From Providencia rettgeri (GTDB lineage Bacteria > Pseudomonadota > Gammaproteobacteria > Enterobacterales > Enterobacteriaceae): 64,000 nt of DNA. How positions within the stretch are numbered: position 1 is the first letter of the stretch; each line of letters begins with the position of its first letter. This document shows, one piece after another, positions 1 through 64,000 of this stretch. Under the pieces are notes generated by a model. The model was given only the letters and a program-made list of their open reading frames with translations, had not been told where the DNA came from and ran no database searches. The stretch covers positions 2,294,001 to 2,358,000 of the forward strand of contig NZ_CP059348.1 of NCBI RefSeq assembly GCF_013702265.1, given 5' to 3'. Made by a program: the position numbers and the translations under genes.

Positions 1-982
1 GGGGGCATTGGAATACATCCCTGCAACCAAACTTCATAACAACAATACAAAAACCGACATTCAAATTGAGTCTCTTGTTGCTATTGCACAGGAAGTTCTC
101 GATTTGCGTAGCAACTTTAATGTGGAATTAAGTCGCAACCATCAAGATGATTCGGCTTCAATGATGGAGTTACTATCTGTAGGAATGAGTGCTGGTGGAG
201 CAAGACCTAAAGCTGTTCTCGCCTTTAATCATGATTTTACCCAAGTTCGCTCTGGTCAATCCAATATACCAGATAGTTTCACTCACTATTTAATGAAATT
301 TGATGGTGTAAGCGAGCACAATACAAACCAAGAAACGTTTGGAGATCCACTCGGTTATGGTGCCATGGAGTATGTCTATCACTTGATGGCGACACAGTGC
401 GGAGTCGATATGATGCCATGCCACTTATTAGATGAAGGTGCTAGACGGCATTTCATCACTCAGCGTTTTGATCGTATCGGTAACCAAAAAGTTCACGTAC
501 AGACCTTAAATGGTTTAGCGCATGTGGATTATAAAAACCCTGGTTCATTTTCCTACGCTGAACTATTTGGTATCGCCCGTGACTTACGTTTACCCGCAGA
601 TGATGCATTTCAGCTATTAAAACGAATGGCTTTTAACATTATCGCTCGCAATCATGATGATCATTCCAAAAATTTTGCATTTATGCTGAAAGATAATAAA
701 TGGATTTTAGCTCCCGCTTACGATCTAGCTTATAGTTATAAACCCGGTAGTAAATGGGTAAACAGTCATTGGATGAGCTTAAATGGAAAAAGAGATGATT
801 TTACCCGTGAGGATTTTTATTCTTTAATCAAGCTCAGCCCTGCATTTAGCAAACAGAAAATCGACAATATTATCGATGAAACTCTAGATGTAGTTTCCAA
901 ATGGAAAAAACTTGCCAAAGAGTGGGATGTTCCTGCTGAATTAGCCGATGAAATAAATAAAAATTTGAGATTAAATATCTAA
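1..982 (+). CDS. HipA-like serine/threonine kinase, 5'-truncated by the window edge
   Basis: C-terminal three quarters of a HipA-family kinase, the toxin half of HipBA-type toxin-antitoxin pairs. The frame is open to base 2 (G-A-L-E-Y-I-P-A), so the first in-window start-like codon (TTG at 8) is not the true start and roughly 100 N-terminal residues are missing. Counting from base 8, the family motifs are visible: SAGGARPK near residue 61, TQRFDR near 150, the catalytic loop NHDDHSKN near 215, and APAYDLAYS, the Mg-binding DFG-like element, near 236. All are intact, so the kinase fold looks functional. HipA phosphorylates glutamyl-tRNA synthetase in E. coli; the substrate here is unknown. A HipB-like antitoxin would be expected upstream, outside the window. 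Confidence 0.85.
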   Translation, partial: GALEYIPATKLHNNNTKTDIQIESLVAIAQEVLDLRSNFNVELSRNHQDDSASMMELLSVGMSAGGARPKAVLAFNHDFTQVRSGQSNIPDSFTHYLMKFDGVSEHNTNQETFGDPLGYGAMEYVYHLMATQCGVDMMPCHLLDEGARRHFITQRFDRIGNQKVHVQTLNGLAHVDYKNPGSFSYAELFGIARDLRLPADDAFQLLKRMAFNIIARNHDDHSKNFAFMLKDNKWILAPAYDLAYSYKPGSKWVNSHWMSLNGKRDDFTREDFYSLIKLSPAFSKQKIDNIIDETLDVVSKWKKLAKEWDVPAELADEINKNLRLNI

Positions 983-1083
983 TTCTTAGTTAATAAATCA
1001 GTTAGCTATACACTAAATTTTTGCATGTTTACCCCGTCAACTCATTCATAATAGTAAGCATACAAGACAAGGAAGAAGGAAGA

Positions 1084-1308
1084 ATGATGACTAAGCGATG
1101 GATAAAAACCGTTCTGTTCATCAAATTAGTATTGCTATGGATATTTTCGTGGATCCCCTTTCCTTGCGGCGGAGGCATTCTTAATAATGCTATCGATCGT
1201 GCATATAAACGCGCGCTTAATGATTTTCGCAATAGTAAAATTGATGAAAAGAATGCTGAAATGAAGAAAAATGGCGTTAACCTCAAAAATCTAAATAAAA
1301 AGCTTTAA
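1084..1308 (+). CDS. small hypothetical protein with one membrane segment
   Basis: Predicted 74-residue protein that I do not recognise. The start was set at the first of two adjacent ATG codons (1084 and 1087) because a purine-rich ribosome site, GGAAGAAGGA, lies just upstream; the longer open frame from 1021 has no such site. Residues about 8-24 form one hydrophobic helix (V-L-F-I-K-L-V-L-L-W-I-F-S-W-I), followed by a CGGG turn and a strongly basic, charged tail rich in Lys and Asn. It lies about 100 bp after the HipA-like kinase on the same strand, but nothing in the sequence links them functionally. It could be a small inner-membrane protein. Confidence 0.5.
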   Translation: MMTKRWIKTVLFIKLVLLWIFSWIPFPCGGGILNNAIDRAYKRALNDFRNSKIDEKNAEMKKNGVNLKNLNKKL

Positions 1309-1394
1309 TTTATTGCTTATCCCATCATCAACATGCCAAACATTTCGGTTCATCATTAATCCTAAATATACCGAACAATCTCAGCCACTCCCCA

Positions 1395-1431
1395 AAAAAC
1401 AAAAAGGCACCAGTAAGTAACTGATGCCTTT
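1395..1431 (-). terminator. Rho-independent terminator after guaA
   Basis: On the minus strand, AAAGGCATCAGT and its complement ACTGGTGCCTTT form a 12-bp stem with one G-U pair around TACTT, followed by TTTTTGTTTTTTG. It lies 43 bases past the guaA stop codon and ends the guaBA transcript. Confidence 0.85.
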
Positions 1432-1473
1432 AATATTAATGATTTCTAAAAATCGCTATCGATTATAGCTAAA

Positions 1474-3051
1474 TCATTCCCACTCAATGGTCGCTGGTGG
1501 CTTGCCGCTGATGTCATAAACTACGCGGGAAATGCCATTCACTTCATTGATAATGCGGTTAGACACACGGCCTAAGAAGTCATATGGCAAGTGAGCCCAA
1601 TGAGCAGTCATAAAGTCGATGGTTTCAACTGCACGCAGAGAAACAACCCAGTCATACTTACGGCCATCGCCCATTACGCCAACAGAGCGCACTGGTAAGA
1701 ATACGGTGAATGCTTGGCTAACTTTATTGTACAGATCAGCTTTGTGCAGCTCTTCGATAAAGATAGCATCTGCGCGACGCAGCAAGTCACAATACTCTTT
1801 CTTCACTTCACCCAGAACACGAACACCTAAACCTGGACCCGGGAATGGGTGGCGGTACAGCATATCGTATGGCAGGCCTAACTCCAGACCAATCTTACGC
1901 ACTTCGTCTTTGAACAGCTCTTTCAAAGGTTCAACCAGACCCAGTTTCATATCTTCCGGTAAGCCACCCACGTTATGGTGAGATTTAATAACGTGCGCTT
2001 TACCTGTTGCTGATGCCGCAGATTCGATAATATCTGGGTAAATCGTTCCTTGTGCTAACCATTTGATATTTGGCAGCTTAGACGACTCTTCATCGAATAC
2101 TTCGATAAATACGTGACCAATTTTCTTACGTTTCGCTTCTGGATCTGAAATGCCAGCCAGTGCGTTCATAAAGCGGTCTTCTGCTTTCGCGTGGATGATG
2201 TTCAGGTCAAATTTACCTTGGAACATTTCCATGACTTGATCAGCTTCATTTAAACGCAGTAAGCCGTTATCAACGAATACGCAAGTCAGGCGTTTACCAA
2301 TCGCACGATTTAATAACAGCGCAGTGACAGAAGAATCTACACCGCCAGACAGTGCTAACAGAACATGGTCATCACCGATTTGTTCTTTCAGTCGAGCAAC
2401 GGTATCTTCGATAATCGCCGCTGATGTCCACAACGCTTCACATTGGCACAGATCCAATACGAAACGTTTTAAAATATTTAAACCTTGATGAGTGTGAGTC
2501 ACTTCTGGGTGGAACTGAACACCGTAGAAACGTTTCTCAACATCCGCCATGATGGCATACGGGCAGCTTGGGGTGCTTGCAATCGTTTTGAAGCTAGATG
2601 GAATAGCAGTTACTTTGTCGCCATGGCTCATCCACACATCTAAAACTGGCTTGCCATCTTCGTTCAGCGCATCTTGGATGTCGCGGAACAGGTCGCAATC
2701 TTCCAGAATCTCAACGTTCGCATAACCAAACTCACGTTCGCCAGACACTTCAACCGCGCCACCTAATTGCATGGACATAGTTTGCATGCCGTAGCAGATA
2801 CCTAAAACAGGCACGCCCGCATTAAATACATACTCTGGTGCACGTGGGCTATCAGCCTCTGTCGTACTTTCTGGACCACCAGACAAGATAATCCCGTTAG
2901 GATTAAACTCTCTGATTTGCTCTTCGGTCACATCCCACGCCCACAGTTCACAGTAGACGCCAATTTCACGGATACGACGCGCAATCAGCTGAGTATACTG
3001 AGAGCCGAAATCAAGAATAAGAATGCGATGCTTATGGATATTTGTAGTCAT
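1474..3051 (-). CDS. guaA: GMP synthase (glutamine-hydrolysing)
   Basis: 525-residue GMP synthase; it aminates XMP to GMP using glutamine and ATP in the cytoplasm. The N-terminal class I glutamine amidotransferase domain (about 1-200) carries the nucleophile Cys86 in GICYGMQ and the His/Glu pair in GVQFHPEV. It is followed by the ATP-pyrophosphatase domain with the PP-loop [11 protein letters not shown] near 232 and the C-terminal dimerisation domain ending in PPATIEWE. The start MTTNIHKHR matches E. coli GuaA in position; an upstream in-frame ATG at 3075 would add eight unrelated residues. It follows guaB by 136 bp on the same strand, the normal guaBA operon, and is followed by a terminator. 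Confidence 0.98.
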
Positions 3052-3187
3052 TTGAGGAGAATTCCAGCAATTCAAGTCAAAATAAAAGGTGGTGACACCA
3101 TCAACATGTGTGCCACCCTGAAACTTTTCGATTACTGTTTTAAAGGATAATAGCGCCCCGAAATGGCGTTATTATCCTAAACAATAA

Positions 3188-4654
3188 TTACTGCCCTAAG
3201 CGATAGTTAGGAGACTCTTTAGTGATAGTCACATCATGAACGTGACTTTCTTGAATACCCGCACCACTGATACGCACAAATTCAGCTTTCGTTCTCAGCA
3301 TATCAATAGTACCGCAGCCTGTCAGACCCATACATGAGCGTAAACCACCCATTTGTTGGTGAATGATCTCTTTTAAGCGACCTTTGTAAGCCACGCGACC
3401 TTCGATACCTTCTGGAACCAGTTTGTCTGCTGCGTTATCAGATTGGAAATAACGGTCTGAAGAACCTTTAGACATTGCGCCCAGAGAACCCATTCCACGG
3501 TACGCTTTATAGGTACGGCCTTGGAACAGGATAGTTTCACCAGGAGATTCTTCGGTACCTGCAAACATGGAACCGACCATCACACACGCAGCGCCAGCCG
3601 CGATAGCTTTAGAAATATCACCAGAGAAACGGATACCACCATCTGCAATAACAGGAATGCCAGTGCCTTCTAATGCGCCCGCTGCTTCAGCGATTGCCGT
3701 GATTTGAGGTACACCCACGCCAGTGACGATACGAGTTGTACAAATTGAACCTGGGCCGATACCCACTTTCACTGCGCTAACACCCGCGTCTGCTAACGCT
3801 TTCGCGCCTTCAGCTGTTGCAACGTTACCACCAATGATTTGTAAATCAGGGTATTTTTGGCGAGTTTCACGAATACGCTGTAAAACCCCTTCAGAATGAC
3901 CGTGTGATGAGTCAATGAGCAGAACGTCAACGCCTGCTGCAACCAATGCATCAACACGTTCTTCGTTACCTGCGCCAGCACCAACAGCCGCACCTACACG
4001 CAGACGGCCTTGCTCGTCTTTACATGCGTTTGGTTTACGTTCTGCTTTTTGGAAATCTTTAACGGTGATCATACCTAACAGATGGAAGTTATCATCGATA
4101 ACTAAAGCTTTCTCAACACGTTGCTCATGCATTTTTTGTAAAACGACTTCGCGTGCTTCGCCTTCTTTCACGGTCACTAAACGCTCTTTTGGCGTCATCA
4201 CCGCAGTCACTGGTTGGTCTAAATCCGTTACGAAACGGACGTCACGACCTGTAATGATACCCACTAAAGAATTATCTTTAGAGACAACAGGATAACCTGC
4301 GAAACCATTGCGTTCAGCCATTTCTTGCACTTCACGAATTGTGGTTTCTGGGGTAACAGTGACAGGATCAGTCACCACGCCGCTTTCATGTTTTTTCACA
4401 CGGCGGACTTCTTCAGCTTGACGCTCAATGGACATGTTTTTATGGATAAATCCAATACCACCTTCTTGAGCCAGTGCGATAGCCAGATCAGATTCGGTGA
4501 CAGTATCCATCGCTGCGGAGAGCATAGGAATGTTCAGGCGGATTTTTGCGGTCAGTTGAGTGGACAGATCTGCCGTGTTTGGCAGTACAGTTGAGTGTGC
4601 AGGGACGAGTAAAACATCGTCGAAAGTTAGTGCTTCTTTTTTAATGCGTAACAT
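3188..4654 (-). CDS. guaB: inosine-5'-monophosphate dehydrogenase
   Basis: 488-residue IMP dehydrogenase; it oxidises IMP to XMP with NAD+, the committed step of guanine nucleotide synthesis. A TIM barrel ([13 protein letters not shown] near residue 10) is interrupted by a CBS pair at about 95-200. The catalytic loop [11 protein letters not shown] carries the cysteine that attacks IMP, followed by the GG-DGG phosphate site ([12 protein letters not shown]) and the mobile-flap region around [10 protein letters not shown]. The start [11 protein letters not shown] agrees with the family length; an upstream in-frame ATG at 4717 falls in the promoter region. First gene of guaBA, divergent from xseA, with a promoter, a PurR-like operator and a CRP site upstream. 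Confidence 0.98.
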
Positions 4655-4706
4655 AGGCAATATCCCACCAGGCAGCGTTATGAAAGGTATAAAATATTGC
4701 CGCGGC

Positions 4707-4740
4707 ATTATACACACCGTAATCGGTTGCTTCCAGCACT
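4707..4740 (-). promoter_or_regulatory. guaB promoter with PurR-like operator
   Basis: On the minus strand a perfect -10 box TATAAT lies at 4707-4712; a weak -35 (TGGAAG) lies 17 bp upstream. Between them, at 4716-4731, AGCAACCGATTACGGT matches the PurR palindrome ACGCAAACGTTTGCGT at about 11 of 16 positions and keeps the central CG. A repressor bound here would cover the promoter spacer. The promoter is clear; the operator is inferred by analogy with E. coli guaB. Confidence 0.6.
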
Positions 4741-4806
4741 TTTTTCAAAAAAAACTTGATAAGTCCGTCGGCTACGTTAGTATCAGTCAATTAAGTCATT
4801 GTTTTA

Positions 4807-4828
4807 AAATTTGATCTAGCTCACATGT
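4807..4828. promoter_or_regulatory. CRP site shared by guaB upstream region and xseA start
   Basis: A 22-bp near-palindrome (halves TTTGATC and GCTCACA around TA) matches the CRP consensus at about 19 of 22 positions. Its centre, 4817.5, is about 117 bp upstream of the expected guaB start point near 4700, the spacing reported for the CRP site of E. coli guaB. It overlaps the ATG of xseA (4825), so a bound activator could also hinder xseA transcription from further upstream. Confidence 0.7.
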
Positions 4829-6192
4829 CGACTCAACAAAATAGCGCAATTTACTCAGTCAGCAAGCTCAACCAAACGGTAAGAGAACTTCTTGATACCC
4901 AAATGGGACGAATTTGGTTAACGGCCGAAATTTCCAATTTTTCGCAGCCAAGTTCGGGACATTGGTACCTGACACTCAAAGATGATCGTGCCCAAGTTCG
5001 CGCGGCGATGTTCCGTGGGCAAAATACTCGCGTCACCTTCCGTCCACAAAATGGGCAGCAGGTGTTAGTCCGTGCCACTGTCACACTGTATGAGCCGCGT
5101 GGAGACTATCAGCTAATCATCGAAAGCATGCAACCCGCTGGTGAAGGTCTACTGCAACAGCGCTTCGAGCTACTCAAACAAACCCTTAATGCCCAAGGGT
5201 TATTTGATGTTATTCACAAGCAAGCCTTGCCATCTCCAGCAAAACGCGTGGGGATTATTACCTCTGCAACCGGTGCTGCCCTGCATGATATTTTAAATAT
5301 CCTACATCGCCGTGACCCATCCCTACCCGTGGTTATCTACCCGACAGCTGTTCAAGGGGATTTAGCGCCTGCGCAAATCGCCAGAGCCATCGAACTCGCA
5401 AACCTACGTAATGAATGCGACGTTCTCATTGTGGGGCGTGGTGGCGGTTCACTGGAAGATTTATGGGCATTCAATGAAGAGATCGTGGCACGTGCCATTT
5501 TTGCTAGCCGATTACCGATCATTAGCGCCGTTGGGCATGAAACGGATGTGACCATCGCCGATTATGTTGCCGATGTACGTGCACCTACGCCATCGGCAGC
5601 CGCGGAGCTTGTCAGTCGCAATCAAACCGAGATGCTTCGCCAATTGAAATCAGGGCAACAGCACCTAGAGATGGCGATGGATTATTATTTGGCGGCACAG
5701 CAGCAACGTTTCGCACGTCTTCAGCACCGTTTACAACAGCAACACCCGCAATTACGCCTTGCTCGGCAACAAAATCAGCTTTCAGCCTTACGCCAAAAAC
5801 TGACCAATGCCATCAGCCGCCAGCTACAATCGGCCACCTTTAAATTCGATAAAAACCAACGCCGCTTGATGCAAAATGACCTGCGCCCTCAATTACAACG
5901 CCAACAGCGCCAATTGCAGCAAACGCAGTATCATTTACAAAATATGCTGACTCAGTTAGTGAATAACTACCGCCAGCGTTTTGCTGTTGCCTGTTCCAAA
6001 ATGGAGGCTGTTAGCCCGCTTGCTACCCTCGCCCGAGGTTTCAGCATCAGCGAAACCGCTGAAGGCGCTGTATTGAAAAAAACCAGCCAAGTGAAATTAG
6101 GCCAACAGCTCAAAACTCGCTTAAATGATGGTTGGGTTGAAAGCCAAGTGACCAATATTCAGAAGGTTCGAGCGAAAAGATCAACCAAATAG
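4825..6192 (+). CDS. xseA: exodeoxyribonuclease VII large subunit
   Basis: 455-residue large subunit of exonuclease VII, the single-strand-specific nuclease that degrades DNA from both ends and needs several small subunits (XseB, not in the window). An N-terminal OB-fold spans about 15-105 ([19 protein letters not shown]), followed by the catalytic domain with the hallmark [17 protein letters not shown] at 203-219 and [17 protein letters not shown] long Gln/Arg-rich coiled coil covers about 270-385, and the C-terminal segment carries LARGFSI. Divergent from guaB. Its 3' end overlaps the convergent esterase gene by 12 bp. Confidence 0.97.
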
Positions 6193-7149
6193 CTGTTTTT
6201 TCAAATATTCCGCACCATCTAGAATGGCATTATCCGCCGTTGGCATGATGCGGGAGTAATGTAAAAAGGCATGCAGTGTCCCCGGATACATTCGGTATTC
6301 ACAAGGTATTTTATGCGATTGAAACGTTTGAAATAATGTCACGCTATCATCAAGTAACGGATCATATTCCGCACTCGCAATAAAACAAGGTGGAATATCT
6401 CGCGTAAGGTCATTATTAAACAAGCAATAGTAAGGCTCTTCACGGCTTCCTTGTTCGCCGAAGTAAGCATTGTCATACTCTTGGAGATCTTCTCGTCTTA
6501 ACCCATCCCATTCACCGCCATACAAACGGCGACTGCTGGAATCTTGTAAGCCATACAATCCATACCACAGTAAAACTGCACAAACATCACCACAGTAGAT
6601 TTGTTTATCCCGTAACCATAATACGGTAGCAAGGGATAACATCGCTCCAGCAGAGTCCCCCGCAAACCCAATGCGGTGCATATTCAACGAATATTTTTCA
6701 GCGTGTTGAGAATAAAATTGGCATACCGCTACCGCTTCCTCAATCGCTTGAGGATAACGAGCTTCAGGGGAAAGCGAATAATCAACACCTATCACAGTAC
6801 AGCCTGAATACAATGCTAATAAACGCATAATTCGGTCATGGGTATCGAGGTTACCGAGGATAAACCCGCCACCATGCAAATAAAATAGTGTAGCAGGCGT
6901 ATGTTCAATAGGATGATACACTCTCGTGACAACGTCACATTTAGCAGTTTTAACCGTCATGTCTTCAACACGAAAGAGCTCCGGAGCATTGGCATTCCAA
7001 TAACGACGATCTTCATTATAAGCAAGGCGCTGAGCTTCATAACTTCCGTCGGTTGGCTCCACCGATGTCTGTTGCTCATAGTATTGAATTACTTTTTGCA
7101 TCTCTGGCGAAATTAAATCAAGCACATTGATTTTATTGGTTGTTTTCAT
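6181..7149 (-). CDS. aes: acetyl esterase Aes (HSL-family hydrolase)
   Basis: 322-residue alpha/beta hydrolase of the hormone-sensitive-lipase family, very similar to E. coli Aes, which cleaves short-chain acyl esters and in E. coli also restrains the maltose activator MalT. The oxyanion-hole motif HGGG is at 92-95, the nucleophile elbow GDSAG at 164-168, the acid in DPLLDD near 262, and the catalytic His in LHAFLHY near 292. The start [12 protein letters not shown] was chosen because GTGGAGATTG precedes it at normal spacing; an upstream in-frame start at 7191 is less likely. It lies downstream of the receptor gene on the same strand, separated by a large inverted repeat, so co-transcription is uncertain. 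Confidence 0.92.
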
Positions 7150-7223
7150 TGCAATCTCCACATTCTTATTCATTGATTGTAATGAATCCAAAGGGACAAA
7201 CTGAGAGTGGCGTAGCCAATATT

Positions 7224-7291
7224 GAAAGCGTTTAGATAATCAGCCTATCAATCTTCCTTAGTGAGTAAGGCTAAAAATACTAAACGCTTTC
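7224..7291. repeat. large 12-bp inverted repeat with nested hairpin
   Basis: GAAAGCGTTTAG at 7224-7235 is perfectly repeated in inverse orientation at 7280-7291. The 44-bp interval holds a second small stem, CCTTA at 7256-7260 with TAAGG at 7266-7270. It sits between the stop of the receptor gene and aes. No U-run follows on either strand, so it may be a processing or transcript-end structure rather than a classic terminator. Confidence 0.6.
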
Positions 7292-7308
7292 CGTTAACTA
7301 TCTATTGG

Positions 7309-9570
7309 TCAGAAGCGCACTTGACCGCCAATCATATAACTGCGCCCTCTTCCCGTTTCATTATTTCTGCCACGTTCTTCCATCACTGCGCCAGAGTTTG
7401 CACGGTTTAACACGTCGGTGTAGTTTTCATTAGTGAGGTTATTAATCGCCATCATTAACTTGAAGTGTTTATTGATTTCATAGTCTGCATACAGGTCAAC
7501 TATAGTTGGCTGTTTTTCATACTTCTCCGTCATCGCATCCCCGTTCATGTCACCGTCAGGAATTGGGCTGATACGTTTAGATGGCCCCGTCCATGTCACT
7601 GTCGAGCCTACGGTCAGTTTTTCATCAAACAGGCGAACACCCGAATCTAAAGTCACATAATATTCAGGTAATTGGGTAAAGTCCCCTGCACTAAATACCG
7701 ATGTACTGTTGATTGATACCGGTTGTTTGCCAGACTCTTTGGTGTAAGAAACCATGGAGTAAAATACCCCAGCATCGTAGTTCGCTTGCAACTCGTAGCC
7801 GCGCAAATTGACATCCCGAGGATCGTTCACATACATATCTGCACGTTGGAAAATATCTGGATTTTCTTTATCCCACACATCGTCGTTAATTAAGCACCAA
7901 TCAAATTCTTCTTGAGAAGTTGCACGACATAGCATGAAGGATTTACTGGTAATGTAGTCCTTGATATGAGTGTGGAACCACAGCGCTTTCAGATTAAACT
8001 GGTCTCCTTCCACCACTAAATCTGGCTTAAAGCTATTAAAACCAATTTGCCAAGTTTGTGCTTTTTCCCCTTTTAGGAATGGGTTCATACTCTGACCGCC
8101 ATTTTGAGAGAAAAAGGCTTCTTGAGAGTTCGGCGCACGCATTGAATGCGCATAACTCACAAATGGCTGAAATTCAGGAATAATTTGTGCAGAAACTAAC
8201 ACTCCGGGGTTAATGCCACTTTCTCGCAGATTTAACGTACTCGCTTCTTGAGGGAAGCATTTCTCGGTTTCATCACAAGCGGGTTTATATCCTTGAACGC
8301 GATAATTTAAATAATTGAGGTCGAATGTAGCAGTATAAATATCGTACTGCGCCTCAAATTGCGTATACAAGCTCGTAATATCTTGTGTACCACTCGGTGA
8401 GAATGGGTTGTAAGTAATTGTGTTTGGATCTTCTACCGGTTTTGTGATTTTTTGGTATTTAGTCTTCATTAATTTCGAACCAACCTGCCACTTAAAATCA
8501 GTGTCGCCATAAGAAAAACGGCTGGTATTGGAAATATTAATACTGTCAGATTTGTTTTCTGATTCTGCGTCTTTTAATGCACCGCCAATTGGCTCTCCTT
8601 GGAATTTTTGAGTATTAAATCCATGGCTCGCCAGCACTTCCACATCAATCAATTCATTGATTGGCGTGTATTTATATTTAAGGTAATAATCTTCGCTGTT
8701 AATCTTACGGCTAGTTAATTTGTTTTGTAAAAATCGGCCGCTGAATTCGACTTCATGACTATCATTCGGTTTATATTTTAATTTAGTTAATTGAGATTGC
8801 GGTTTTTGTTTGAATGTCGGGTCGGTTGCAAATTCATCCGTATCAAATCCATCACCATTTTTATAACTGCCTGGGATATTGTGCCCACTCACAGCAATTA
8901 AGCCGCCAAAATAACCGTCACCCTCATTTAATAACGTTTTTCCCGCAACCGAAACCATGCCGTTATAGCCGAGTCCATTATCTCCCCAGCTCCCTTTGCT
9001 ACGTACTCCCCACAAATTATCTTTGAAAATCACATCATCAATAGATAAGGTCCGAAAGTTGGCGCTTCCCGCTAAGGCGTTAACACTGTTACTACCATTC
9101 AATTGCCCCTTTTCTACCTCAACTTCCACAATAAAGTTAGGGTCGATAAGTGAACCAAAGTCATTGCTCGGCTGCATGCCGTGAGTGAATTTACTCGGCG
9201 ATATTCCGTAATAGCTCTGTGTGACACCATCCACCATCATGTTTACGCGCCCAAAGCCACTCAGCCCGCGAATATTCACGTTGATGGTGCCTTGGCTCGC
9301 ATCCATTTGGGTATAGGTTCCGGGCATCGAACGGATAATTTTATCCATGGATTGTAATTTATTTTCGGTACCGACTGCGCTATAGGCCCCCGGTTTTTCC
9401 AAGGCTTTGACCAACGGCGTTTGTTTTTGTGCGCCCGACACTTTTAATTGGCTAAAATTAACCACATCATCTTTCTGCTTATTTGTCTGCTGTGTATTTT
9501 CAGACAAAGCGAAGCCGTGGAAGCTAGCGGAAATAGTCCCAGCTACCATGATTATTATTTTATTATTCAT
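7309..9570 (-). CDS. TonB-dependent outer-membrane receptor, heme/iron type
   Basis: 753-residue outer-membrane receptor. A signal peptide ends near residue 22 (ASFHGFA). A TonB-box-like stretch, DDVVNFSQLKVSG, is at 34-46, followed by a plug domain with NVNIRGLSGFGRVNMMVDGV at about 97-116, then a 22-strand-type barrel ending in Q-V-R-F with the expected terminal Phe. The barrel has heme-receptor-like MRAPNSQE and N-P-F-L-K-G-E boxes, but no His between them. Two close Cys pairs (CX5C and CX10C) suggest disulfide-locked outer loops. The start is set by CAGGA eight bases before the ATG at 9570. Last gene of the chaN/tonB/peptidase/receptor cluster. A heme or iron-chelate ligand is inferred. 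Confidence 0.88.
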   Translation of the reverse strand: MNNKIIIMVAGTISASFHGFALSENTQQTNKQKDDVVNFSQLKVSGAQKQTPLVKALEKPGAYSAVGTENKLQSMDKIIRSMPGTYTQMDASQGTINVNIRGLSGFGRVNMMVDGVTQSYYGISPSKFTHGMQPSNDFGSLIDPNFIVEVEVEKGQLNGSNSVNALAGSANFRTLSIDDVIFKDNLWGVRSKGSWGDNGLGYNGMVSVAGKTLLNEGDGYFGGLIAVSGHNIPGSYKNGDGFDTDEFATDPTFKQKPQSQLTKLKYKPNDSHEVEFSGRFLQNKLTSRKINSEDYYLKYKYTPINELIDVEVLASHGFNTQKFQGEPIGGALKDAESENKSDSINISNTSRFSYGDTDFKWQVGSKLMKTKYQKITKPVEDPNTITYNPFSPSGTQDITSLYTQFEAQYDIYTATFDLNYLNYRVQGYKPACDETEKCFPQEASTLNLRESGINPGVLVSAQIIPEFQPFVSYAHSMRAPNSQEAFFSQNGGQSMNPFLKGEKAQTWQIGFNSFKPDLVVEGDQFNLKALWFHTHIKDYITSKSFMLCRATSQEEFDWCLINDDVWDKENPDIFQRADMYVNDPRDVNLRGYELQANYDAGVFYSMVSYTKESGKQPVSINSTSVFSAGDFTQLPEYYVTLDSGVRLFDEKLTVGSTVTWTGPSKRISPIPDGDMNGDAMTEKYEKQPTIVDLYADYEINKHFKLMMAINNLTNENYTDVLNRANSGAVMEERGRNNETGRGRSYMIGGQVRF

Positions 9571-9619
9571 TAAACCATTCCTGTAAACGTACTGATAAAA
9601 CAGCCGCTCACATTGCAAA

Positions 9620-9707
9620 CGCAGAATAAATATGTTTTCTGCGAATAGGATTAGTTGTAAGTTTTTATAACTTCACAACTAATCCTTGGTAACCTTATTT
9701 TGGTTAC
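9620..9707. repeat. three consecutive hairpins between peptidase and receptor genes
   Basis: The gap holds three inverted repeats: CGCAGAA/TTCTGCG at 9620-9643, a 12-bp perfect stem AGGATTAGTTGT/ACAACTAATCCT at 9647-9686, and GTAACC/GGTTAC at 9689-9707. All lie downstream of the peptidase stop and upstream of the receptor start on the minus-strand transcript. None has a strong U-tract, so they resemble mRNA-processing or expression-balancing structures more than terminators. No Fur box or clear promoter was seen here. Confidence 0.55.
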
Positions 9708-9722
9708 TTATTATGGGTAACG

Positions 9723-11885
9723 CTATTTTAAATCTGGAAAATATTTCGCTTTATTTTCTAACATCAGAATAAAGCTATATTCTCTGGCAATATCATCCAA
9801 GGCATTAAAACGACCGGACTTTCCACCGTGTCCGGCATTCATATTGGTTTCTAATAACAATAAAGAATTGCCTTGTTTCAGATCACGCAGTTTTGCCACC
9901 CATTTTGCCGGTTCCCAATATTGTACTTGGGAATCATGTAACCCCGTGGTGACCAAAATATGCGGATAATGCTGAGCTTTGATATTGTCATACGGGCTAT
10001 AAGCTTTAATACGCCAGTAATCTTCCTCATTTTCAGGATTGCCCCACTCATCGTATTCACCGGTGGTCAGCGGAATAGATGGGTCTAGCATCGTCGTTAC
10101 GACATCCACGAATGGTACCGCAGAGACCACGCCTTCATACAAATCAGGTGTCATATTGACGACAGCACCCATCAGCAAGCCGCCAGCGCTACCGCCCATG
10201 GCATAGACATGGCCTTTTTCCCCATAGCCTTGTGCCAATAACGCGTTAGTCGCATCAATGAAGTCCGTAAAGGTATTCATTTTATGGACCGTTTTACCCT
10301 GAATATACCAATTCTTTCCTAAGTCCCCACCGCCACGAATATGGGCAATAGCATACACAAATCCACGGTCAAGCAAGGATAAGCGAGAAGAACTGAATGA
10401 CGGGTCGATACCATATCCATATGCACCGTAGCCGTAGACCAGAAGTGGGTTTTTACCTTGTTTGAAACTATCTTTACGGTAAACCAATGAAACCGGTACT
10501 TTCACCCCATCTTGGGCAGTGATCCAAATACGTTCGCTTTGATAATTCGCTTTATTGAAATCCTTCACTTCCTCTTGTTTTAATAGCTGTTTCTCTTGAG
10601 TCAGCATATTAATTTCATACACCGAGGATGGTGTTGTCATGGAGGAGTAGCCGTAGCGTAATTTATCAGTATCTGGCTCTGGGTTGTTACCAATCCACGC
10701 CATATAAGCTGGGTCATCAAAGCTCACAGAATGTTCTTTGTGGGTTAACCAACTAATTTGACGAATATTCACTAAGCCGTTTTGACGTTCTTCAATCACC
10801 AACCAGTTATTAAATAATGCAAAATCTTCAAGGTCTATATCATCGCGAGGTGCGATAAAACTCACCCATGGTGCCGTGGCATTATCCGCAATATACAACC
10901 CAAATAATGGATGCTGATGATTAGAACGAATATAGAATTTACCGTTGAAATGATCAGGGTAATATTCCACACCCGTTTTGCGAGGTTGTAGTACTACCGC
11001 ATCACGTTCCGGTTGGTTCGCATCCAGAAGGCGATATTCTGACGTTTCGGTGCTAGTGATCCCAATCAGAATATAATCTTTAGAGGTGGATTTCGCTAAA
11101 CTGACATAGTAAGTATCATCTTTCTCTTCATACACCAATTTATCAGTAGATTGCGCCGTTCCATATTGGTGTTTAACCACTTGATAAGGCAACAGTGTTT
11201 GTTTGTCTTTATTAACATAAAACAGTGTGCGATTATCATTTGCCCACACAATATTGCCGGAGGTGTTAGTTAGGACATTCTCTTGCCACTTTGCATCATC
11301 AACTTTGCGGAACGAAACCGCATAATCATTACGACCTTGGCGGTCTTCAGCAATCGCGATCGTGGTGTTATCTGGGGAAATGGCTAACGCCCCCATTCGG
11401 TAATATTCAGTGCCTTCCGCGCGTTGGTTACCATCAACCAAAACTGTCCATTCGCCATCACTATTAATAGGGCGTCTTTCATAAATGGAGTAGTTTTTAC
11501 CGGCGACAACGCGAGAACGGTATGTATAGCCATTGTAATTGTATGGCACCGACTCATCATCTTGCTTTACGCGAGATAATAATTCGTCGTAAATTTCCTG
11601 TTTTAATGGCTCACCCAATTCAAGCTGCTGCGTGGTATAGGTATTTTCTTGATTCAGATATTCAAGGATCTCTGGGGCTTCACGGTTATCGTCTCTTAAC
11701 CAATAATAGTTATCGACGCGCTGATCCCCATGGATAGTCATAGTGTGGGGCTGTTTTTTCGCTATTGGTGCTAGCATTTTGTCCTCCGCAGCACTGCTGG
11801 CCGCATATAACCCAAGTAGTGTAACCACGCAATAAGTGGTGATTCTATTACGCATGGTTTTATTATGTATGGTTTTATGACGCAT
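9723..11885 (-). CDS. oligopeptidase B-like S9 peptidase with signal peptide
   Basis: 720-residue prolyl-oligopeptidase-family enzyme closest in pattern to oligopeptidase B, which cuts peptides after basic residues. It has an N-terminal beta-propeller (about 70-430) and a C-terminal alpha/beta hydrolase with the nucleophile in GGSAGG near 565, the acid in LHDSQVQYW near 650 and the His in NAGHGGKSG near 686. Unlike cytoplasmic E. coli PtrB it begins with a signal peptide (ITTYCVVTLLGLYAASSAAE), so it should act in the periplasm. It starts 12 bp after the TonB-like gene and precedes the receptor gene, which implies a role in handling the imported ligand. The first 39 bases contain a near-duplicated 15-bp unit, so ATG 11855 is an alternative start. 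Confidence 0.88.
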   Translation of the reverse strand: MRHKTIHNKTMRNRITTYCVVTLLGLYAASSAAEDKMLAPIAKKQPHTMTIHGDQRVDNYYWLRDDNREAPEILEYLNQENTYTTQQLELGEPLKQEIYDELLSRVKQDDESVPYNYNGYTYRSRVVAGKNYSIYERRPINSDGEWTVLVDGNQRAEGTEYYRMGALAISPDNTTIAIAEDRQGRNDYAVSFRKVDDAKWQENVLTNTSGNIVWANDNRTLFYVNKDKQTLLPYQVVKHQYGTAQSTDKLVYEEKDDTYYVSLAKSTSKDYILIGITSTETSEYRLLDANQPERDAVVLQPRKTGVEYYPDHFNGKFYIRSNHQHPLFGLYIADNATAPWVSFIAPRDDIDLEDFALFNNWLVIEERQNGLVNIRQISWLTHKEHSVSFDDPAYMAWIGNNPEPDTDKLRYGYSSMTTPSSVYEINMLTQEKQLLKQEEVKDFNKANYQSERIWITAQDGVKVPVSLVYRKDSFKQGKNPLLVYGYGAYGYGIDPSFSSSRLSLLDRGFVYAIAHIRGGGDLGKNWYIQGKTVHKMNTFTDFIDATNALLAQGYGEKGHVYAMGGSAGGLLMGAVVNMTPDLYEGVVSAVPFVDVVTTMLDPSIPLTTGEYDEWGNPENEEDYWRIKAYSPYDNIKAQHYPHILVTTGLHDSQVQYWEPAKWVAKLRDLKQGNSLLLLETNMNAGHGGKSGRFNALDDIAREYSFILMLENKAKYFPDLK

Positions 11886-11897
11886 GGTGAGTCCAAT

Positions 11898-12707
11898 CTA
11901 TTTATCATTAAGAGTAAAATCAATAGGTAACCTAACCGTTATCCGTCCATTCTTGAGAATTTCTGCTGGCGGTACGGGTAACGGCGCCGCGCGAGATAAC
12001 ACCTGCTGCGCTTCTTTGTCTAAAGAACGTGTGCCTGATGAGTTCACTAAACTGCTATCAAGTAAAAAACCTTGGCTATCTACCGTAAACATCACCACCG
12101 GTTTCCCTATGCGGTTACGCCTTCCTGCATCTTCAGGGTAACGTTTATATTTATTCAATTTTCCAAGCACCATCGCTTCCCACTGTTTTTGTAGGCTATC
12201 AAGGGCTTCGGACTGGCTATTAAGTTCCGCAGCAATTTGCTGGCTTTGGACGAGTGCCGCCGCATCGCTGGTCACTGGCGCATCGCTGGCTTTCGAATCT
12301 GTGGTTTGCACCTTCTTCACTTGCTGCTGCTCTTGTTTCTGTTTTTTTAACTCGGGCTTTGGTTTTTTCGCCGTTGTTTTCGTCAACTGCACTTCCGCTT
12401 GCTCATTAACAGGCAATGGGGGAATAATGGCTTCTTCTGCTTGCGCTTTATGGGATTCACTCGCCACAGCCAGCTCTTGAGTTTGACCAATATTCACTTC
12501 CGTTAATTGTTTAGCTTGTGCTTCGATAGATAATTCCATCACCACTGAAGGGGGCGGCAGTGACTCCTCCCATCGCGCATTGTGTGTTATCCAGATAAAA
12601 AAACCCACAATGACAATATGCAGTGCCACGGCTAAAACCAGCCAGCCGCCCATTTTGGAGGTTCTACTCACATACCCACTTTCAAACGTTATTGTGCTCA
12701 TATTCAT
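11898..12707 (-). CDS. TonB-family energy transducer (HasB-like)
   Basis: 269-residue TonB paralogue. It has one N-terminal inner-membrane helix (WLVLAVALHIVIVGFFIWI, about 20-38) and a periplasmic spacer rich in Glu, Pro, Lys and Gln, including KKPKPELKKQKQE. The C-terminal TonB domain has the family pattern L-x-K-Y-K-R-Y-P, IGKPVVMFTVDSQG, LDKEAQQVL and P-I-D-F. It couples proton-motive force to outer-membrane receptors, presumably the one encoded two genes downstream. No exbB/exbD are nearby, so it must borrow them. The start was placed after the Fur box; ATG 12701 is an alternative start. The only other in-frame ATG upstream (12755) would lie within the promoter. Confidence 0.88.
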   Translation of the reverse strand: MNMSTITFESGYVSRTSKMGGWLVLAVALHIVIVGFFIWITHNARWEESLPPPSVVMELSIEAQAKQLTEVNIGQTQELAVASESHKAQAEEAIIPPLPVNEQAEVQLTKTTAKKPKPELKKQKQEQQQVKKVQTTDSKASDAPVTSDAAALVQSQQIAAELNSQSEALDSLQKQWEAMVLGKLNKYKRYPEDAGRRNRIGKPVVMFTVDSQGFLLDSSLVNSSGTRSLDKEAQQVLSRAAPLPVPPAEILKNGRITVRLPIDFTLNDK

Positions 12708-12728
12708 CTTACGTGCTTTTACAGAGTT

Positions 12729-12747
12729 GCAAATGATAATTAATAAC
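12729..12747 (-). promoter_or_regulatory. Fur box upstream of the TonB-like gene
   Basis: GCAAATGATAATTAATAAC matches the 19-bp Fur consensus GATAATGATAATCATTATC at about 14 positions. It ends 22 bp upstream of the chosen TonB start, so it could overlap a promoter for tonB-peptidase-receptor. Confidence 0.65.
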
Positions 12748-12837
12748 GAATGCAAATGGAAATTATTTGTAAATAAATGTGATGATTACTTCACAAAATT
12801 AACGATTTTAAATCATCATATTGCTCGCACTTGTTGA

Positions 12838-13731
12838 TTATTTCGGCGTGTACCACACATAATCTGCATGCAAGTTATCGATTTCCTCGCCTTGCTCCGA
12901 AAGAATCAATACTTTCAATGACTCATCTGGCGCTAAATCGAGTACATGTAACGGCACACCAATCGCTCGCGTTGCATGATAACCCCCTGCAAATAGCAAT
13001 GCGGGTGCCGGAGCATCCAATAATCCTTGAGCCATCGCCCTATCTCTTAGTTGCTGGATCACCAGCATCTTTTCCGCTTGTTTATCATCCAACTCACCAT
13101 TGTGTGAGCGTTTAATGGTTTCGCTGATCAGTTCCTGAATAACGGGCTGCGTTGAATGTGTTCCAGTGAGCGTAGGCGGATTGTCATAAGCCTTCAGTAC
13201 AGCATCTCGGTTAATATTCGCCGCTAAAACTGGGGATGGCTGAGCCAGTAAATACTTCACGAGTTCCCCATATTGCGCCCACGGCCAACCACTATTCCAA
13301 TGTATAACCTCTTGCAGTTTTTCATCCCGAATATACGGGTTCCCCTGCATCTGTTTTTGAACATTGTTTACTCGACTTTGTTGATCAGGGGTAAGCATTT
13401 CCAGTAACACCGCACCTTGGGGGCGTATTTTCTGCATTTCTTGGGCGACCCACTGCTCGATTTGATGATGGTAAATATTGTCGTGTTTCTCCCCGACAAT
13501 CACGCGAGGTGAGGCAGCAAGCTCTTGAATTAACTGCTGAGGAGTGATGGATTTGCCCGAATCTAAATCAATGATTTTGCCGGTTTGTGTGAGTTGGGGA
13601 TCCAGTTGTTGGGCGGGTTTTGGTGTTTGTGAGGTACATCCTAACTGTGTGAAACTCAAAACGAAAAGCATCCCTAAACTCAACAGTGAGGGTTTTTTCG
13701 TTAAATAATTCAAAGAACGTGCTGATATCAT
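12838..13731 (-). CDS. ChaN-like heme-binding lipoprotein
   Basis: 297-residue ChaN/Tiki-superfamily protein. An N-terminal signal helix (LLSLGMLFVLSFTQLGC) ends in a somewhat atypical lipobox with Cys near residue 32, so a lipoprotein is likely. The domain starts at SPRVIVGEKHDNIYHHQIEQW, with the family Glu-His pair, and continues through VLLEML, HWNSGWPWAQYGELVKYLLAQP and GGYHATRAIGVPLHV. Campylobacter ChaN (Cj0177) binds two stacked hemes and is encoded beside a TonB-dependent receptor, as here. Start: ATG 13731 is preceded by GGAAAAG at good spacing, whereas ATG 13743 lacks a ribosome site. First gene of the putative operon, behind a near-perfect Fur box. Confidence 0.85.
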   Translation of the reverse strand: MISARSLNYLTKKPSLLSLGMLFVLSFTQLGCTSQTPKPAQQLDPQLTQTGKIIDLDSGKSITPQQLIQELAASPRVIVGEKHDNIYHHQIEQWVAQEMQKIRPQGAVLLEMLTPDQQSRVNNVQKQMQGNPYIRDEKLQEVIHWNSGWPWAQYGELVKYLLAQPSPVLAANINRDAVLKAYDNPPTLTGTHSTQPVIQELISETIKRSHNGELDDKQAEKMLVIQQLRDRAMAQGLLDAPAPALLFAGGYHATRAIGVPLHVLDLAPDESLKVLILSEQGEEIDNLHADYVWYTPK

Positions 13732-13772
13732 TATCTTTTCCATATAGTGACTTTGAAGTCATTCAAAATACA

Positions 13773-13791
13773 GATAATGATAATCATTTTC
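13773..13791 (-). promoter_or_regulatory. near-perfect Fur box upstream of chaN-like gene
   Basis: GATAATGATAATCATTTTC matches the 19-bp Fur consensus at 18 positions. It lies 41 bp upstream of the chosen ChaN start. This is the strongest regulatory evidence that the minus-strand cluster is repressed by Fe-Fur under iron sufficiency. Confidence 0.88.
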
Positions 13792-13798
13792 AAATAAA

Positions 13799-13830
13799 AA
13801 AGACTCCCATTAACCACAATGGAAGTCTTT
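13799..13830 (-). terminator. Rho-independent terminator after maeB
   Basis: On the minus strand AAAGACTTCCATT pairs with AATGGGAGTCTTT, one mismatch, around GTGGTT, followed by TTTTATTTG. It ends the maeB transcript and directly abuts the Fur box, insulating the iron locus. Confidence 0.8.
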
Positions 13831-13884
13831 ATGCGGAACTCGATGATTAATCAATCATTCGAGAAACTATTATAATGATGCTAA

Positions 13885-16164
13885 TTACAGTGGGTTCGTT
13901 TGAGCTTCCACTGCGGCTAACGCCACCATGTTGACAATACGACGAACAGATGCAATAGGCGTTAAGACGTGGACAGGTTTTGCAACCCCCATTAGCACAG
14001 GCCCCACGGTGACACCATCAGAACTTGTCACGCGCAGCAAGTTATAGCTAATACGCGCTGCTTCCATATTTGGCATAATCAGTAAGTTCGCTGAGCCTTT
14101 CAGCGGGCTATCTGGCATCACATCTTTACGGATTGACTCAATCAACGCCGCATCCGCATGCATCTCACCGTCAATTTCCAAGTTTGGTTCACGCGCTTTC
14201 ACTAATGCCAGTGTATCGCGCATTTTTTGTGCTGAACCACAATCTGAAGAACCAAAGCTTGAGCGAGATAACAGCGCCACTTTAGGCTCAATACCAAATC
14301 GACGAACCGTATCCGCTGCCATTAACGTGATTTCCGCTAACTCTTCTGGCGTTGGATCTTCGTTCACATAAGTATCGGCAATAAAGGTATTACCGGTTGG
14401 TAATAACAAGGCATTCATTGCCCCAGCTGTATGCGCACCTTCGCGGAAACCGAACAAGTCTTTGACGACTTGGTAGTGTTCACTGTAGCTACCGATTGAA
14501 CCACAGATCATCCCATCAGCTTCACCACGCAGAACCATAATACCGCCGATAATCGTTGGGTTAGCAACTAATGCGCGACGCGCCATTTCTTGAGAAACAC
14601 CACGACGTTTCATGATTTGATAATATTCTTGCCAGTACTCTTTAAAGCGTGGGTCATTTTCATTGTTGACCACTTCAAAGTCTTTACCTAGCTCAATATG
14701 CAGACCCAGTTTTTGGATACGCATTTCAATTACGCTAGGACGGCCAACCAGAATAGGGAATGCTAAGCCAAGGGAAACCAGCTCTTGAGTCGCATGTAAT
14801 ACACGCTCTTCTTCCCCTTCCGCTAATACGATGCGTTTTAGCTCTTTTTTCGCTTGAGAGAAAATTGGCTTCATAAATAAGTTTGTTTTATGGACAAACT
14901 GATTCAGTTTTTCAACATATGCATCCATATCCGTGATTGGACGTGTCGCAACGCCTGATTCCATTGCCGCTTTTGCCACTGCTGGCGCAATTTTCACGAT
15001 AAGGCGCGGGTCAAATGGTTTTGGAATGATATATTCAGGGCCAAAGAATAAATCTTGGTTACCGTACGCTGATGCAACTTCTTCACTTTGCTCCGCCAGC
15101 GCTAAGTCCGCGATAGCGTAAACACAAGCCAGCTTCATCTCTTCGTTGATTGTTGTTGCGCCGACATCCAGCGCGCCACGGAAGATGAATGGGAAGCACA
15201 GTACGTTGTTCACTTGGTTCGGGTAGTCTGAACGACCTGTACAGATAATGGCATCTGGGCGAACTTCTTTCGCTAATGGTGGCAGAATTTCTGGCTCAGG
15301 GTTAGCTAATGCTAAGATCAGTGGGTCTTTTGCCATGGTTTTCACCATTTCTGGTGTTAACACGCGAGGGCCTGAACAACCTAAGAAAATGTCAGCATCA
15401 GGAATAGCATCCGCTAATGTGCGTTGACCGTTATCGTCAATGGCATACGCGGCTTTAGTCGCATCCATTCGCTCATCACGACCTTTATAAATCACCCCTT
15501 TTGAATCGCAAACGGTGATATTTTCGCGCTTTAATCCTAACGCCACTAATAAGTTCATACAGGCAATCGATGCGGCACCCGCACCGGATACAACTAAACG
15601 AACATCGCCAATGTCTTTTTTAACAATGCGCAGACCATTAATCACCGCCGCAGTACAGATAATTGCGGTTCCGTGTTGGTCGTCATGGAACACAGGAATA
15701 TTCATGCGTTCACGTAATTTTTGTTCAATATAGAAGCACTCTGGCGCTTTAATATCTTCGAGGTTGATACCGCCGAATGTTGGTTCCAGCGACGCGATGA
15801 TATCAATCAGTTTATCAGGATCGGTTTCATCGACTTCAATATCGAAAACATCAATACCCGAGAATTTCTTAAATAGTACCCCTTTCCCTTCCATGACAGG
15901 TTTACCTGCCAATGCACCGATGTTCCCTAAGCCTAGTACCGCAGTACCATTAGAGATAACACCCACAAGGTTACCTTTCGCTGTATAGCGATACGCTTTT
16001 AGAGGTTCTTCTGCGATTTCTAGGCAAGGTACGGCAACGCCCGGGGAATACGCTAAAGCTAGGTCACGTTGCGTGGTTAATGGTTTGGTTGGTGTTACAG
16101 TAATTTTCCCAGGATGAGGAAACTCATGAAAATCGAGAGCACTTTGTTTTAATTTATCATCCAT
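13885..16164 (-). CDS. maeB: NADP-dependent malic enzyme
   Basis: 759-residue MaeB; it oxidatively decarboxylates malate to pyruvate with NADP+, supplying NADPH and pyruvate. The N-terminal malic-enzyme domain (about 1-420) shows [17 protein letters not shown], the metal-site region [20 protein letters not shown] and the dinucleotide motif [12 protein letters not shown]. The C-terminal half (about 430-759) is a phosphotransacetylase-like domain ([20 protein letters not shown]-type fold) that in E. coli serves as regulatory domain. The start [12 protein letters not shown] matches the family; TTG 16170 and ATG 16167 are in-frame alternatives close to the ribosome site AAGGA. A terminator follows. 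Confidence 0.97.
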
Positions 16165-16613
16165 CATCAAGTCCTTTCAAAATTTGGTAAGGTAAGAGCC
16201 ATCACAGTATAAACACATCTTGTTAGCAAATCATGATCACGCCTATGATTTCCAGAAAAATCTTTCATTTACAAGGAATTTACACGGATTTGCCACAAAA
16301 ATACAATGGTGAATTTCTAGAGATACACAATATTGTTATTATTTTTATTCATATCATTTTTTAAATCACTTTAATTTTTTTCAATCTTAGTTATTATTTT
16401 TTTGAAATTAATGTATTATTCGAAAGCTCGTTTCTTTTTAGCCTTAAATATATCCAGCTTCATAGTTTTCGCTTCCATTATTCATGCTTTTATACAGCTA
16501 ATTAATTTATCAATTAAGAATAATGATTTCATGTAATCTTAAATATATTATATTTTAACTATATCAATTCTAGTTAATCTAATAAGTTGTCAGACATAAA
16601 AAAGGAACCCACT
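16165..16613. other. AT-rich divergent intergenic region
   Basis: About 450 bp between the maeB start and the response-regulator gene. It is strongly AT-rich, with many T-runs and no credible coding frame. It must hold the promoters of both divergent genes, but no single -35/-10 pair stands out. The only clear element is the ribosome site AAAAAGGAACCC just before 16614. Confidence 0.5.
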
Positions 16614-17234
16614 ATGTCTAATTATACGGTTATGATTATCGATGAACATCCTATCTTTCGTTTTGGACTATCTCATTTATTAAAATCAAAAGCTGACTTT
16701 GACGTAACGGCGGAGGTTTCAAATAGTAAAGAAGCGCTGAATATCGCTACCAGCAAACAACCCAATATGATACTGATAGATACTATTCTTCATGGTAATA
16801 AAACATTCGAGACGATTCGATTACTACGTAAGCATTGCGCTAACAGTTATTTGCTGGTTCTTTCACTCTCAACGATGAAAACCGATATCTACGCCGCTAT
16901 CGATGCAGGTGCTCAAGGCTATTTATTAAAAAATAGCGAACTCGATATGCTGCTTAATAGTATGAAAAAAGCAATGGAGGGGCACCATGTATTTAGCGAA
17001 AAAGTTTATCAGCATCTGATTACCCGGCATCAATCCAAAGATCCTCTTTCCACATTAACTCGCCGTGAATGCGAAATATTGCACGAAATGGCAGCTGGAT
17101 TAAAAAACCGAGAAATCTCTCAACTATTATTTATTTCTGAAGAAACCGTTAAAGTTCACATCCGAAATGTCTTAAAGAAATTACGAGTTCGATCTCGTTT
17201 AGAAGCCAGTTTAATATACATGCGTTCAAAATAA
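16614..17234 (+). CDS. orphan NarL/FixJ-type response regulator
   Basis: 206-residue two-component response regulator, related to NarL/NarP. The receiver domain (1-120) has the acidic pair in IIDEHP, the phospho-acceptor Asp in MILIDTIL near 54, Ser in VLSLS and Lys in YLLKNSE near 105. A LuxR-type helix-turn-helix follows: LTRRECEILHEMAAGLKNREISQ through EETVKVHIRNVLKKLRVRSR, close to NarL. The start MSNYTVMII was chosen because AAGGAA precedes ATG 16614; an upstream frame from 16587 lacks a site. No sensor kinase is adjacent, so partner and targets are unknown. It might be a diverged NarP, but I cannot prove orthology. Confidence 0.85.
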   Translation: MSNYTVMIIDEHPIFRFGLSHLLKSKADFDVTAEVSNSKEALNIATSKQPNMILIDTILHGNKTFETIRLLRKHCANSYLLVLSLSTMKTDIYAAIDAGAQGYLLKNSELDMLLNSMKKAMEGHHVFSEKVYQHLITRHQSKDPLSTLTRRECEILHEMAAGLKNREISQLLFISEETVKVHIRNVLKKLRVRSRLEASLIYMRSK

Positions 17235-17441
17235 ATTCATCTGATTTAATTTAATTAACGTAAGCTTCCTAAATTAATTATTTTATTATTTATATATAAT
17301 ATTATGAATATTAACTCTGCCTTAGTTATTATTAAATCGCTTATTAGATTAATAAATCTTTTCGATTCAAAGGGGTAGACCATAATTGTATTTTCCCGCA
17401 TTATGTAGGGCATACATTGTTCGCCATTAGAGGAAAATCAT

Positions 17442-17813
17442 ATGTCCAACACCCCTGCATCCCCTTATATCATGTACGGAATTAAAAACTGCGATACCAT
17501 TAAGAAAGCTCGCCGTTACTTAGACGATAACGCAGTTAGCTACCAATTCCATGATTACCGTGTTGATGGCATCACTGATGCACTCCTTTCTACATTTTTG
17601 CAACACATCGATTGGGAAACCTTGGTGAATAAACGCGGTACAACTTGGCGTAAGCTCAGCGATGAAGAGAAAAATGCAGTTGTCGATGCTGATAGCGCGA
17701 AAAAAGTCTTACTGGCTGAACCTGCGATGATCAAGCGCCCTGTTCTTGTTTCTGCTAATGGTCATTACCTTGTCGGGTTTAATGCCGACGACTACAAAAA
17801 ATTCACAAAATAA
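17442..17813 (+). CDS. yffB: ArsC-family protein YffB
   Basis: 123-residue thioredoxin-fold protein of the ArsC/Spx family. It keeps the N-terminal pattern [18 protein letters not shown], with a single Cys in NCDT rather than the CGTS of real arsenate reductases. It ends with [12 protein letters not shown]-like residues where ArsC has its arginine-containing RPIVV segment, here IKRPVLV. Enterobacterial YffB orthologues are encoded directly before dapE, as here, 11 bp upstream. They are thought to be glutathione-dependent thiol reductases of uncertain substrate, so an arsenic role should not be assumed. Ribosome site AGAGGAAAA. Confidence 0.9.
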
Positions 17814-17824
17814 AAGGTGACTCA

Positions 17825-18955
17825 ATGAACTGCCCTGTCATTGAACTTGCAAAACAACTTATCGCCCGTCCCTCTATCAGCCCGGATGACCAAGGTTGCC
17901 AAGATTTACTCATCGAACGTTTGAATAAAATCGGCTTTACGGTGGAAAAAATGCCATTTGGGGATACTCTCAATTTTTGGGCTCACCGTGGCAATAATGG
18001 CAAAACCCTCGCCTTTGCGGGTCATACCGATGTCGTCCCTGCAGGCGATCACAGTAAATGGCAAACTCCGCCATTTACCCCAACAATTATTAACCAACAT
18101 TTATACGGTCGTGGTGCTGCCGACATGAAAGGCTCCATTGCCGCCATGGTGGTTGCCGCCGAGCGCTTTGTAGAAAAACACCCTAACCATACTGGTCGTC
18201 TTGCGTTTTTAATTACCTCTGACGAGGAAGCGAAAGCTACCCATGGTACCGTGAAAGTTGTTGAAACCTTGCAAGCCCGTAATGAACCAGTCGATTACTG
18301 CCTAGTGGGAGAACCATCCAGCCAGTCTGCACTTGGTGACATCATTAAGAATGGTCGTCGCGGCTCTATCACCGCACACTTAACTATTTTGGGTACTCAA
18401 GGACACGTTGCCTACCCACATCTTGCTGATAACCCAGTACATCGTGCAACCGGCTTTCTGCAAGAGTTAGTCTCCACTAAATGGGATGATGGCAACCAAT
18501 ATTTCCCAGCTACCAGCATGCAAATCGCCAATATCAATGCGGGTACTGGTGCCGATAACGTCATCCCCGGTGAGCTAAAAGTGCAATTTAATTTCCGTTT
18601 TAGTACCGAACTGACCGATACCATGATCCGCGAACGCGTGACAGACATGTTAGAGCGCCACGGACTGAATTATCATTTAGATTGGTTCTTATCGGGTCAA
18701 CCATTCTTGACGGGTGACAGCGAATTAGTGAGTGCAACGGTGCAAGCCATCCAAGAAGTGACGGGACATGCCACCACCTTATCCACCAGTGGCGGCACCT
18801 CTGACGGACGTTTCATCGCCCAAATGGGAACCCATGTTATCGAACTCGGCCCTTTGAATGCGACGATCCATAAAGTGGATGAGTGCGTTAACGTCGATGA
18901 TTTGCAACAGATTGCCGTTATCTACGAACGCATCATGGAACTACTATTACTATGA
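17825..18955 (+). CDS. dapE: succinyl-diaminopimelate desuccinylase
   Basis: 376-residue M20-family metallohydrolase; it removes succinate from N-succinyl-LL-diaminopimelate in lysine and peptidoglycan-precursor synthesis. The Zn ligands lie in [11 protein letters not shown] (His near 66), [10 protein letters not shown] (Asp near 99), the catalytic/metal Glu pair in [12 protein letters not shown] near 133, and the C-terminal His in [14 protein letters not shown] near 348. Length matches E. coli DapE. Ribosome site AAGGTGA. Its last four bases overlap the start of the M15 carboxypeptidase gene (ATGA), which suggests translational coupling. Confidence 0.98.
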
Positions 18956-19623
18956 CTCTCTCCATCGAAATGTTGACTGGGCGCTCCACCGACCATTTAG
19001 TGACTTTGGGCGGTAATCATCGCCTACAGTTTAATACCACTAAAGCGTTTCTTGCCATGCAGCAAGCTGCGGCACGCGCAGGGTTTAAGCTACAATCCGC
19101 CAGTGCTTTTCGTGATTTTGCTCGCCAGCAAATTATTTGGAATGAAAAATTTGCAGGTAAGCGCCCTGTTCTTGATACCCATAGCCAGCCATTAGATATT
19201 TCAACATTAACGGAAGGCGAATTATGTGAGGCAATCTTGCATTGGTCTGCATTACCCGGGGCGAGCCGTCACCACTGGGGAACTGAGATTGATGTTTACG
19301 ACCCACTACGTATTCCTGCAGGGCAAACCTTGCAATTAGAACCTTGGGAATATCAAGAAGGGGGTTATTTTGCTGAGCTTAATCACTGGTTAACCGACAA
19401 TATGGCGACCTTTGATTTCTACCGCCCTTTCACCGCCACCAATGCAGGTATAGCGGAAGAACCTTGGCATATTAGTTATTGGCCGTTGTCCCATGAAGCT
19501 GAACAGCTATTGACGCCCGAAATTGTTAGACAGGTGCTCACCGAAGAAGATATTAGTGGAAAAACTTGGTTATTAGATAACCTTGAGTATGTTTTTAACC
19601 GCTATATTAAAGTGCCTGAATGA
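18952..19623 (+). CDS. M15-family D-alanyl-D-alanine carboxypeptidase-like protein
   Basis: 223-residue VanY/M15-type zinc peptidase domain. The metal-binding pattern is visible: His and Asp in [14 protein letters not shown] (about 105-117) and the catalytic Glu plus His in [10 protein letters not shown] near 170. Members trim the terminal D-Ala from peptidoglycan stem peptides. No signal peptide is obvious at the N terminus ([17 protein letters not shown]), so location is unclear; it may act on cytoplasmic or recycled muropeptides. It overlaps dapE by four bases. A perfect stem-loop follows the stop codon. Confidence 0.82.
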
Positions 19624-19628
19624 TTTAT

Positions 19629-19657
19629 CTGTCACTCAGCCTCTTGCTGAGTGACAG
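19629..19657. terminator. stem-loop between convergent genes, probable bidirectional terminator
   Basis: CTGTCACTCAGC and GCTGAGTGACAG form a perfect 12-bp stem around CTCTT. It lies between the convergent M15 and ybaN genes. The T-tract is weak on both sides, so termination is inferred from position and stem strength. Confidence 0.6.
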
Positions 19658-19666
19658 CTTTCCTGA

Positions 19667-20065
19667 TTACAAACCTTCGTTATTCTGATCTGAATTTAAC
19701 ACATCGACGACAGGTAAACGGTACATAAAAATCAGCAACCAACACATCCCTAAAAATAGCCCGACTTTTAGCCAACCATAGCTGACCACCCAAATCGAGA
19801 AGGCAAACGTAATAACGATTAACGTCATAGCTTTCGGTTTTACACCTTTTGGTAGCGCGCGATGCGCTTGCCAGTGACGTAAATACCCGCCAAACCATGA
19901 ACGATATAGCAACCAGTTGTGAAAGCGTGGTGAGGAACGCGAAAAACACCATGCCGCTAATAATAAAAAACAGGTCGTTGGCATGACGGGTAAAATAGCG
20001 CCAAGAAAAGCTAAGCCAACAGCAATCCACCCTACTGTAATGAATATGATTTTCTTTATATTCAC
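19667..20065 (-). CDS. ybaN: inner-membrane protein YbaN (DUF454)
   Basis: 132-residue polytopic membrane protein of the DUF454/YbaN family. Hydrophobic segments lie at about 5-40 (IIFITVGWIAVGLAFLGAILPVMPTT, split by a Pro-rich turn), and at 80-118. The family core AAWCFSRSSPRFHNWLLYRSWFG is nearly identical to E. coli YbaN. Function is unknown. It sits convergent to the M15 gene and divergent from ypfN. No ortholog-specific context explains its role. Confidence 0.85.
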   Translation of the reverse strand: MNIKKIIFITVGWIAVGLAFLGAILPVMPTTCFLLLAAWCFSRSSPRFHNWLLYRSWFGGYLRHWQAHRALPKGVKPKAMTLIVITFAFSIWVVSYGWLKVGLFLGMCWLLIFMYRLPVVDVLNSDQNNEGL

Positions 20066-20177
20066 TCAGGCTCTCCCGTTACAACAAAAAACATGGTTAA
20101 ATGACCCCACTAAAGCCTACCAACTACGTCATGTGGGCAGGGTTACACATTATTATGATTAAAATAAGAAGGCAAAT

Positions 20178-20372
20178 ATGCATTGGTTAGCCGATTACTG
20201 GTGGGTCATCCTACTGTTATTAGTCGGGGTCATTTGGAACTCAGTCAAAGAGATGATGCGACTCGACCCCAAAAAATATTTAGATGACAAACCAGAGATT
20301 CCGCCTCACAAAGATAATAATCACCTGTGGGACGATGAAGATGACGACTGGCCTAAAGACAAAAAGCACTAA
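20178..20372 (+). CDS. ypfN: small membrane protein YpfN
   Basis: 64-residue UPF0370 protein. It has one N-terminal transmembrane helix ([18 protein letters not shown]) and a conserved acidic/basic tail with [13 protein letters not shown] and a Trp-Asp-rich [12 protein letters not shown] end, as in E. coli YpfN. Function is unknown. Ribosome site AAGG seven bases before the ATG. The last 20 bases overlap the 3' end of tmcA on the opposite strand, the same tail-to-tail neighbourhood as in E. coli. Confidence 0.93.
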
Positions 20373-22401
20373 TTTGTTGCCTTAAACTTTTCACCTCTTC
20401 AGGGTAATAACCATTCAGCCACTGTGCGACTTCTGCTCTTGCCCGTTTTAACCACTGTTTTTGCCCTGCTAACCCGAGTTGCCCAGCAATATGTTCAACA
20501 GATTGCCCTTGATGAAAATAAGCCCCAAGGGCTGAACCGGTGATTTCAACCGAATCTCGTTGCTGTAAAACCGCTAAAAAACGCTGTAATGACGCCTCAC
20601 TTGCAGCCAACGAACGGTGATAATCACTAAAGCCAACCAATTCTAGCCAATCTCCATCATCAAGGTGCTGCTCAGATGTGCTTTTCAGACTAAATTCATT
20701 CAGATCCTGACGCCAGAATAAATCCCGCTGCAATCGCTGTTGCCCTAAATAGCAAATTGACTGCACTTCTGCGGATAATGGCAACACCGCCATCGCAGTG
20801 AAACAGCCACTACTCGCCTCAACATGCCGCCCAATTCGTACGATCTGGAACCCTGATGATTGCCAAAAAGCCAATAACTCTGGGGTTAAACCAAAGCTGA
20901 CCGATAGGAAATCTAAACCGTCCTGAATGCCTTGTCCAATTTGCAATTCTAATAACCGGTAGCCAATTTTTTGGCGACGATATCCAGCATTCACGGCAAT
21001 GCGCATCACTCTGCGAGAACGTAATCTCGGGACTTGAGGAAAATAGCAATGCGCTGCGAGGGATTGAGCAACCAGATTTCCCCGTGGTCGCCGTTGTCCT
21101 GCCCAAATTTGCCAGCTCAGTTTTTCATCTAAACCACCTTCATCCACCATCCATACAGCGCCGATAACATCCTGATTATGATGGCTTGCGACGGCAAAAT
21201 GCTGGTGCTGTGCATCCAATAATCGGCGTAAATCCAACGGCGAGGTTCGATAATGTGCCGCGGTCAATAAACCGTAAAATGCATGGAGCTGTTTAGGATC
21301 ATTAGCCAGTTGCTGCTGGCTAAGTAGCTTGAAGATAATCGGCTCTGACACGGCCTTCGTCGAAGTAGCGCTTTCCAATAATAAACTTTGATTAATCACC
21401 ATTTCGAGTGGGTCATGTTCTGCAAAGCGGATCGGCTGAGTGAGCGACAGCGATGTGAAATTTTCGAGGCTATCACAAAATTTCATCATAAAACCACGCC
21501 CCGTACCTTCATAACCTTCCACCGTCGTGGTCATAAGTACCCGTGGGAAAAAGGCGATAATCTGCCGCAGAATATGAGATGGAATGGCAGCGGCTTCATC
21601 AATAATTAACCAATCAGCATTAATCTGCTGCCCTGATTGGCAATAGTGCAAAAGCGCATCAGGTGCCCAAAATTTGAGTTCATGCTGAGCATATTCGGCC
21701 ATTACGCCAGTGGTCACTTTCGCTGGCGCGCAACACCAACAAACACCTTGCCATTCCTTAATCAGCATACCCGCAACCGTGGACTTACCTCGTCCACGCG
21801 GCGCTATCAATCCCCATATTCCATTCTCTGCACTCAGCAATTGTCCAAGAGCCGCTTGTTGCTGTTCTGTCGGCTGCCCCGTGGGGGCTATCCATTTGGG
21901 GTGATCGGGTAGCAAATTCAGTCCGTGCGGCTGTTTTTGTTCCTCAAGCTGTTGATCAATAAACAGTACATCAGGGCTATTCCGGAAAGTGCGTTGCAAA
22001 TGATGCACAAAGTTAGGTGTGGGGATTTCACCAAATTGCTCATTCCATCTCACACTATCTGCATCATTTTGCTGCGCCCACAGAGATTGAGGTGGCGTGC
22101 AAAGCACCAATAAACTTCCTGCTTTTAGGGTTCCCGCTAAGATAGCCAGCGCCTCGCTATGTAACCCTTTACGCGCATCAAAAATACCATGAACAAATTC
22201 ACGTCCAAGCAATAGTTGGGCTTTTTCTGGTGGAATACTATTGGGTAATTCAGGTGAGAGACAGAGCCAATCCCCCGCTAAGAAACCTTGCAACTCCTGA
22301 AGTTGAGATGTAACCCACTCATGCTCTCCAGATAAAACCAGTAAGCGGCGGAAACCGATATGATGTAACTGCTCTACAATCGCTTGTAATGAATTTTTCA
22401 T
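20353..22401 (-). CDS. tmcA: tRNA(Met) cytidine acetyltransferase
   Basis: 682-residue TmcA. It acetylates the wobble cytidine of elongator tRNA-Met to ac4C using acetyl-CoA and ATP, which prevents misreading of AUA. An N-terminal domain (about 1-170) precedes the RNA-helicase-like module with Walker [13 protein letters not shown] near 200 and Walker [11 protein letters not shown] near 268. The GNAT acetyltransferase core has [16 protein letters not shown] near 470, and a helical tRNA-binding tail follows. The start is ATG 22401; the TTG six bases upstream is unlikely. It lies 11 bp after yeaL on the same strand, so the two are probably co-transcribed. Confidence 0.96.
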
Positions 22402-22412
22402 CGCCAAGGTGA

Positions 22413-22862
22413 CTATTTACCAATAAGTAATGACAGAATCCCTGCGGCAATCAATGGTCCAACAGGAACACCTCGGAATAAGGCAACTCCAATCACTGTC
22501 CCCACCAATAGCCCCGCCACCGTGGAAGGCTGGCTTCCCATCAGTGCAACACCCCGACTGCCTAGCCAAGAAACCAATATTCCAATCACGATTGCCAATA
22601 ATGATTTCCAATTCAAAAAGGAGCTTAATACATCATTCGCTGAGATTTTTCCGCTCGCAATAGGCGCCATGACACCTATCGTCAAGATTAAAATTCCGAT
22701 GGTTAACCCATATTTTTCGACCCAAGGGAAGAAATTATTCAGCGGCGTGATCCGCACCACCAGCAAAAATAGCATGGCTAACGTCACTGTCATGTTGTGG
22801 CTGATAATGCCTAATCCTGCCAATACCAGCAAAATGATCAGTGTAGGATCCACTTGGCTCAT
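22413..22862 (-). CDS. yeaL: inner-membrane protein YeaL (DUF441/UPF0756)
   Basis: 149-residue polytopic membrane protein almost superimposable on E. coli YeaL. It has four to five hydrophobic helices, with the family strings [38 protein letters not shown] and [16 protein letters not shown]. The start MSQVDPT at 22862 is set by the strong site CAGGGGA; an open frame from 22907 adds unrelated residues. Function unknown. It precedes tmcA by 11 bp on the same strand, a different neighbourhood from E. coli yeaL. Confidence 0.92.
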
Positions 22863-23250
22863 AATTTTCCCCTGTAAAATAAATGCATTGCGGCAACACA
22901 GTTCCACCGTGTCAATTGAATTAGTATGTTATTGATCTCGCGTTGAAGAGGCAAATCATCCTTCACCTTTAAACGCTATTTTCTATAGTTTATCTGAAAA
23001 AAGTTTATCTTAGAAAATAGGCTCTCCTTCATTCACGGAACCCCAATTAAACTTAAGTTAAATAATCAGAATATTCGAGACTCCACATTGTTTTTTCGCC
23101 CACTATTCCGACCTTCTTGATCAATATTTTTTAAGATACAGAGTGTTTCACTAAAAAAAACTGAAAAAAATCCCTTTCCCAGACAGCAAGTTATCTATTC
23201 GTATAATAGATTGCCGTAATCTATAAACACGATTTACTAGGATCTCGGCT
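22863..23250. other. divergent intergenic region with inverted and direct repeats
   Basis: About 390 bp between yeaL and the PPC-domain gene, with no credible ORF. CTATTTTCTA at 22976-22985 is inverted at 23011-23020, and AGTTTATCT occurs twice between them (22987-22995, 23002-23010). Nearer the PPC gene, ATCTATT/AATAGAT flank CGTAT around 23190-23210, overlapping a TATAAT-like -10. These could be operators for either divergent gene. Confidence 0.45.
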
Positions 23251-23676
23251 ATGTCTCACGATTTAACCACTTATTCAAACGCTCGCTTTATCGCACTGCG
23301 TCTACGTCCAGGGGAAGATGTCATTCTTACCTTACGACAACAGGTCAAACATCATCAGTTGCAAGCTGCATTTATTGCTGGCTGCGTGGGTAGCTTGACC
23401 GATGTCTCCTTGCGTTTTGCTGGGCAAGAAAATACCCATCTTATTTCTGGTAAGTTTGAAGTTGTGTCACTGATAGGCACCCTTGATGCCCAGGGTGAAC
23501 ATCTGCATTTGGCAGTTTCCGATGAAAACGGTCAAATGCGCGGTGGACATATGATGCCGGGTTGCACCGTCAGAACCACCCTCGAATTGATTATTGGCGA
23601 ACTGGAAAATAAAACCTTCACCCGCGAGCCTTGCGCGCTCTCAGGATATGAAGAATTGGTCGTCACCTCTCGTTAA
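23251..23676 (+). CDS. PPC/DUF296-domain protein
   Basis: 141-residue protein made of one PPC (plants and prokaryotes conserved, DUF296) domain. Family landmarks are ALRLRPGEDVILTLRQQV near the N terminus, AAFIAGCVGSLTDVSLRF, EVVSLIGTLD near 72, and HLHLAVSDENGQMRGGHMMPGCTVRTTLELIIGEL. Bacterial single-domain members form trimers and have no settled biochemical function, though some are annotated as DNA-binding. It lies 63 bp before the ECF transporter genes on the same strand and may share their transcript. Ribosome site AGGAT. Confidence 0.85.
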   Translation: MSHDLTTYSNARFIALRLRPGEDVILTLRQQVKHHQLQAAFIAGCVGSLTDVSLRFAGQENTHLISGKFEVVSLIGTLDAQGEHLHLAVSDENGQMRGGHMMPGCTVRTTLELIIGELENKTFTREPCALSGYEELVVTSR

Positions 23677-23739
23677 CTTTCATTTTATTTTGATTTTTAT
23701 TCTGGCTTTATTTTACAACTTATTAGGGATATTTAATTC

Positions 23740-24321
23740 ATGGCAAACTCGTCAATCATTTCCAGCCGAACATTGGCTTTAATTGTTTTTTCTATTGCAA
23801 TCAACATGGTGGTTGGGCAATTAAGTTCCATGTTAAAACTGCCTATCTTCCTTGATTCTATCGGCACTATTATCTGTGCACTGCTCGCAGGTCCTTGGGC
23901 GGCTATCTTTAGTGGCTTAGCGACTAACTTGCTTTGGGGCCTTTTAACAGGCCCTATCGCGGCGGCATTTGCGCCTGTTGCGATGATGATCGGCTTAAGT
24001 GCTGGTTTACTGGCACGCGCTGGCGGTTTTCGTACCCTACCACGCGTTATTTTATCGGGTGTGGTGATCACTATCGCACTGATGATCGTCGCCGTGCCTA
24101 TTCGTACCTACTTATTTTCGGGTACTACCGGTAGTGGCGCAGACTTTTTTGTAGCCTATTTCCATGCTGTTGGTGAAAACTTATTAGAGTCTGTGGCTAT
24201 CACCGTTTTAGGCGCTAATATTGCGGATAAAATAATTTCAGCCATTGTGGCTTGGTTGCTTGTTCGTCGTTTACCTGAGCGCGTTCAACGTACTTTCCCG
24301 AATATGGCTAAAGTGCGTTAG
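23740..24321 (+). CDS. ECF transporter substrate-binding S component
   Basis: 193-residue membrane protein with about six hydrophobic helices, encoded directly before ECF T and A components. It contains LPIFLDSIGTIICALLAGPWAAIFSGLATNLLWGLLTGP, a stretch seen in ECF-type S proteins that enclose small vitamins or metabolites. A second conserved region is A-Y-F-H-A-V-G-E-N-L-L-E-S-V. The S component decides the substrate; I do not recognise which vitamin or metabolite this one binds. No riboswitch was found upstream that would reveal it. The gap to the T gene is only 8 bp. Confidence 0.8.
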   Translation: MANSSIISSRTLALIVFSIAINMVVGQLSSMLKLPIFLDSIGTIICALLAGPWAAIFSGLATNLLWGLLTGPIAAAFAPVAMMIGLSAGLLARAGGFRTLPRVILSGVVITIALMIVAVPIRTYLFSGTTGSGADFFVAYFHAVGENLLESVAITVLGANIADKIISAIVAWLLVRRLPERVQRTFPNMAKVR

Positions 24322-24329
24322 GGGTTAGG

Positions 24330-25034
24330 ATGCACCCTTTTACTTCATTAACCTTATGGTTCTGGTTTAGCGCTAGCACATTGATGCTACCGCTAGGCTG
24401 GGGGTTAGTTCTCGTTGCTTTCGCTACCCTTGCCGCAGTCATCTTACGCTCAGCGTCATTCCATCGCTGGAAATTTATCGCAGCAATTATGTTACCAATG
24501 GCGGTAGGACTTTGGCTAATCCACGGAGGGTGGCTAAGTGAATTATTAACAGGCTCACCGCCACAAGCCCTTCAGCAGCAAAAAGCCATGGCTTTATGGC
24601 TGCGTCTGCTCGCCATCATTAGTGCATCTCAATTATGGCTACAGTATGTTCCTACTGAACGATTTATCCGAGCGCTATTTGCCAGTCGTCTCCCGGCCAG
24701 TTTTGCCTACGTGCTCGCCGGCCCTCTTTTACTTGTTGAACAACTTCGTCAACAGCTTGCCACTATTCGCGAAGCTCAGCTTGCCCGAGGGGTTCCCTTA
24801 GATGGCCACTTTTGGCAACGATTAACTACGTTACCCGCCCTATTGCTTCCTCTGGCGAGCCAAGCACTCAGTGAACTAACTGTCCGCAGTGCAGCCCTTG
24901 ATATGCGAGGTTTTCGCTACACTCGCCATCGCACCACACTGAATAAACCTGCTGATAGCCGCCTTCAATATATATTGCGTTTTGGCTTATTAGCACTGAT
25001 CGTAATTGAAGGAGGTATGGCGCTATGTTGGTAA
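24330..25034 (+). CDS. ECF transporter transmembrane T component
   Basis: 234-residue EcfT-like protein. Hydrophobic helices occupy about 5-45 and 90-130, with a cytoplasmic coupling region carrying the two short signature motifs of the family, A-R-G (REAQLARGVPLDG) near 155 and M-R-G (AALDMRGFRYTRH) near 197, which seat into the ATPases. A final hydrophobic helix closes the protein. It joins the S component to the ATPase pair. It overlaps the next gene by 10 bp, a sign of tight translational coupling. Confidence 0.85.
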   Translation: MHPFTSLTLWFWFSASTLMLPLGWGLVLVAFATLAAVILRSASFHRWKFIAAIMLPMAVGLWLIHGGWLSELLTGSPPQALQQQKAMALWLRLLAIISASQLWLQYVPTERFIRALFASRLPASFAYVLAGPLLLVEQLRQQLATIREAQLARGVPLDGHFWQRLTTLPALLLPLASQALSELTVRSAALDMRGFRYTRHRTTLNKPADSRLQYILRFGLLALIVIEGGMALCW

Positions 25035-25891
25035 ATATCACGGAAAACAGGGTGGTAAACCTTCAACAACTTTCTTTTACACCTCAAGGCATCGATCACC
25101 CTATCCTTTCCGGGATTGATTTAACGCTAAACCAAGGTAATTGGCATTGTGTTTTAGGGGGTAATGGCAGCGGCAAAACCACATTAGCCCAACTGTTGGC
25201 GGGTTGGTTACCTGATCAGTTAACCGGCAAAGTCACTGGTAATGGTATGATCCTTGCTCAACCATTAGGAGAGCAATCTTTAGTTGAGCTATCGATTGAA
25301 CGTCAATTCGTGCAGCAATCTCCGCAATTACAACTCTCTGGCTGTACGTTTACCGTTGAGCAAGAAGTGGCGTTTGGCCCCGAAAATTTAGGACTTCCAC
25401 CTGAAGAAATCGTTCAACGGGTTGAACAGGCTCTTGAGTTAACGTTCAGCCAGAATTTACGTCATCGTCACCCAGCCACCCTCTCTGGCGGGGAAGCTCA
25501 ACGCGTGGTATTGGCGAGCGCTCTTGCTATGCGGCCACGATTATTGCTATTAGATGAAGCTTTTAGCAGATTAACGCCCGCAGCCACGCATCGATTACTC
25601 ACTCAGTTAAAAAATTACAGTGAACAAACTGGCTGTTGTGTCATTTTGTTCGAACGGCATTTACTGCCAGCTCTGCATTTTTGCAATGATTTTTCGTTGC
25701 TGGAACAAGGCATTATTGCTGCTCGAGGGGATATTGACGCCATATTTATACCCGCACAGCAGACAATCAATATGCCCGATGCGTGGCGTGTTGTCGGGAA
25801 ATTAATGGCGCATGGTAGTTGGCATTCCCCAGTGCCTCACAATGAACAACAACTGATTCAAGGTATTGAGGCGTGTTATGCTGCAAATTAA
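25025..25891 (+). CDS. ECF transporter ATPase 1
   Basis: 288-residue ABC ATPase with all nucleotide-binding motifs: Walker A GGNGSGKTT near 47, Q-loop in VQQSPQLQLSG, signature LSGGEAQR near 155, Walker B LLLLDEAF near 178 and the switch His in LFERHL. It powers the ECF module together with the second ATPase. It begins inside the T gene (10-bp overlap) and ends 14 bp inside the next gene, so the whole module is made as one coupled set. Confidence 0.88.
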   Translation: MLVNITENRVVNLQQLSFTPQGIDHPILSGIDLTLNQGNWHCVLGGNGSGKTTLAQLLAGWLPDQLTGKVTGNGMILAQPLGEQSLVELSIERQFVQQSPQLQLSGCTFTVEQEVAFGPENLGLPPEEIVQRVEQALELTFSQNLRHRHPATLSGGEAQRVVLASALAMRPRLLLLDEAFSRLTPAATHRLLTQLKNYSEQTGCCVILFERHLLPALHFCNDFSLLEQGIIAARGDIDAIFIPAQQTINMPDAWRVVGKLMAHGSWHSPVPHNEQQLIQGIEACYAAN

Positions 25892-26678
25892 TCAATTAAG
25901 CTTTCAATACACCCCGAAAACCGCACATGCCATTGAAGATCTTACACTTACGCTTCGCGCTGGAGAATGGGTGGCATTAGTGGGAGACAATGGTGCGGGA
26001 AAATCCACCTTATTGCGTTTAATGGCAGGTTTATTGCCGCCTTCGCATGGGGAAGTCAATTTTAATCAACAACCCATCAGTGGATTGAAAGCCGCGGAAC
26101 GCGCTCAACAAATTGGCATTTTATTCCAAGAGGCTGAAAAACAGATTTTTCACAGCACGGTGAAAGATGAGATTATGTTTGGATTACGCCGCCAAAAATT
26201 ATCCTCGTCGGATATTGCTGAAAAATTAGAGCGAGCTTTAACACTTTGCCATTTAACAGATGTTGCGGATAAACATCCGCTTGATTTGCATTCCGCGCAG
26301 CGGCGCATGGTCGCTGTGGCCTGTTTAACTGCGGTCCAACCTAAATTGCTGCTGTTAGATGAGCCAAGCCGTGATTTCGATACACGGTGGCTAGGGTATT
26401 TTGAGCAATGGCTAGATTATCAAAAGCAATTGGGTACCACGGTTGTTACGATCAGCCATGATTTGGATTTTGCCGCGCGTCATTTTGCTCGGGCAGTACA
26501 TTTATCCCAAGGTCGCTTAGTGGCTGATGGCAATATTGAAACGGTGTTACGCCACCCTGAGTTACAGCCAGATTCCGTTTTGCCATCCCCGACTTTGCAT
26601 TCACTCAGCCATCAGCTGAATCTACCTATCGAAAGCCAAGCTGAGCGTTGGATTCAGCAATTTCTGGTAAAACCATAA
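25878..26678 (+). CDS. ECF transporter ATPase 2 with degenerate signature motif
   Basis: 266-residue ABC ATPase. Walker A GDNGAGKST near 38, Q-loop in LFQEAEKQIF, Walker B LLLLDEPSRDFD near 160 and the switch His in TISHDLDF are intact. The signature LSGGQ is replaced by LHSAQRR near 138, which should disable one of the two composite ATP sites. The start ATG 25878 follows GAGGCG at good spacing; the TTG at 25866 is less likely. Last gene of the ECF cluster; a terminator hairpin shared with purC lies just downstream. Confidence 0.87.
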   Translation: MLQINQLSFQYTPKTAHAIEDLTLTLRAGEWVALVGDNGAGKSTLLRLMAGLLPPSHGEVNFNQQPISGLKAAERAQQIGILFQEAEKQIFHSTVKDEIMFGLRRQKLSSSDIAEKLERALTLCHLTDVADKHPLDLHSAQRRMVAVACLTAVQPKLLLLDEPSRDFDTRWLGYFEQWLDYQKQLGTTVVTISHDLDFAARHFARAVHLSQGRLVADGNIETVLRHPELQPDSVLPSPTLHSLSHQLNLPIESQAERWIQQFLVKP

Positions 26679-26686
26679 TTTAAAGG

Positions 26687-26716
26687 CAAAAAAATAGCCT
26701 GCGGTTGGCAGGCTAT
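26687..26716 (-). terminator. terminator between ECF cluster and purC
   Basis: ATAGCCTGC/GCAGGCTAT form a perfect 9-bp stem around a 5-base loop. On the minus strand a run of seven T follows, so it terminates purC efficiently; on the plus strand it may also end the ECF transcript. Confidence 0.88.
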
Positions 26717-26746
26717 CATTGTTTCTTTCAAGATGATTTTAGAAAC

Positions 26747-27460
26747 TTAGTCGAGTTTAACGCCGATACGACGAGCCACTTCTTCGTACGCTTCAATCAA
26801 GCCACCGAGGCTTTGACGGAAACGGTCTTTGTCCATTTTGTTCAGGGTTTCTTTATCCCATAAACGGCTACCGTCTGGAGAGAATTCATCACCCAGCACG
26901 ACTTCGCCTTTGAATAAACCGAACTCCAGTTTAAAGTCGACTAAGATCAAACCTGCGTCCGCAAAAATCTTGCTTAAAACATCGTTCGCTTTGTAGCTCA
27001 GTTCGCGCATTTTCGCTAAGTTTCCTTTGCTCACCCAACCAAACGTTTCGCAGTAAGATTCATTCACCATCGGGTCATGTTTAGCGTCATCTTTCAGGAA
27101 TAAATCGAACAGAGGCGGGTTTAAAATCATCCCTTCTTCAACCCCAAGGCGCTTAACCAGAGAGCCTGCCGCGCGGTTACGGATAACGCATTCAACCGGC
27201 ACCATATCCAGTTTTTTAACCAAGGCTTCGGTATCAGATAACAAAGCTTCCATCTGTGTAGGAATGCCTGCTTCTTGCAACTTAGTCATGATGAAATGGT
27301 TAAATTTGTTATTAACCATACCTTTGCGGTCAAACTGTTCGATACGCTCACCGTCGAGTGCTGATGTATCATTACGGAACTCCAGAACTAATAAATCTGG
27401 ATCCTCTGTGGTATAGACCGTTTTTGCCTTGCCACGATACAACTCAGCTTTCTTTTGCAT
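26747..27460 (-). CDS. purC: phosphoribosylaminoimidazole-succinocarboxamide synthase
   Basis: 237-residue SAICAR synthetase; it joins aspartate to CAIR with ATP in de novo purine synthesis. Typical strings are [33 protein letters not shown] near 90, and [10 protein letters not shown] followed by [13 protein letters not shown] near 190. The start [10 protein letters not shown] gives the family length exactly; an open frame extending to 27562 is not used. The upstream region carries a PurR-like operator over the -35 box. In E. coli purC directly follows bamC; here an extra gene lies between. Confidence 0.98.
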
Positions 27461-27657
27461 CTTAAACACTCCAGGGATGTGATTACACTCAATAGAAATC
27501 AACCTGCACAGCAGATTCAGATAAGTAACAGTAGAATAAACCGCTAAAAATAGCGGATTCATTGTTAATTTTCTGCTCTGATTCAGTCAGTTATCCAAAA
27601 ATTATTGATACCGTGCTAACTAACTGATATTCAATATTTTATGATTAACTGCTAATT

Positions 27658-27696
27658 ATGATAATAAAATTCTCGCGCATACGCAAACGATTACTT
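27658..27696 (-). promoter_or_regulatory. purC promoter with PurR operator
   Basis: On the minus strand, TTGCGT (27681-27686) and TATCAT (27658-27663) are spaced 17 bp. ACGCAAACGATTACTT at 27681-27696 matches the PurR consensus at 13 of 16 positions and covers the -35 box. A start near 27651 would give a leader of roughly 190 nucleotides before purC. Apart from this the 27461-27769 gap holds no gene that I can see. Confidence 0.7.
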
Positions 27697-27769
27697 AGCT
27701 GCAAATACTGATTTTTTGTCCATTTGTTTCACTGAGAATTTTATGATGGATAGATGTGCAGATGGGTAG

Positions 27770-28444
27770 TTAAAGTAATGGATGTTTGCTGATAACAATC
27801 AGTTTGTGGGTATATACGTCGATATCTCTACCCCAAAGTTGATTGACCCATTGCTCAAAGAATTCAGACTCAGTCTGGATTTGTGTTAGTGGTCTGTCTT
27901 CGAGCGTGCCATCGGAAGCATAAATATAATAGCGCTGGTAAAATGCCCAAGAAATCATAATTTCCCAGAAGCGCTGTCCATCTCGAGTATGCTCTTCATC
28001 CGTTACCATGATGCTATGATTGTCGAGTAAATGAATGAAAAATATTCGAGGTAAATCTCCAATATTATTCCGATGCAAATGAGATATGGTGCGCCAAACT
28101 TTAATTTGAGTGCATGTAGTTTCACCAAAGACAATATCACTACGCAGTTTCAATTCTAGCAAATATATCGTTTCTGGCTCCCTTCCAGTAGTCACCATCC
28201 GATATTGGTTTTTCTTACATACTTTCATTAATTGATATCCTTGAGGTACCACATAATTTGGTAAATTAAAAACAGTTGCACCCTCCTCTAGAAAACTTCT
28301 TGTATGAGCAATATTATTTAATGAATTTAGTAAATTATCATTAAAGTTTGTCCCGGCAATTCTTCTTGGCATCGTTATATTATTCCTACTATCCATTGGT
28401 TTCGATGCGTTATTATCCATAACTTTTCTTTCACTGTTAGCCAT
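27770..28444 (-). CDS. unrecognised cytoplasmic protein inserted between purC and bamC
   Basis: 224-residue protein I cannot assign. There is no signal peptide or membrane helix. The N-terminal 50 residues are polar, Asn/Ser-rich and probably disordered. The rest is a compact-looking alpha/beta region with LLELKLRSDIVFGE, RDGQRFWEIMISWAFYQRYYIYASDGTL and FEQWVNQLWGRDIDVYTHKLIVIS, rich in aromatic residues. Start: ATG 28444 follows CAGG; in-frame ATGs at 28510 (inside the bamC terminator region) and 28420 are alternatives. It has its own AT-rich character and lies just past the bamC terminator, so it is probably an independent accessory gene. Confidence 0.65.
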   Translation of the reverse strand: MANSERKVMDNNASKPMDSRNNITMPRRIAGTNFNDNLLNSLNNIAHTRSFLEEGATVFNLPNYVVPQGYQLMKVCKKNQYRMVTTGREPETIYLLELKLRSDIVFGETTCTQIKVWRTISHLHRNNIGDLPRIFFIHLLDNHSIMVTDEEHTRDGQRFWEIMISWAFYQRYYIYASDGTLEDRPLTQIQTESEFFEQWVNQLWGRDIDVYTHKLIVISKHPLL

Positions 28445-28462
28445 TACAGCCTGAAGTTTATC

Positions 28463-28495
28463 CAAAAAAAACGCCATCCCATAGGACGGCGTTTT
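28463..28495 (-). terminator. Rho-independent terminator after bamC
   Basis: On the minus strand AAAACGCCGTCC and GGGATGGCGTTTT pair around TAT, followed by a run of eight T. It closes the dapA-bamC transcript and lies immediately before the unassigned gene. Confidence 0.88.
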
Positions 28496-28529
28496 CACTT
28501 GATAGAACAAATAAATTAGCTAACTAAAC

Positions 28530-29582
28530 TTATTTTTTAGTCGGTGCTTTACTGAAAGCGGCTTTCAGTGCGGCGACCATTTCATCATTCTGTTTCTGAG
28601 TTAATGGTACGCCTTTGGTGTTGATAAACTGTAGGCTACTACGGTTATTCAAATCACCCACTTGAACTTTATAGTCATCTTCCGGTACCGATGGGTCATC
28701 AATACCCAGCGCTTGCCACTCAGAGCTGCTCAAGCCTTTGTAAGTCACCATGACGGAACCTGCTGAACGGCTACGGTCACCCACTTTCATACCAACGCTT
28801 TCTAATGCGTGAGGTAAACGCTCCCAAACTGCATCGTACGGTGCACGAACGATAACTACTGGTAAGCCAGTGTCATTGCTGCCAGTTTGAACATCAATGA
28901 TGCCATAGGCGCTTTGCAGACTATTTTTGCTTGAGGTATCACGCAGGGTGTACAGAGCATCAGTTAAATCGTTTAATAACAGTTTGTTATAGCGTTGAAT
29001 TTCCGCTGCATCTGTTACCGTTTCATCACCTTGGCGTAAGCCTAGGTTAGTCACGGTTAATGCAATCATGCCGTTTTCTGGCTGAACAGTGACTTTATGA
29101 CGGCTCTCTAATGGGACGTTTTCGTCTGCACGATCCCATTTAATCCAGTCAGTTTCGATAGAACGAGAACCATCGTTCTTCGTAGAAACTGGGATGCCAC
29201 GCTGTTCTAAAATCATGGTCACTTGTGACCACAACGCATTATTTTCAGGAGTATTATCTAGCAACAAACGGCTGGCTTCTGCGCTGTTTTCAGTGCGTGA
29301 ACCGGCTAATTGTGAAATCGTCAGTACTGGTGGGCGAATATCTAACGCTTTCCCAACCGCCCCTGTTGAGGTGGTTTTAGGAAGATCATATTCACCGTTA
29401 GTTGCTGGTAAAGTGATCCCCTGCGGCGCATTCAGCACTTTCAATGGCGCAGCATTAAGATATTCCTCATCACCACTGACCTGACGTTTATAGCGCTGAT
29501 CGCTGGAGCAGGCTGCCAGTAACACGACAAGTGACAGGCCAGCAACCTTCATAACCTTCGATTTTTGCAATAATGTTGCCAT
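28530..29582 (-). CDS. bamC: outer-membrane assembly lipoprotein BamC
   Basis: 350-residue lipoprotein of the BAM complex that inserts beta-barrel proteins into the outer membrane. The signal sequence VAGLSLVVLLAAC ends at the lipidated Cys25. It is followed by the conserved unstructured lasso that contacts BamD (about 28-95, with QRYKRQVSGDEEYLNAAPLK) and two helix-grip domains (about 95-210 and 225-345). It starts 16 bp after dapA on the same strand, the classic dapA-bamC operon, and is followed by a strong terminator. Confidence 0.96.
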   Translation of the reverse strand: MATLLQKSKVMKVAGLSLVVLLAACSSDQRYKRQVSGDEEYLNAAPLKVLNAPQGITLPATNGEYDLPKTTSTGAVGKALDIRPPVLTISQLAGSRTENSAEASRLLLDNTPENNALWSQVTMILEQRGIPVSTKNDGSRSIETDWIKWDRADENVPLESRHKVTVQPENGMIALTVTNLGLRQGDETVTDAAEIQRYNKLLLNDLTDALYTLRDTSSKNSLQSAYGIIDVQTGSNDTGLPVVIVRAPYDAVWERLPHALESVGMKVGDRSRSAGSVMVTYKGLSSSEWQALGIDDPSVPEDDYKVQVGDLNNRSSLQFINTKGVPLTQKQNDEMVAALKAAFSKAPTKK

Positions 29583-29598
29583 TAAAATTCCCTAAATT

Positions 29599-30507
29599 TT
29601 ACAGTAAACCCGCGAGTTTCAAGGCATCTTCAACCTTTTGCTGTCCAGATACAGTTAACGGTGTCATTGGTAACCGTAAAGTATCATCCGCAATAAGACC
29701 TAAACGATGACAAGCCCATTTCGCAGGGATTGGATTCGGCTCAACAAATAACTGATGATGAAGTCCCATCAGCTGTTTATTCAATTCACGGGCCTCAGTA
29801 TATTTGCCCGCAAGCGCTAAGTCACACATTTTTACCATCTGTGCAGCCGCGACGTTGGAGGTGACCGAAATGACGCCCTTTCCACCGAGTTGCATAAAAT
29901 CAAGTGCAGTCGCATCATCACCAGAAAGCAGAACAAAATGGTCATCAACCAACTCTTTGATTTGATGAACACGTGCTAAGTTCCCTGTGGCTTCTTTAAT
30001 TGCCACAATATTCGCCAATTTCGCCAAGCGGCCCACAGTTTCAGGTAATAAATCACATCCAGTGCGCGATGGTACATTATAGAGAACCTGTGGCAAGCTG
30101 GTGTTTTCTGAAATTGCTTTAAAATGCTGATATAAGCCTTCTTGTGACGGTCTATTATAATAAGGCGTTACTGTTAGGCACGCAACTACACCACTGTTTT
30201 CAAACTCATTTGTTAGCGAAATCGCTTCTGCGGTCGCATTTGCACCTGTTCCCGCAATAATTGGGATACGGCCATCAGCTAGCTCAAGCGTCGCTTTCAC
30301 TACATCAACGTGCTCTTTATGGTTTAATGTTGCTGATTCCCCCGTTGTTCCCACTGACACAATCGCAGAGGTTTTATTTGCGACATGGTAATCCACCAGC
30401 TGTTTCAAGCTTTTTCTATCAACGTTACCCGCTGAATCCATTGGTGTGATCACAGCAACAATACTGCCTTGTAAAAAGTCTTTGTAGTTTACGTTTTGAT
30501 TAGCCAT
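29599..30507 (-). CDS. dapA: 4-hydroxy-tetrahydrodipicolinate synthase
   Basis: 302-residue class I aldolase-fold enzyme; it condenses pyruvate with aspartate semialdehyde, the first step toward diaminopimelate and lysine. Visible motifs are GTTGESATL near 55, [16 protein letters not shown] with the catalytic Tyr near 144, NVPSRTG, and the Schiff-base Lys in IVAIKEATG near 172. The start ATG 30507 follows AGGGGG; it adds about ten residues compared with E. coli DapA. First gene of dapA-bamC, divergent from gcvR. Together with dapE in this window it supplies the lysine/cell-wall branch. Confidence 0.97.
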
Positions 30508-30755
30508 CGCAATGCCCCCTAAATAGTGAGTTTCCATGTTACGTTTTCATTTCACAGAAGAAAACCACCCAAACGCAAGATTTTAATGAATTTTGTTAAT
30601 GCCGATGACATTAACTTAAATAGAAGTAATAATTCAGCCATATTTGTCGCAAGAGTGAATCGCCCCACTTGGCAGATTCACAATTTTATGGTTTCCTTAC
30701 CAGCATCCTGAGTCAATATCATTGACCTAAATTTAGTCAAAATAAGGAAGATACT

Positions 30756-31313
30756 TTGCCTAAGACTGAACCGCAATTTCTTGTTATTACTGCGCTGGGA
30801 ACAGATCGTCCGGGCATTGTGAATACAATTACACGCCTTGTCAGTGAATGTGATTGTAATATTGAGGATAGTCGACTCGCTATGTTTGGCGAGGAATTTA
30901 CTTTTATAATGATGTTATCCGGCAGTTGGAATGCTATCACGCTTCTAGAGGCGATTTTACCAACTAAAGGGGCAGAGTTAGATTTGCTGATTGTGATGAA
31001 ACGCACGCATAGCGTACAAAAAACCTACTATCCGTCTACTGTAACCGTGAATGTGATGGTCGACGATGCGCCGCGTATTATTGAACAATTTACCAATTTG
31101 TTTACCACTCAACAGTGCAACATCGCAGAATTGATTTCTAAAACACAGCCTGCAAATGATACACAACCGGCTCAATTGGAAATTCAAATTACAGCCCATG
31201 ACCCACTGGATGATAATGGCATAATTATAAAGAATAAATTTCAACAACTATGTACAATGCTAAATGCCAAAGGCAACATCAGTATTGTTAACAACCCCAA
31301 AATGCAGAGTTAA
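30756..31313 (+). CDS. gcvR: glycine cleavage system transcriptional repressor GcvR
   Basis: 185-residue protein made of two ACT domains (about 8-80 and 95-170). In E. coli GcvR binds GcvA and blocks activation of the glycine cleavage operon when glycine is low. The strings FLVITALGTDRPGIVNTITRLVSECDCNIEDSRLAMFGEEFTF and NIAELISKTQPA are near-identical to E. coli. The start is TTG at 30756, preceded by AAGGAAG at six bases; no ATG lies in a workable position. It is divergent from dapA and 14 bp before bcp, the conserved order. Confidence 0.96.
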   Translation: MPKTEPQFLVITALGTDRPGIVNTITRLVSECDCNIEDSRLAMFGEEFTFIMMLSGSWNAITLLEAILPTKGAELDLLIVMKRTHSVQKTYYPSTVTVNVMVDDAPRIIEQFTNLFTTQQCNIAELISKTQPANDTQPAQLEIQITAHDPLDDNGIIIKNKFQQLCTMLNAKGNISIVNNPKMQS

Positions 31314-31327
31314 CGGAGATATATGTA

Positions 31328-31798
31328 ATGAACCCATTGAAAGCCGGTGATAAGGCACCTCAATTTAGCCTTCCTGACCAAGATGGTGAAATCATCAATC
31401 TTTCTGATTTCCAGGGTCAACGCGTATTAGTTTACTTTTATCCTAAAGCGATGACGCCAGGCTGTACAGTTCAAGCATGTGGACTGCGTGATGAGATGGA
31501 TACACTAAAAGCAAAAGGTGTCGAAGTTTTAGGTATTAGTACAGACAAACCAGAAAAATTGGCTCGTTTCGCTGAAAAAGAGTTATTAAACTTCACACTG
31601 TTATCCGATGAAGATCATCAAATTTGTGAACAATTTGGTGTGTGGGGTGAAAAACAATTTATGGGTAAAACTTATGACGGTATCCACCGTATTAGTTTCC
31701 TTGTCGATGCAAATGGCACCATCGAGCACGTATTTGACGATTTCAAAACCAGTAACCACCATGAAATCGTATTAGCGTACATCAACGCTAACGCCTAA
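31328..31798 (+). CDS. bcp: thioredoxin-dependent thiol peroxidase Bcp
   Basis: 156-residue atypical two-Cys peroxiredoxin (PrxQ type); it reduces hydrogen and organic peroxides with thioredoxin. The peroxidatic Cys and the resolving Cys lie five residues apart in TPGCTVQACGLRDEM near 46 and 51. Family motifs FSLPDQDGE and VLVYFYPKA precede them and the RISFLVDANG segment follows. Probably co-transcribed with gcvR (14-bp gap) and followed by a strong terminator. Ribosome site ACGGAG. Confidence 0.97.
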   Translation: MNPLKAGDKAPQFSLPDQDGEIINLSDFQGQRVLVYFYPKAMTPGCTVQACGLRDEMDTLKAKGVEVLGISTDKPEKLARFAEKELLNFTLLSDEDHQICEQFGVWGEKQFMGKTYDGIHRISFLVDANGTIEHVFDDFKTSNHHEIVLAYINANA

Positions 31799-31832
31799 TT
31801 ACTGATACATAGTGACTAAAACCTAATCACTA

Positions 31833-31863
31833 AAAAGGGTTGCTAATTTAGCAACCCTTTTTT
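31833..31863 (+). terminator. Rho-independent terminator after bcp
   Basis: AAAAGGGTTGCT and AGCAACCCTTTT form a perfect stem around AATTT, followed by TTTC. It separates bcp from the convergent perM and may also serve perM weakly. Confidence 0.9.
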
Positions 31864-31878
31864 CTTACTGGCTCTTTT

Positions 31879-32961
31879 CTAGCCTTCTATTTTCTCTGTT
31901 GTCTCACTATCACTTAAATCTTGTGGCCACGCGTTAATCACCGCTTTGATTAAAGTTGCAAGCGGGATCGCAAAAAACACGCCCCAGAATCCCCATAACC
32001 CGCCAAAAATCACCACCGACAAGATAATCACGAGTGGGTGTAAGTTCACGGCTTCTGAGTACAACAGCGGCACGACGATGTTGCTGTCTAGCCCTTGGAT
32101 CACCAGATAAACAATAAACAGTGACCAGAACTCAGTACCTATGCCCCATTGGAATAATGCCACCAGCACGACAGGGATCGTCGCCGCAACCGCACCAATA
32201 TAAGGAATAAGCACCGAAACACCCACCAGTACGGACAACAACACTGAGTAACGCAAATCAAAATAAGCAAAACCAATGTAGGTACAGACGCCCACAATCA
32301 CCATTTCCGTGACTTTACCACGCAAATAGTTGGTAATTTGCTGATTCATTTCCAACCAGACTTTACTCACTAACTGGCGATTTTTCGGGAGAAGTTTAAC
32401 AAAGCTTTTGGTGATTTTTTCTTTATCTTTTAATAAGAAAAACATCATCAATGGTACTAAAACCAGATAGATAGCTAAGGTGAAAATACCAATTAGTGAG
32501 GCCACCGACGCTTTCACCACAGACTCCGCAACAACTGACAACCTACTGCGCACATTATCTGCCATCATATCAATGATGCCAGCATCTACCAGTGCGGGAT
32601 ATTGCTCCGGTAATCGGCGAGCAAACTCGCTAAAGCGATTGACCATGTTAGGTAAATCCGCCACGAGGTTGATCCCTTGTTGCCACGCTGTTGGTGCAAT
32701 AATTAAGATCACCATGGCACTTATTCCAGCAAACAAGGTCAAAATGATGCTAACCGCTAAAACGCGGGATAAACCCAGTCGTTGGAGTAAATGTGTTGGC
32801 CATTCAAGTAAATATGCTAAGACAATTGCGACTAATAATGGAGCCAGTATACTGCTGAAAAAAAAGATGACCAGAAAGCCAATAACCAGCAAACTAAACA
32901 ACGCAACTGCTTGCGGGTCAGCAAAGCGCCGACGGTACCATTGTAAAAACATTTCTAACAT
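31879..32961 (-). CDS. perM: AI-2E-family transporter PerM
   Basis: 360-residue polytopic inner-membrane protein, co-linear with E. coli PerM. About eight hydrophobic segments are visible. Conserved strings are FFFSSILAPLLVAIVLAYLLEWP, a cytoplasmic/periplasmic loop containing LPEQYPALVDAGIID, LRGKVTEMVIVG, and VNLHPLVIILSVVIFGGLWGFWGVFFAIPLATL at the C terminus. Family relatives export AI-2 or act as Na+/H+ exchangers, and PerM itself is only a putative permease, so the substrate is unassigned. Convergent with bcp, divergent from bepA. Confidence 0.94.
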   Translation of the reverse strand: MLEMFLQWYRRRFADPQAVALFSLLVIGFLVIFFFSSILAPLLVAIVLAYLLEWPTHLLQRLGLSRVLAVSIILTLFAGISAMVILIIAPTAWQQGINLVADLPNMVNRFSEFARRLPEQYPALVDAGIIDMMADNVRSRLSVVAESVVKASVASLIGIFTLAIYLVLVPLMMFFLLKDKEKITKSFVKLLPKNRQLVSKVWLEMNQQITNYLRGKVTEMVIVGVCTYIGFAYFDLRYSVLLSVLVGVSVLIPYIGAVAATIPVVLVALFQWGIGTEFWSLFIVYLVIQGLDSNIVVPLLYSEAVNLHPLVIILSVVIFGGLWGFWGVFFAIPLATLIKAVINAWPQDLSDSETTEKIEG

Positions 32962-33089
32962 TCATTGGCTCCTGGGAATGTAAAAAAAAGACAGTTCCTA
33001 AATTGAAGAAAATTATACCGAATAACAGATTTTACGATAGCTTTTGCTATCATATCTCCCAATTAATTCGCGTTTTTTGTAGGTAATAA

Positions 33090-34571
33090 GTGAAGATATG
33101 CATGATGACTAAAAAACTGAAATATCCACTGCTCGCTATCCTGATGTCCGCACTTATCCATGGTGCTGTATTACCTGCCTATAGTGCTGTTGAAGATACC
33201 CTACCCGATATTGGTACAACCGCGGGAGGAACGCTCAGCATTAACCAAGAAATCATTATGGGTGATGCCATCACTCGTCAAATTCGAGGAAGTACCCCCC
33301 TCATTTATGACCCATTACTAACCCAGTACGTGAATAAACTGGGGCAACGTTTAGTGACGAATGCCGATTCTGTCAAAACGCCATTTAAATTTTACCTAGT
33401 CAATAACCCGAATATTAACGCTTACGCCTATTTTGGCGGTAACGTGGTTCTTCACTCTGCACTGTTTCGTTATAGCCAAAATGAAAGCCAGCTTGCTTCC
33501 GTTATGGCGCACGAAATCTCTCACGTGACTCAGCGCCATCTGGCGCGAATGATGGAAGACCAAAAAGCCACAACGCCGTTAGCTATCGCAGGTACTATCG
33601 GTTCTCTATTACTGGTGATGGCGAACCCGCAAGCCGGTTTTGCCGCATTAACGGGAACATTCGCGGGAATGCAGCAAGGGATGATCAGTTTTACACAAGC
33701 CAATGAGCAAGAAGCCGACCGTATTGGCCTGCAAACATTGCGTCGTTCAGGGTTTGATCCTCATGCCATGGCTGATTTTATGCAAATCATGTCGGACCAA
33801 ACCCGCTATATGTCTAAACCGCCAGAAATTTTACTGACTCACCCCTTACCAGACAGTCGTTTAGCCGATGCCCGTAACCGTTCAAACCAATATCCTAAAG
33901 TCCATGCCCCATCTTCATTAGACTTTATGTTGGCACGTGTTCGTATTTTGTCCATGTACAGCCCTGCGGATCAACGCAATGCACTGGATCAAATCATCGA
34001 AAACTACAGTAAAGGCAATGCTCAAGAGCAAATGGCGGCGAAGTACGGTAAAGCATTATTATTATCTCAAGATAAAAAATACAGCGAAGCGGGCGTTATT
34101 ATTTCTGAATTGTTAGCCAAGCAGCCGGATAACCCGTGGTTTATCGACTCCATGACCGATATCGATATTGAGCAAAAACAAGTTGGCAAAGCAGTTGCTC
34201 GTTTGCAAGATGCCTTGAAAAAATCACCGAAAAATACGGTGTTTATTGTCAACTTAGCGAACGCATACGTCAGTAACGGGCAATATAAAGAAGCCACTAA
34301 TTTATTGAATAAATATACGTTTGATTACCCTGACGACCCTATTGGTTGGGATCTGCTTGCCGAAGCCTCAGCAAAACTAGGGGATCGTAATGCAGAATTG
34401 GCGGCGTATGCTGAAGGCATGGCACTGCGCGGTAACTATGACACTGCCATTAATTATTTAAGCGAAGCGAGCCGTAAAAGCCGCTTAGGCAGTTATGAAC
34501 AACAACGTTTTGATGCGCGAATCGATGAACTTACTCGATTAAAAGAGCGCGATAGCAACGCAAAACCGTAA
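33090..34571 (+). CDS. bepA: periplasmic chaperone/metalloprotease BepA
   Basis: M48 metallopeptidase that degrades or helps fold the LPS-assembly protein LptD and clears stalled barrel proteins at the BAM complex. A signal peptide ends near residue 30 (PAYSA). The zinc motif HEISH is in MAHEISHVTQRH near 140 with the third ligand Glu in NEQEADRIG near 205. A C-terminal tetratricopeptide-repeat domain covers about 310-480. The start is uncertain: GTG 33090 (after AGGTAATAA, 493 residues) or ATG 33102/33105. It precedes yfgD by 12 bp as in E. coli. Confidence 0.95.
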   Translation: MKICMMTKKLKYPLLAILMSALIHGAVLPAYSAVEDTLPDIGTTAGGTLSINQEIIMGDAITRQIRGSTPLIYDPLLTQYVNKLGQRLVTNADSVKTPFKFYLVNNPNINAYAYFGGNVVLHSALFRYSQNESQLASVMAHEISHVTQRHLARMMEDQKATTPLAIAGTIGSLLLVMANPQAGFAALTGTFAGMQQGMISFTQANEQEADRIGLQTLRRSGFDPHAMADFMQIMSDQTRYMSKPPEILLTHPLPDSRLADARNRSNQYPKVHAPSSLDFMLARVRILSMYSPADQRNALDQIIENYSKGNAQEQMAAKYGKALLLSQDKKYSEAGVIISELLAKQPDNPWFIDSMTDIDIEQKQVGKAVARLQDALKKSPKNTVFIVNLANAYVSNGQYKEATNLLNKYTFDYPDDPIGWDLLAEASAKLGDRNAELAAYAEGMALRGNYDTAINYLSEASRKSRLGSYEQQRFDARIDELTRLKERDSNAKP

Positions 34572-34583
34572 GGAATAAAAATA

Positions 34584-34940
34584 ATGACGGATTCAATTAA
34601 AATTTATCACAACCCTCGCTGCTCCAAGAGCCGTGAAACGCTGGCTTTATTGCAAGAAAAAGGCATTACGCCAACAGTCGTTGAATATTTAACGACGCCA
34701 CCTTCAGTGGCTGATATTGAAAAATTGCTGAAGATGCTTGGATTTGCCGATGCGCGCCAATTAATGCGCACCAAAGAAGATATCTATAAAGAGCTGAAAT
34801 TAGCGGATAACAGCGTTACTCAAGCGCAGCTTATTCAAGCCATGCATGATAATCCAAAGTTAATTGAGCGCCCGATTGTGGTAAAAGGTAAAAAAGCCAA
34901 GTTAGGTCGCCCACCAGAGCAGGTGCTGGAAATTTTATAA
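34584..34940 (+). CDS. yfgD: ArsC-family reductase YfgD
   Basis: 118-residue thioredoxin-fold protein of the ArsC family. The reactive-site loop is HNPRCSKSRETL with one Cys near residue 12, and the family segment LIERPIVVKGKKAKLGRPPEQVLEIL closes the protein. It is encoded right after bepA in E. coli too and is annotated as a putative arsenate reductase, but physiological function is unproven. A separate, genuine ars operon is present in this window, so this copy is more likely a housekeeping oxidoreductase. Confidence 0.92.
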   Translation: MTDSIKIYHNPRCSKSRETLALLQEKGITPTVVEYLTTPPSVADIEKLLKMLGFADARQLMRTKEDIYKELKLADNSVTQAQLIQAMHDNPKLIERPIVVKGKKAKLGRPPEQVLEIL

Positions 34941-34961
34941 GCAGGCTATTTGGCAGACAAT

Positions 34962-34995
34962 AAATTGGCAGTCGATGGGCTGCCAATTTTTTATA
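34962..34995. terminator. terminator between yfgD and hda
   Basis: AAATTGGCAG/CTGCCAATTT form a 10-bp stem around TCGATGGG, followed by TTTTTA on the plus strand. It touches the hda stop codon (34991-34993), so it probably serves both converging transcripts. Confidence 0.85.
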
Positions 34996-35692
34996 ATTTG
35001 AGAATATCTTTAACGAAAGGAATGGTCATTTTACGTTGAGCGACAATCGAGGCGTGATCAAGCTTATTTAAGATATCAAATAAGGTGCCCATCTTTCTGT
35101 CTAACCGTTTTAATACAAACCGACAAACATCTTCAGGCAATTCAAATCCACGAATACTGGCACGTAATTGCAGCGCACAAATTTTGTCTTCATCACTTAA
35201 AGGGTGCAGTTTATAAATTTGCCCCCAATCTAGGCGAGAGGCTAAATCCGGCAGCTTCAAATCAATCTGGCGCGGTGGGCGATCCCCAGTGATCAGTAAG
35301 CACGTTCGACCAATTTCTAAAATGCGGTTATACAAATTGAAGATGGCCATTTCCCACTCTTCATCTCCCGCGATGCATTGAATGTTATCAATACAGACCA
35401 GAGAAAGATGTTCCATACCTTCGAGCACATCAGGCACAAAGTAAGCGCGTTTATCCAACGGCACATAACCCACAGCAACACCTTGCTCAGACAACTCAGC
35501 ACATGCCGCATGCAGTAAATGACTCTTACCGCCCCCTTCTCTTGACCAGTAATAGATATAACTACCATGAGGCTGATTAATCGCCGTTTTTAGCGCAGAG
35601 AGTAATCCCTCATTTTCCCCTGCATAGAAACTGGCAAAGGTTTCATCATCAGGAAGAGAAAGTGGTAATGAGAGTTGAGATGGTGTATTCAG
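34991..35692 (-). CDS. hda: DnaA regulatory inactivator Hda, CTG start codon
   Basis: 233-residue AAA+ protein that, bound to the DNA-loaded sliding clamp, triggers ATP hydrolysis by DnaA and so prevents re-initiation. Translating upstream of the first conventional start (TTG 35494) continues the E. coli Hda sequence without a break: [20 protein letters not shown], with the clamp-binding QLSLPL near residue 6, then P-loop REGGGKSH near 50. The only start that fits is CTG at 35690-35692, preceded by AGAGG at 5 bases; E. coli hda also uses CTG. Sensor/arginine-finger region SRLDWGQIY is present. It lies downstream of upp-uraA on the same strand. Confidence 0.95.
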
Positions 35693-35773
35693 AAGCGCCT
35701 CTGATTGTGCAGTTCAATTAACGCCATTGAGTTTATCATAAATAACAAGAAGAGATGAACAGCCTGACGGTTA

Positions 35774-35802
35774 ATTGCCGGAGCTTTAGCCACTCCGGCA
35801 AT
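35774..35802. terminator. stem-loop between uraA and hda
   Basis: ATTGCCGGAG and CTCCGGCAAT form a perfect 10-bp stem around a 9-base loop, between the uraA stop and the hda start. A T-rich tail occurs only on the plus strand, so on the minus-strand transcript it may be a leaky terminator or a 3'-end protector. Confidence 0.5.
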
Positions 35803-35822
35803 CTATTTTACTTAATCGTGAC

Positions 35823-37118
35823 TTATTTTTTATTTTCGTCTAAGACTTTCACTTCTGAAGTCACAAACTGTTTTTCTGGGCGAACAAAGGTAATAAAGCG
35901 GAATAACAGCGCCATCAGAATACCGACGATAGTCGCCAGCGCCATCCCTCTCAGTTCAGCTTGACCAATGTGGATCACCGCGCCACTCACTCCGATGATT
36001 AAAATCACTGAGGTTAAAATCAGGTTTTGTGGTTTGTTATAATCCACTTTTGAATCAATCAGAACGCGAATACCCGAAGCGCCGATGACTCCGTACAGTA
36101 ACAGTGAAACACCACCCATGACAGGTACTGGCACTAATTGAATTGCCGCCGCTAATTTACCCACGCAAGAGAGTAATATAGCGATAATAGCCGCACCACC
36201 GATAACCCAAGTACTGTAGACCTTAGTAATCGCCATTACGCCGATATTTTCGCCGTAAGTGGTATTTGGCGTTGAACCAAAGAAACCCGATAACATGGTA
36301 GAGAAACCGTTTGCAAACATGGAGCGATGTAAGCCAGGATTTTTCATTAAGTCGCGCTCAACGATATTCGCAGTCACCACTAAGTGCCCAACATGTTCAG
36401 CAATGACCACTAACGCCGCAGGTAGGATGGTTAAAATCGCAAACCACTCAAAACGTGGCGTATAGAATGTTGGAATAGCAAACCATGGCGCTTCAATTAC
36501 TGGTGTAAAGTCCACAATCCCCATAAAGTAGGAAAGCGCGTAACCTGATAGGAAACCGATTAAGATTGGGATAATCGATAAGAACCCACGGAAAACCACG
36601 GCGCACAAGATAGTGACCGACAATGTGGTGATCGAGATAATTAAGGTGCTTGAATCAACCGCTGCGCCTTCTTTAGGTAATAAGCCCGCCATACCCGCTG
36701 CCGTTTGCGCTAATTCTAGACCGATAACCGCGACAATCGCCCCCATCGCTGCAGGTGGAAACATCACGTTGATCCAGCCGCGCCCTGCCACTTTGACAAT
36801 CAGTGCTACTATACAGAACAGTGCCCCGCAAATAATAAATCCGCCAAGCGCTAGCTCATACCCAAGAGGCAGTAAAATTAATACTGGAGAAATAAAGGCG
36901 AAGCTCGACCCTAAATAAGCGGGAATTTTGCCCTTACAGATAAATAAATACAGCAGCGTACCAATCCCGTTGAATAATAAAATCGTTGCCGGGTTCACGC
37001 CAAATAAAATAGGAACAATAACCGTTGCCCCAAACATGGCAAACAAATGTTGAAAGCTTAATGGAATGGTTTGTAGTAATGGTGGTCTTTCTTCAACACT
37101 TATCGTGCGGCGTGTCAT
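35823..37118 (-). CDS. uraA: uracil permease
   Basis: 431-residue uracil:proton symporter of the nucleobase-ascorbate family, inner membrane, 14-helix fold. Conserved strings are PPLLQTIPLSFQHLFAMFGATV at the N terminus, YLGSSFAFISP, the substrate-site Glu in AEHVGHLVVTANIV near 241 and the second Glu in TPNTTYGENIGVMAITKVYS near 290. The start MTRRTISVEERPP agrees with E. coli UraA and follows GAGGATGACGAGC; longer frames to 37163 are not used. It lies between upp and hda. Confidence 0.97.
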   Translation of the reverse strand: MTRRTISVEERPPLLQTIPLSFQHLFAMFGATVIVPILFGVNPATILLFNGIGTLLYLFICKGKIPAYLGSSFAFISPVLILLPLGYELALGGFIICGALFCIVALIVKVAGRGWINVMFPPAAMGAIVAVIGLELAQTAAGMAGLLPKEGAAVDSSTLIISITTLSVTILCAVVFRGFLSIIPILIGFLSGYALSYFMGIVDFTPVIEAPWFAIPTFYTPRFEWFAILTILPAALVVIAEHVGHLVVTANIVERDLMKNPGLHRSMFANGFSTMLSGFFGSTPNTTYGENIGVMAITKVYSTWVIGGAAIIAILLSCVGKLAAAIQLVPVPVMGGVSLLLYGVIGASGIRVLIDSKVDYNKPQNLILTSVILIIGVSGAVIHIGQAELRGMALATIVGILMALLFRFITFVRPEKQFVTSEVKVLDENKK

Positions 37119-37160
37119 GCTCGTCATCCTCTTATGCGTCGTGAATATTATTTTTTTTAT

Positions 37161-37189
37161 CAAAAAAAAGCCGACTCTTCAGTCGGCTT
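37161..37189 (-). terminator. terminator between upp and uraA
   Basis: On the minus strand AAGCCGACT/AGTCGGCTT pair around GAAG, followed by a run of eight T. It lies just after the upp stop, so uraA expression would depend on read-through or its own promoter in the 37119-37160 gap. Confidence 0.88.
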
Positions 37190-37194
37190 CATTA

Positions 37195-37821
37195 TTATTT
37201 AGTACCAAATATCTTATCGCCCGCGTCTCCTAGACCCGGAACAATGTAACCTTCATCATTTAAGTGTTGGTCAATTGAAGCCGTGTACAGTTCAACGTCT
37301 GGGTGCGCTGCTTCTAATGCAGCAATACCTTCCGGTGCAGCAACTAAAACTAAGACTTTAATGGAATTACAGCCGGATTTTTTCAGGAGGTCGATGGTTG
37401 CAATCATAGAACCACCCGTTGCTAACATTGGGTCTACAATCAGCGCCATACGCTCATCAATGTTAGAAACTAATTTTTGGAAATAAGGGACAGGTTGTAA
37501 CGTTTCTTCATCACGGTAAATACCCACTACGCTGATACGTGCGCTTGGGATGCTTTCCAATACGCCGTTCATCATGCCAATACCGGCACGTAGAATAGGC
37601 ACTACAGTGATTTTTTTACCTTTAATTTGTTCAATTTCTACAGGACCACACCAACCATCAATTGTTACTTTTTCAGTTTCTAGGTCAGCGGTCGCTTCAT
37701 AAGTCAGTAGGCTACCAACCTCTGAGGCCAGTTCACGAAAGCGCTTAGTGCTTATGTCATGATCTCGCATCAGGCCGAGTTTATGTTTAACGAGAGGGTG
37801 TTTTACCTCAACGATCTTCAT
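37195..37821 (-). CDS. upp: uracil phosphoribosyltransferase
   Basis: 208-residue enzyme; it makes UMP from uracil and PRPP in pyrimidine salvage. The length equals E. coli Upp. Conserved sites are [20 protein letters not shown] at the N terminus, [10 protein letters not shown] near 77, the PRPP loop [15 protein letters not shown] near 130, and the uracil-binding [18 protein letters not shown] end. It works with the adjacent permease uraA. A minus-strand TATAAT near 37870-37880 is its likely -10 box. Divergent from purM. Confidence 0.98.
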
Positions 37822-38058
37822 GGGTTTCTCCTACTTTTTTAAAACGTCACCGGACAAAAAAATCGCGGGATTATACCGCTTTTTTCCCTCAATGCCACTA
37901 GTATCATCTTGATTCAGGTCAAACAATCATCAATCACACGTTATTTGCTGAATTAGTATACACATAATATTTTTTATGGTGTAGGCAGCGAATAAAATCA
38001 TGCGCTTTGCGTCACGACATCACGATTTATTGCATCAAATATTTCAGTCAGAAAGCTA

Positions 38059-38087
38059 TCGCAAACGTTTGCGGAGCCTGATAGAAT
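38059..38087 (+). promoter_or_regulatory. purM promoter with strong PurR operator
   Basis: TCGCAAACGTTTGCGG at 38059-38074 contains the perfect palindrome CGCAAACGTTTGCG and matches the PurR consensus at 14 of 16 positions. It overlaps the -35 position of a -10 box TAGAAT at 38082-38087. PurR with hypoxanthine or guanine would block transcription of purMN. The rest of the upp-purM gap (37822-38138) holds the upp promoter and no gene. Confidence 0.85.
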
Positions 38088-38138
38088 ATCGGCAAATGAA
38101 GTTATCTTTTCCAAAATGCAATTGCCTTGGGGGCCGTA

Positions 38139-39179
38139 GTGACTGATAAAACCTCTCTCAGCTATAAAGATGCCGGTGTTGATATTGATGCAGGTAACGC
38201 ATTGGTTGAACGTATCAAAGGTGTGGTGAAAGAGACTCGCCGTCCAGAAGTGATGGGAGGATTGGGAGGGTTCGGCGCACTGTGTGCCCTGCCACAAAAA
38301 TACCGTGAACCTGTTTTAGTTTCAGGCACTGACGGTGTGGGAACTAAACTACGCCTTGCGATGGACTTAAAACGTCATGAATCCATCGGTATCGATTTAG
38401 TCGCTATGTGTGTCAACGACCTGATTGTTCAAGGTGCTGAGCCACTATTTTTCTTAGACTACTATGCAACCGGTAAGCTTGATGTGGATACCGCTGCAAG
38501 CGTTATCACTGGTATCGCTGAAGGCTGTAAGCAGTCTGGCTGTGCATTAGTCGGTGGTGAAACCGCTGAAATGCCGGGCATGTACCACGGCGAAGATTAT
38601 GATGTTGCTGGCTTCTGTGTGGGTGTTGTTGAGCGCTCTGAAATTATTGATGGCACAAAAGTCAGTGCGGGCGATGCACTGATCGCGTTAGCCTCAAGCG
38701 GCCCTCACTCTAACGGTTATTCATTAGTGCGTAAAATTCTGGAAGTGAGCAAAACCAATCCAGAAACCACGCAATTAGCGGGCAAACCTCTCGCTGATCA
38801 CCTGTTAGAACCAACCCGTATCTATGTTAAAAATGTCTTAGAACTGATCGCTAAAAACGACATTCATGCCATTGCACACATTACGGGCGGCGGCTTCTGG
38901 GAAAATATTCCTCGCGTTTTACCTGACAACACTCAAGCCATCATTGACGGCAACAGCTGGGAATGGCCTGCAGTCTTCGAATGGCTGCAACAAGCGGGCG
39001 ATGTCACCACTCACGAAATGTATCGTACATTTAACTGCGGCGTCGGTATTATCATTGCCCTGCCACAAACCGAAGTTGAGTCTGCATTAAAACTGCTGAC
39101 TGCGTTAGGTGAAAATGCATGGCAGATCGGAACCATTGGCGACTTACCTGCGGGTGAAGAGCAGGTTGTTATCCGCTAA
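38139..39179 (+). CDS. purM: phosphoribosylformylglycinamidine cyclo-ligase
   Basis: 346-residue AIR synthetase; it closes FGAM to aminoimidazole ribonucleotide with ATP. Motifs: [20 protein letters not shown] at the N terminus, GVGTKLRLA near 64, VAMCVNDL near 89, and [11 protein letters not shown] near 144. The start is GTG at 38139, preceded by GGGGGCC and matching E. coli; an in-frame TTG at 38127 would add four residues. It overlaps purN by one base (TAATG), so purMN are translationally coupled. Controlled by the PurR operator upstream. Confidence 0.97.
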
Positions 39180-39817
39180 TGAAAAACATCGTTGTTTTGA
39201 TTTCAGGCAGTGGCAGTAATTTGCAGTCGATTATTGATGCCTGCCAACGCCATGAAATCGATGGGCAAATCGTCGCAGTGATCAGTAATAAAAGCGATGC
39301 TTACGGTTTGGTTCGCGCACAAGAGGCTGGCATTCCAGCCCTTTGTGTTAGCTCAAAAGCGTTCACTGACCGCCAAGCCTACGATGCTGCACTGTTAAAC
39401 GCTATCGAGCAATACCAACCGGATTTAGTGGTCTTGGCTGGTTTTATGCGCATTTTAACCCCTGATTTTGTGAAACATTTCACAGGGAAAATGCTGAATA
39501 TCCACCCTTCTTTACTGCCTAAATATCCGGGGCTGCATACTCATCGACGCGCACTTGAAAATGGCGATAAAGAACACGGCACTTCCGTGCATTTTGTCAC
39601 TGAAGAGCTCGATGGTGGTCCGATTATTTTACAAGGACATGTGCCGGTTTTACCGCAAGACACCGAAGATGATTTGGTTGAACGCGTTAAACTGCAAGAG
39701 CACCTGATTTACCCTCAAGTTATTGCGTGGTTTGTTTCTGGTCGCCTCGTGATGCAAGATGGTAAAGCCCTGCTCGATGGCCAGCCGTTATCGGCAACGG
39801 GCTATCAAGCAAATTAA
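39179..39817 (+). CDS. purN: phosphoribosylglycinamide formyltransferase
   Basis: 212-residue GAR transformylase; it transfers a formyl group from 10-formyl-THF to GAR in purine synthesis. The signature runs LVVLAGFMRILTPDFVKHF near 85, MLNIHPSLLPKYPGLHTH with catalytic Asn and His near 106-108, and HFVTEELDGGPII with the catalytic Asp near 144. Second gene of purMN. Downstream is a perfect stem-loop and then the arsenic operon in opposite orientation. Confidence 0.97.
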   Translation: MKNIVVLISGSGSNLQSIIDACQRHEIDGQIVAVISNKSDAYGLVRAQEAGIPALCVSSKAFTDRQAYDAALLNAIEQYQPDLVVLAGFMRILTPDFVKHFTGKMLNIHPSLLPKYPGLHTHRRALENGDKEHGTSVHFVTEELDGGPIILQGHVPVLPQDTEDDLVERVKLQEHLIYPQVIAWFVSGRLVMQDGKALLDGQPLSATGYQAN

Positions 39818-39841
39818 TGCGCGGTTAGATAAGTTTAAATA

Positions 39842-39877
39842 TATTCGCTCAGATTTGGTGGCAGGTCTGAGCGAATA
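39842..39877. terminator. stem-loop after purN, probable terminator
   Basis: TATTCGCTCAGA and TCTGAGCGAATA form a perfect 12-bp stem around 12 bases, 25 bp past the purN stop. There is no T-run. A second imperfect stem, AGGCGTCTG/CAGACACC, at about 39952-39980 lies nearer arsC. Both probably mark the ends of the converging purMN and ars transcripts. Confidence 0.55.
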
Positions 39878-40001
39878 ACTCAAGTTCAGCCATCTCCCCT
39901 CCGCAAGAAATGTTTTGTCGGGCAACCCGAGAGGTAGTTTTGAGCGGAAAGCAGGCGTCTGAATGAAATAAACAGACACCCGATAATATTAACCTGAAAA
40001 G

Positions 40002-40427
40002 TTATTTCACTCGTTTCCCTATTTCATCAATAACCCTTTCACCATCCTCTTTAGTAAAAGAGCCTTTCTGAGCTTCAGGTAGAATATCCAGCACAACTTC
40101 TGAGGGTCGACAAAGACTTGTACCAAGCGGCGTAACTACAATTGGTCGATTAATCAGGATCGGATGCTGGAGCATAAGATCAATCAACTGCTCATCAGAG
40201 AATTTGTCTTCATCAAGACCCAGCTCCTCATATGGTTCAACGTTCATACGCAGTAATGATCGTACAGAAATCCCCATATCTGAAATTAGTTTAATAAGCT
40301 CATCGCGGGTTGGTGGCACATCAAGATAGTAAATAATCGTCGGTTCATTACCGCTGTTACGTATCATCTCCAGCGTGTTACGTGAAGTGCCACAGGCTGG
40401 ATTGTGATAAATAGTAATGTTGCTCAT
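40002..40427 (-). CDS. arsC: arsenate reductase ArsC (glutaredoxin-dependent)
   Basis: 141-residue plasmid R773-type ArsC; it reduces arsenate to arsenite with glutathione and glutaredoxin. The catalytic Cys12 sits in HNPACGTSRNTL, and the arsenate-binding arginines are present in the regions LLRMN (Arg60), LINRPIVV (Arg94) and SLCRPSEVV (Arg107), so it should be a genuine reductase, unlike yffB and yfgD in this window. It follows arsB by 12 bp in an arsRBC operon. Confidence 0.96.
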   Translation of the reverse strand: MSNITIYHNPACGTSRNTLEMIRNSGNEPTIIYYLDVPPTRDELIKLISDMGISVRSLLRMNVEPYEELGLDEDKFSDEQLIDLMLQHPILINRPIVVTPLGTSLCRPSEVVLDILPEAQKGSFTKEDGERVIDEIGKRVK

Positions 40428-40439
40428 ATCAGTATCTCA

Positions 40440-41729
40440 TTACAAAATGATAGATAGCCGCCACGCTAGCGCGGCCAGAGTAAAAAATAAAACTGGCAAG
40501 GTCATGATAATGCCAATACGGAAGTAATACCCCCACGTGATTGTCATATTTTTCTGAGCCAGTACATGAAGCCATAACAATGTGGCAAGACTGCCTATCG
40601 GGGTAATTTTGGGACCTAAGTCGCAACCAATCACATTGGCGTAAATCATCGCCTCCTTGATAACACCAGTCGCAGCACTTCCGTCTATCGACAGCGCTCC
40701 AATCAGCACCGTCGGCATATTATTCATCATCGACGATAAGAATGCGGTCAGGAAGCCAGTACCGAATGTCGCAGCCCATAAGCCTTTATCCGCCAGTATA
40801 TTGAGTAAGGAAGAAAGATACTCAGTGAGCCCAGCATTACGTAAACCATAGACAACCAAATACATACCCAGCGAGAAAATCACGATCTGCCAAGGCGCAC
40901 CGCGAAGCACTTTCCCAGTATTAATGGCTTGTCCCCTCTTGGCTACCACTAGCAATACCACCGCACCAACGGCTGCTATCGCACTGACAGGGATCCCCAA
41001 CGGCTCCAGAACAAAAAAACCAACTAATAGGAACAGCAGAACAATCCAGCCAGCTCTAAACGTTGCGGGATCCTTAATCGCACTACTAGGTATTCTTAGT
41101 AATGAAACGTCATATCTGGCAGGGATATCGCGGCGGAAGAAGAGATGCAGCATAACCAGAGTAGCAGCAATAGCCGCCAGATTCACAGGAACCATCACGG
41201 AGGCATACTGTGTAAAGCCCAGACCAAAGAAATCCGCTGAAACAATATTGACTAGGTTAGAAACAATCAACGGTAGGCTAGCGGTATCAGCGATGAATCC
41301 TGCCGCCATGACAAATGCCAGTGTTGTTGCCTGACTGAACCCCAGTGCGAGTAACATTGCAATCACAATCGGTGTCAGTATCAAGGCTGCGCCGTCGTTT
41401 GCAAACAGTGCAGCAACAGCAGCGCCAAGCAGGACTATCCAAGTAAACAACAGACGACCGTGCCCTTTTCCCCATCGGGAAACATGCAATGCCGCCCATT
41501 CAAAGAAACCAGATTCATCTAGCAACAAGCTAATGATGATGACCGCAATGAATGCCGCTGTAGCATTCCAGACGATATGCCAGACGACGGGTATATCATC
41601 AAATTGGATCACCCCCGTTCCCAGCGCTAGCACGGCTCCAATACTTGCACTCCAGCCAATACTGAGTCCTCTAGGTTGCCAGATGACTAAAACCAACGTC
41701 AGTATAAAGATACTCCCGGCAAGAAACAT
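40440..41729 (-). CDS. arsB: arsenite efflux permease ArsB
   Basis: 429-residue inner-membrane arsenite/antimonite antiporter, the length of the R773 protein, with about 12 hydrophobic helices. Conserved strings are [21 protein letters not shown] at the N terminus, [15 protein letters not shown] near 115, and [19 protein letters not shown] with [12 protein letters not shown] near 310-365. It expels arsenite made by ArsC using the proton gradient. No arsA ATPase or arsD is present. 45 bp downstream of arsR on the same strand. Confidence 0.96.
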
Positions 41730-41774
41730 TTCCAGACTCCTTTATATATGTTTATGTGTATATAATTAAACTTA

Positions 41775-42095
41775 TCAGCAAGAAGTACATGCAGATTTTT
41801 TCAGGCGTTCACGTATATCATCGCGCAGGCAGTGCCATACCGTCGTTACTGTTTCACTAGCCCATGCGGGAATGTGGGGAGAGAGACGATAGTGAATCCA
41901 TTTTCCTTCCCGACGATCTAGCACCAGCCCAGCCTCACGCAGGATGGCCATATGACGAGAAATTTTAGGCTGTGATTCAGTAGTAACCGCACATATATCA
42001 CATACGCACAGTTCACCCGATTCTCTGAGAAGCATGACAATGGCGAGGCGAGTTTCATCCGATAAGATTTTAAAAAGCTGAACAGGTTGTAGCAT
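41775..42095 (-). CDS. arsR: arsenical-resistance repressor ArsR
   Basis: 106-residue winged-helix repressor of the SmtB/ArsR family. The helix-turn-helix is in TESQPKISRHMAILREAGLVLDRREGKW. The As(III)-sensing cysteines are in ELCVCDIC near 30-36. Binding of arsenite or antimonite releases the operator and turns on arsRBC. It also ends in an unusual CTSC. First gene of the operon; a palindrome immediately upstream is the likely operator. Ribosome site ACGGAG. Confidence 0.95.
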   Translation of the reverse strand: MLQPVQLFKILSDETRLAIVMLLRESGELCVCDICAVTTESQPKISRHMAILREAGLVLDRREGKWIHYRLSPHIPAWASETVTTVWHCLRDDIRERLKKSACTSC

Positions 42096-42121
42096 TACTT
42101 ACTCCGTTTAGCACACCAAAT

Positions 42122-42141
42122 ACATATGATATATCATATAT
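42122..42141 (-). promoter_or_regulatory. putative ArsR operator
   Basis: ACATATGATATATCATATAT has the perfect 12-bp palindrome ATGATATATCAT at its centre, 27 bp upstream of the arsR start. Position and AT-rich symmetry fit an ArsR operator overlapping the promoter; binding is inferred. Confidence 0.6.
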
Positions 42142-42288
42142 GTTTATTTTGAAATCATCAAAACATCTCGTAGATGAAAACGTAATTATGGCTTGGTTCT
42201 GCACATGAGTGAGCACTGTAAAGCGAATGACAAGACCTCGCGTTTCAATCCAACCATGAAAAATACGATGGTATTGTCTGACCGATGC

Positions 42289-42513
42289 ATGAAACGATTG
42301 TGTAGAAAAATCAAACACACCTTTAAAGAAAACCGACTTAATCTAGCGTTTTTATTTCTATACTATGTTTATGTTTTCCTTAACGATGTCAAACTACATG
42401 CTAACCACTCCCCCTTAAACAAACTAATCTTCGACAAACTCACCCTCACCCTGCTTTCTGTCATTATTTTATTGCAAATAAGTGGTATCCTTATAACAGC
42501 GCTAAGTAATTAA
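42289..42513 (+). CDS. doubtful small protein with two hydrophobic segments
   Basis: Open frame of 74 codons (longer from 42193 with a non-ATG start). The product would have a basic N terminus and two hydrophobic stretches, NLAFLFLYYVYVFLND and LTLLSVIILLQISGILITAL. No ribosome site precedes any of its starts, and I do not recognise it. It lies between the ars operon and speG. It may be a degraded remnant or noncoding AT-rich DNA. Confidence 0.25.
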   Translation: MKRLCRKIKHTFKENRLNLAFLFLYYVYVFLNDVKLHANHSPLNKLIFDKLTLTLLSVIILLQISGILITALSN

Positions 42514-42573
42514 TTTTCTAGTTGATACTTTCGCCATAAATAGTTTTATAATTAACAACAATCGAGGTGTTTT

Positions 42574-43119
42574 ATGACGACCGGGCAAGCTCATCTGTTT
42601 AAGTTGCGCCCACTTGAGCGTGAAGACTTAGCTTTCATCCACCAGCTGGACAATAACGCCAACATTATGCGTTATTGGTTCGAAGAGCCTTATGAGGCAT
42701 TCGTTGAGCTCAGTGATCTTTACGATAAGCATATTCATGACCAATCCGAGCGCCGCTTTATTGTCGAATCTGACAGTGAAAAAGTCGGTTTAGTCGAGCT
42801 GGTTGAAATTGATTATGTTCACCGTCGTTCTGAATTCCAGATTATCATTGCACCCCGCTATCAAGGCAAAGGGTATGCAAGCCGCGCTGCAAAACTGGCC
42901 ATGGACTACGCTTTTTCAGTGCTCAATTTGTACAAACTTTATCTAATAGTCGATAAAGAAAATGTCAAAGCTATCCATATTTATAATAAACTCGGCTTCC
43001 ACACAGAAGGCGAGCTGATTGACGAATTTTTCGTCAATGGTCGCTACCACACCGCAATCCGTATGTGTGTGTTCCAGCACCAATATTTTGCAATGAAACA
43101 GCAGTCTGAAAACGCGTAA
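42574..43119 (+). CDS. speG: spermidine N1-acetyltransferase
   Basis: 181-residue GNAT enzyme; it acetylates spermidine and spermine to relieve polyamine toxicity. Family-specific strings are [31 protein letters not shown], the spermidine-site region ERRFIVE, the acetyl-CoA loop [22 protein letters not shown] near 100 and [22 protein letters not shown] near 140. Length agrees with E. coli SpeG. Ribosome site GAGGTG. It lies upstream of ppk1 on the same strand, with an 82-bp gap. Confidence 0.96.
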
Positions 43120-43201
43120 TATTTCCAAGAATAGCGCGATAGAAGTCAAAGGTGATAATCGGTTTTTTTATCAGCATTAACCAGTCGAATACGGAGCAAC
43201 A

Positions 43202-45271
43202 ATGTCCCAAGAACGCCTCTATCATGAAAAAGAGCTCAGCTGGCTCTCTTTTAACGAACGAGTTCTCCAAGAAGCCGCGGATAAGCGGAACCCTCTTATA
43301 GAACGAATGCGTTTTTTGGGCATTTACTCCAATAACTTAGACGAATTCTATAAAGTCCGTTTTGCGGATGTAAAACGTCGCATCTTAATCAATGAAGAGC
43401 GCGGTTCCGCTAGCGGTGCCCGTCATCTGCTCAAACGCATTCAGTCTAAAGTGGCCAAACAGGAGCAAGAGTTCGACGTTCTCTATAACGACCTGCTCCT
43501 TGAAATGGCACGTAACCAAATATTCTTAATTAACGAGCGTCAAATTTCACCTCGTCAGCAAATTTGGTTACGCCAATACTTTCGCCAAAATCTACGCCAA
43601 CATATCACGCCAATTTTAATCAATCGTGATACTAACTTAGTGGAATTTCTGAAAGACGATTACACCTATCTCGCCGTTGAAATTATTAATGGTGCTGAAG
43701 TGCAATACGCTTTATTGGAGATCCCATCGGATAAAGTTCCGCGTTTTGTTAATCTCCCGCCGGAGATGCCAAAGCGTCGCAAATCAATGATTTTAATTGA
43801 TAATATCCTTCGCTATACCCTTGATGAAATTTTCAAAGGCTTCTTTGACTATGACAAACTCAACGCCTATTCCATGAAAATGACCCGTGATGCGGAATAT
43901 GATATTGCCACGGAGATGGAATCTAGCCTGCTGGAAATTATGTCATCCACGTTAAAACAGCGCTTAACCGCTGAGCCAGTTCGCTTTGTTTATCAACGTG
44001 ATATGCCCGATGAAATGGTCGCGCTGCTACGAGAAAAACTGGGATTATCGAGCGATGACTCGGTGATTGCCGGTGGTCGTTACCATAATTTTAAAGATTT
44101 TATTAACTTCCCGAATGAAGGAAATAAAAACTTACTCAACAAACCGTTACCACGCCTGCGCCACCGCTGGTTTGATAATTTTCGTAACGGATTTGATGCC
44201 ATTCGCGAGCGCGATGTGCTGCTCTACTACCCTTATTACACCTTCGAGCACACATTAGAATTGCTGCGCCAAGCGTCGTTTGACCCGAATGTGTTATCCA
44301 TAAAAATCAATATTTACCGCGTGGCAAAAGATTCTCGCATCATCGACTCCGTGATCCACGCAGCCCACAATGGCAAAAAAGTCACTGTAGTGGTGGAGCT
44401 GCAAGCGCGTTTTGATGAAGCCGCCAATATTCACTGGGCAAAACGCCTGACTGAAGCGGGTGTTCACGTTATCTTCTCCGCGCCGGGGCTTAAAATTCAC
44501 GCCAAGTTATTTATTATCTCCCGCATGGAAGAAGGACAAATTGTTCGCTATGCCCATATCGGTACGGGTAACTTTAACGAGAAAACCGCTCGTCTTTACA
44601 CCGACTATTCATTACTCACCTGTAACGAGCAAATCACCAACGAAGTGCGCCGAGTATTTAGTTTTATTGAAAACCCGTATCGCCCTGTGACTTTCGATAA
44701 TTTGATGGTGTCTCCACAAAATACGCGCACCAAAATCACTGAATTAATTGACCAAGAAATTGCGAATGCTGAAGCTGGGTTGCCTAGTGGCATCACGCTC
44801 AAAATTAATAACTTAGTCGATAAAGAACTGACCGATAAGCTCTACGATGCCTCCAATGCAGGGGTTAAAATTCGCTTGTTAGTGCGTGGCATGTGTTCAC
44901 TCGTCTCAGGGCAACAAGGCTATAGCGAAAATATCCAAGTCACCAGTGTGGTGGACCGATTCTTAGAGCATGACCGCGTTTATGTCTTTACCAACGCTGG
45001 CGATGAAAAAGTGTTTATCTCCTCGGCCGATTGGATGACCCGCAACATTGACTACCGTATCGAGGTGGCTGTTCGTTTGCTGGATCCGCGACTTAAACAG
45101 TTGGTTTTAGATATCCTCGAATTACAGTTCAGTGATACCGTCAAAGCCCGCTTTGTTGACAAAGAACTCAGTAATCATTATGTTCCCCGCGGCAATAAGC
45201 GCAAAATTCGCGCTCAATTAGCTGTTTATGAATTTTTAAAAGCACTCGAAATGCCTGAAACAAGAGCTTGA
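43202..45271 (+). CDS. ppk1: polyphosphate kinase 1
   Basis: 689-residue PPK1; it polymerises ATP gamma-phosphate into inorganic polyphosphate at the inner membrane. N-terminal domain [16 protein letters not shown], head domain, and two PLD-like catalytic domains. The autophosphorylated His is in [13 protein letters not shown] near 434, followed by [22 protein letters not shown], and the second conserved His region is in [10 protein letters not shown] near 591. It is followed by ppx after four bases, the conserved ppk-ppx operon in which synthesis and breakdown of polyphosphate are encoded together. Confidence 0.97.
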
Positions 45272-45275
45272 TACT

Positions 45276-46808
45276 ATGCCAATTGCCAGTTCATCTACCC
45301 CAAGACCACAAGAAATTGCGGCGATTGACTTGGGTTCAAACAGTTTTCATATGGTTATTGCGCGTATTGTCAATGGAGCACTACAAGTTCTAACCCGTTT
45401 AAAAAAACGTGTTCATCTTGCTGATGGGCTGAGTGATACCAACGAACTCAGTGAAGAAGCCATGGAGCGCGGCTTGGCGTGTTTATCGCTATTTGCTGAG
45501 CGTCTACAAGGCTTCACGCCTGATAACGTCTGTATCGTCGGTACCCATTCATTGCGTGTCGCCACCAACGTTGAAGAATTTTTGCGCCGTGCTAAAGCCA
45601 TTATCCCCTACCCGATTGAGATCATTTCAGGGCAAGAAGAAGCGCGTTTGATTTTTATGGGCGTTGAACACACGCAGCCGGAAAAGGGTCGTAAACTGGT
45701 CATCGATATCGGTGGCGGTTCCACAGAGTTGGTGATTGGCGAGAAATTTGAACCAATTTTAATTGAAAGCCGCCGTATGGGCTGCGTGAGCTTCGCGCGT
45801 CACTATTTCCCTAATGAAACCATTTCCCCAGATAATTTTAATCGCGCCTATTTAGCCGCCTGCTTAAAACTGGAAAGCACCGCTATCCTATTTAAAAAGC
45901 AAGTTTGGGATGTGGCGATGGGAGCCTCCGGCACCATTAAAGCGGTACATGCGGTAATTGTAGAGATGGGCGATCGTGATGGCATTATTACCCGCGAACG
46001 CCTCGAAAAAATCAAACAAGTAGCATTGAAGTACAAAACGTTTAAATCATTAGAAATTCCGGGACTTTCTTCTGATCGTAAACAAGTTTTTGTGCCGGGT
46101 TTAGCTATCTTAATTGCGGTGTTTGATTCCCTCGACATCAAAGAATTGCGACTCTCCGACGGCGCCTTACGTGAAGGTGTTCTCTATGAAATGGAAGGTC
46201 GCTTTCGTCACCAAGATATTCGGCAACGCACTGCATTAAGCCTTGCCGAACACTATAATATCGACCGTGAACAAGCCAAACGGGTTTTGAAAACCATGGA
46301 AGAGCTGTATTATCAATGGCGCCAGCAGAACCCTAAACAGGCCAATCCACAATTAGAATCCATTTTAATTTGGGCGGTTATGCTGCACGAAGTGGGATTG
46401 AGTATTAACCATAGCGGCATGCATCGCCACTCCGCTTATATCTTACAAAACACTAACTTACCGGGATTTAGCCAAGAGCAACAATTACTATTAGCTACAT
46501 TGGTTCGTAATCATCGCCGTGCCATTAAATACGATGAAATCCCTAAGTTTAACTTGTTTAAACGCAAGCAATTTATGCCGTTGATTCAAATTTTGCGCTT
46601 ATCTATCTTATTGAATAATCAGCGCCAATCAACGACAACGCCTTCGTCTATGCGCATTGAAACCGACGAAGGTCATTGGACACTTTTCTTACCTGCGCAG
46701 TATCTCGCCCACAATGCGTTAATGCTGCTCGACCTTGAAAAAGAGAGTGCCTACTGGGAAGAGGTTCCGGGCTGGAAACTCACCATTTGCGCAGAAAATG
46801 AGCCATAG
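45276..46808 (+). CDS. ppx: exopolyphosphatase
   Basis: 510-residue Ppx of the actin-like phosphatase family; it releases phosphate from the ends of long polyphosphate and its relative GppA converts pppGpp. N-terminal [19 protein letters not shown] near 12-30, [15 protein letters not shown] near 143 and [10 protein letters not shown] near 118 form the active site. The C-terminal HD-like domain has [20 protein letters not shown] near 370. Follows ppk1 by 4 bp and shares its transcript. Confidence 0.97.
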
Positions 46809-46982
46809 GCTTAAATGACTCAGAAATGAGTCTGATTTAGAAAATAGAAACAAAAAATAATGATTTGCGGTCAGTGTTGTTTTGTTCTTCTTATTCGAAT
46901 TATGAACAAATTTGATATTTTTTTGGGATCAGCGACAATACTGGGTAGAAGTTTCGTCACCTCGCAGGCGAATTAATTTAAA

Positions 46983-47006
46983 GCGCTTCGGCGCCGAATG
47001 GTTTAA
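46983..47006 (+). promoter_or_regulatory. UUCG hairpin just before the mgtE ribosome site
   Basis: GCGCTTCGGCGC at 46983-46994 forms a 4-bp GC stem capped by the very stable UUCG tetraloop, 11 bases before AAGGA. It could influence translation of mgtE. No known Mg2+ riboswitch architecture is recognisable in the 206-bp gap before mgtE. Confidence 0.35.
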
Positions 47007-47014
47007 GGATTAAC

Positions 47015-48475
47015 ATGTCACAAACTGCTTTTTCAACTGATGCGGCACCAATAATCAATCCGCATTCACAAAGACTGGCGTACATCCGCCAGCAAATACT
47101 GACGTTATTCATGGAAGACGAAGAGTTTGTTCATGCTCTTGTCGAGAAAGACCAACACGTCAGTATGGATGATAAAGCATTTAGTGAAAAAATTAGCACA
47201 GTTAAAGAACTGCTTGTTGACCTCCACACCGCGGATATCGCCGATATTCTTGAAATGCTACCGTACGACGAACGTCTCGCACTGTGGCGCTTAGTCGACA
47301 ACAACGAACGCGGTGAAGTGCTGGTTGAGGCCTCCGTCTCTGTTTGGGACAGCCTGATTAAAGATATGTCAGACCGAGAACTGCTGCGAGCGGTTGCTGG
47401 CTTACATGTGGACGAACAAGCGTATATCGCAGAGCACTTGCCCCGCGATACCATGCGCCGTCTCCTCACCTACTTAGACCCAAGCTTACGCAGCCGTATT
47501 CGTGAAGTTCTCCAATACGCCAAAGACAGCGTTGGGCAGATGATGGATTTCGAATTCGTCACCGTGCGTTCAAACGTCACCCTGAAAACAGTGCAACGCT
47601 ATCTACGCCAACGAGGAAAAATTCCTGAAGCAACGGATAAAATTTTCGTTGTCGATAAAGATAATTATCTGCAAGGCGAATTACCCCTGACCACCATTTT
47701 GATCCAAGCGCCAGAACGTATTGTTGCCGACGTGATGAAAACCGATACCGTCACCTTCTTACCCGATGAAAAAGGGGAAGATGCAGCGAGCGCGTTCGAA
47801 CGTTACGACTTAATTTCTGCCGCGGTTGTGGACAGTAACGGCTTGCTGATGGGGCGTCTAACCGTTGAAGATATCGTTGATAATATCAGCGAAGAAAACG
47901 ATAACAGCATCCGCCGTATGGGGGGGTTAAGTCCTGAAGAGGACGTATTCGCTCCTGTTGGTCAAGCGGTTAAAACCCGTTGGACATGGCTTGCCATTAA
48001 CCTGTGTACCGCTTTCGTCGCTTCCCGTGTTATCGGTGTGTTCGAAGATACGATTTCACAGTTGGTTGCCCTAGCGACCTTAATGCCAATCGTAGCGGGT
48101 ATCGGTGGTAATACGGGTAACCAAACTATTACGATGATTGTCCGTGCCATCGCGTTGCACCAAATTCAGAACGGTAGTTTCTCCTTCCTGATGGTCAGAG
48201 AGCTTGGAGTCGCCTTTATTAACGGGGTGGTTTGGGGCGGTATTATGGGCGTCGTCACCTACCTTCTCTATGGGGATCTCGCTATGGGTGCCGTGATGAC
48301 CCTCGCAATGGTGCTCAACCTCTTGATGGCTGCCATCATGGGTGTTCTGATCCCATTAATTATGATTAAGATGGGTAAAGACCCTGCTATCGGCTCTAGC
48401 GTGATGATCACCGCAATCACTGATACTGGCGGTTTCTTTATCTTCTTAGGGTTAGCTACCCTATTCTTAGTTTAA
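47015..48475 (+). CDS. mgtE: magnesium transporter MgtE
   Basis: 486-residue MgtE-type Mg2+ channel. The cytoplasmic N domain (about 35-160, LHTADIADILEMLPYDERLALW) senses Mg2+, followed by two CBS domains (about 165-290) and a plug helix. The membrane part has five helices from about 310, with the pore-lining P-I-V-A-G-I-G-G-N-T-G-N-Q and Asp-containing SVMITAITDTGGFF segments. Ribosome site AAGGATTAAC. It stands alone downstream of ppk1-ppx and is closed by a stem-loop. Confidence 0.95.
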   Translation: MSQTAFSTDAAPIINPHSQRLAYIRQQILTLFMEDEEFVHALVEKDQHVSMDDKAFSEKISTVKELLVDLHTADIADILEMLPYDERLALWRLVDNNERGEVLVEASVSVWDSLIKDMSDRELLRAVAGLHVDEQAYIAEHLPRDTMRRLLTYLDPSLRSRIREVLQYAKDSVGQMMDFEFVTVRSNVTLKTVQRYLRQRGKIPEATDKIFVVDKDNYLQGELPLTTILIQAPERIVADVMKTDTVTFLPDEKGEDAASAFERYDLISAAVVDSNGLLMGRLTVEDIVDNISEENDNSIRRMGGLSPEEDVFAPVGQAVKTRWTWLAINLCTAFVASRVIGVFEDTISQLVALATLMPIVAGIGGNTGNQTITMIVRAIALHQIQNGSFSFLMVRELGVAFINGVVWGGIMGVVTYLLYGDLAMGAVMTLAMVLNLLMAAIMGVLIPLIMIKMGKDPAIGSSVMITAITDTGGFFIFLGLATLFLV

Positions 48476-48481
48476 CTGCCT

Positions 48482-48519
48482 ACCCGCGTACTTTGCCTTA
48501 AGCTAGGTACGCGGGTTTA
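48482..48519 (+). terminator. terminator after mgtE
   Basis: ACCCGCGTAC and GTACGCGGGT form a perfect 10-bp GC-rich stem with a 15-base loop, followed by TTATAAAA. It lies seven bases past the mgtE stop. Confidence 0.7.
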
Positions 48520-49059
48520 TAAAAACCTGCCGTTTCCTGAAAAACCTCCTAGTCATACTAAAATAGAAATAACTGACAGATCACATCCGCGAGTATTATT
48601 TATTTAAATAGCCTTATCCACTGCAAATTAATTATATTATTTTATCTATACCTGTTATTTACTCTATTTAATTTCACACTTAATAAATGAGTACCATTAT
48701 ATTTTTTGCCTTTTTTGTGATTATTTTGCACATCAAAATATACAATCGTCTGTAATTGCTAGTTTATTAATATCATATCGTGGCATTCAATTATCATTTA
48801 GAATGGTAATTTGACCTTTTTTAACTAAAAAGAATCTTATGCTTGTTTTCAAGGTGGCGGTTTACAGAATATGAAACTTTCTGCTATAAATGAAGGCACG
48901 TTAGAGATACAGAGTATTACCTTGGTTTATTTTCCCTCGTTTTATCTCTCATATCCTTTGCCAAATAATATTAATTACTTCGCTATTTAACGTACCTATT
49001 ATTACAAATAACCTCATCGCGCTAATATTGAAATGTTGTGTATTTAGAAGGACAGAATT
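48520..49059. other. long AT-rich intergenic region before the MHS transporter gene
   Basis: About 540 bp with no credible gene. It is very AT-rich, with many T-runs and stretches such as TTATTATTTT, and must hold the promoter of the downstream transporter. I see no convincing operator, riboswitch or small-RNA terminator. Confidence 0.5.
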
Positions 49060-50415
49060 ATGACATCGCAAACAACCAGCCAGCCTGCGGCCAGACCGTT
49101 AGGCAAAGAAGATTATAAAACATTGGGCTTATCCTCTTTAGGTGGCACATTAGAATTTTATGATTTCGTTATTTTCGTTTTTTACGCGAAAATTATCTCC
49201 CAACTATTTTTCCCGGGCGATAATGAATTTCTCGCATTAATGGCGACGCTGGGTCTGTTTGCTGCGGGTTATCTTGCTCGCCCATTGGGCGGCATTATCA
49301 TGGCCCACTTTGGCGATAAAATCGGTCGTAAGAAAATGTTTACTTTAAGTATTTTCTTGATGGCATTCCCAACTTTTATTATTGGTTTCTTGCCAACATT
49401 TGAGACCATTGGTGCCGCTGCACCACTGTTACTGTTATTAATGCGTATCATGCAAGGAGCTGCTATCGGCGGTGAAATGCCAGGTGCATGGGTGTTTATT
49501 GCCGAACATACTCCGAAACAGCGTTATGGTTTAGGCGTGGGAACATTAACCTCAGGGATCACTGGCGGGATTTTATTAGGGTCTATCGTCGCGATTATCA
49601 TTGAGCGTTCTTATACCACCCAAGAAGTGCATGATTTTGCGTGGCGTATTCCGTTTATCTTAGGGGGCATTTTTGGTTTTATCTCTGTCTATCTTCGTCG
49701 TTTCTTACAAGAGACCCCGATTTTCAAAGAGATGGCAGCTAAAAAAGCATTAACCAAAGAGTTACCAGTAAAAACCGTGGTTAAATCCCATAAACAAGCT
49801 TGCATGATCACCGCTGCACTGACGTGGTCGCTGTCTACCGCTATCGTTGTCACCATTTTGATGACACCTGACGTGGTATTAAAAGGTATTTATGGCATCG
49901 ATCGTAATATTGCGTTGCAAGCCAACTGCGCGGCAACTTTGACCTTAACTTTAGGCTGTATTTTCTGGGGTTGGTTAGGAGATAAAACAGGGACTCGTAC
50001 ATCGATGACCTTGTCTTGGGGCGGATTAGCGGTTACCGCTATCTACTTCTATTCATCATTGTCATCCGATATTTCTGCGAATACCTTAACGTTTAATTAC
50101 GCATTAATGGGCTTCTTCGTGGGAGCAATTGCGACAACGCCAATTATCAGTACTCGCGCATTTCCACCAGAAATTCGTTTCTCTGGATTATCCTTTGCGT
50201 ATAACTTGGCGTATGCGGTATTTGGCGGGTTGACCCCAATCTTAACAGGGGCATGGTTACAGCAATCCCATATGGCACCAGCATACTATGTTGCAGGAGT
50301 TTCCTTGTTAGCCGTTGCCGTGGCGTTTATCCCTCTGTCATACAAAGGTTGGACTCGTACCGCAGAAGAGGAACGTAATCCTGCGGCAGTATTGAAAACC
50401 AGCGTAACTCAATAA
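49060..50415 (+). CDS. MHS-family MFS transporter (metabolite:proton symporter)
   Basis: 451-residue major facilitator with 12 hydrophobic helices, of the metabolite:H+ symporter group (ProP, KgtP, ShiA relatives). Signature elements are GTLEFYDFVIFVFYAKII near 30, the loop motif GDKIGRKKMFTLSI near 87, and RIMQGAAIGGEMPGAWVFIAEH near 131-152. The second half repeats the loop motif as GDKTGTRTSM near 307. Family substrates are organic acids, osmolytes or amino-acid derivatives; none can be picked from sequence alone. No metabolic genes are adjacent, and it has its own terminator. Confidence 0.87.
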   Translation: MTSQTTSQPAARPLGKEDYKTLGLSSLGGTLEFYDFVIFVFYAKIISQLFFPGDNEFLALMATLGLFAAGYLARPLGGIIMAHFGDKIGRKKMFTLSIFLMAFPTFIIGFLPTFETIGAAAPLLLLLMRIMQGAAIGGEMPGAWVFIAEHTPKQRYGLGVGTLTSGITGGILLGSIVAIIIERSYTTQEVHDFAWRIPFILGGIFGFISVYLRRFLQETPIFKEMAAKKALTKELPVKTVVKSHKQACMITAALTWSLSTAIVVTILMTPDVVLKGIYGIDRNIALQANCAATLTLTLGCIFWGWLGDKTGTRTSMTLSWGGLAVTAIYFYSSLSSDISANTLTFNYALMGFFVGAIATTPIISTRAFPPEIRFSGLSFAYNLAYAVFGGLTPILTGAWLQQSHMAPAYYVAGVSLLAVAVAFIPLSYKGWTRTAEEERNPAAVLKTSVTQ

Positions 50416-50436
50416 AACGAATTAGAACAATTACTC

Positions 50437-50466
50437 GCCTGTGGCTGTAAAGTCACAGGCTTTTTT
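50437..50466 (+). terminator. Rho-independent terminator after the MHS transporter gene
   Basis: GCCTGTGGCT and AGTCACAGGC form a 10-bp stem with one G-U pair around GTAA, followed by TTTTTTATTTT. Confidence 0.9.
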
Positions 50467-50519
50467 ATTTTCTTACGAAAAACCGTGCTTTTATCCATAG
50501 TTCTTTTCCATTTTTTCAT

Positions 50520-50537
50520 ATTTCCTCCATTTTCTTT
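50520..50537 (+). promoter_or_regulatory. possible BaeR box upstream of mdtA
   Basis: ATTTCCTCCATTTTCTTT resembles the BaeR consensus TTTTTCTCCATDATTGGC at about 12 of 18 positions, mainly over the TCTCCAT core. A related TTCTTTTCCATTTTTTCA copy lies just upstream. Autoregulation by BaeR is known in E. coli; binding here is inferred. Confidence 0.35.
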
Positions 50538-50671
50538 TGTTCCCCTCAAGCTAAACTATTAAAATACGCAACTGATTAATTTTTAATATATACCTTATTA
50601 TATTCAGTTAAATTTATTGGAATGGTTCCTAACTGATTTTACTCAACCTTGAGTTAAGCGAATTACCCACC

Positions 50672-51922
50672 ATGACGACACAGAAACGCCGTACAATTTT
50701 GACTCGCTCTGCCCTGTTTGTTGCTCTGTTAGCTGCGGCTGGCGCAACGTGGTATGCCTACCATAAAAATAACCAAAATGAAGTACCAACCACAGCCAGT
50801 GCAACCCAAGGCGGACAAGCGAAAAAAGCAGGTGGAAGACCATCACGCCCACTTGCACCCGTTCAATTTGCCACTGCCCAAGAAAAAATCGTGCCGCGTT
50901 TTCTATCTGGTTTAGGTACCGTGCAGGCCGCTAACATGGTGACGGTCACTAGCCGTGTTGAAGGCCAACTCATGAATATCTACTTCACCGAAGGGCAATC
51001 CGTCAAAGCGGGTGATTTACTCGCGCAAATTGACCCTCGCCCTTTTGAAGTGCAACTTGCCCAAGCTGAAGGTCAATTAGCCAAAGATAAAGCGACTTTA
51101 GCCAATGCTCGATTAGACTTGACCCGCTACCAAAAACTGGCGGGAACCAAAGTCATCTCCCAACAAGAGTTGGATAACCAGCGCGCTACTGTATTACAAG
51201 CCGAGGGTAGCATCAAAGTTGACCAAGCCGCCGTTGATAACGCCAAGCTGCAACTGACCTACAGCAAAATTACAGCCCCTATTTCTGGACGCATCGGTTT
51301 AAAACAAGTGGATGTGGGTAATTTTATCTCTTCAGGGACTTCCACACCGATTGTGGTGATCACCCAAACGCAACCTGCTGACGTACTATTTGCCTTACCT
51401 GAAGGTGACATTCCTGCTATCCAACAAGCGCAAGCAGCAGGGAATAAAGTCCTGATTGAAGCGTGGGATCGCAATAATATTGCCATGATTGCACGCGGAG
51501 AGTTATTGAGTACCGATAACCAAATTGACCCAGCAACGGGCACACTGAAAATCAAAGCACGCTTTACTAACGAAGAGCAAAAACTGTTCCCGAACCAGTT
51601 TGTGAACGTCAAAATGCAGGTAGAGACCTTACAAAATGCCGTCGTGATCCCAACTGCTGCTCTGCAAATGGGCAATGAAGGTCACTATGTTTGGGTATTG
51701 AGCGACGATGATACCGTGACGAAACACATTGTGACGGTGGGCATTCAAGACAGCCAACAAGTGGTGATTGAAAGCGGTTTATCCGCTAACACCAAAGTCA
51801 TTACCGATGGCGTCGATAAGTTAACAGATGGCGCGAAAGTTGAAGTGGTCAACGCTTCAAGCCTCGAAAAGAAACCGGCTTCCACAGAGAGAAAACCTCG
51901 CAATAGCGCGGAGAAAGCCTAA
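50672..51922 (+). CDS. mdtA: MdtA, periplasmic adaptor of the MdtABC efflux pump
   Basis: 416-residue membrane-fusion protein of an RND multidrug pump. One N-terminal membrane helix ([19 protein letters not shown]), a flexible linker, and a lipoyl domain halved around a coiled-coil hairpin: [33 protein letters not shown] near 95 and [21 protein letters not shown] near 205. Beta-barrel and membrane-proximal domains follow. The stop overlaps the mdtB start by one base. In E. coli the pump exports bile salts, novobiocin and other compounds and is induced by BaeSR. Confidence 0.95.
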
Positions 51923-54900
51923 TGCAGCCGGAAACACATAAAGGCGGTGGCCCATCCCGCCTCTTCATTCTACGCCCTGTCGCAACCACCTTATTTATGG
52001 TGGCGATTTTGCTCGCGGGGATCATCGGTTATCGGTTTTTACCTGTCTCGGCATTACCGGAAGTTGACTACCCGACTATTCAAGTTGTGACCTTATACCC
52101 CGGAGCCAGCCCCGATGTGATGACGTCGGCTATCACGGCACCGCTAGAAACGCAATTCGGTCAAATGTCCGGCTTACAACAGATGTCATCACGTAGCTCC
52201 GGTGGCGCGTCAGTGATCACCTTGATGTTCCAGCTCTCTTTGCCTCTCGATGTGGCGGAGCAAGAAGTCCAAGCGGCGATTAACTCTGCCACCAGCTTGC
52301 TGCCCTCAGATTTACCATATCCACCGATTTACAACAAAGTAAACCCTGCGGATCCGCCCGTTTTAACGCTCGCCGTTACCTCAGATGCAATGCCATTAAC
52401 GCAGGTACAAGATATTATTGAAACCCGCGTGGCGCAGAAAATTTCCCAAGTGACTGGGGTGGGCTTAGTCACCTTAGCGGGGGGGCAACGCCCAGCTGTG
52501 CGCGTCAACCTTAATCCACAAGCCATGGCGGCAAAAGGATTAGACAGCGAAACCATTCGTACCGCTATCAATAATGCGAACGTCAACTCCGCAAAAGGGA
52601 GTTTTGATGGCCCAACCCGCTCTGTGACGTTATCTGCGAATGACCAGATGAAATCCCTTGAGGATTACCGCAAGTTGATTGTGGCTTTCCAAAATGGCGC
52701 ACCAGTACGTTTGGGGGATATTGCGACTATTGAACAAGGTGCTGAGAACGCCTATCTCGGTGCATGGGCCAATAGCCAACAAGCAATTGTGATTAACGTT
52801 CAGCGCCAACCGGGCGCGAACGTGATTAGCACTACAGATACTATCCGCGCATTGTTGCCTGAATTGATTGAGAGCTTACCGGCATCCGTTAATGTGGATA
52901 TTTTGACCGACCGCACCAGCACCATTCGCGCCTCCGTCAATGATGTCCAATTCGAATTAATGCTCGCTATCGCCCTCGTGGTGATGGTGATTTACTTATT
53001 CCTGCGTAATGGGATTGCGACGCTGATCCCCGGCATCGCCGTGCCATTATCGTTAGTCGGCACCTTTGCCGTCATGTATTTTTGTGGTTTTTCCGTCAAT
53101 AACCTCACATTGATGGCGCTAACCATCGCCACGGGATTCGTGGTGGATGACGCTATCGTGGTGATCGAAAATATCTCCCGCTATCTTGAAAAAGGGGACA
53201 AACCGGTTGTTGCCGCCTTAAAAGGTGCAGGAGAAATCGGTTTTACCATCATCTCCCTGACCTTCTCTTTGGTTGCCGTGCTGATCCCGCTGCTGTTTAT
53301 GGGGGATATTGTCGGGCGCCTATTCCGTGAGTTTGCGATTACGTTGGCGGTGGCAATTTTGATCTCCGCCGTGGTATCCCTCACCCTCACCCCAATGATG
53401 TGTGCCCGCTTGCTTAAACCGGAATCCCAACATAAACATAACCGCTTTGAAATCGCCTGTGAGCATTTCTTTGAGTGGATGATTGCAGGTTACGGTGTTT
53501 GGCTAAAACGGATCCTTAACCACCAATGGTTAACTCTGTGTGTGGCATTAGGAACTTTGGTACTAACCGTGCTGCTGTATATGTGGATCCCGAAAGGGTT
53601 CTTCCCTCTGCAAGATAGCGGCATTATTCAAGGTACCATTGAAAGCCGCCAATCTATTTCGTTTGCTGCAATGTCGAAGAAGCAGCAAGAAGTGGCGGGC
53701 ATTATTCTGGCAGATCCGGCGGTTGAGAACGTCACCACCTATGTGGGGATCGATGGCAACAATGCCACTCTGAATAACGCCCGTATTCAAATCACATTGA
53801 AGCCCCTTGATGAACGCGACGATCGTGTTCCTACGATTATTCCTCGCTTACAACAAGCCACCAGCGGTATTACAGGGGTTAATCTTTACTTGCAGCCATC
53901 ACAGGATTTAACCATTGATACGCAAGTTTCCCGTACCCCGTATCAATTCACGCTGCAAGCAGGCTCACTGGATGAACTTAGCACTTGGGTACCAAAATTG
54001 CAGGAAGCCTTAAATCAACAATCCGCACTCATTGATGTGAGCAGCGACTGGCAAGATAAAGGTTTAGTCGCGTATGTAAATGTGGATCGTGATACCGCGA
54101 GCCGTTTTGGTATTACCATGTCAAATATCGATAACGCGCTGTATAACGCGTTTGGTCAACGCATGATCTCCACCATTTACACCCAAGCTAACCAGTATCG
54201 CGTGATTTTAGAACACAATACCCAAACCCGTGATGGAATGGAGGCGCTCAATGATATTCGCTTAAAAGGCACTGATGGCGCCATTGTTCCGCTGAATACC
54301 CTCGTGAATATTCAAGAAGGTTATGGGCCTTTAGCGATTAATCACCTCGACCAATTCCCGTCAGTCACTTTCTCTTTCGATGTAGCGGGAGATTCTTCAT
54401 TAGAAGAAGCAGTCAATGCGGTGAAATTGGCTGAAAAACAGATTGCGATGCCAAAATCGATTACCACCCAATTCCAAGGTGCCACCCTCGCCTTTGAAGC
54501 GGCGCTGAGTAGCACCGTTTGGCTGATTTTTGCCGCGATCATCGCGATGTATATCGTGCTGGGTATTCTGTACGAAAGCTTTATTCATCCAATCACTATT
54601 TTGTCCACTTTGCCGACTGCTGGGGTGGGTGCTTTACTCGCGCTAATGATGGCGGGCAATGAGCTCGATGTGATCGCCATTATCGGGATTATCTTGCTGA
54701 TAGGGATCGTGAAAAAGAACGCCATTATGATGATTGACTTTGCCCTCGCCGCAGAGCGTGAGCAAGGTTTATCTCCATATGATGCGATTTATCAGGCTTG
54801 TTTACTGCGTTTTCGCCCAATCCTGATGACTACCATGGCCGCATTGCTTGGTGCGCTCCCGCTGATGCTCAGTACCGGTGTCGGCGCAGAACTGCGCCAG

Positions 54901-55038
54901 CCTCTGGGAGTCTGTATGGTAGGTGGGTTGATCATGAGCCAGATTTTAACCCTGTTCACCACGCCTGTGATCTACTTGATGTTTGACCGTTTAGCCCATC
55001 GATTCAATCGTCGTGGGCACAAGGCACAGGAGTCTTAA
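51922..55038 (+). CDS. mdtB: MdtB, RND efflux transporter subunit
   Basis: 1038-residue RND transporter with 12 transmembrane helices and two large periplasmic loops (about 35-335 and 560-860). Helix 4 proton-relay Asp pair is in [14 protein letters not shown] near 408, and the family string [20 protein letters not shown] is near 970. MdtB pairs with MdtC as a heterotrimer (two MdtB, one MdtC in E. coli). It overlaps mdtA and mdtC by one base each (TAATG), so the three are coupled. Confidence 0.96.
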
Positions 55039-58000
55039 TGAAACGCTTCTTTGCTTTATTTATTAGCCGTCCGGTGGCGACCACGTTAATCAGTGTCGCC
55101 ATTACCCTGTGCGGTGCATTGAGCTTTCTATTTTTACCTGTGGCGCCATTGCCACAGGTAGACTACCCTGTGATAAGAGTGACAGCGTCACTTCCAGGTG
55201 CCTCTCCTGAAACTATGGCCTCCTCTATCGCGACACCGCTTGAGCGCTCATTAGGTAGTATTGCTGGATTAAATGAGATGACCTCGAGCAGTTCGTTAGG
55301 ACGAACCTCCATTACCTTAGAGTTTGATTTAACCAAAGATATCAATAATGCCGCGCGGGAAGTACAAGCAGCGTTGAATGCCGCACAAAACTTATTACCT
55401 AGCGGTATGCCAAGCCGCCCTCGTTACTATAAATCAAACCCATCTGACGCGCCGATCATGATTTTAACCCTCACATCAAAAACCCTCAGTACAGGGGAAA
55501 TGTATGATGTGGCGTCTACACGCTTAGCTCAGCGTATCGCGCAAATCGATGGGGTCAGTGAAGTTGCAGTAGGGGGTGGTTCTCTTCCTGCTGTGCGTGT
55601 GGAACTCAACCCAACAGCCCTATTTAATCAAGGGGTTTCCCTTGATGCAGTGCGCTCTGCCATCAGTAGTGCTAACGTGCGCCAACCACAAGGCTATATC
55701 AATAATGACGATAATCGCTACCAAGTTCAGACTAACGACGAACTGAAAAAAGCCGCCGATTACCGTCCAATTATTGTCCATTACAGTAATGGCAATGCCG
55801 TCAAACTCAGTGATGTCGCCGTCGTAAAAGACTCTGTCCAAGATGTGCGAGCCGCAGGGATGTCCAGTGGTGAACCCGCAATTTTGATCATCATTCGCCG
55901 CGAAGCGGGTGCCAATATCATTGAAACGGTCAAACGCATTCGCGAGGAACTCCCAGAATTTAAGGATATGATCCCCGCCGCCATTGATTTACAGGTTGCC
56001 CAAGATAGAACTCCGACCATCAAAGCATCGTTGGCAGAAGTCGAACGAGCATTAATGATTGCGATTGCGCTGGTGATCCTCGTCGTATTGCTATTTTTAC
56101 GTTCAGGTCGTGCCACTTTAATTCCCGCCATTGCAGTACCTGTCTCGTTAATTGGTACCTTTACCGCCATGTATTTATGCGGGTTCAGCCTCAATAACTT
56201 GTCATTAATGGCCTTAACCGTCGCCACCGGATTTGTGGTGGATGATGCCATCGTGGTATTGGAGAACATTTCTCGGCACATTGAAAATGGTCGAAAACCG
56301 TTTATCGCGGCTGTTAAAGGGGTTTCTGAGGTTGGCTTTACCGTCGTTTCGATGAGTATTTCTTTAGTGGCGGTGTTTATTCCACTGTTACTGATGGATG
56401 GATTAGTTGGGCGATTATTCCGCGAATTTGCCATTACGCTCTCGACTGCCATCGCGATTTCACTGATTATCTCCCTAACGTTAACCCCGATGATGTGCGC
56501 ACATTTACTGAAAAAACGCGGCGCAGCCAATACCAAGCAACGAGGATTTGGACGCGTTCTTATTCGGTTACAAGAAAGTTACGGCGTCACGTTAAATTGG
56601 GTATTATCTCATCGTCGCAGTGTGCTGGCGGTGCTGATTGCGGCAATTGGCTTGAATGTTTATCTGTATATTTCGATTCCTAAAGCCTTTTTCCCTGAGC
56701 AAGATACAGGACGTTTGCTGGGATTCGTTCGAGCAGACCAAAGCATTTCATTCCAGTCAATGAAACAAAAAATGACCAGCTTTATGCAGCAAGTGAAAGC
56801 GGATCCTGCCGTGGATAGCGTCACTGGATTTACGGGCGGCAGCCGCGTCAACAGCGGGTCTATGTTTATCTCCTTAAAACCGTTGGATGAACGCAAAGAG
56901 AGTGCCAACAGCGTGATTAACCGCTTGCGCATGAAACTGGCGAACGAACCCGGTGCCAACTTATTTATGATGCCCGTGCAAGATATTCGCGTGGGCGGAC
57001 GCCAATCCGAAGCCAGCTATCAATTTACCCTGTTAGCCGACGAGCTGGATGCATTACGTTCATGGGAGCCCGCTATTCGCCGAGCGCTGGGGGATTTACC
57101 TCAGTTAACCGATGTGAACTCCGATAAAGAAGATAAAGGCGCGGAGATGGCATTAACCTATGACCGCGATTTGATGGCACAACTGGGGATCGATGTGCGT
57201 GATGCGAACAATCTGCTCAACAACGCCTTTGGTCAACGTCAAATTTCCACCATTTATGAAGCTATGAACCAATATAAAGTGGTGATGGAAGTGGCGCCGG
57301 AATATACCCAAGACGTCAGTTCGCTGGATAAAATGTTTGTGGTGAATAAACAAGGAGAAGCGATCCCCCTCTCCTATTTTGCTCGCTGGCAGCCCGCCAA
57401 TGCACCGTTAAGTGTTAACCACCAAGGGTTATCAGCCGCGTCCACCATTTCCTTTAACGTGGCAGACGGCTATACCTTAAATGATGCCATTGTGGCGGTA
57501 GAGAAAACCATGACCGCTTTAGGCGTTCCCTCGGCGGTGCGTGGCACTTTCGCCGGAACCGCCCAAGTTTTCCAGGATACCTTAAAATCTCAGTTGTTTT
57601 TAATTTTAGCGGCGATTGTCACGGTCTATTTGGTACTGGGTATTTTGTATGAAAGTTATATTCACCCACTTACCATTCTGTCGACGCTGCCATCCGCAGG
57701 TGTCGGTGCGTTATTAGCCTTGGAATTATTTGATACGCCATTTAGCCTCATTGCCTTAATCGGCATTATGTTGCTTATTGGTATTGTGATGAAAAACGCC
57801 ATTATCATGGTGGATTTTGCCCTTCAAGCCCAACGCAATGGGAACTTATCGGCGAAAGAGGCTATTTTACGCGCGAGCCTGCTGCGTTTTAGGCCGATTT
57901 TAATGACCACCCTTGCTGCGATTTTTGGGGCGCTCCCTTTGATGCTAGGCACGGGTGATGGCGCAGAGTTACGACAACCGCTGGGGATCGCGATTGTCGG

Positions 58001-58127
58001 TGGTTTGGTTATGAGCCAACTGCTGACCCTATTCACCACTCCGGTGGTGTATCTCAGTTTTGATAGTTTGAGACAGCGTTTTTCACGCAAAGCGCCTTCA
58101 ATGCAGGAGAAATCCCATGAAGCTTAA
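55038..58127 (+). CDS. mdtC: MdtC, RND efflux transporter subunit
   Basis: 1029-residue RND transporter, paralogous to MdtB. N-terminal [37 protein letters not shown], helix-4 Asp pair in [14 protein letters not shown] near 401, and [21 protein letters not shown] near 953. It forms the functional, drug-exporting partner in the MdtBC heterotrimer. Its last 11 bases overlap the start of baeS; in E. coli the MFS gene mdtD lies in this position, but here it is absent. Confidence 0.96.
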
Positions 58128-59511
58128 ACTCTCGAGCCTCAGTACTCGGTTATTTATCGCTATCTTTGCCACCTGTTTGCTGCTGGTTGCTATCATGCAT
58201 CAAGGAGTCAGAATGGGCTTCCAGCATGGTTTCATCGACTACATTAAAGAGAATGACCAGCAACGCGCTGAGTTACTCGCTTTAGCGCTTGCCGAACAAT
58301 ATGAGGAGCAAGAAAGTTGGCGTTTTTTGGCGGTGGATGAGCGGATGTTTTTCCGTATTTTACGCAATGTCGATAATCAGCACCAAGGGCAAGGTCATGG
58401 CGGTGGTCATAAGCGAATGCGCGGTATGTTTTGGGTTTATGACACCAAAGACAACCTGATTTGGGGGCGTGACCTCCCCCCACCGGATCAAGTCATCCGC
58501 GTGCCCGTCAAAACGAACCGAGGCGCAACCGTCGGCTGGCTAGTCGCCAGTTATGAAAGTGGGATCAGCAACCAATTAGACCAACGTTTCGATACCCAGC
58601 AGATGCACATTAGCTGGGTAATTGCAGGGTTATCGCTGTTCGTGGCGCTACTAGTGACCCTATTTTTAGCTCGCGGCTTTTTAAAGCCCATCACCCGATT
58701 GCTGGAAGGTACTCAACAACTCGCTAAAGGTAATTTCAGTGCGCGGGTATCTGAAGTGGGTCAAGATGAGTTGGGACAGTTGGCGAAAGACTTTAACCAT
58801 CTCGCCTCTACCTTGGAAAAAAATGAGCAAATGCGCCGCGATTATATGGCGGATATTTCCCATGAATTACGTACCCCGCTCTCCGTTTTACGCGGCGAAC
58901 TTGAAGCCGTGCAAGACGGTGTGCGCCAAGCAACGCCTGAAACCATCAATTCCCTACTCAATGAGACTCAAACACTGATAAAACTGGTCAATGACCTGCA
59001 TCAGCTTTCGTTATCCGATAGAGGCTCCTTGGTTTACCGTATGGAATTTATCGATATTATCCCGATTATTGAGATGAATTTAGGGCAAGCCAAATGGCGA
59101 TTGGAAGATAGGCAGCTAGCGTTAGAAACTCAATTTTCTGCCCATTCCCATCTATTTGCTGACCCTGATCGCATCAACCAACTGTTTTATAATTTGATGG
59201 AAAACAGCCTGCGCTATACCGATCCTCACGGTAAAATTTCCGTCAACGTGAGCCAACATGACCAACAATTAGTGATCACGTGGGAAGATAGCGCACCGGG
59301 ATTAAGTGTTGAACAGTGCCAGCGTCTGTTTGAACGATTTTACCGTGTGGAAGTTTCTCGTAACCGTGCGAGTGGCGGCTCAGGTTTGGGGCTGGCGATT
59401 TGCTATAATATTGTCGAAGCCCATAATGGGACTATTTCTGCGGCACCCTCTCCACTCGGTGGCGTGAAGATAACCATTCAACTTCCCATTGCGACGCAGG
59501 AGGAGCAATAG
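58117..59511 (+). CDS. baeS: envelope-stress sensor kinase BaeS
   Basis: 464-residue membrane histidine kinase. Two helices (about 12-32 and 168-190) flank a periplasmic sensor domain, which has a His/Gly-rich patch ([12 protein letters not shown]) near 89-100, an odd feature that could bind metal. HAMP domain about 190-240, phospho-accepting His in [11 protein letters not shown] near 250, and ATPase motifs N (NLMENSLRY), G1 and G2 (GGSGLGLAI) near 428. It detects indole, flavonoids, metals and misfolded envelope proteins in E. coli. Overlaps mdtC by 11 bp. Confidence 0.94.
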
Positions 59512-60224
59512 TGTCTTTGTCTGAATCCCCTTTATTGGGAGCCAATAGCGCCCATGTTCTGATTGTTGAAGACGAACCTAAACTTGGGCAGTTACTGTTT
59601 GATTATCTGCAAGCGGCTGGCTATGTTCCCGCCTTGCTGATGCGCGGTGATGAAGTCATCCCCTATGTACAAAAGCACTTTCCTGACCTGATTTTATTAG
59701 ATTTGATGTTACCAGGACTCGATGGTATTTCAGTCTGTCGTGAACTGCGTAAATTCAGCGACGTTCCAGTGATTATGGTGACGGCTAAAACGGAAGAAAT
59801 TGACCGTTTATTAGGGTTGGAAATTGGTGCCGATGACTACGTTTGTAAGCCCTTTAGCCCGCGAGAAGTGGTTGCCCGTGTGAAAACGATTTTGCGCCGT
59901 TGCCAAAGAGCCCCTTCTTCTGCGGGAAGCCAAGAGACTCAACTGATTATCGATGAAAATGCGTTCCAAGTCCGTTATGGGGATAAATTACTGGAATTGA
60001 CCCCCGCAGAATTTCGCCTGCTAAAGTTTTTGTCAGATAACGCAGGTACGGTGTTTTCTCGGGATCAATTGCTGGATATTTTGTATGACGACCATCGTGT
60101 GGTCACCGACAGAACCATTGATAGCCACGTCAAAAACTTACGTCGTAAGCTCGAATCGCTGGATGACGAAAAAACCTTTATCCGCTCCATCTATGGTTTA
60201 GGCTATCGCTGGGACGACATCTAA
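59511..60224 (+). CDS. baeR: response regulator BaeR
   Basis: 237-residue OmpR-family regulator. Receiver domain with acidic pair in IVEDEPKLG near 20, phospho-acceptor in [13 protein letters not shown] near 62 and Lys in [13 protein letters not shown] near 113. The winged-helix DNA-binding domain ends in [15 protein letters not shown] and GLGYRW. The start codon is GTG at 59511, overlapping the baeS stop by one base and preceded by a strong AGGAGGAG site. It activates mdtABC and, in E. coli, spy and acrD. Confidence 0.96.
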
Positions 60225-60376
60225 TCACAGCCAGCGTTTCTGTAACAAAATTATAACCCTGTTTTTTACATGGGAAATTTGGCATTCCCGTCATTTAGCG
60301 TTAAAATCCCCACCCTCGAATTTTTACACCAAGCCATCCGGCTTGGTGCTGACCTGACATCAGACTGAGAACTAAC

Positions 60377-61753
60377 ATGTTTACACCAGAATTATTATCC
60401 CCAGCAGGTTCCTTGAAGAACATGCGCTATGCTTTCGCTTACGGTGCCGATGCGGTTTACGCCGGTCAACCTCGTTATAGCTTACGCGTGCGCAATAACG
60501 AATTTAACCATGAGAATCTCGCTAAAGGGATCAATGAAGCCCATGAGCTGGGTAAAAAATTCTATGTGGTCGTCAATATCGCGCCACATAACGCCAAGTT
60601 AAAAACCTTTATTCGTGACCTCACTCCCGTGATTGAAATGGGCCCCGATGCACTGATTATGTCCGACCCCGGTCTGATTATGATGGTGCGTGAAGCCTTC
60701 CCGGAGATGGATATTCACTTATCGGTTCAAGCTAACGCCGTCAACTGGGCTTCCGTGAAATTCTGGAAACAAATGGGATTAACTCGCGTGATTTTATCCC
60801 GCGAATTATCGTTGGAAGAGATCGCTGAAATCCGCCAGCAAGTGCCTGAAATTGAGCTGGAAGTCTTTGTACACGGCGCGTTATGTATGGCGTATTCCGG
60901 TCGCTGCCTGCTATCTGGTTATATTAATAAGCGTGACCCGAACCAAGGTACCTGTACTAACGCGTGTCGCTGGGAATATAAAGTTCAGGAAGGTAAAGAA
61001 GACGATGTGGGTAACATCGTGCATGTCCATGAGCCAATCCCAGTTAAAAACGTAGCGCCAACACTCGGTGAAGGTGCTCCAACCGATAAAGTTTACATGA
61101 TTGAAGAAGCGATGCGTCCGGGCGAATACATGACAGCCTTTGAAGACGAACACGGCACTTACATCATGAACTCAAAAGATTTACGCGCCATCGAGCACGT
61201 TGAAACGCTGACAAAAATGGGCGTTCATTCACTGAAAATCGAAGGCCGTACTAAATCATTCTATTATTGTGCTCGTACTGCCCAAGTCTATCGCCGCGCC
61301 ATTGATGATGCAGTAGCGGGTAAGCCATTTGACCCAACCCTGCTTTCTACCCTTGAAGGGTTAGCACACCGCGGTTATACCGAAGGTTTCTTACGTCGTC
61401 ATACCCATGATGCCTACCAAACCTATGAATATGGCTATTCCGTTTCAGATACCCAGCAATTTGTCGGTGAGTTTACAGGCAACCGAGTGAATGGCTTAGC
61501 GGAAGTCGATGTGAAGAACAAATTTAGTGTCGGTGACAGCTTAGAGTTAATGACACCGTCAGGTAATATCGTCTTCACTCTGGATGCATTAACTAACCGC
61601 AAAGGCGAATCTGTTGATGTGGCTCCTGGTAATGGGCATGTGGTTTATCTGCCGATCCCCGAAGATGTGGATGTAAATTTTGGCTTGTTGATCCGCAATC
61701 TTGCGGGAACGACTACTCGAGACCCGCATCAAGCCCAAGAAGAAAAAGCGTAA
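60377..61753 (+). CDS. trhP: prephenate-dependent tRNA uridine(34) hydroxylase TrhP
   Basis: 458-residue peptidase-U32-family protein, formerly YegQ. It hydroxylates U34 of several tRNAs to ho5U, the first step of cmo5U wobble modification, using prephenate. N-terminal ELLSPAGSLKNMRYAFAYGADAVYAGQPRYSLR and the U32 signature EVFVHGALCMAYSGRCLLSGYIN near 165-188 are clear. The Cys cluster (with GTCTNACRW near 197) may hold an Fe-S cluster. It follows baeR as in E. coli and is followed by cyaR. Confidence 0.96.
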   Translation: MFTPELLSPAGSLKNMRYAFAYGADAVYAGQPRYSLRVRNNEFNHENLAKGINEAHELGKKFYVVVNIAPHNAKLKTFIRDLTPVIEMGPDALIMSDPGLIMMVREAFPEMDIHLSVQANAVNWASVKFWKQMGLTRVILSRELSLEEIAEIRQQVPEIELEVFVHGALCMAYSGRCLLSGYINKRDPNQGTCTNACRWEYKVQEGKEDDVGNIVHVHEPIPVKNVAPTLGEGAPTDKVYMIEEAMRPGEYMTAFEDEHGTYIMNSKDLRAIEHVETLTKMGVHSLKIEGRTKSFYYCARTAQVYRRAIDDAVAGKPFDPTLLSTLEGLAHRGYTEGFLRRHTHDAYQTYEYGYSVSDTQQFVGEFTGNRVNGLAEVDVKNKFSVGDSLELMTPSGNIVFTLDALTNRKGESVDVAPGNGHVVYLPIPEDVDVNFGLLIRNLAGTTTRDPHQAQEEKA

Positions 61754-61821
61754 AAGCGGAAAAAGCGGAAACTACCGAGCATTCCATTAGCTTATTGCTA
61801 AACACGTTTTACTAAATAGAA

Positions 61822-61849
61822 GCCCATGGTCGATGACTATGGGTTTTTT
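61822..61849 (+). terminator. Rho-independent terminator after trhP
   Basis: CCCATGGTC and GACTATGGG form a 9-bp stem with one G-U pair around GAT, followed by TTTTTTC. It separates trhP from the cyaR promoter region. Confidence 0.88.
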
Positions 61850-61895
61850 CTTAGGTATTCGTGTAAAAAACGGTCATTTTATGCTTTATTTTAGT

Positions 61896-61910
61896 TGAGA
61901 ATCATTCTCG
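61896..61910. promoter_or_regulatory. Fur-like palindrome upstream of cyaR
   Basis: TGAGAATCATTCTCG is an almost perfect 7-1-7 palindrome and matches TGATAATNATTATCA at about 11 of the 14 defined positions. It lies roughly 95 bp upstream of the expected cyaR start and is followed by TTGACA. Whether Fur acts here is unknown. Confidence 0.4.
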
Positions 61911-61949
61911 TTATTGACAGTTTCGTTAAAAAGTGCACTCAATATCCAA

Positions 61950-61971
61950 ATTTATGCAACAGATCACATCA
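61950..61971 (+). promoter_or_regulatory. CRP site of the cyaR promoter
   Basis: The right half AGATCACAT is a perfect CRP half-site; the left half TATGC is weak. Centred at 61960.5, it is 40 to 41.5 bases before the predicted start point, the class II position. A -10 box TATAGT lies at 61990-61995 and no good -35 is present, as expected for an activator-dependent promoter. CyaR is CRP-activated in E. coli. Confidence 0.65.
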
Positions 61972-61999
61972 ATTGGTTATTCTATATCGTATAGTCACT

Positions 62000-62091
62000 G
62001 TCGAAAACGAAGAACTAGAAAGTCATAAATTAAGACTAGGAACCACCTCCTTGGCTGGCTCAATCTCCCTTGAGCTAGCCATTTCTTTTTT
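62000..62091 (+). ncRNA. cyaR: CyaR small regulatory RNA
   Basis: Hfq-dependent sRNA of about 92 nucleotides that represses ompX, luxS and nadE translation in E. coli. The most conserved part, AGGAACCACCTCCTT at 62038-62052, agrees with my recollection of the E. coli sRNA, including the ACCACCTCC anti-ribosome-site seed. The terminator stem follows directly: TGGCTGGCTCAA with TTGAGCTAGCCA around TCTCCC (the loop motif AATCTCCCTT is also conserved), then TTTCTTTTTTT. The gene lies just after trhP, its E. coli location. The 5' end is predicted from the TATAGT box and is approximate to a few bases. Confidence 0.88.
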
Positions 62092-62107
62092 CTAGCTCCC
62101 CAAATTC

Positions 62108-62905
62108 TTACCACCAGCGATGAAAATGGTGTACAGGTCCAAAACCACTGCCGACTTCTAAACTATCCGCTTGCTCCAACGCCCCTTGCAAATAGGCTTT
62201 TGCTTCCACAACCGTTTGTTGCCAATTCGCAAAACGCGGTCTCAGTGCGGCTAACGCGGCTGATAATGTACATCCTGTACCATGGGTATTTTTGGTATCG
62301 ATACGCACCGACGTAAAACGCCACTCGCCTTCTGGGGTGATCAACCAATCAGGGCTTTGAGAATCGATTAAGTGCCCACCTTTCATCAAGACACTTTGGC
62401 AACCCAATTGCAGTAAACGTTGTCCTTGCTCACGCATTTGTTCTTCAGTTTGTGCCATTTGCTCATCAAGTAATACGGCTGCTTCGGGCAAATTTGGCGT
62501 GATCAGCGAAACCATGGGTAAAAGCTCGCGTCTTAGGGTCTCTACCGCGTCTGGTAATAATAGCGGGTCTCCACTTTTGGCTACCATCACCGTATCGAGT
62601 ACCACATAAGGTACGGGTGTTTTTTTCAACGCATTGGCGACCACTTGGACATTATCGCGATTAGATAACATACCGATTTTCGCGGCATCAATACGGACAT
62701 CACTTAAAACAGAGTTCAATTGGGCCGCAACAAAGTCTGAAGGGATATTATGGATGGCTTGAACACCTTGCGTATTTTGTGCCACCAGCGCAGTCATCAC
62801 ACTGGTTCCATACGCACCGAGTGCGGAAAATGTTTTCAGGTCTGCTTGAATACCGGCTCCGCCTGATGGATCCGTTCCCGCAATCGTTAATGCATTCACT
62901 CTCAT
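62108..62905 (-). CDS. thiD: hydroxymethylpyrimidine/phosphomethylpyrimidine kinase
   Basis: 265-residue ribokinase-family enzyme; it phosphorylates HMP and HMP-P for thiamine synthesis. N-terminal MRVNALTIAGTDPSGGAGIQADLKTFSALGAYG, central MVAKSGDPLL and LITPNLPEA, and the C-terminal anion hole/catalytic Asp in NTHGTGCTLSAALAA near 215. The start ATG 62905 follows GGAGGGGC at good spacing. The frame stays open upstream through a tandem repeat to 63025, but those starts lack ribosome sites. It is not in a thiMD operon and no TPP riboswitch is visible. Confidence 0.95.
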   Translation of the reverse strand: MRVNALTIAGTDPSGGAGIQADLKTFSALGAYGTSVMTALVAQNTQGVQAIHNIPSDFVAAQLNSVLSDVRIDAAKIGMLSNRDNVQVVANALKKTPVPYVVLDTVMVAKSGDPLLLPDAVETLRRELLPMVSLITPNLPEAAVLLDEQMAQTEEQMREQGQRLLQLGCQSVLMKGGHLIDSQSPDWLITPEGEWRFTSVRIDTKNTHGTGCTLSAALAALRPRFANWQQTVVEAKAYLQGALEQADSLEVGSGFGPVHHFHRWW

Positions 62906-62920
62906 TAATGCCCCTCCATT

Positions 62921-62974
62921 GTCTTCAGAAAAATAATTGTCTTCAGAAAAATAATTGCCTTCAGAAAGATAATT
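62921..62974. repeat. three tandem 18-bp repeats upstream of thiD
   Basis: The unit GTCTTCAGAAAAATAATT occurs at 62921-62938 and 62939-62956 identically, and at 62957-62974 with two changes. Read on the minus strand in the thiD frame it would encode N-Y-F-S-E-D repeats. It ends 16 bp before the thiD start codon, so it lies in the mRNA leader or is an in-frame N-terminal extension. Confidence 0.9.
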
Positions 62975-63285
62975 GACCTTAGTCATATTGCGCTTATTGC
63001 ATCTTTTTAACTTAATAAAAATCATTAAGTTAATTAAATAACGTCCTTAAATGAATTGTCTCATACACAATGCTAATTACTAGCAGATTATCCATTGACC
63101 TCAATAATTAAATGCGATTGATTTTCATCAAAAACAACGAGTTTAATTTGTATTTGAAAATCATCATGTTGCATGATGAATATTCATTGAAATATCTATT
63201 TTTGCTATGAATATCGAATTGATTTCTTACAGCAAATTACGATCCCAATAAGTCATTATCCTAATTTAACCATTTATTGCTGTCC

Positions 63286-63302
63286 TATTTAGCTTATCTT
63301 TA
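63286..63302 (+). promoter_or_regulatory. possible PhoP box upstream of pagP
   Basis: TATTTA-GCTTA-TCTTTA matches the PhoP direct repeat TGTTTA-N5-TGTTTA at 10 of 12 positions with the correct 11-bp period. A TACAAT-like -10 follows at 63319. PagP is PhoP-activated in Salmonella; regulation here is inferred. Confidence 0.45.
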
Positions 63303-63405
63303 TTAAAATAATTCACACTACAATTATTACAATTGCGATAATGATGTCATCATTGTCAATGTCTATCATGACTCATCTATCAGATAACACTAGATTGGAT
63401 CCACA

Positions 63406-63981
63406 ATGAGAGTTAATAAAAACATACAGTTGGTTGTAGGCGCATCGGCAATTCTGAGCGCTTCAATCTGCATGTCATCACCTGCGTTGGCTGAAGAGCA
63501 GTCAGTCGGTTTATGGGATAAATTCACCAATAATGTCAGTACCACTTGGGATTCTGACAAATATGAGCTGTATATCCCGTTCTTCACTTGGCATAACCGT
63601 CTTATGTACGATAAAGAAAAAACAGATACCTATAATGAAGAGCCATGGGGCTTTGGTATCGGTAAATATCGTTATGATGAAGATAATGACTGGCATGCGC
63701 TCTACGCGATGGCATTTATGGATTCCCATAATAAAGTCGAGCCAATCGTAGGTTATGGTTTCCAAAAAATGTGGATCCCAGGTGACCTTGATGGCTTCCG
63801 TATGGGAGCAGGTTTCACATTAGGTATCACCGCACGTGAAGAATATAGCTATATTCCACTCCCTGCACCCCTGCCTTTAGTTTCTATTGAATATGATAAG
63901 CTTTCTGTTCAAGCGACCTATATTCCAGGAACATACAATAACGGTAACGTCCTGTTTGCTTGGTTACGTTGGCAGTGGTAA
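63406..63981 (+). CDS. pagP: lipid A palmitoyltransferase PagP
   Basis: 191-residue outer-membrane enzyme; it moves palmitate from phospholipid to lipid A, increasing resistance to antimicrobial peptides. Signal peptide ends at SSPALA-EEQ near residue 29. An amphipathic helix (GLWDKFTNNVSTTWDSDKYE) precedes an eight-strand barrel. Catalytic-site residues are visible: His in PFFTWHNRL, Asp and Ser in AFMDSHNK near 105, with GFGIGKYRYDEDNDWH between. It ends in the expected aromatic residue (WLRWQW). The gene is complete; only 19 bases follow in the window. Confidence 0.95.
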   Translation: MRVNKNIQLVVGASAILSASICMSSPALAEEQSVGLWDKFTNNVSTTWDSDKYELYIPFFTWHNRLMYDKEKTDTYNEEPWGFGIGKYRYDEDNDWHALYAMAFMDSHNKVEPIVGYGFQKMWIPGDLDGFRMGAGFTLGITAREEYSYIPLPAPLPLVSIEYDKLSVQATYIPGTYNNGNVLFAWLRWQW

Positions 63982-64000
63982 GCGCTTGAGCTTACGCTCA

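Follow-up and report, generated by a model that had tools for sequence, protein, structure and literature searches.

A conserved receptor module with an apparently exported oligopeptidase B suggests an unnoticed processing step in iron or haem uptake

Four genes behind a predicted Fur site

Within a 64,000-nt stretch of Providencia rettgeri DNA (hereafter the window), ORF and profile searches recover four minus-strand genes in series: a ChaN-type lipoprotein (301 aa, 12838..13743; PF04187 at 126.6 bits, cut-off 27.7), a TonB paralogue (269 aa, 11898..12707; PF03544 at 49.2 bits), an apparently exported oligopeptidase B (OpdB, 720 aa, 9723..11885; PF02897 and PF00326) and a TonB-dependent receptor resembling the haem/haemoglobin type (754 aa, 7309..9573; plug and barrel domains PF07715 and PF00593, both above cut-off). 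These domain matches bear out all four genes, and their order, as given in a preliminary description of the locus. We placed the TonB start at the first plausible ATG, 12707, within a longer ORF that opens with TTG at 12755, and the receptor start at the methionine at 9573 rather than at TTG 9618. OpdB follows TonB after a gap of 12 nt. The genome has four TonB_C matches, this TonB paralogue among them.

A Fur box on the minus strand, 5′ of ChaN (13773..13791), matches 18 of 19 positions of the Fur consensus. Window shuffles yield an expected 0.00 such matches, and the 4.02-Mb genome holds a single copy of the exact 19-mer. Before ChaN, a Fur-like site with at most 4 mismatches is found in 27 of 28 loci of a first set and 25 of 34 of a second (52/62 in total; the second count covers 34 of 36 loci, leaving out L148, near a contig end, and L161, whose stretch lacks ChaN), a threshold that 0.3–0.5% of mononucleotide shuffles reach. 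The strong box reported before the first gene is confirmed. The weaker box reported before the second (12729..12747, minus strand, 14/19) fares less evenly: at 5 mismatches or fewer, 19/28 loci of the first set have such a site before TonB, against 2.4% of shuffles, but just 13/35 of the second set do. Fur-like sites with at most 4 mismatches stand at none of 54 OpdB genes and at one of 64 receptor genes. Judged by the predicted site before ChaN, the locus is best read as a Fur-controlled module.

Upstream of this box, a terminator-like hairpin with a T run (13799..13830, minus strand), 3′ of a maeB-type gene, indicates that ChaN probably opens a new transcription unit. This reading rests on the position of the hairpin, as the region holds 8 such sites against a shuffle mean of 6.4, and promoter and terminator scans of the region both gave counts at the shuffle level. 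OpdB and the receptor are separated by a structured minus-strand spacer (9574..9722, z -7.2), which has no Rfam match and closes with the hairpin GTGAGCG..CGTTTAC immediately 5′ of AGGAATGG.

A constant core and an exchangeable fourth gene

We read the loci of 65 genomes, from 20 genera of one family, in which the receptor has a close homologue (E<=1e-100). In all 65, ChaN, TonB and the receptor are joined by exactly one further gene, never by both of two alternatives and never by neither. Exported OpdB lies between TonB and the receptor in 56 genomes from 13 genera (Providencia and 12 others), the four-gene order for which the preliminary description had suggested a comparative search; in the other 9 genomes, from 7 genera, a YncE-like propeller without a peptidase domain lies 3′ of the receptor instead. 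Within Providencia all 24 of the 24 genomes read have the order, although in three the series contains damaged genes beyond the receptor, and this places it beyond chance.

The scarcity of Fur-like sites at OpdB and at the receptor, together with the structured spacer between these genes, would suit a set of fortuitous neighbours that share a location and no function. Against this stand the retention of the order over 13 genera at different chromosomal sites and the single fourth gene in every locus read; we consider such an accident exceedingly improbable and reject it for practical purposes. Conservation in 13 genera shows the peptidase to be part of the system.

The receptor and ChaN trees each require three exchanges between OpdB and the YncE-like protein. 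Supported branches force three on the receptor tree (38 loci, with four damaged receptors and near-duplicates left out) and two on the ChaN tree (33 loci). Three of the YncE-like proteins score 149.5–162.3 bits against the NF052280 equivalog, short of its cut-off of 400; their identity to other YncE-type copies is about 30%, and one matches PDB 3vgz at E 1e-25. By these sequence comparisons, the YncE-like proteins of the module are a separate subfamily. Because a propeller without a peptidase domain holds the slot in 7 genera, cutting is not obligatory, and the swap argues against proteolysis as a necessary step of the pathway.

The same swap raises the possibility that the module needs a periplasmic beta-propeller as carrier, chaperone or scaffold, with OpdB present for its N-terminal propeller (PF02897), the YncE-like protein doing the same job and peptidase activity secondary. 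At the loci read, each of the two proteins stands in for the other and no locus has both, and their exchanges on the receptor and ChaN trees fit such equivalence. Yet they occupy different operon positions, and the catalytic serine, aspartate and S1 glutamate do not vary among 51 in-module OpdBs, which would be unexpected were catalysis dispensable; on balance we find this explanation rather unlikely.

The module genes have not always travelled together. In one genome (G444), OpdB and ChaN are all but identical to the versions of its own genus and the receptor groups with another genus, so the histories of receptor and OpdB are not always the same. Distances between module genes correlate at r 0.81–0.90 (24 loci), values confounded by species descent. 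A class-level receptor search returned 2 of 369 genomes at E<=1e-50, namely that of the window and G729 (30%). In the latter, the receptor, ChaN and TonB adjoin a gene that by eye is FecR-like, with no OpdB or YncE-like gene beside the receptor. In 19.9 kb at each of two weaker receptor homologues, the second receptor of G021 (34%, L072) and that of G103 (L071), no other module gene is present.

The receptor, ChaN and the exported peptidase

The preliminary description had called the receptor heme-type. The family resemblance holds, as TIGR01785 (haem/haemoglobin) is its closest curated subfamily, with a match over residues 86-769 of the longer ORF at E 6.5e-75, but its 252.9 bits fall below the curated cut-off of 316.85. 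HasR is among its best PDB matches (E 1.7e-29), and the best is 9oaa_T, which we suspect to be a hemophilin receptor. The protein displays a plug His132-Gly, the boxes SMRAPN and NPFL, and Cys433/Cys439. The haem receptor motif comprises FRAP and NPNL boxes with a histidine between them. Among 38 aligned receptors, the plug-apex His-Gly, aligned to HasR H189 (the plug-apex histidine of HasR), is kept in all 38, and the histidine between the boxes, at the position of HasR H603, is absent in 37. HemS-type domains are encoded elsewhere in the genome. From these resemblances the ligand is likely to be haem.

The ChaN protein carries the lipobox LGC (TQLGC in the sequence) together with PF04187, the marks of a ChaN lipoprotein in a family named haem-binding, and matches PDB 2g5g at E 9.8e-30. 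The motif GEKH is found in 63 of 64 ChaN proteins and GGYH, by a search pattern of our own, in 56 of 64. CtuA (Cj0178) is the receptor paired with ChaN in Campylobacter jejuni. Since CtuA is described as a transferrin/lactoferrin receptor (PMC4178425), pairing with ChaN does not establish haem as the ligand.

This precedent, the matches of our receptor to the TbpA family and TIGR01786, and the histidine missing between its FRAP and NPNL boxes would all fit uptake of the transferrin/lactoferrin type or of another non-haem source, in which a protein supplies the receptor with iron and the part of OpdB is confined to recycling peptide debris. We regard this as improbable, given that the closest curated subfamily is haem/haemoglobin, that the plug histidine shared with HasR is universal among the 38 receptors, that ChaN belongs to a family named for haem binding, and that no ABC-transporter domain is found in the six proteins scanned (the locus and its neighbours).

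OpdB begins with a Sec-like signal peptide at about residues 11-33, judged by eye and hydropathy, and its relatives do likewise. Its triad is S566/D651/H686 and its S1 glutamate E610 (roles assigned after PMC9917282). Across in-module OpdBs, the catalytic serine and aspartate and the S1 glutamate are each present in 51 of 51, and the histidine in 50 of 51 (one gap). The enzyme is thus apparently exported and active. It is the sole OpdB match in this genome at E<=0.001 and scores 934.5 bits against the NCBIfam PRK10115 equivalog, below the cut-off of 1313.

In-module OpdBs form one clade, separate from OpdBs without a signal peptide, with support of 100/99 in a 43-row tree and an SH-aLRT of 100 in a 76-row tree built by a quick method. 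The larger tree omits L161, whose gene a contig end splits, L165 and L166, whose ORFs the extraction missed, L174, in which no anchor motif was located, L180 and most congeners; g140 and g113 are therefore not placed in it, and g153 (L178) sits on a long branch. In 7 genera a second OpdB coexists with the in-module one, and those second copies that we read lack a signal peptide. We considered a one-off signal peptide on an ordinary PtrB and rejected it on account of this separate clade and coexistence. Exported S9 enzymes are not new, as signal peptides are predicted for 20% of prokaryotic POP homologues (PMC4522959). Exported OpdBs also occur in another family of the order (L096/L135, L119/L136), where the ORFs read include no recognisable receptor, TonB or ChaN adjoining them, so export alone does not make a module. 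Substrates of OpdB are usually limited to about 30 residues. Because the enzyme is described as acting on small peptides (oligopeptides and low-molecular-weight peptides; PMC12114661), it is unlikely to act directly on a folded carrier protein.

The retained trypsin-like pocket could also serve peptide defence, with an OpdB induced by iron limitation destroying cationic host or bacterial peptides that come in through the receptor or act close to it, and taking no part in iron delivery. E. coli OpdB is said, going by the title of a 2014 report by Mattiuzzo (cited in PMC7075815), to act on proline-rich antimicrobial peptides, and 4 of 22 congeners have a damaged receptor gene, as happens with receptors exploited by phages or bacteriocins. 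However, the mobile-element inserts present in two of these four receptors may be random, and a purely defensive role leaves unexplained both the linkage of OpdB with ChaN, TonB and receptor over 13 genera and the replacement of OpdB by a protein without a peptidase domain. We consider it unlikely.

A proposed periplasmic step and its nearest relatives

Starting from what the loci display directly (gene content and order, a conserved Fur site, a single OpdB clade with a conserved active site and, at the loci read, strict alternation of OpdB with the YncE-like protein), we assign a probability of about one half to the following reading: Fur represses a TonB-dependent uptake module that brings its own TonB and serves a haem-type ligand, and the product of its fourth slot handles or trims this ligand in the periplasm. 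For the ligand, the cutting of a peptide and the role of ChaN we infer the following course. Iron starvation would lift Fur from the site before ChaN; the receptor, to judge from its family, would bind a haem-type iron source and pass it across the outer membrane, energised by the TonB of the locus; and ChaN may buffer or receive the ligand at that membrane. The periplasmic protein of the fourth slot would then handle the incoming material. Where this is the diverged, exported OpdB, with its triad and Arg/Lys pocket kept, it may cut a short basic peptide that arrives with the ligand or blocks it; in 7 genera the YncE-like propeller would take its place.

The preliminary description had inferred that the system takes up iron or haem bound to a peptide or protein, and that this ligand is cut once in the periplasm. 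Its Fur site, single module, haem-family receptor with TonB paralogue and exported peptidase survive; the bound ligand and its cutting are hypotheses, limited by the YncE swap, which speaks against an obligatory cut, and by the unlikelihood of a folded protein as the direct substrate. The picture that emerges suggests a so far overlooked step in which an iron-bearing molecule, probably haem, is processed during its uptake. To our knowledge, few cases of periplasmic processing of TonB-dependent ligands have been described. Here, a Fur-controlled receptor operon in 13 genera of one family retains the exported paralogue of a peptidase whose counterparts in relatives have no signal peptide, and its exchange with a YncE-type propeller, more than once, amounts to a natural experiment. 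This exchange would assign both orphan periplasmic proteins to a single step in the uptake of iron or haem, and with it simple deletions and swaps can test what YncE-type proteins, ChaN and exported OpdB do.

Several known systems share parts of this organisation. HasR/HasB of Serratia marcescens, in which HasB is the TonB paralogue of the HasR system, resembles the module in its receptor, in the equivalent of plug His189 and in having its own TonB paralogue; the module differs in having no recognised hemophore gene at the locus and no His603 equivalent, and in adding ChaN and OpdB. In C. jejuni a ChaN-family lipoprotein is likewise coupled to a TonB-dependent receptor, and we know of no peptidase or propeller at that locus. 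CtuA, unlike the likely haem receptor here, is reported for transferrin/lactoferrin iron (PMC4178425). The hemO cluster of Acinetobacter baumannii, with the receptor HphR, a TonB-related gene, Slam and hemophilin (PMC8560813), similarly unites a receptor and a TonB-related gene in one haem locus. Slam, in contrast, is absent beside the module receptor; the sole PF04575 (Slam) match of the genome lies about 300 kb away in a separate Slam-receptor-TonB cluster, and we rejected Slam/hemophilin membership because the Slam gene stands only beside another receptor.

The fourth-slot proteins have relatives of their own. OpdB/PtrB without a signal peptide shares its domains, triad and S1 glutamate with the in-module enzyme, which differs in being exported, in its separate clade and in falling below the PRK10115 cut-off. 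E. coli pairs the receptor YncD with an exported YncE propeller, the same combination as in the YncE-type module loci, though the module proteins are only about 30% identical to other YncE-type copies and stay under the NF052280 cut-off. In a listing of the Fur regulon, yncE appears with the proteins whose function is unknown (PMC7157518). A search of open-licence PMC papers yielded no published OpdB-ChaN-receptor operon; passages that mention ptrB class it with genes responding to iron in Vibrio cholerae and to plasma in Yersinia pseudotuberculosis, and describe no receptor operon.

The nearest known logic is that of ferredoxin import by the Fus system of Pectobacterium, which comprises the receptor FusA, the TonB homologue FusB, the periplasmic M16 protease FusC and the ABC transporter FusD (PMC7593965; PMC13253070). 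The preliminary description rightly singled out the exported serine peptidase, whose signal peptide, intact triad and linkage in 13 genera hold, but missed the Fus operon, which already brings together a receptor, a TonB homologue and a periplasmic protease (PMC7593965), as the nearest organisation. We rejected membership of Fus itself. The module peptidase is an S9 OpdB rather than an M16 enzyme, ChaN stands where Fus has FusD, with no ABC domain found in the proteins scanned, and the FusA structure 4ZGV (code from PMC12702245) is not among the 14 PDB matches of our receptor at E<=0.001. A bolder extension, which we put forward tentatively and think rather unlikely, is that peptide-cargo import has been built here a second time and independently: the receptor, with the TonB of the module, would import an iron or haem ligand bearing a short basic peptide, and OpdB, or the YncE-like protein without cutting, would free the iron part for ChaN. 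If so, the alternation would allow YncE-type propellers to be tested as proteins that handle the ligands of TonB-dependent receptors, within a module that, by analogy, follows Fus in placing a receptor, an operon-borne TonB homologue and a periplasmic protease in one iron-uptake operon.

Layout of the locus and its Fur sites

The genome carrying the window (G000:C1:2294001-2358000) is a single 4.02-Mb Providencia contig. Within it, a minus-strand series of four genes, encoding ChaN, TonB, oligopeptidase B (OpdB) and a receptor in that order (window 7309-13743), starts after a terminator-like hairpin (13799-13830) that lies behind a maeB-type gene. A preliminary description had claimed a strong Fur box 5′ of the first gene and a weaker one 5′ of the second, and both are present: the site ahead of ChaN (13773-13791) agrees with the consensus at 18 of 19 bases, a match not expected at all in shuffled windows, and a second site ahead of TonB agrees at 14 of 19. 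TonB and OpdB are separated by 12 bases, and OpdB and the receptor gene by 149 bases that are possibly a leader controlling receptor translation.

The ChaN-side site recurs widely. Allowing at most 4 mismatches, a Fur-like site precedes ChaN in 27/28 loci of a first set and 25/34 of a second (related rows among them not being independent), and 0.3-0.5% of mononucleotide-shuffled stretches score alike. All four loci of one genus, g160, lack it within the 250 bases scanned. At the same threshold, such sites occur at TonB in 7/28 and 7/35 loci of the two sets, at OpdB in 0/54 and at the receptor in 1/64.

The OpdB-receptor spacer (9574-9722) is much more strongly folded than its 200 shuffles (z -7.2), with no terminator call of its own length and no Rfam match. 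It ends in a 7-bp hairpin, GTGAGCG/CGTTTAC, immediately 5′ of AGGAATGG; pairing is present in 15/15 Providencia rows, including one double change that keeps it (GTGAGCA/TGTTTAC in locus L057). Between the receptor gene and xseA lies an Aes-type acetyl esterase gene (6181-7191; PRK10162, above cut-off), found by tblastn in 3/22 congeners (G008, G014, G016) and also in a same-species genome. Beyond the window, the same genome carries a separate hemophilin/type XI-like cluster (G000:C1:1996373-2002546; L140:2374-8547) encoding an exported 255-aa protein, a Slam of 488 aa, a 1013-aa TonB-dependent receptor and a TonB of 268 aa, named by eye except for Slam and TonB.

An exported oligopeptidase within the module

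The ChaN protein (PF04187) has a lipobox and resembles PDB 2g5g, and the TonB is one among four TonB_C matches genome-wide. The OpdB, the sole OpdB match in this genome, combines a complete S9A domain pair with a signal peptide; its closest PDB relatives include 7ywp and 7zjz, the Serratia proteamaculans enzyme described in PMC9917282. Signal-peptide-like N-termini are found on in-module OpdBs at 24/24 loci of the first set and 28/31 of the second, the three remaining being one split gene and two not captured by the script. Because these N-termini differ widely in sequence between loci yet stay signal-peptide-like, export appears to be under selection. Among 51 aligned in-module OpdBs, S566, D651 and E610 are invariant and H686 is present in 50, with one gap; their counterparts in the Serratia enzyme are S532, D617, E576 and H652, with roles as given in PMC9917282. 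With catalytic residues, S1 glutamate and signal peptide all kept, in-module OpdB is probably an active periplasmic peptidase of trypsin-like specificity.

An OpdB match is present in each of the 42 genomes searched for one. In seven genera (g26, g36, g41, g106, g113, g153, g160) the in-module copy is accompanied by another, and none of the second copies read has a signal peptide; in g1, g13, g117, g140, g162 and g172 the in-module copy is the sole one found. In-module OpdBs form one clade (support 100/99 with 43 rows; SH-aLRT 100 with 76 rows, by a quick method). Two loci from other families of the order, L127 and L129, encode OpdB-type peptidases with lipobox-like N-termini that fall outside this clade, so OpdB export probably has more than one origin.

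Distribution of the module and exchange of its genes

At E≤1e-100 the receptor is matched in 46/392 family genomes (the window's own included) from 20/154 genera; in a class-level sample of 369 genomes, E≤1e-50 is reached by two, including the window's own. We read the neighbourhoods in all 41 non-Providencia genomes with a family-level match. The four-gene order recurs in 32 of these (12 genera), and the remaining nine, from seven genera (g2, g43, g44, g109, g168, g176, g178), have ChaN, TonB and receptor followed by a YncE-like exported propeller. Among the 41, the G404 locus crosses contig ends and was taken from two stretches. The comparative search proposed earlier thus yields 56 genomes with the same order, 24 of them Providencia. 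Counted over all, the fourth gene is OpdB in 56 genomes and YncE-like in 9, with none having both or neither. YncE-type genomes have OpdB only outside the module. Module YncE-like proteins share 63-90% identity with the copy in locus L069; YncE-type genes outside this group show ~30%. A search of 33 OpdB-type genomes (one Providencia among them) at E≤1e-20 turned up YncE-type matches in six (five g26, one g113), where they lie elsewhere and are 29-32% identical; the remaining 27 have none.

Weaker receptor homologues (a second copy in G021, and those of G103 and G729) adjoin neither OpdB nor a YncE-like gene. At the G729 locus (L205, another family of the class), an N-terminally extended receptor, ChaN and TonB lie in series next to a FecR-like gene, which from its gene content we read as the module's three core genes placed under a different type of control.

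In the receptor tree (38 rows), YncE-type receptors fall at three places among OpdB-type ones, and its supported branches cannot be reconciled with fewer than three changes. With ChaN (33 rows), the minimum is again three across the bootstrap trees, the tails of their distribution apart, and supported branches force two. Across the three backgrounds, YncE-like proteins are 61-79% identical, receptors 47-57% and ChaNs 43-54%. These values fit movement of the fourth gene itself between modules, though a slower rate in YncE-like proteins, without any movement, would account for their higher identity too. The receptor can likewise be exchanged alone: in G444 (locus L160, genus of G047), OpdB and ChaN are as in their own genus and the receptor groups with that of G404, from another.

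Within Providencia, the maeB-adjoining series was read in 22 congeners and the same-species genome (L180), giving 24/24 with the window. The receptor gene is damaged in 4/22 congeners: G010 (L064, L138, L139), G011 (L065), G013 (L062) and G015 (L053). The lesions are a ~33-kb phage-like insert (Mu-like by eye), an IS1-like insert (by eye) and, in two, in-frame stops. G013 also has a TonB frame break. OpdB is damaged in G009, G011 and G020, in the last close to the 3′ end of the gene; because maeB is also broken by a frame break in G011, the quality of that assembly is doubtful.

Ligand, proposed mechanism and known systems

The receptor has plug and barrel domains, and its closest curated family is haem/haemoglobin, with a score under cut-off. 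Its top PDB sequence matches are 9oaa_T, a TonB-dependent receptor (4.9e-62), and then HasR, the Serratia marcescens haem receptor (1.7e-29); the closest named relative is from P. alcalifaciens (96%, in a search from which the window's own record may be missing). Histidines 189 and 603 are the haem ligands of HasR. In alignment the plug histidine 189 is matched and histidine 603 is unmatched. The plug-apex His-Gly is kept in 38/38 aligned receptors, 37 of the 38 have no histidine in the stretch from the FRAP to the NPNL box, and Cys433 and Cys439 are invariant. HemS-type domains are encoded elsewhere in the genome. The ligand we favour is haem itself or a peptide or protein that bears it. The main alternative is transferrin-type iron, which has a precedent in the Campylobacter jejuni receptor CtuA, according to PMC4178425.

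We propose that Fur represses an uptake module equipped with its own TonB, whose fourth protein would handle the imported ligand within the periplasm. OpdB, in this scheme, would probably trim a short basic peptide. Where a YncE-like protein replaces it, either those lineages import a form of the ligand that needs no cutting, or the propeller part of OpdB is what matters.

In the text covered by our searches of open-licence PMC papers, no operon of this kind was described as including an exported OpdB. Fus, the Pectobacterium ferredoxin-import operon, likewise brings together a receptor, a TonB homologue and a periplasmic protease, as described in PMC7593965. The locus differs from Fus in its receptor, protease class and fourth gene, which rule out membership in that system; it belongs among the TonB-dependent iron/haem uptake operons.
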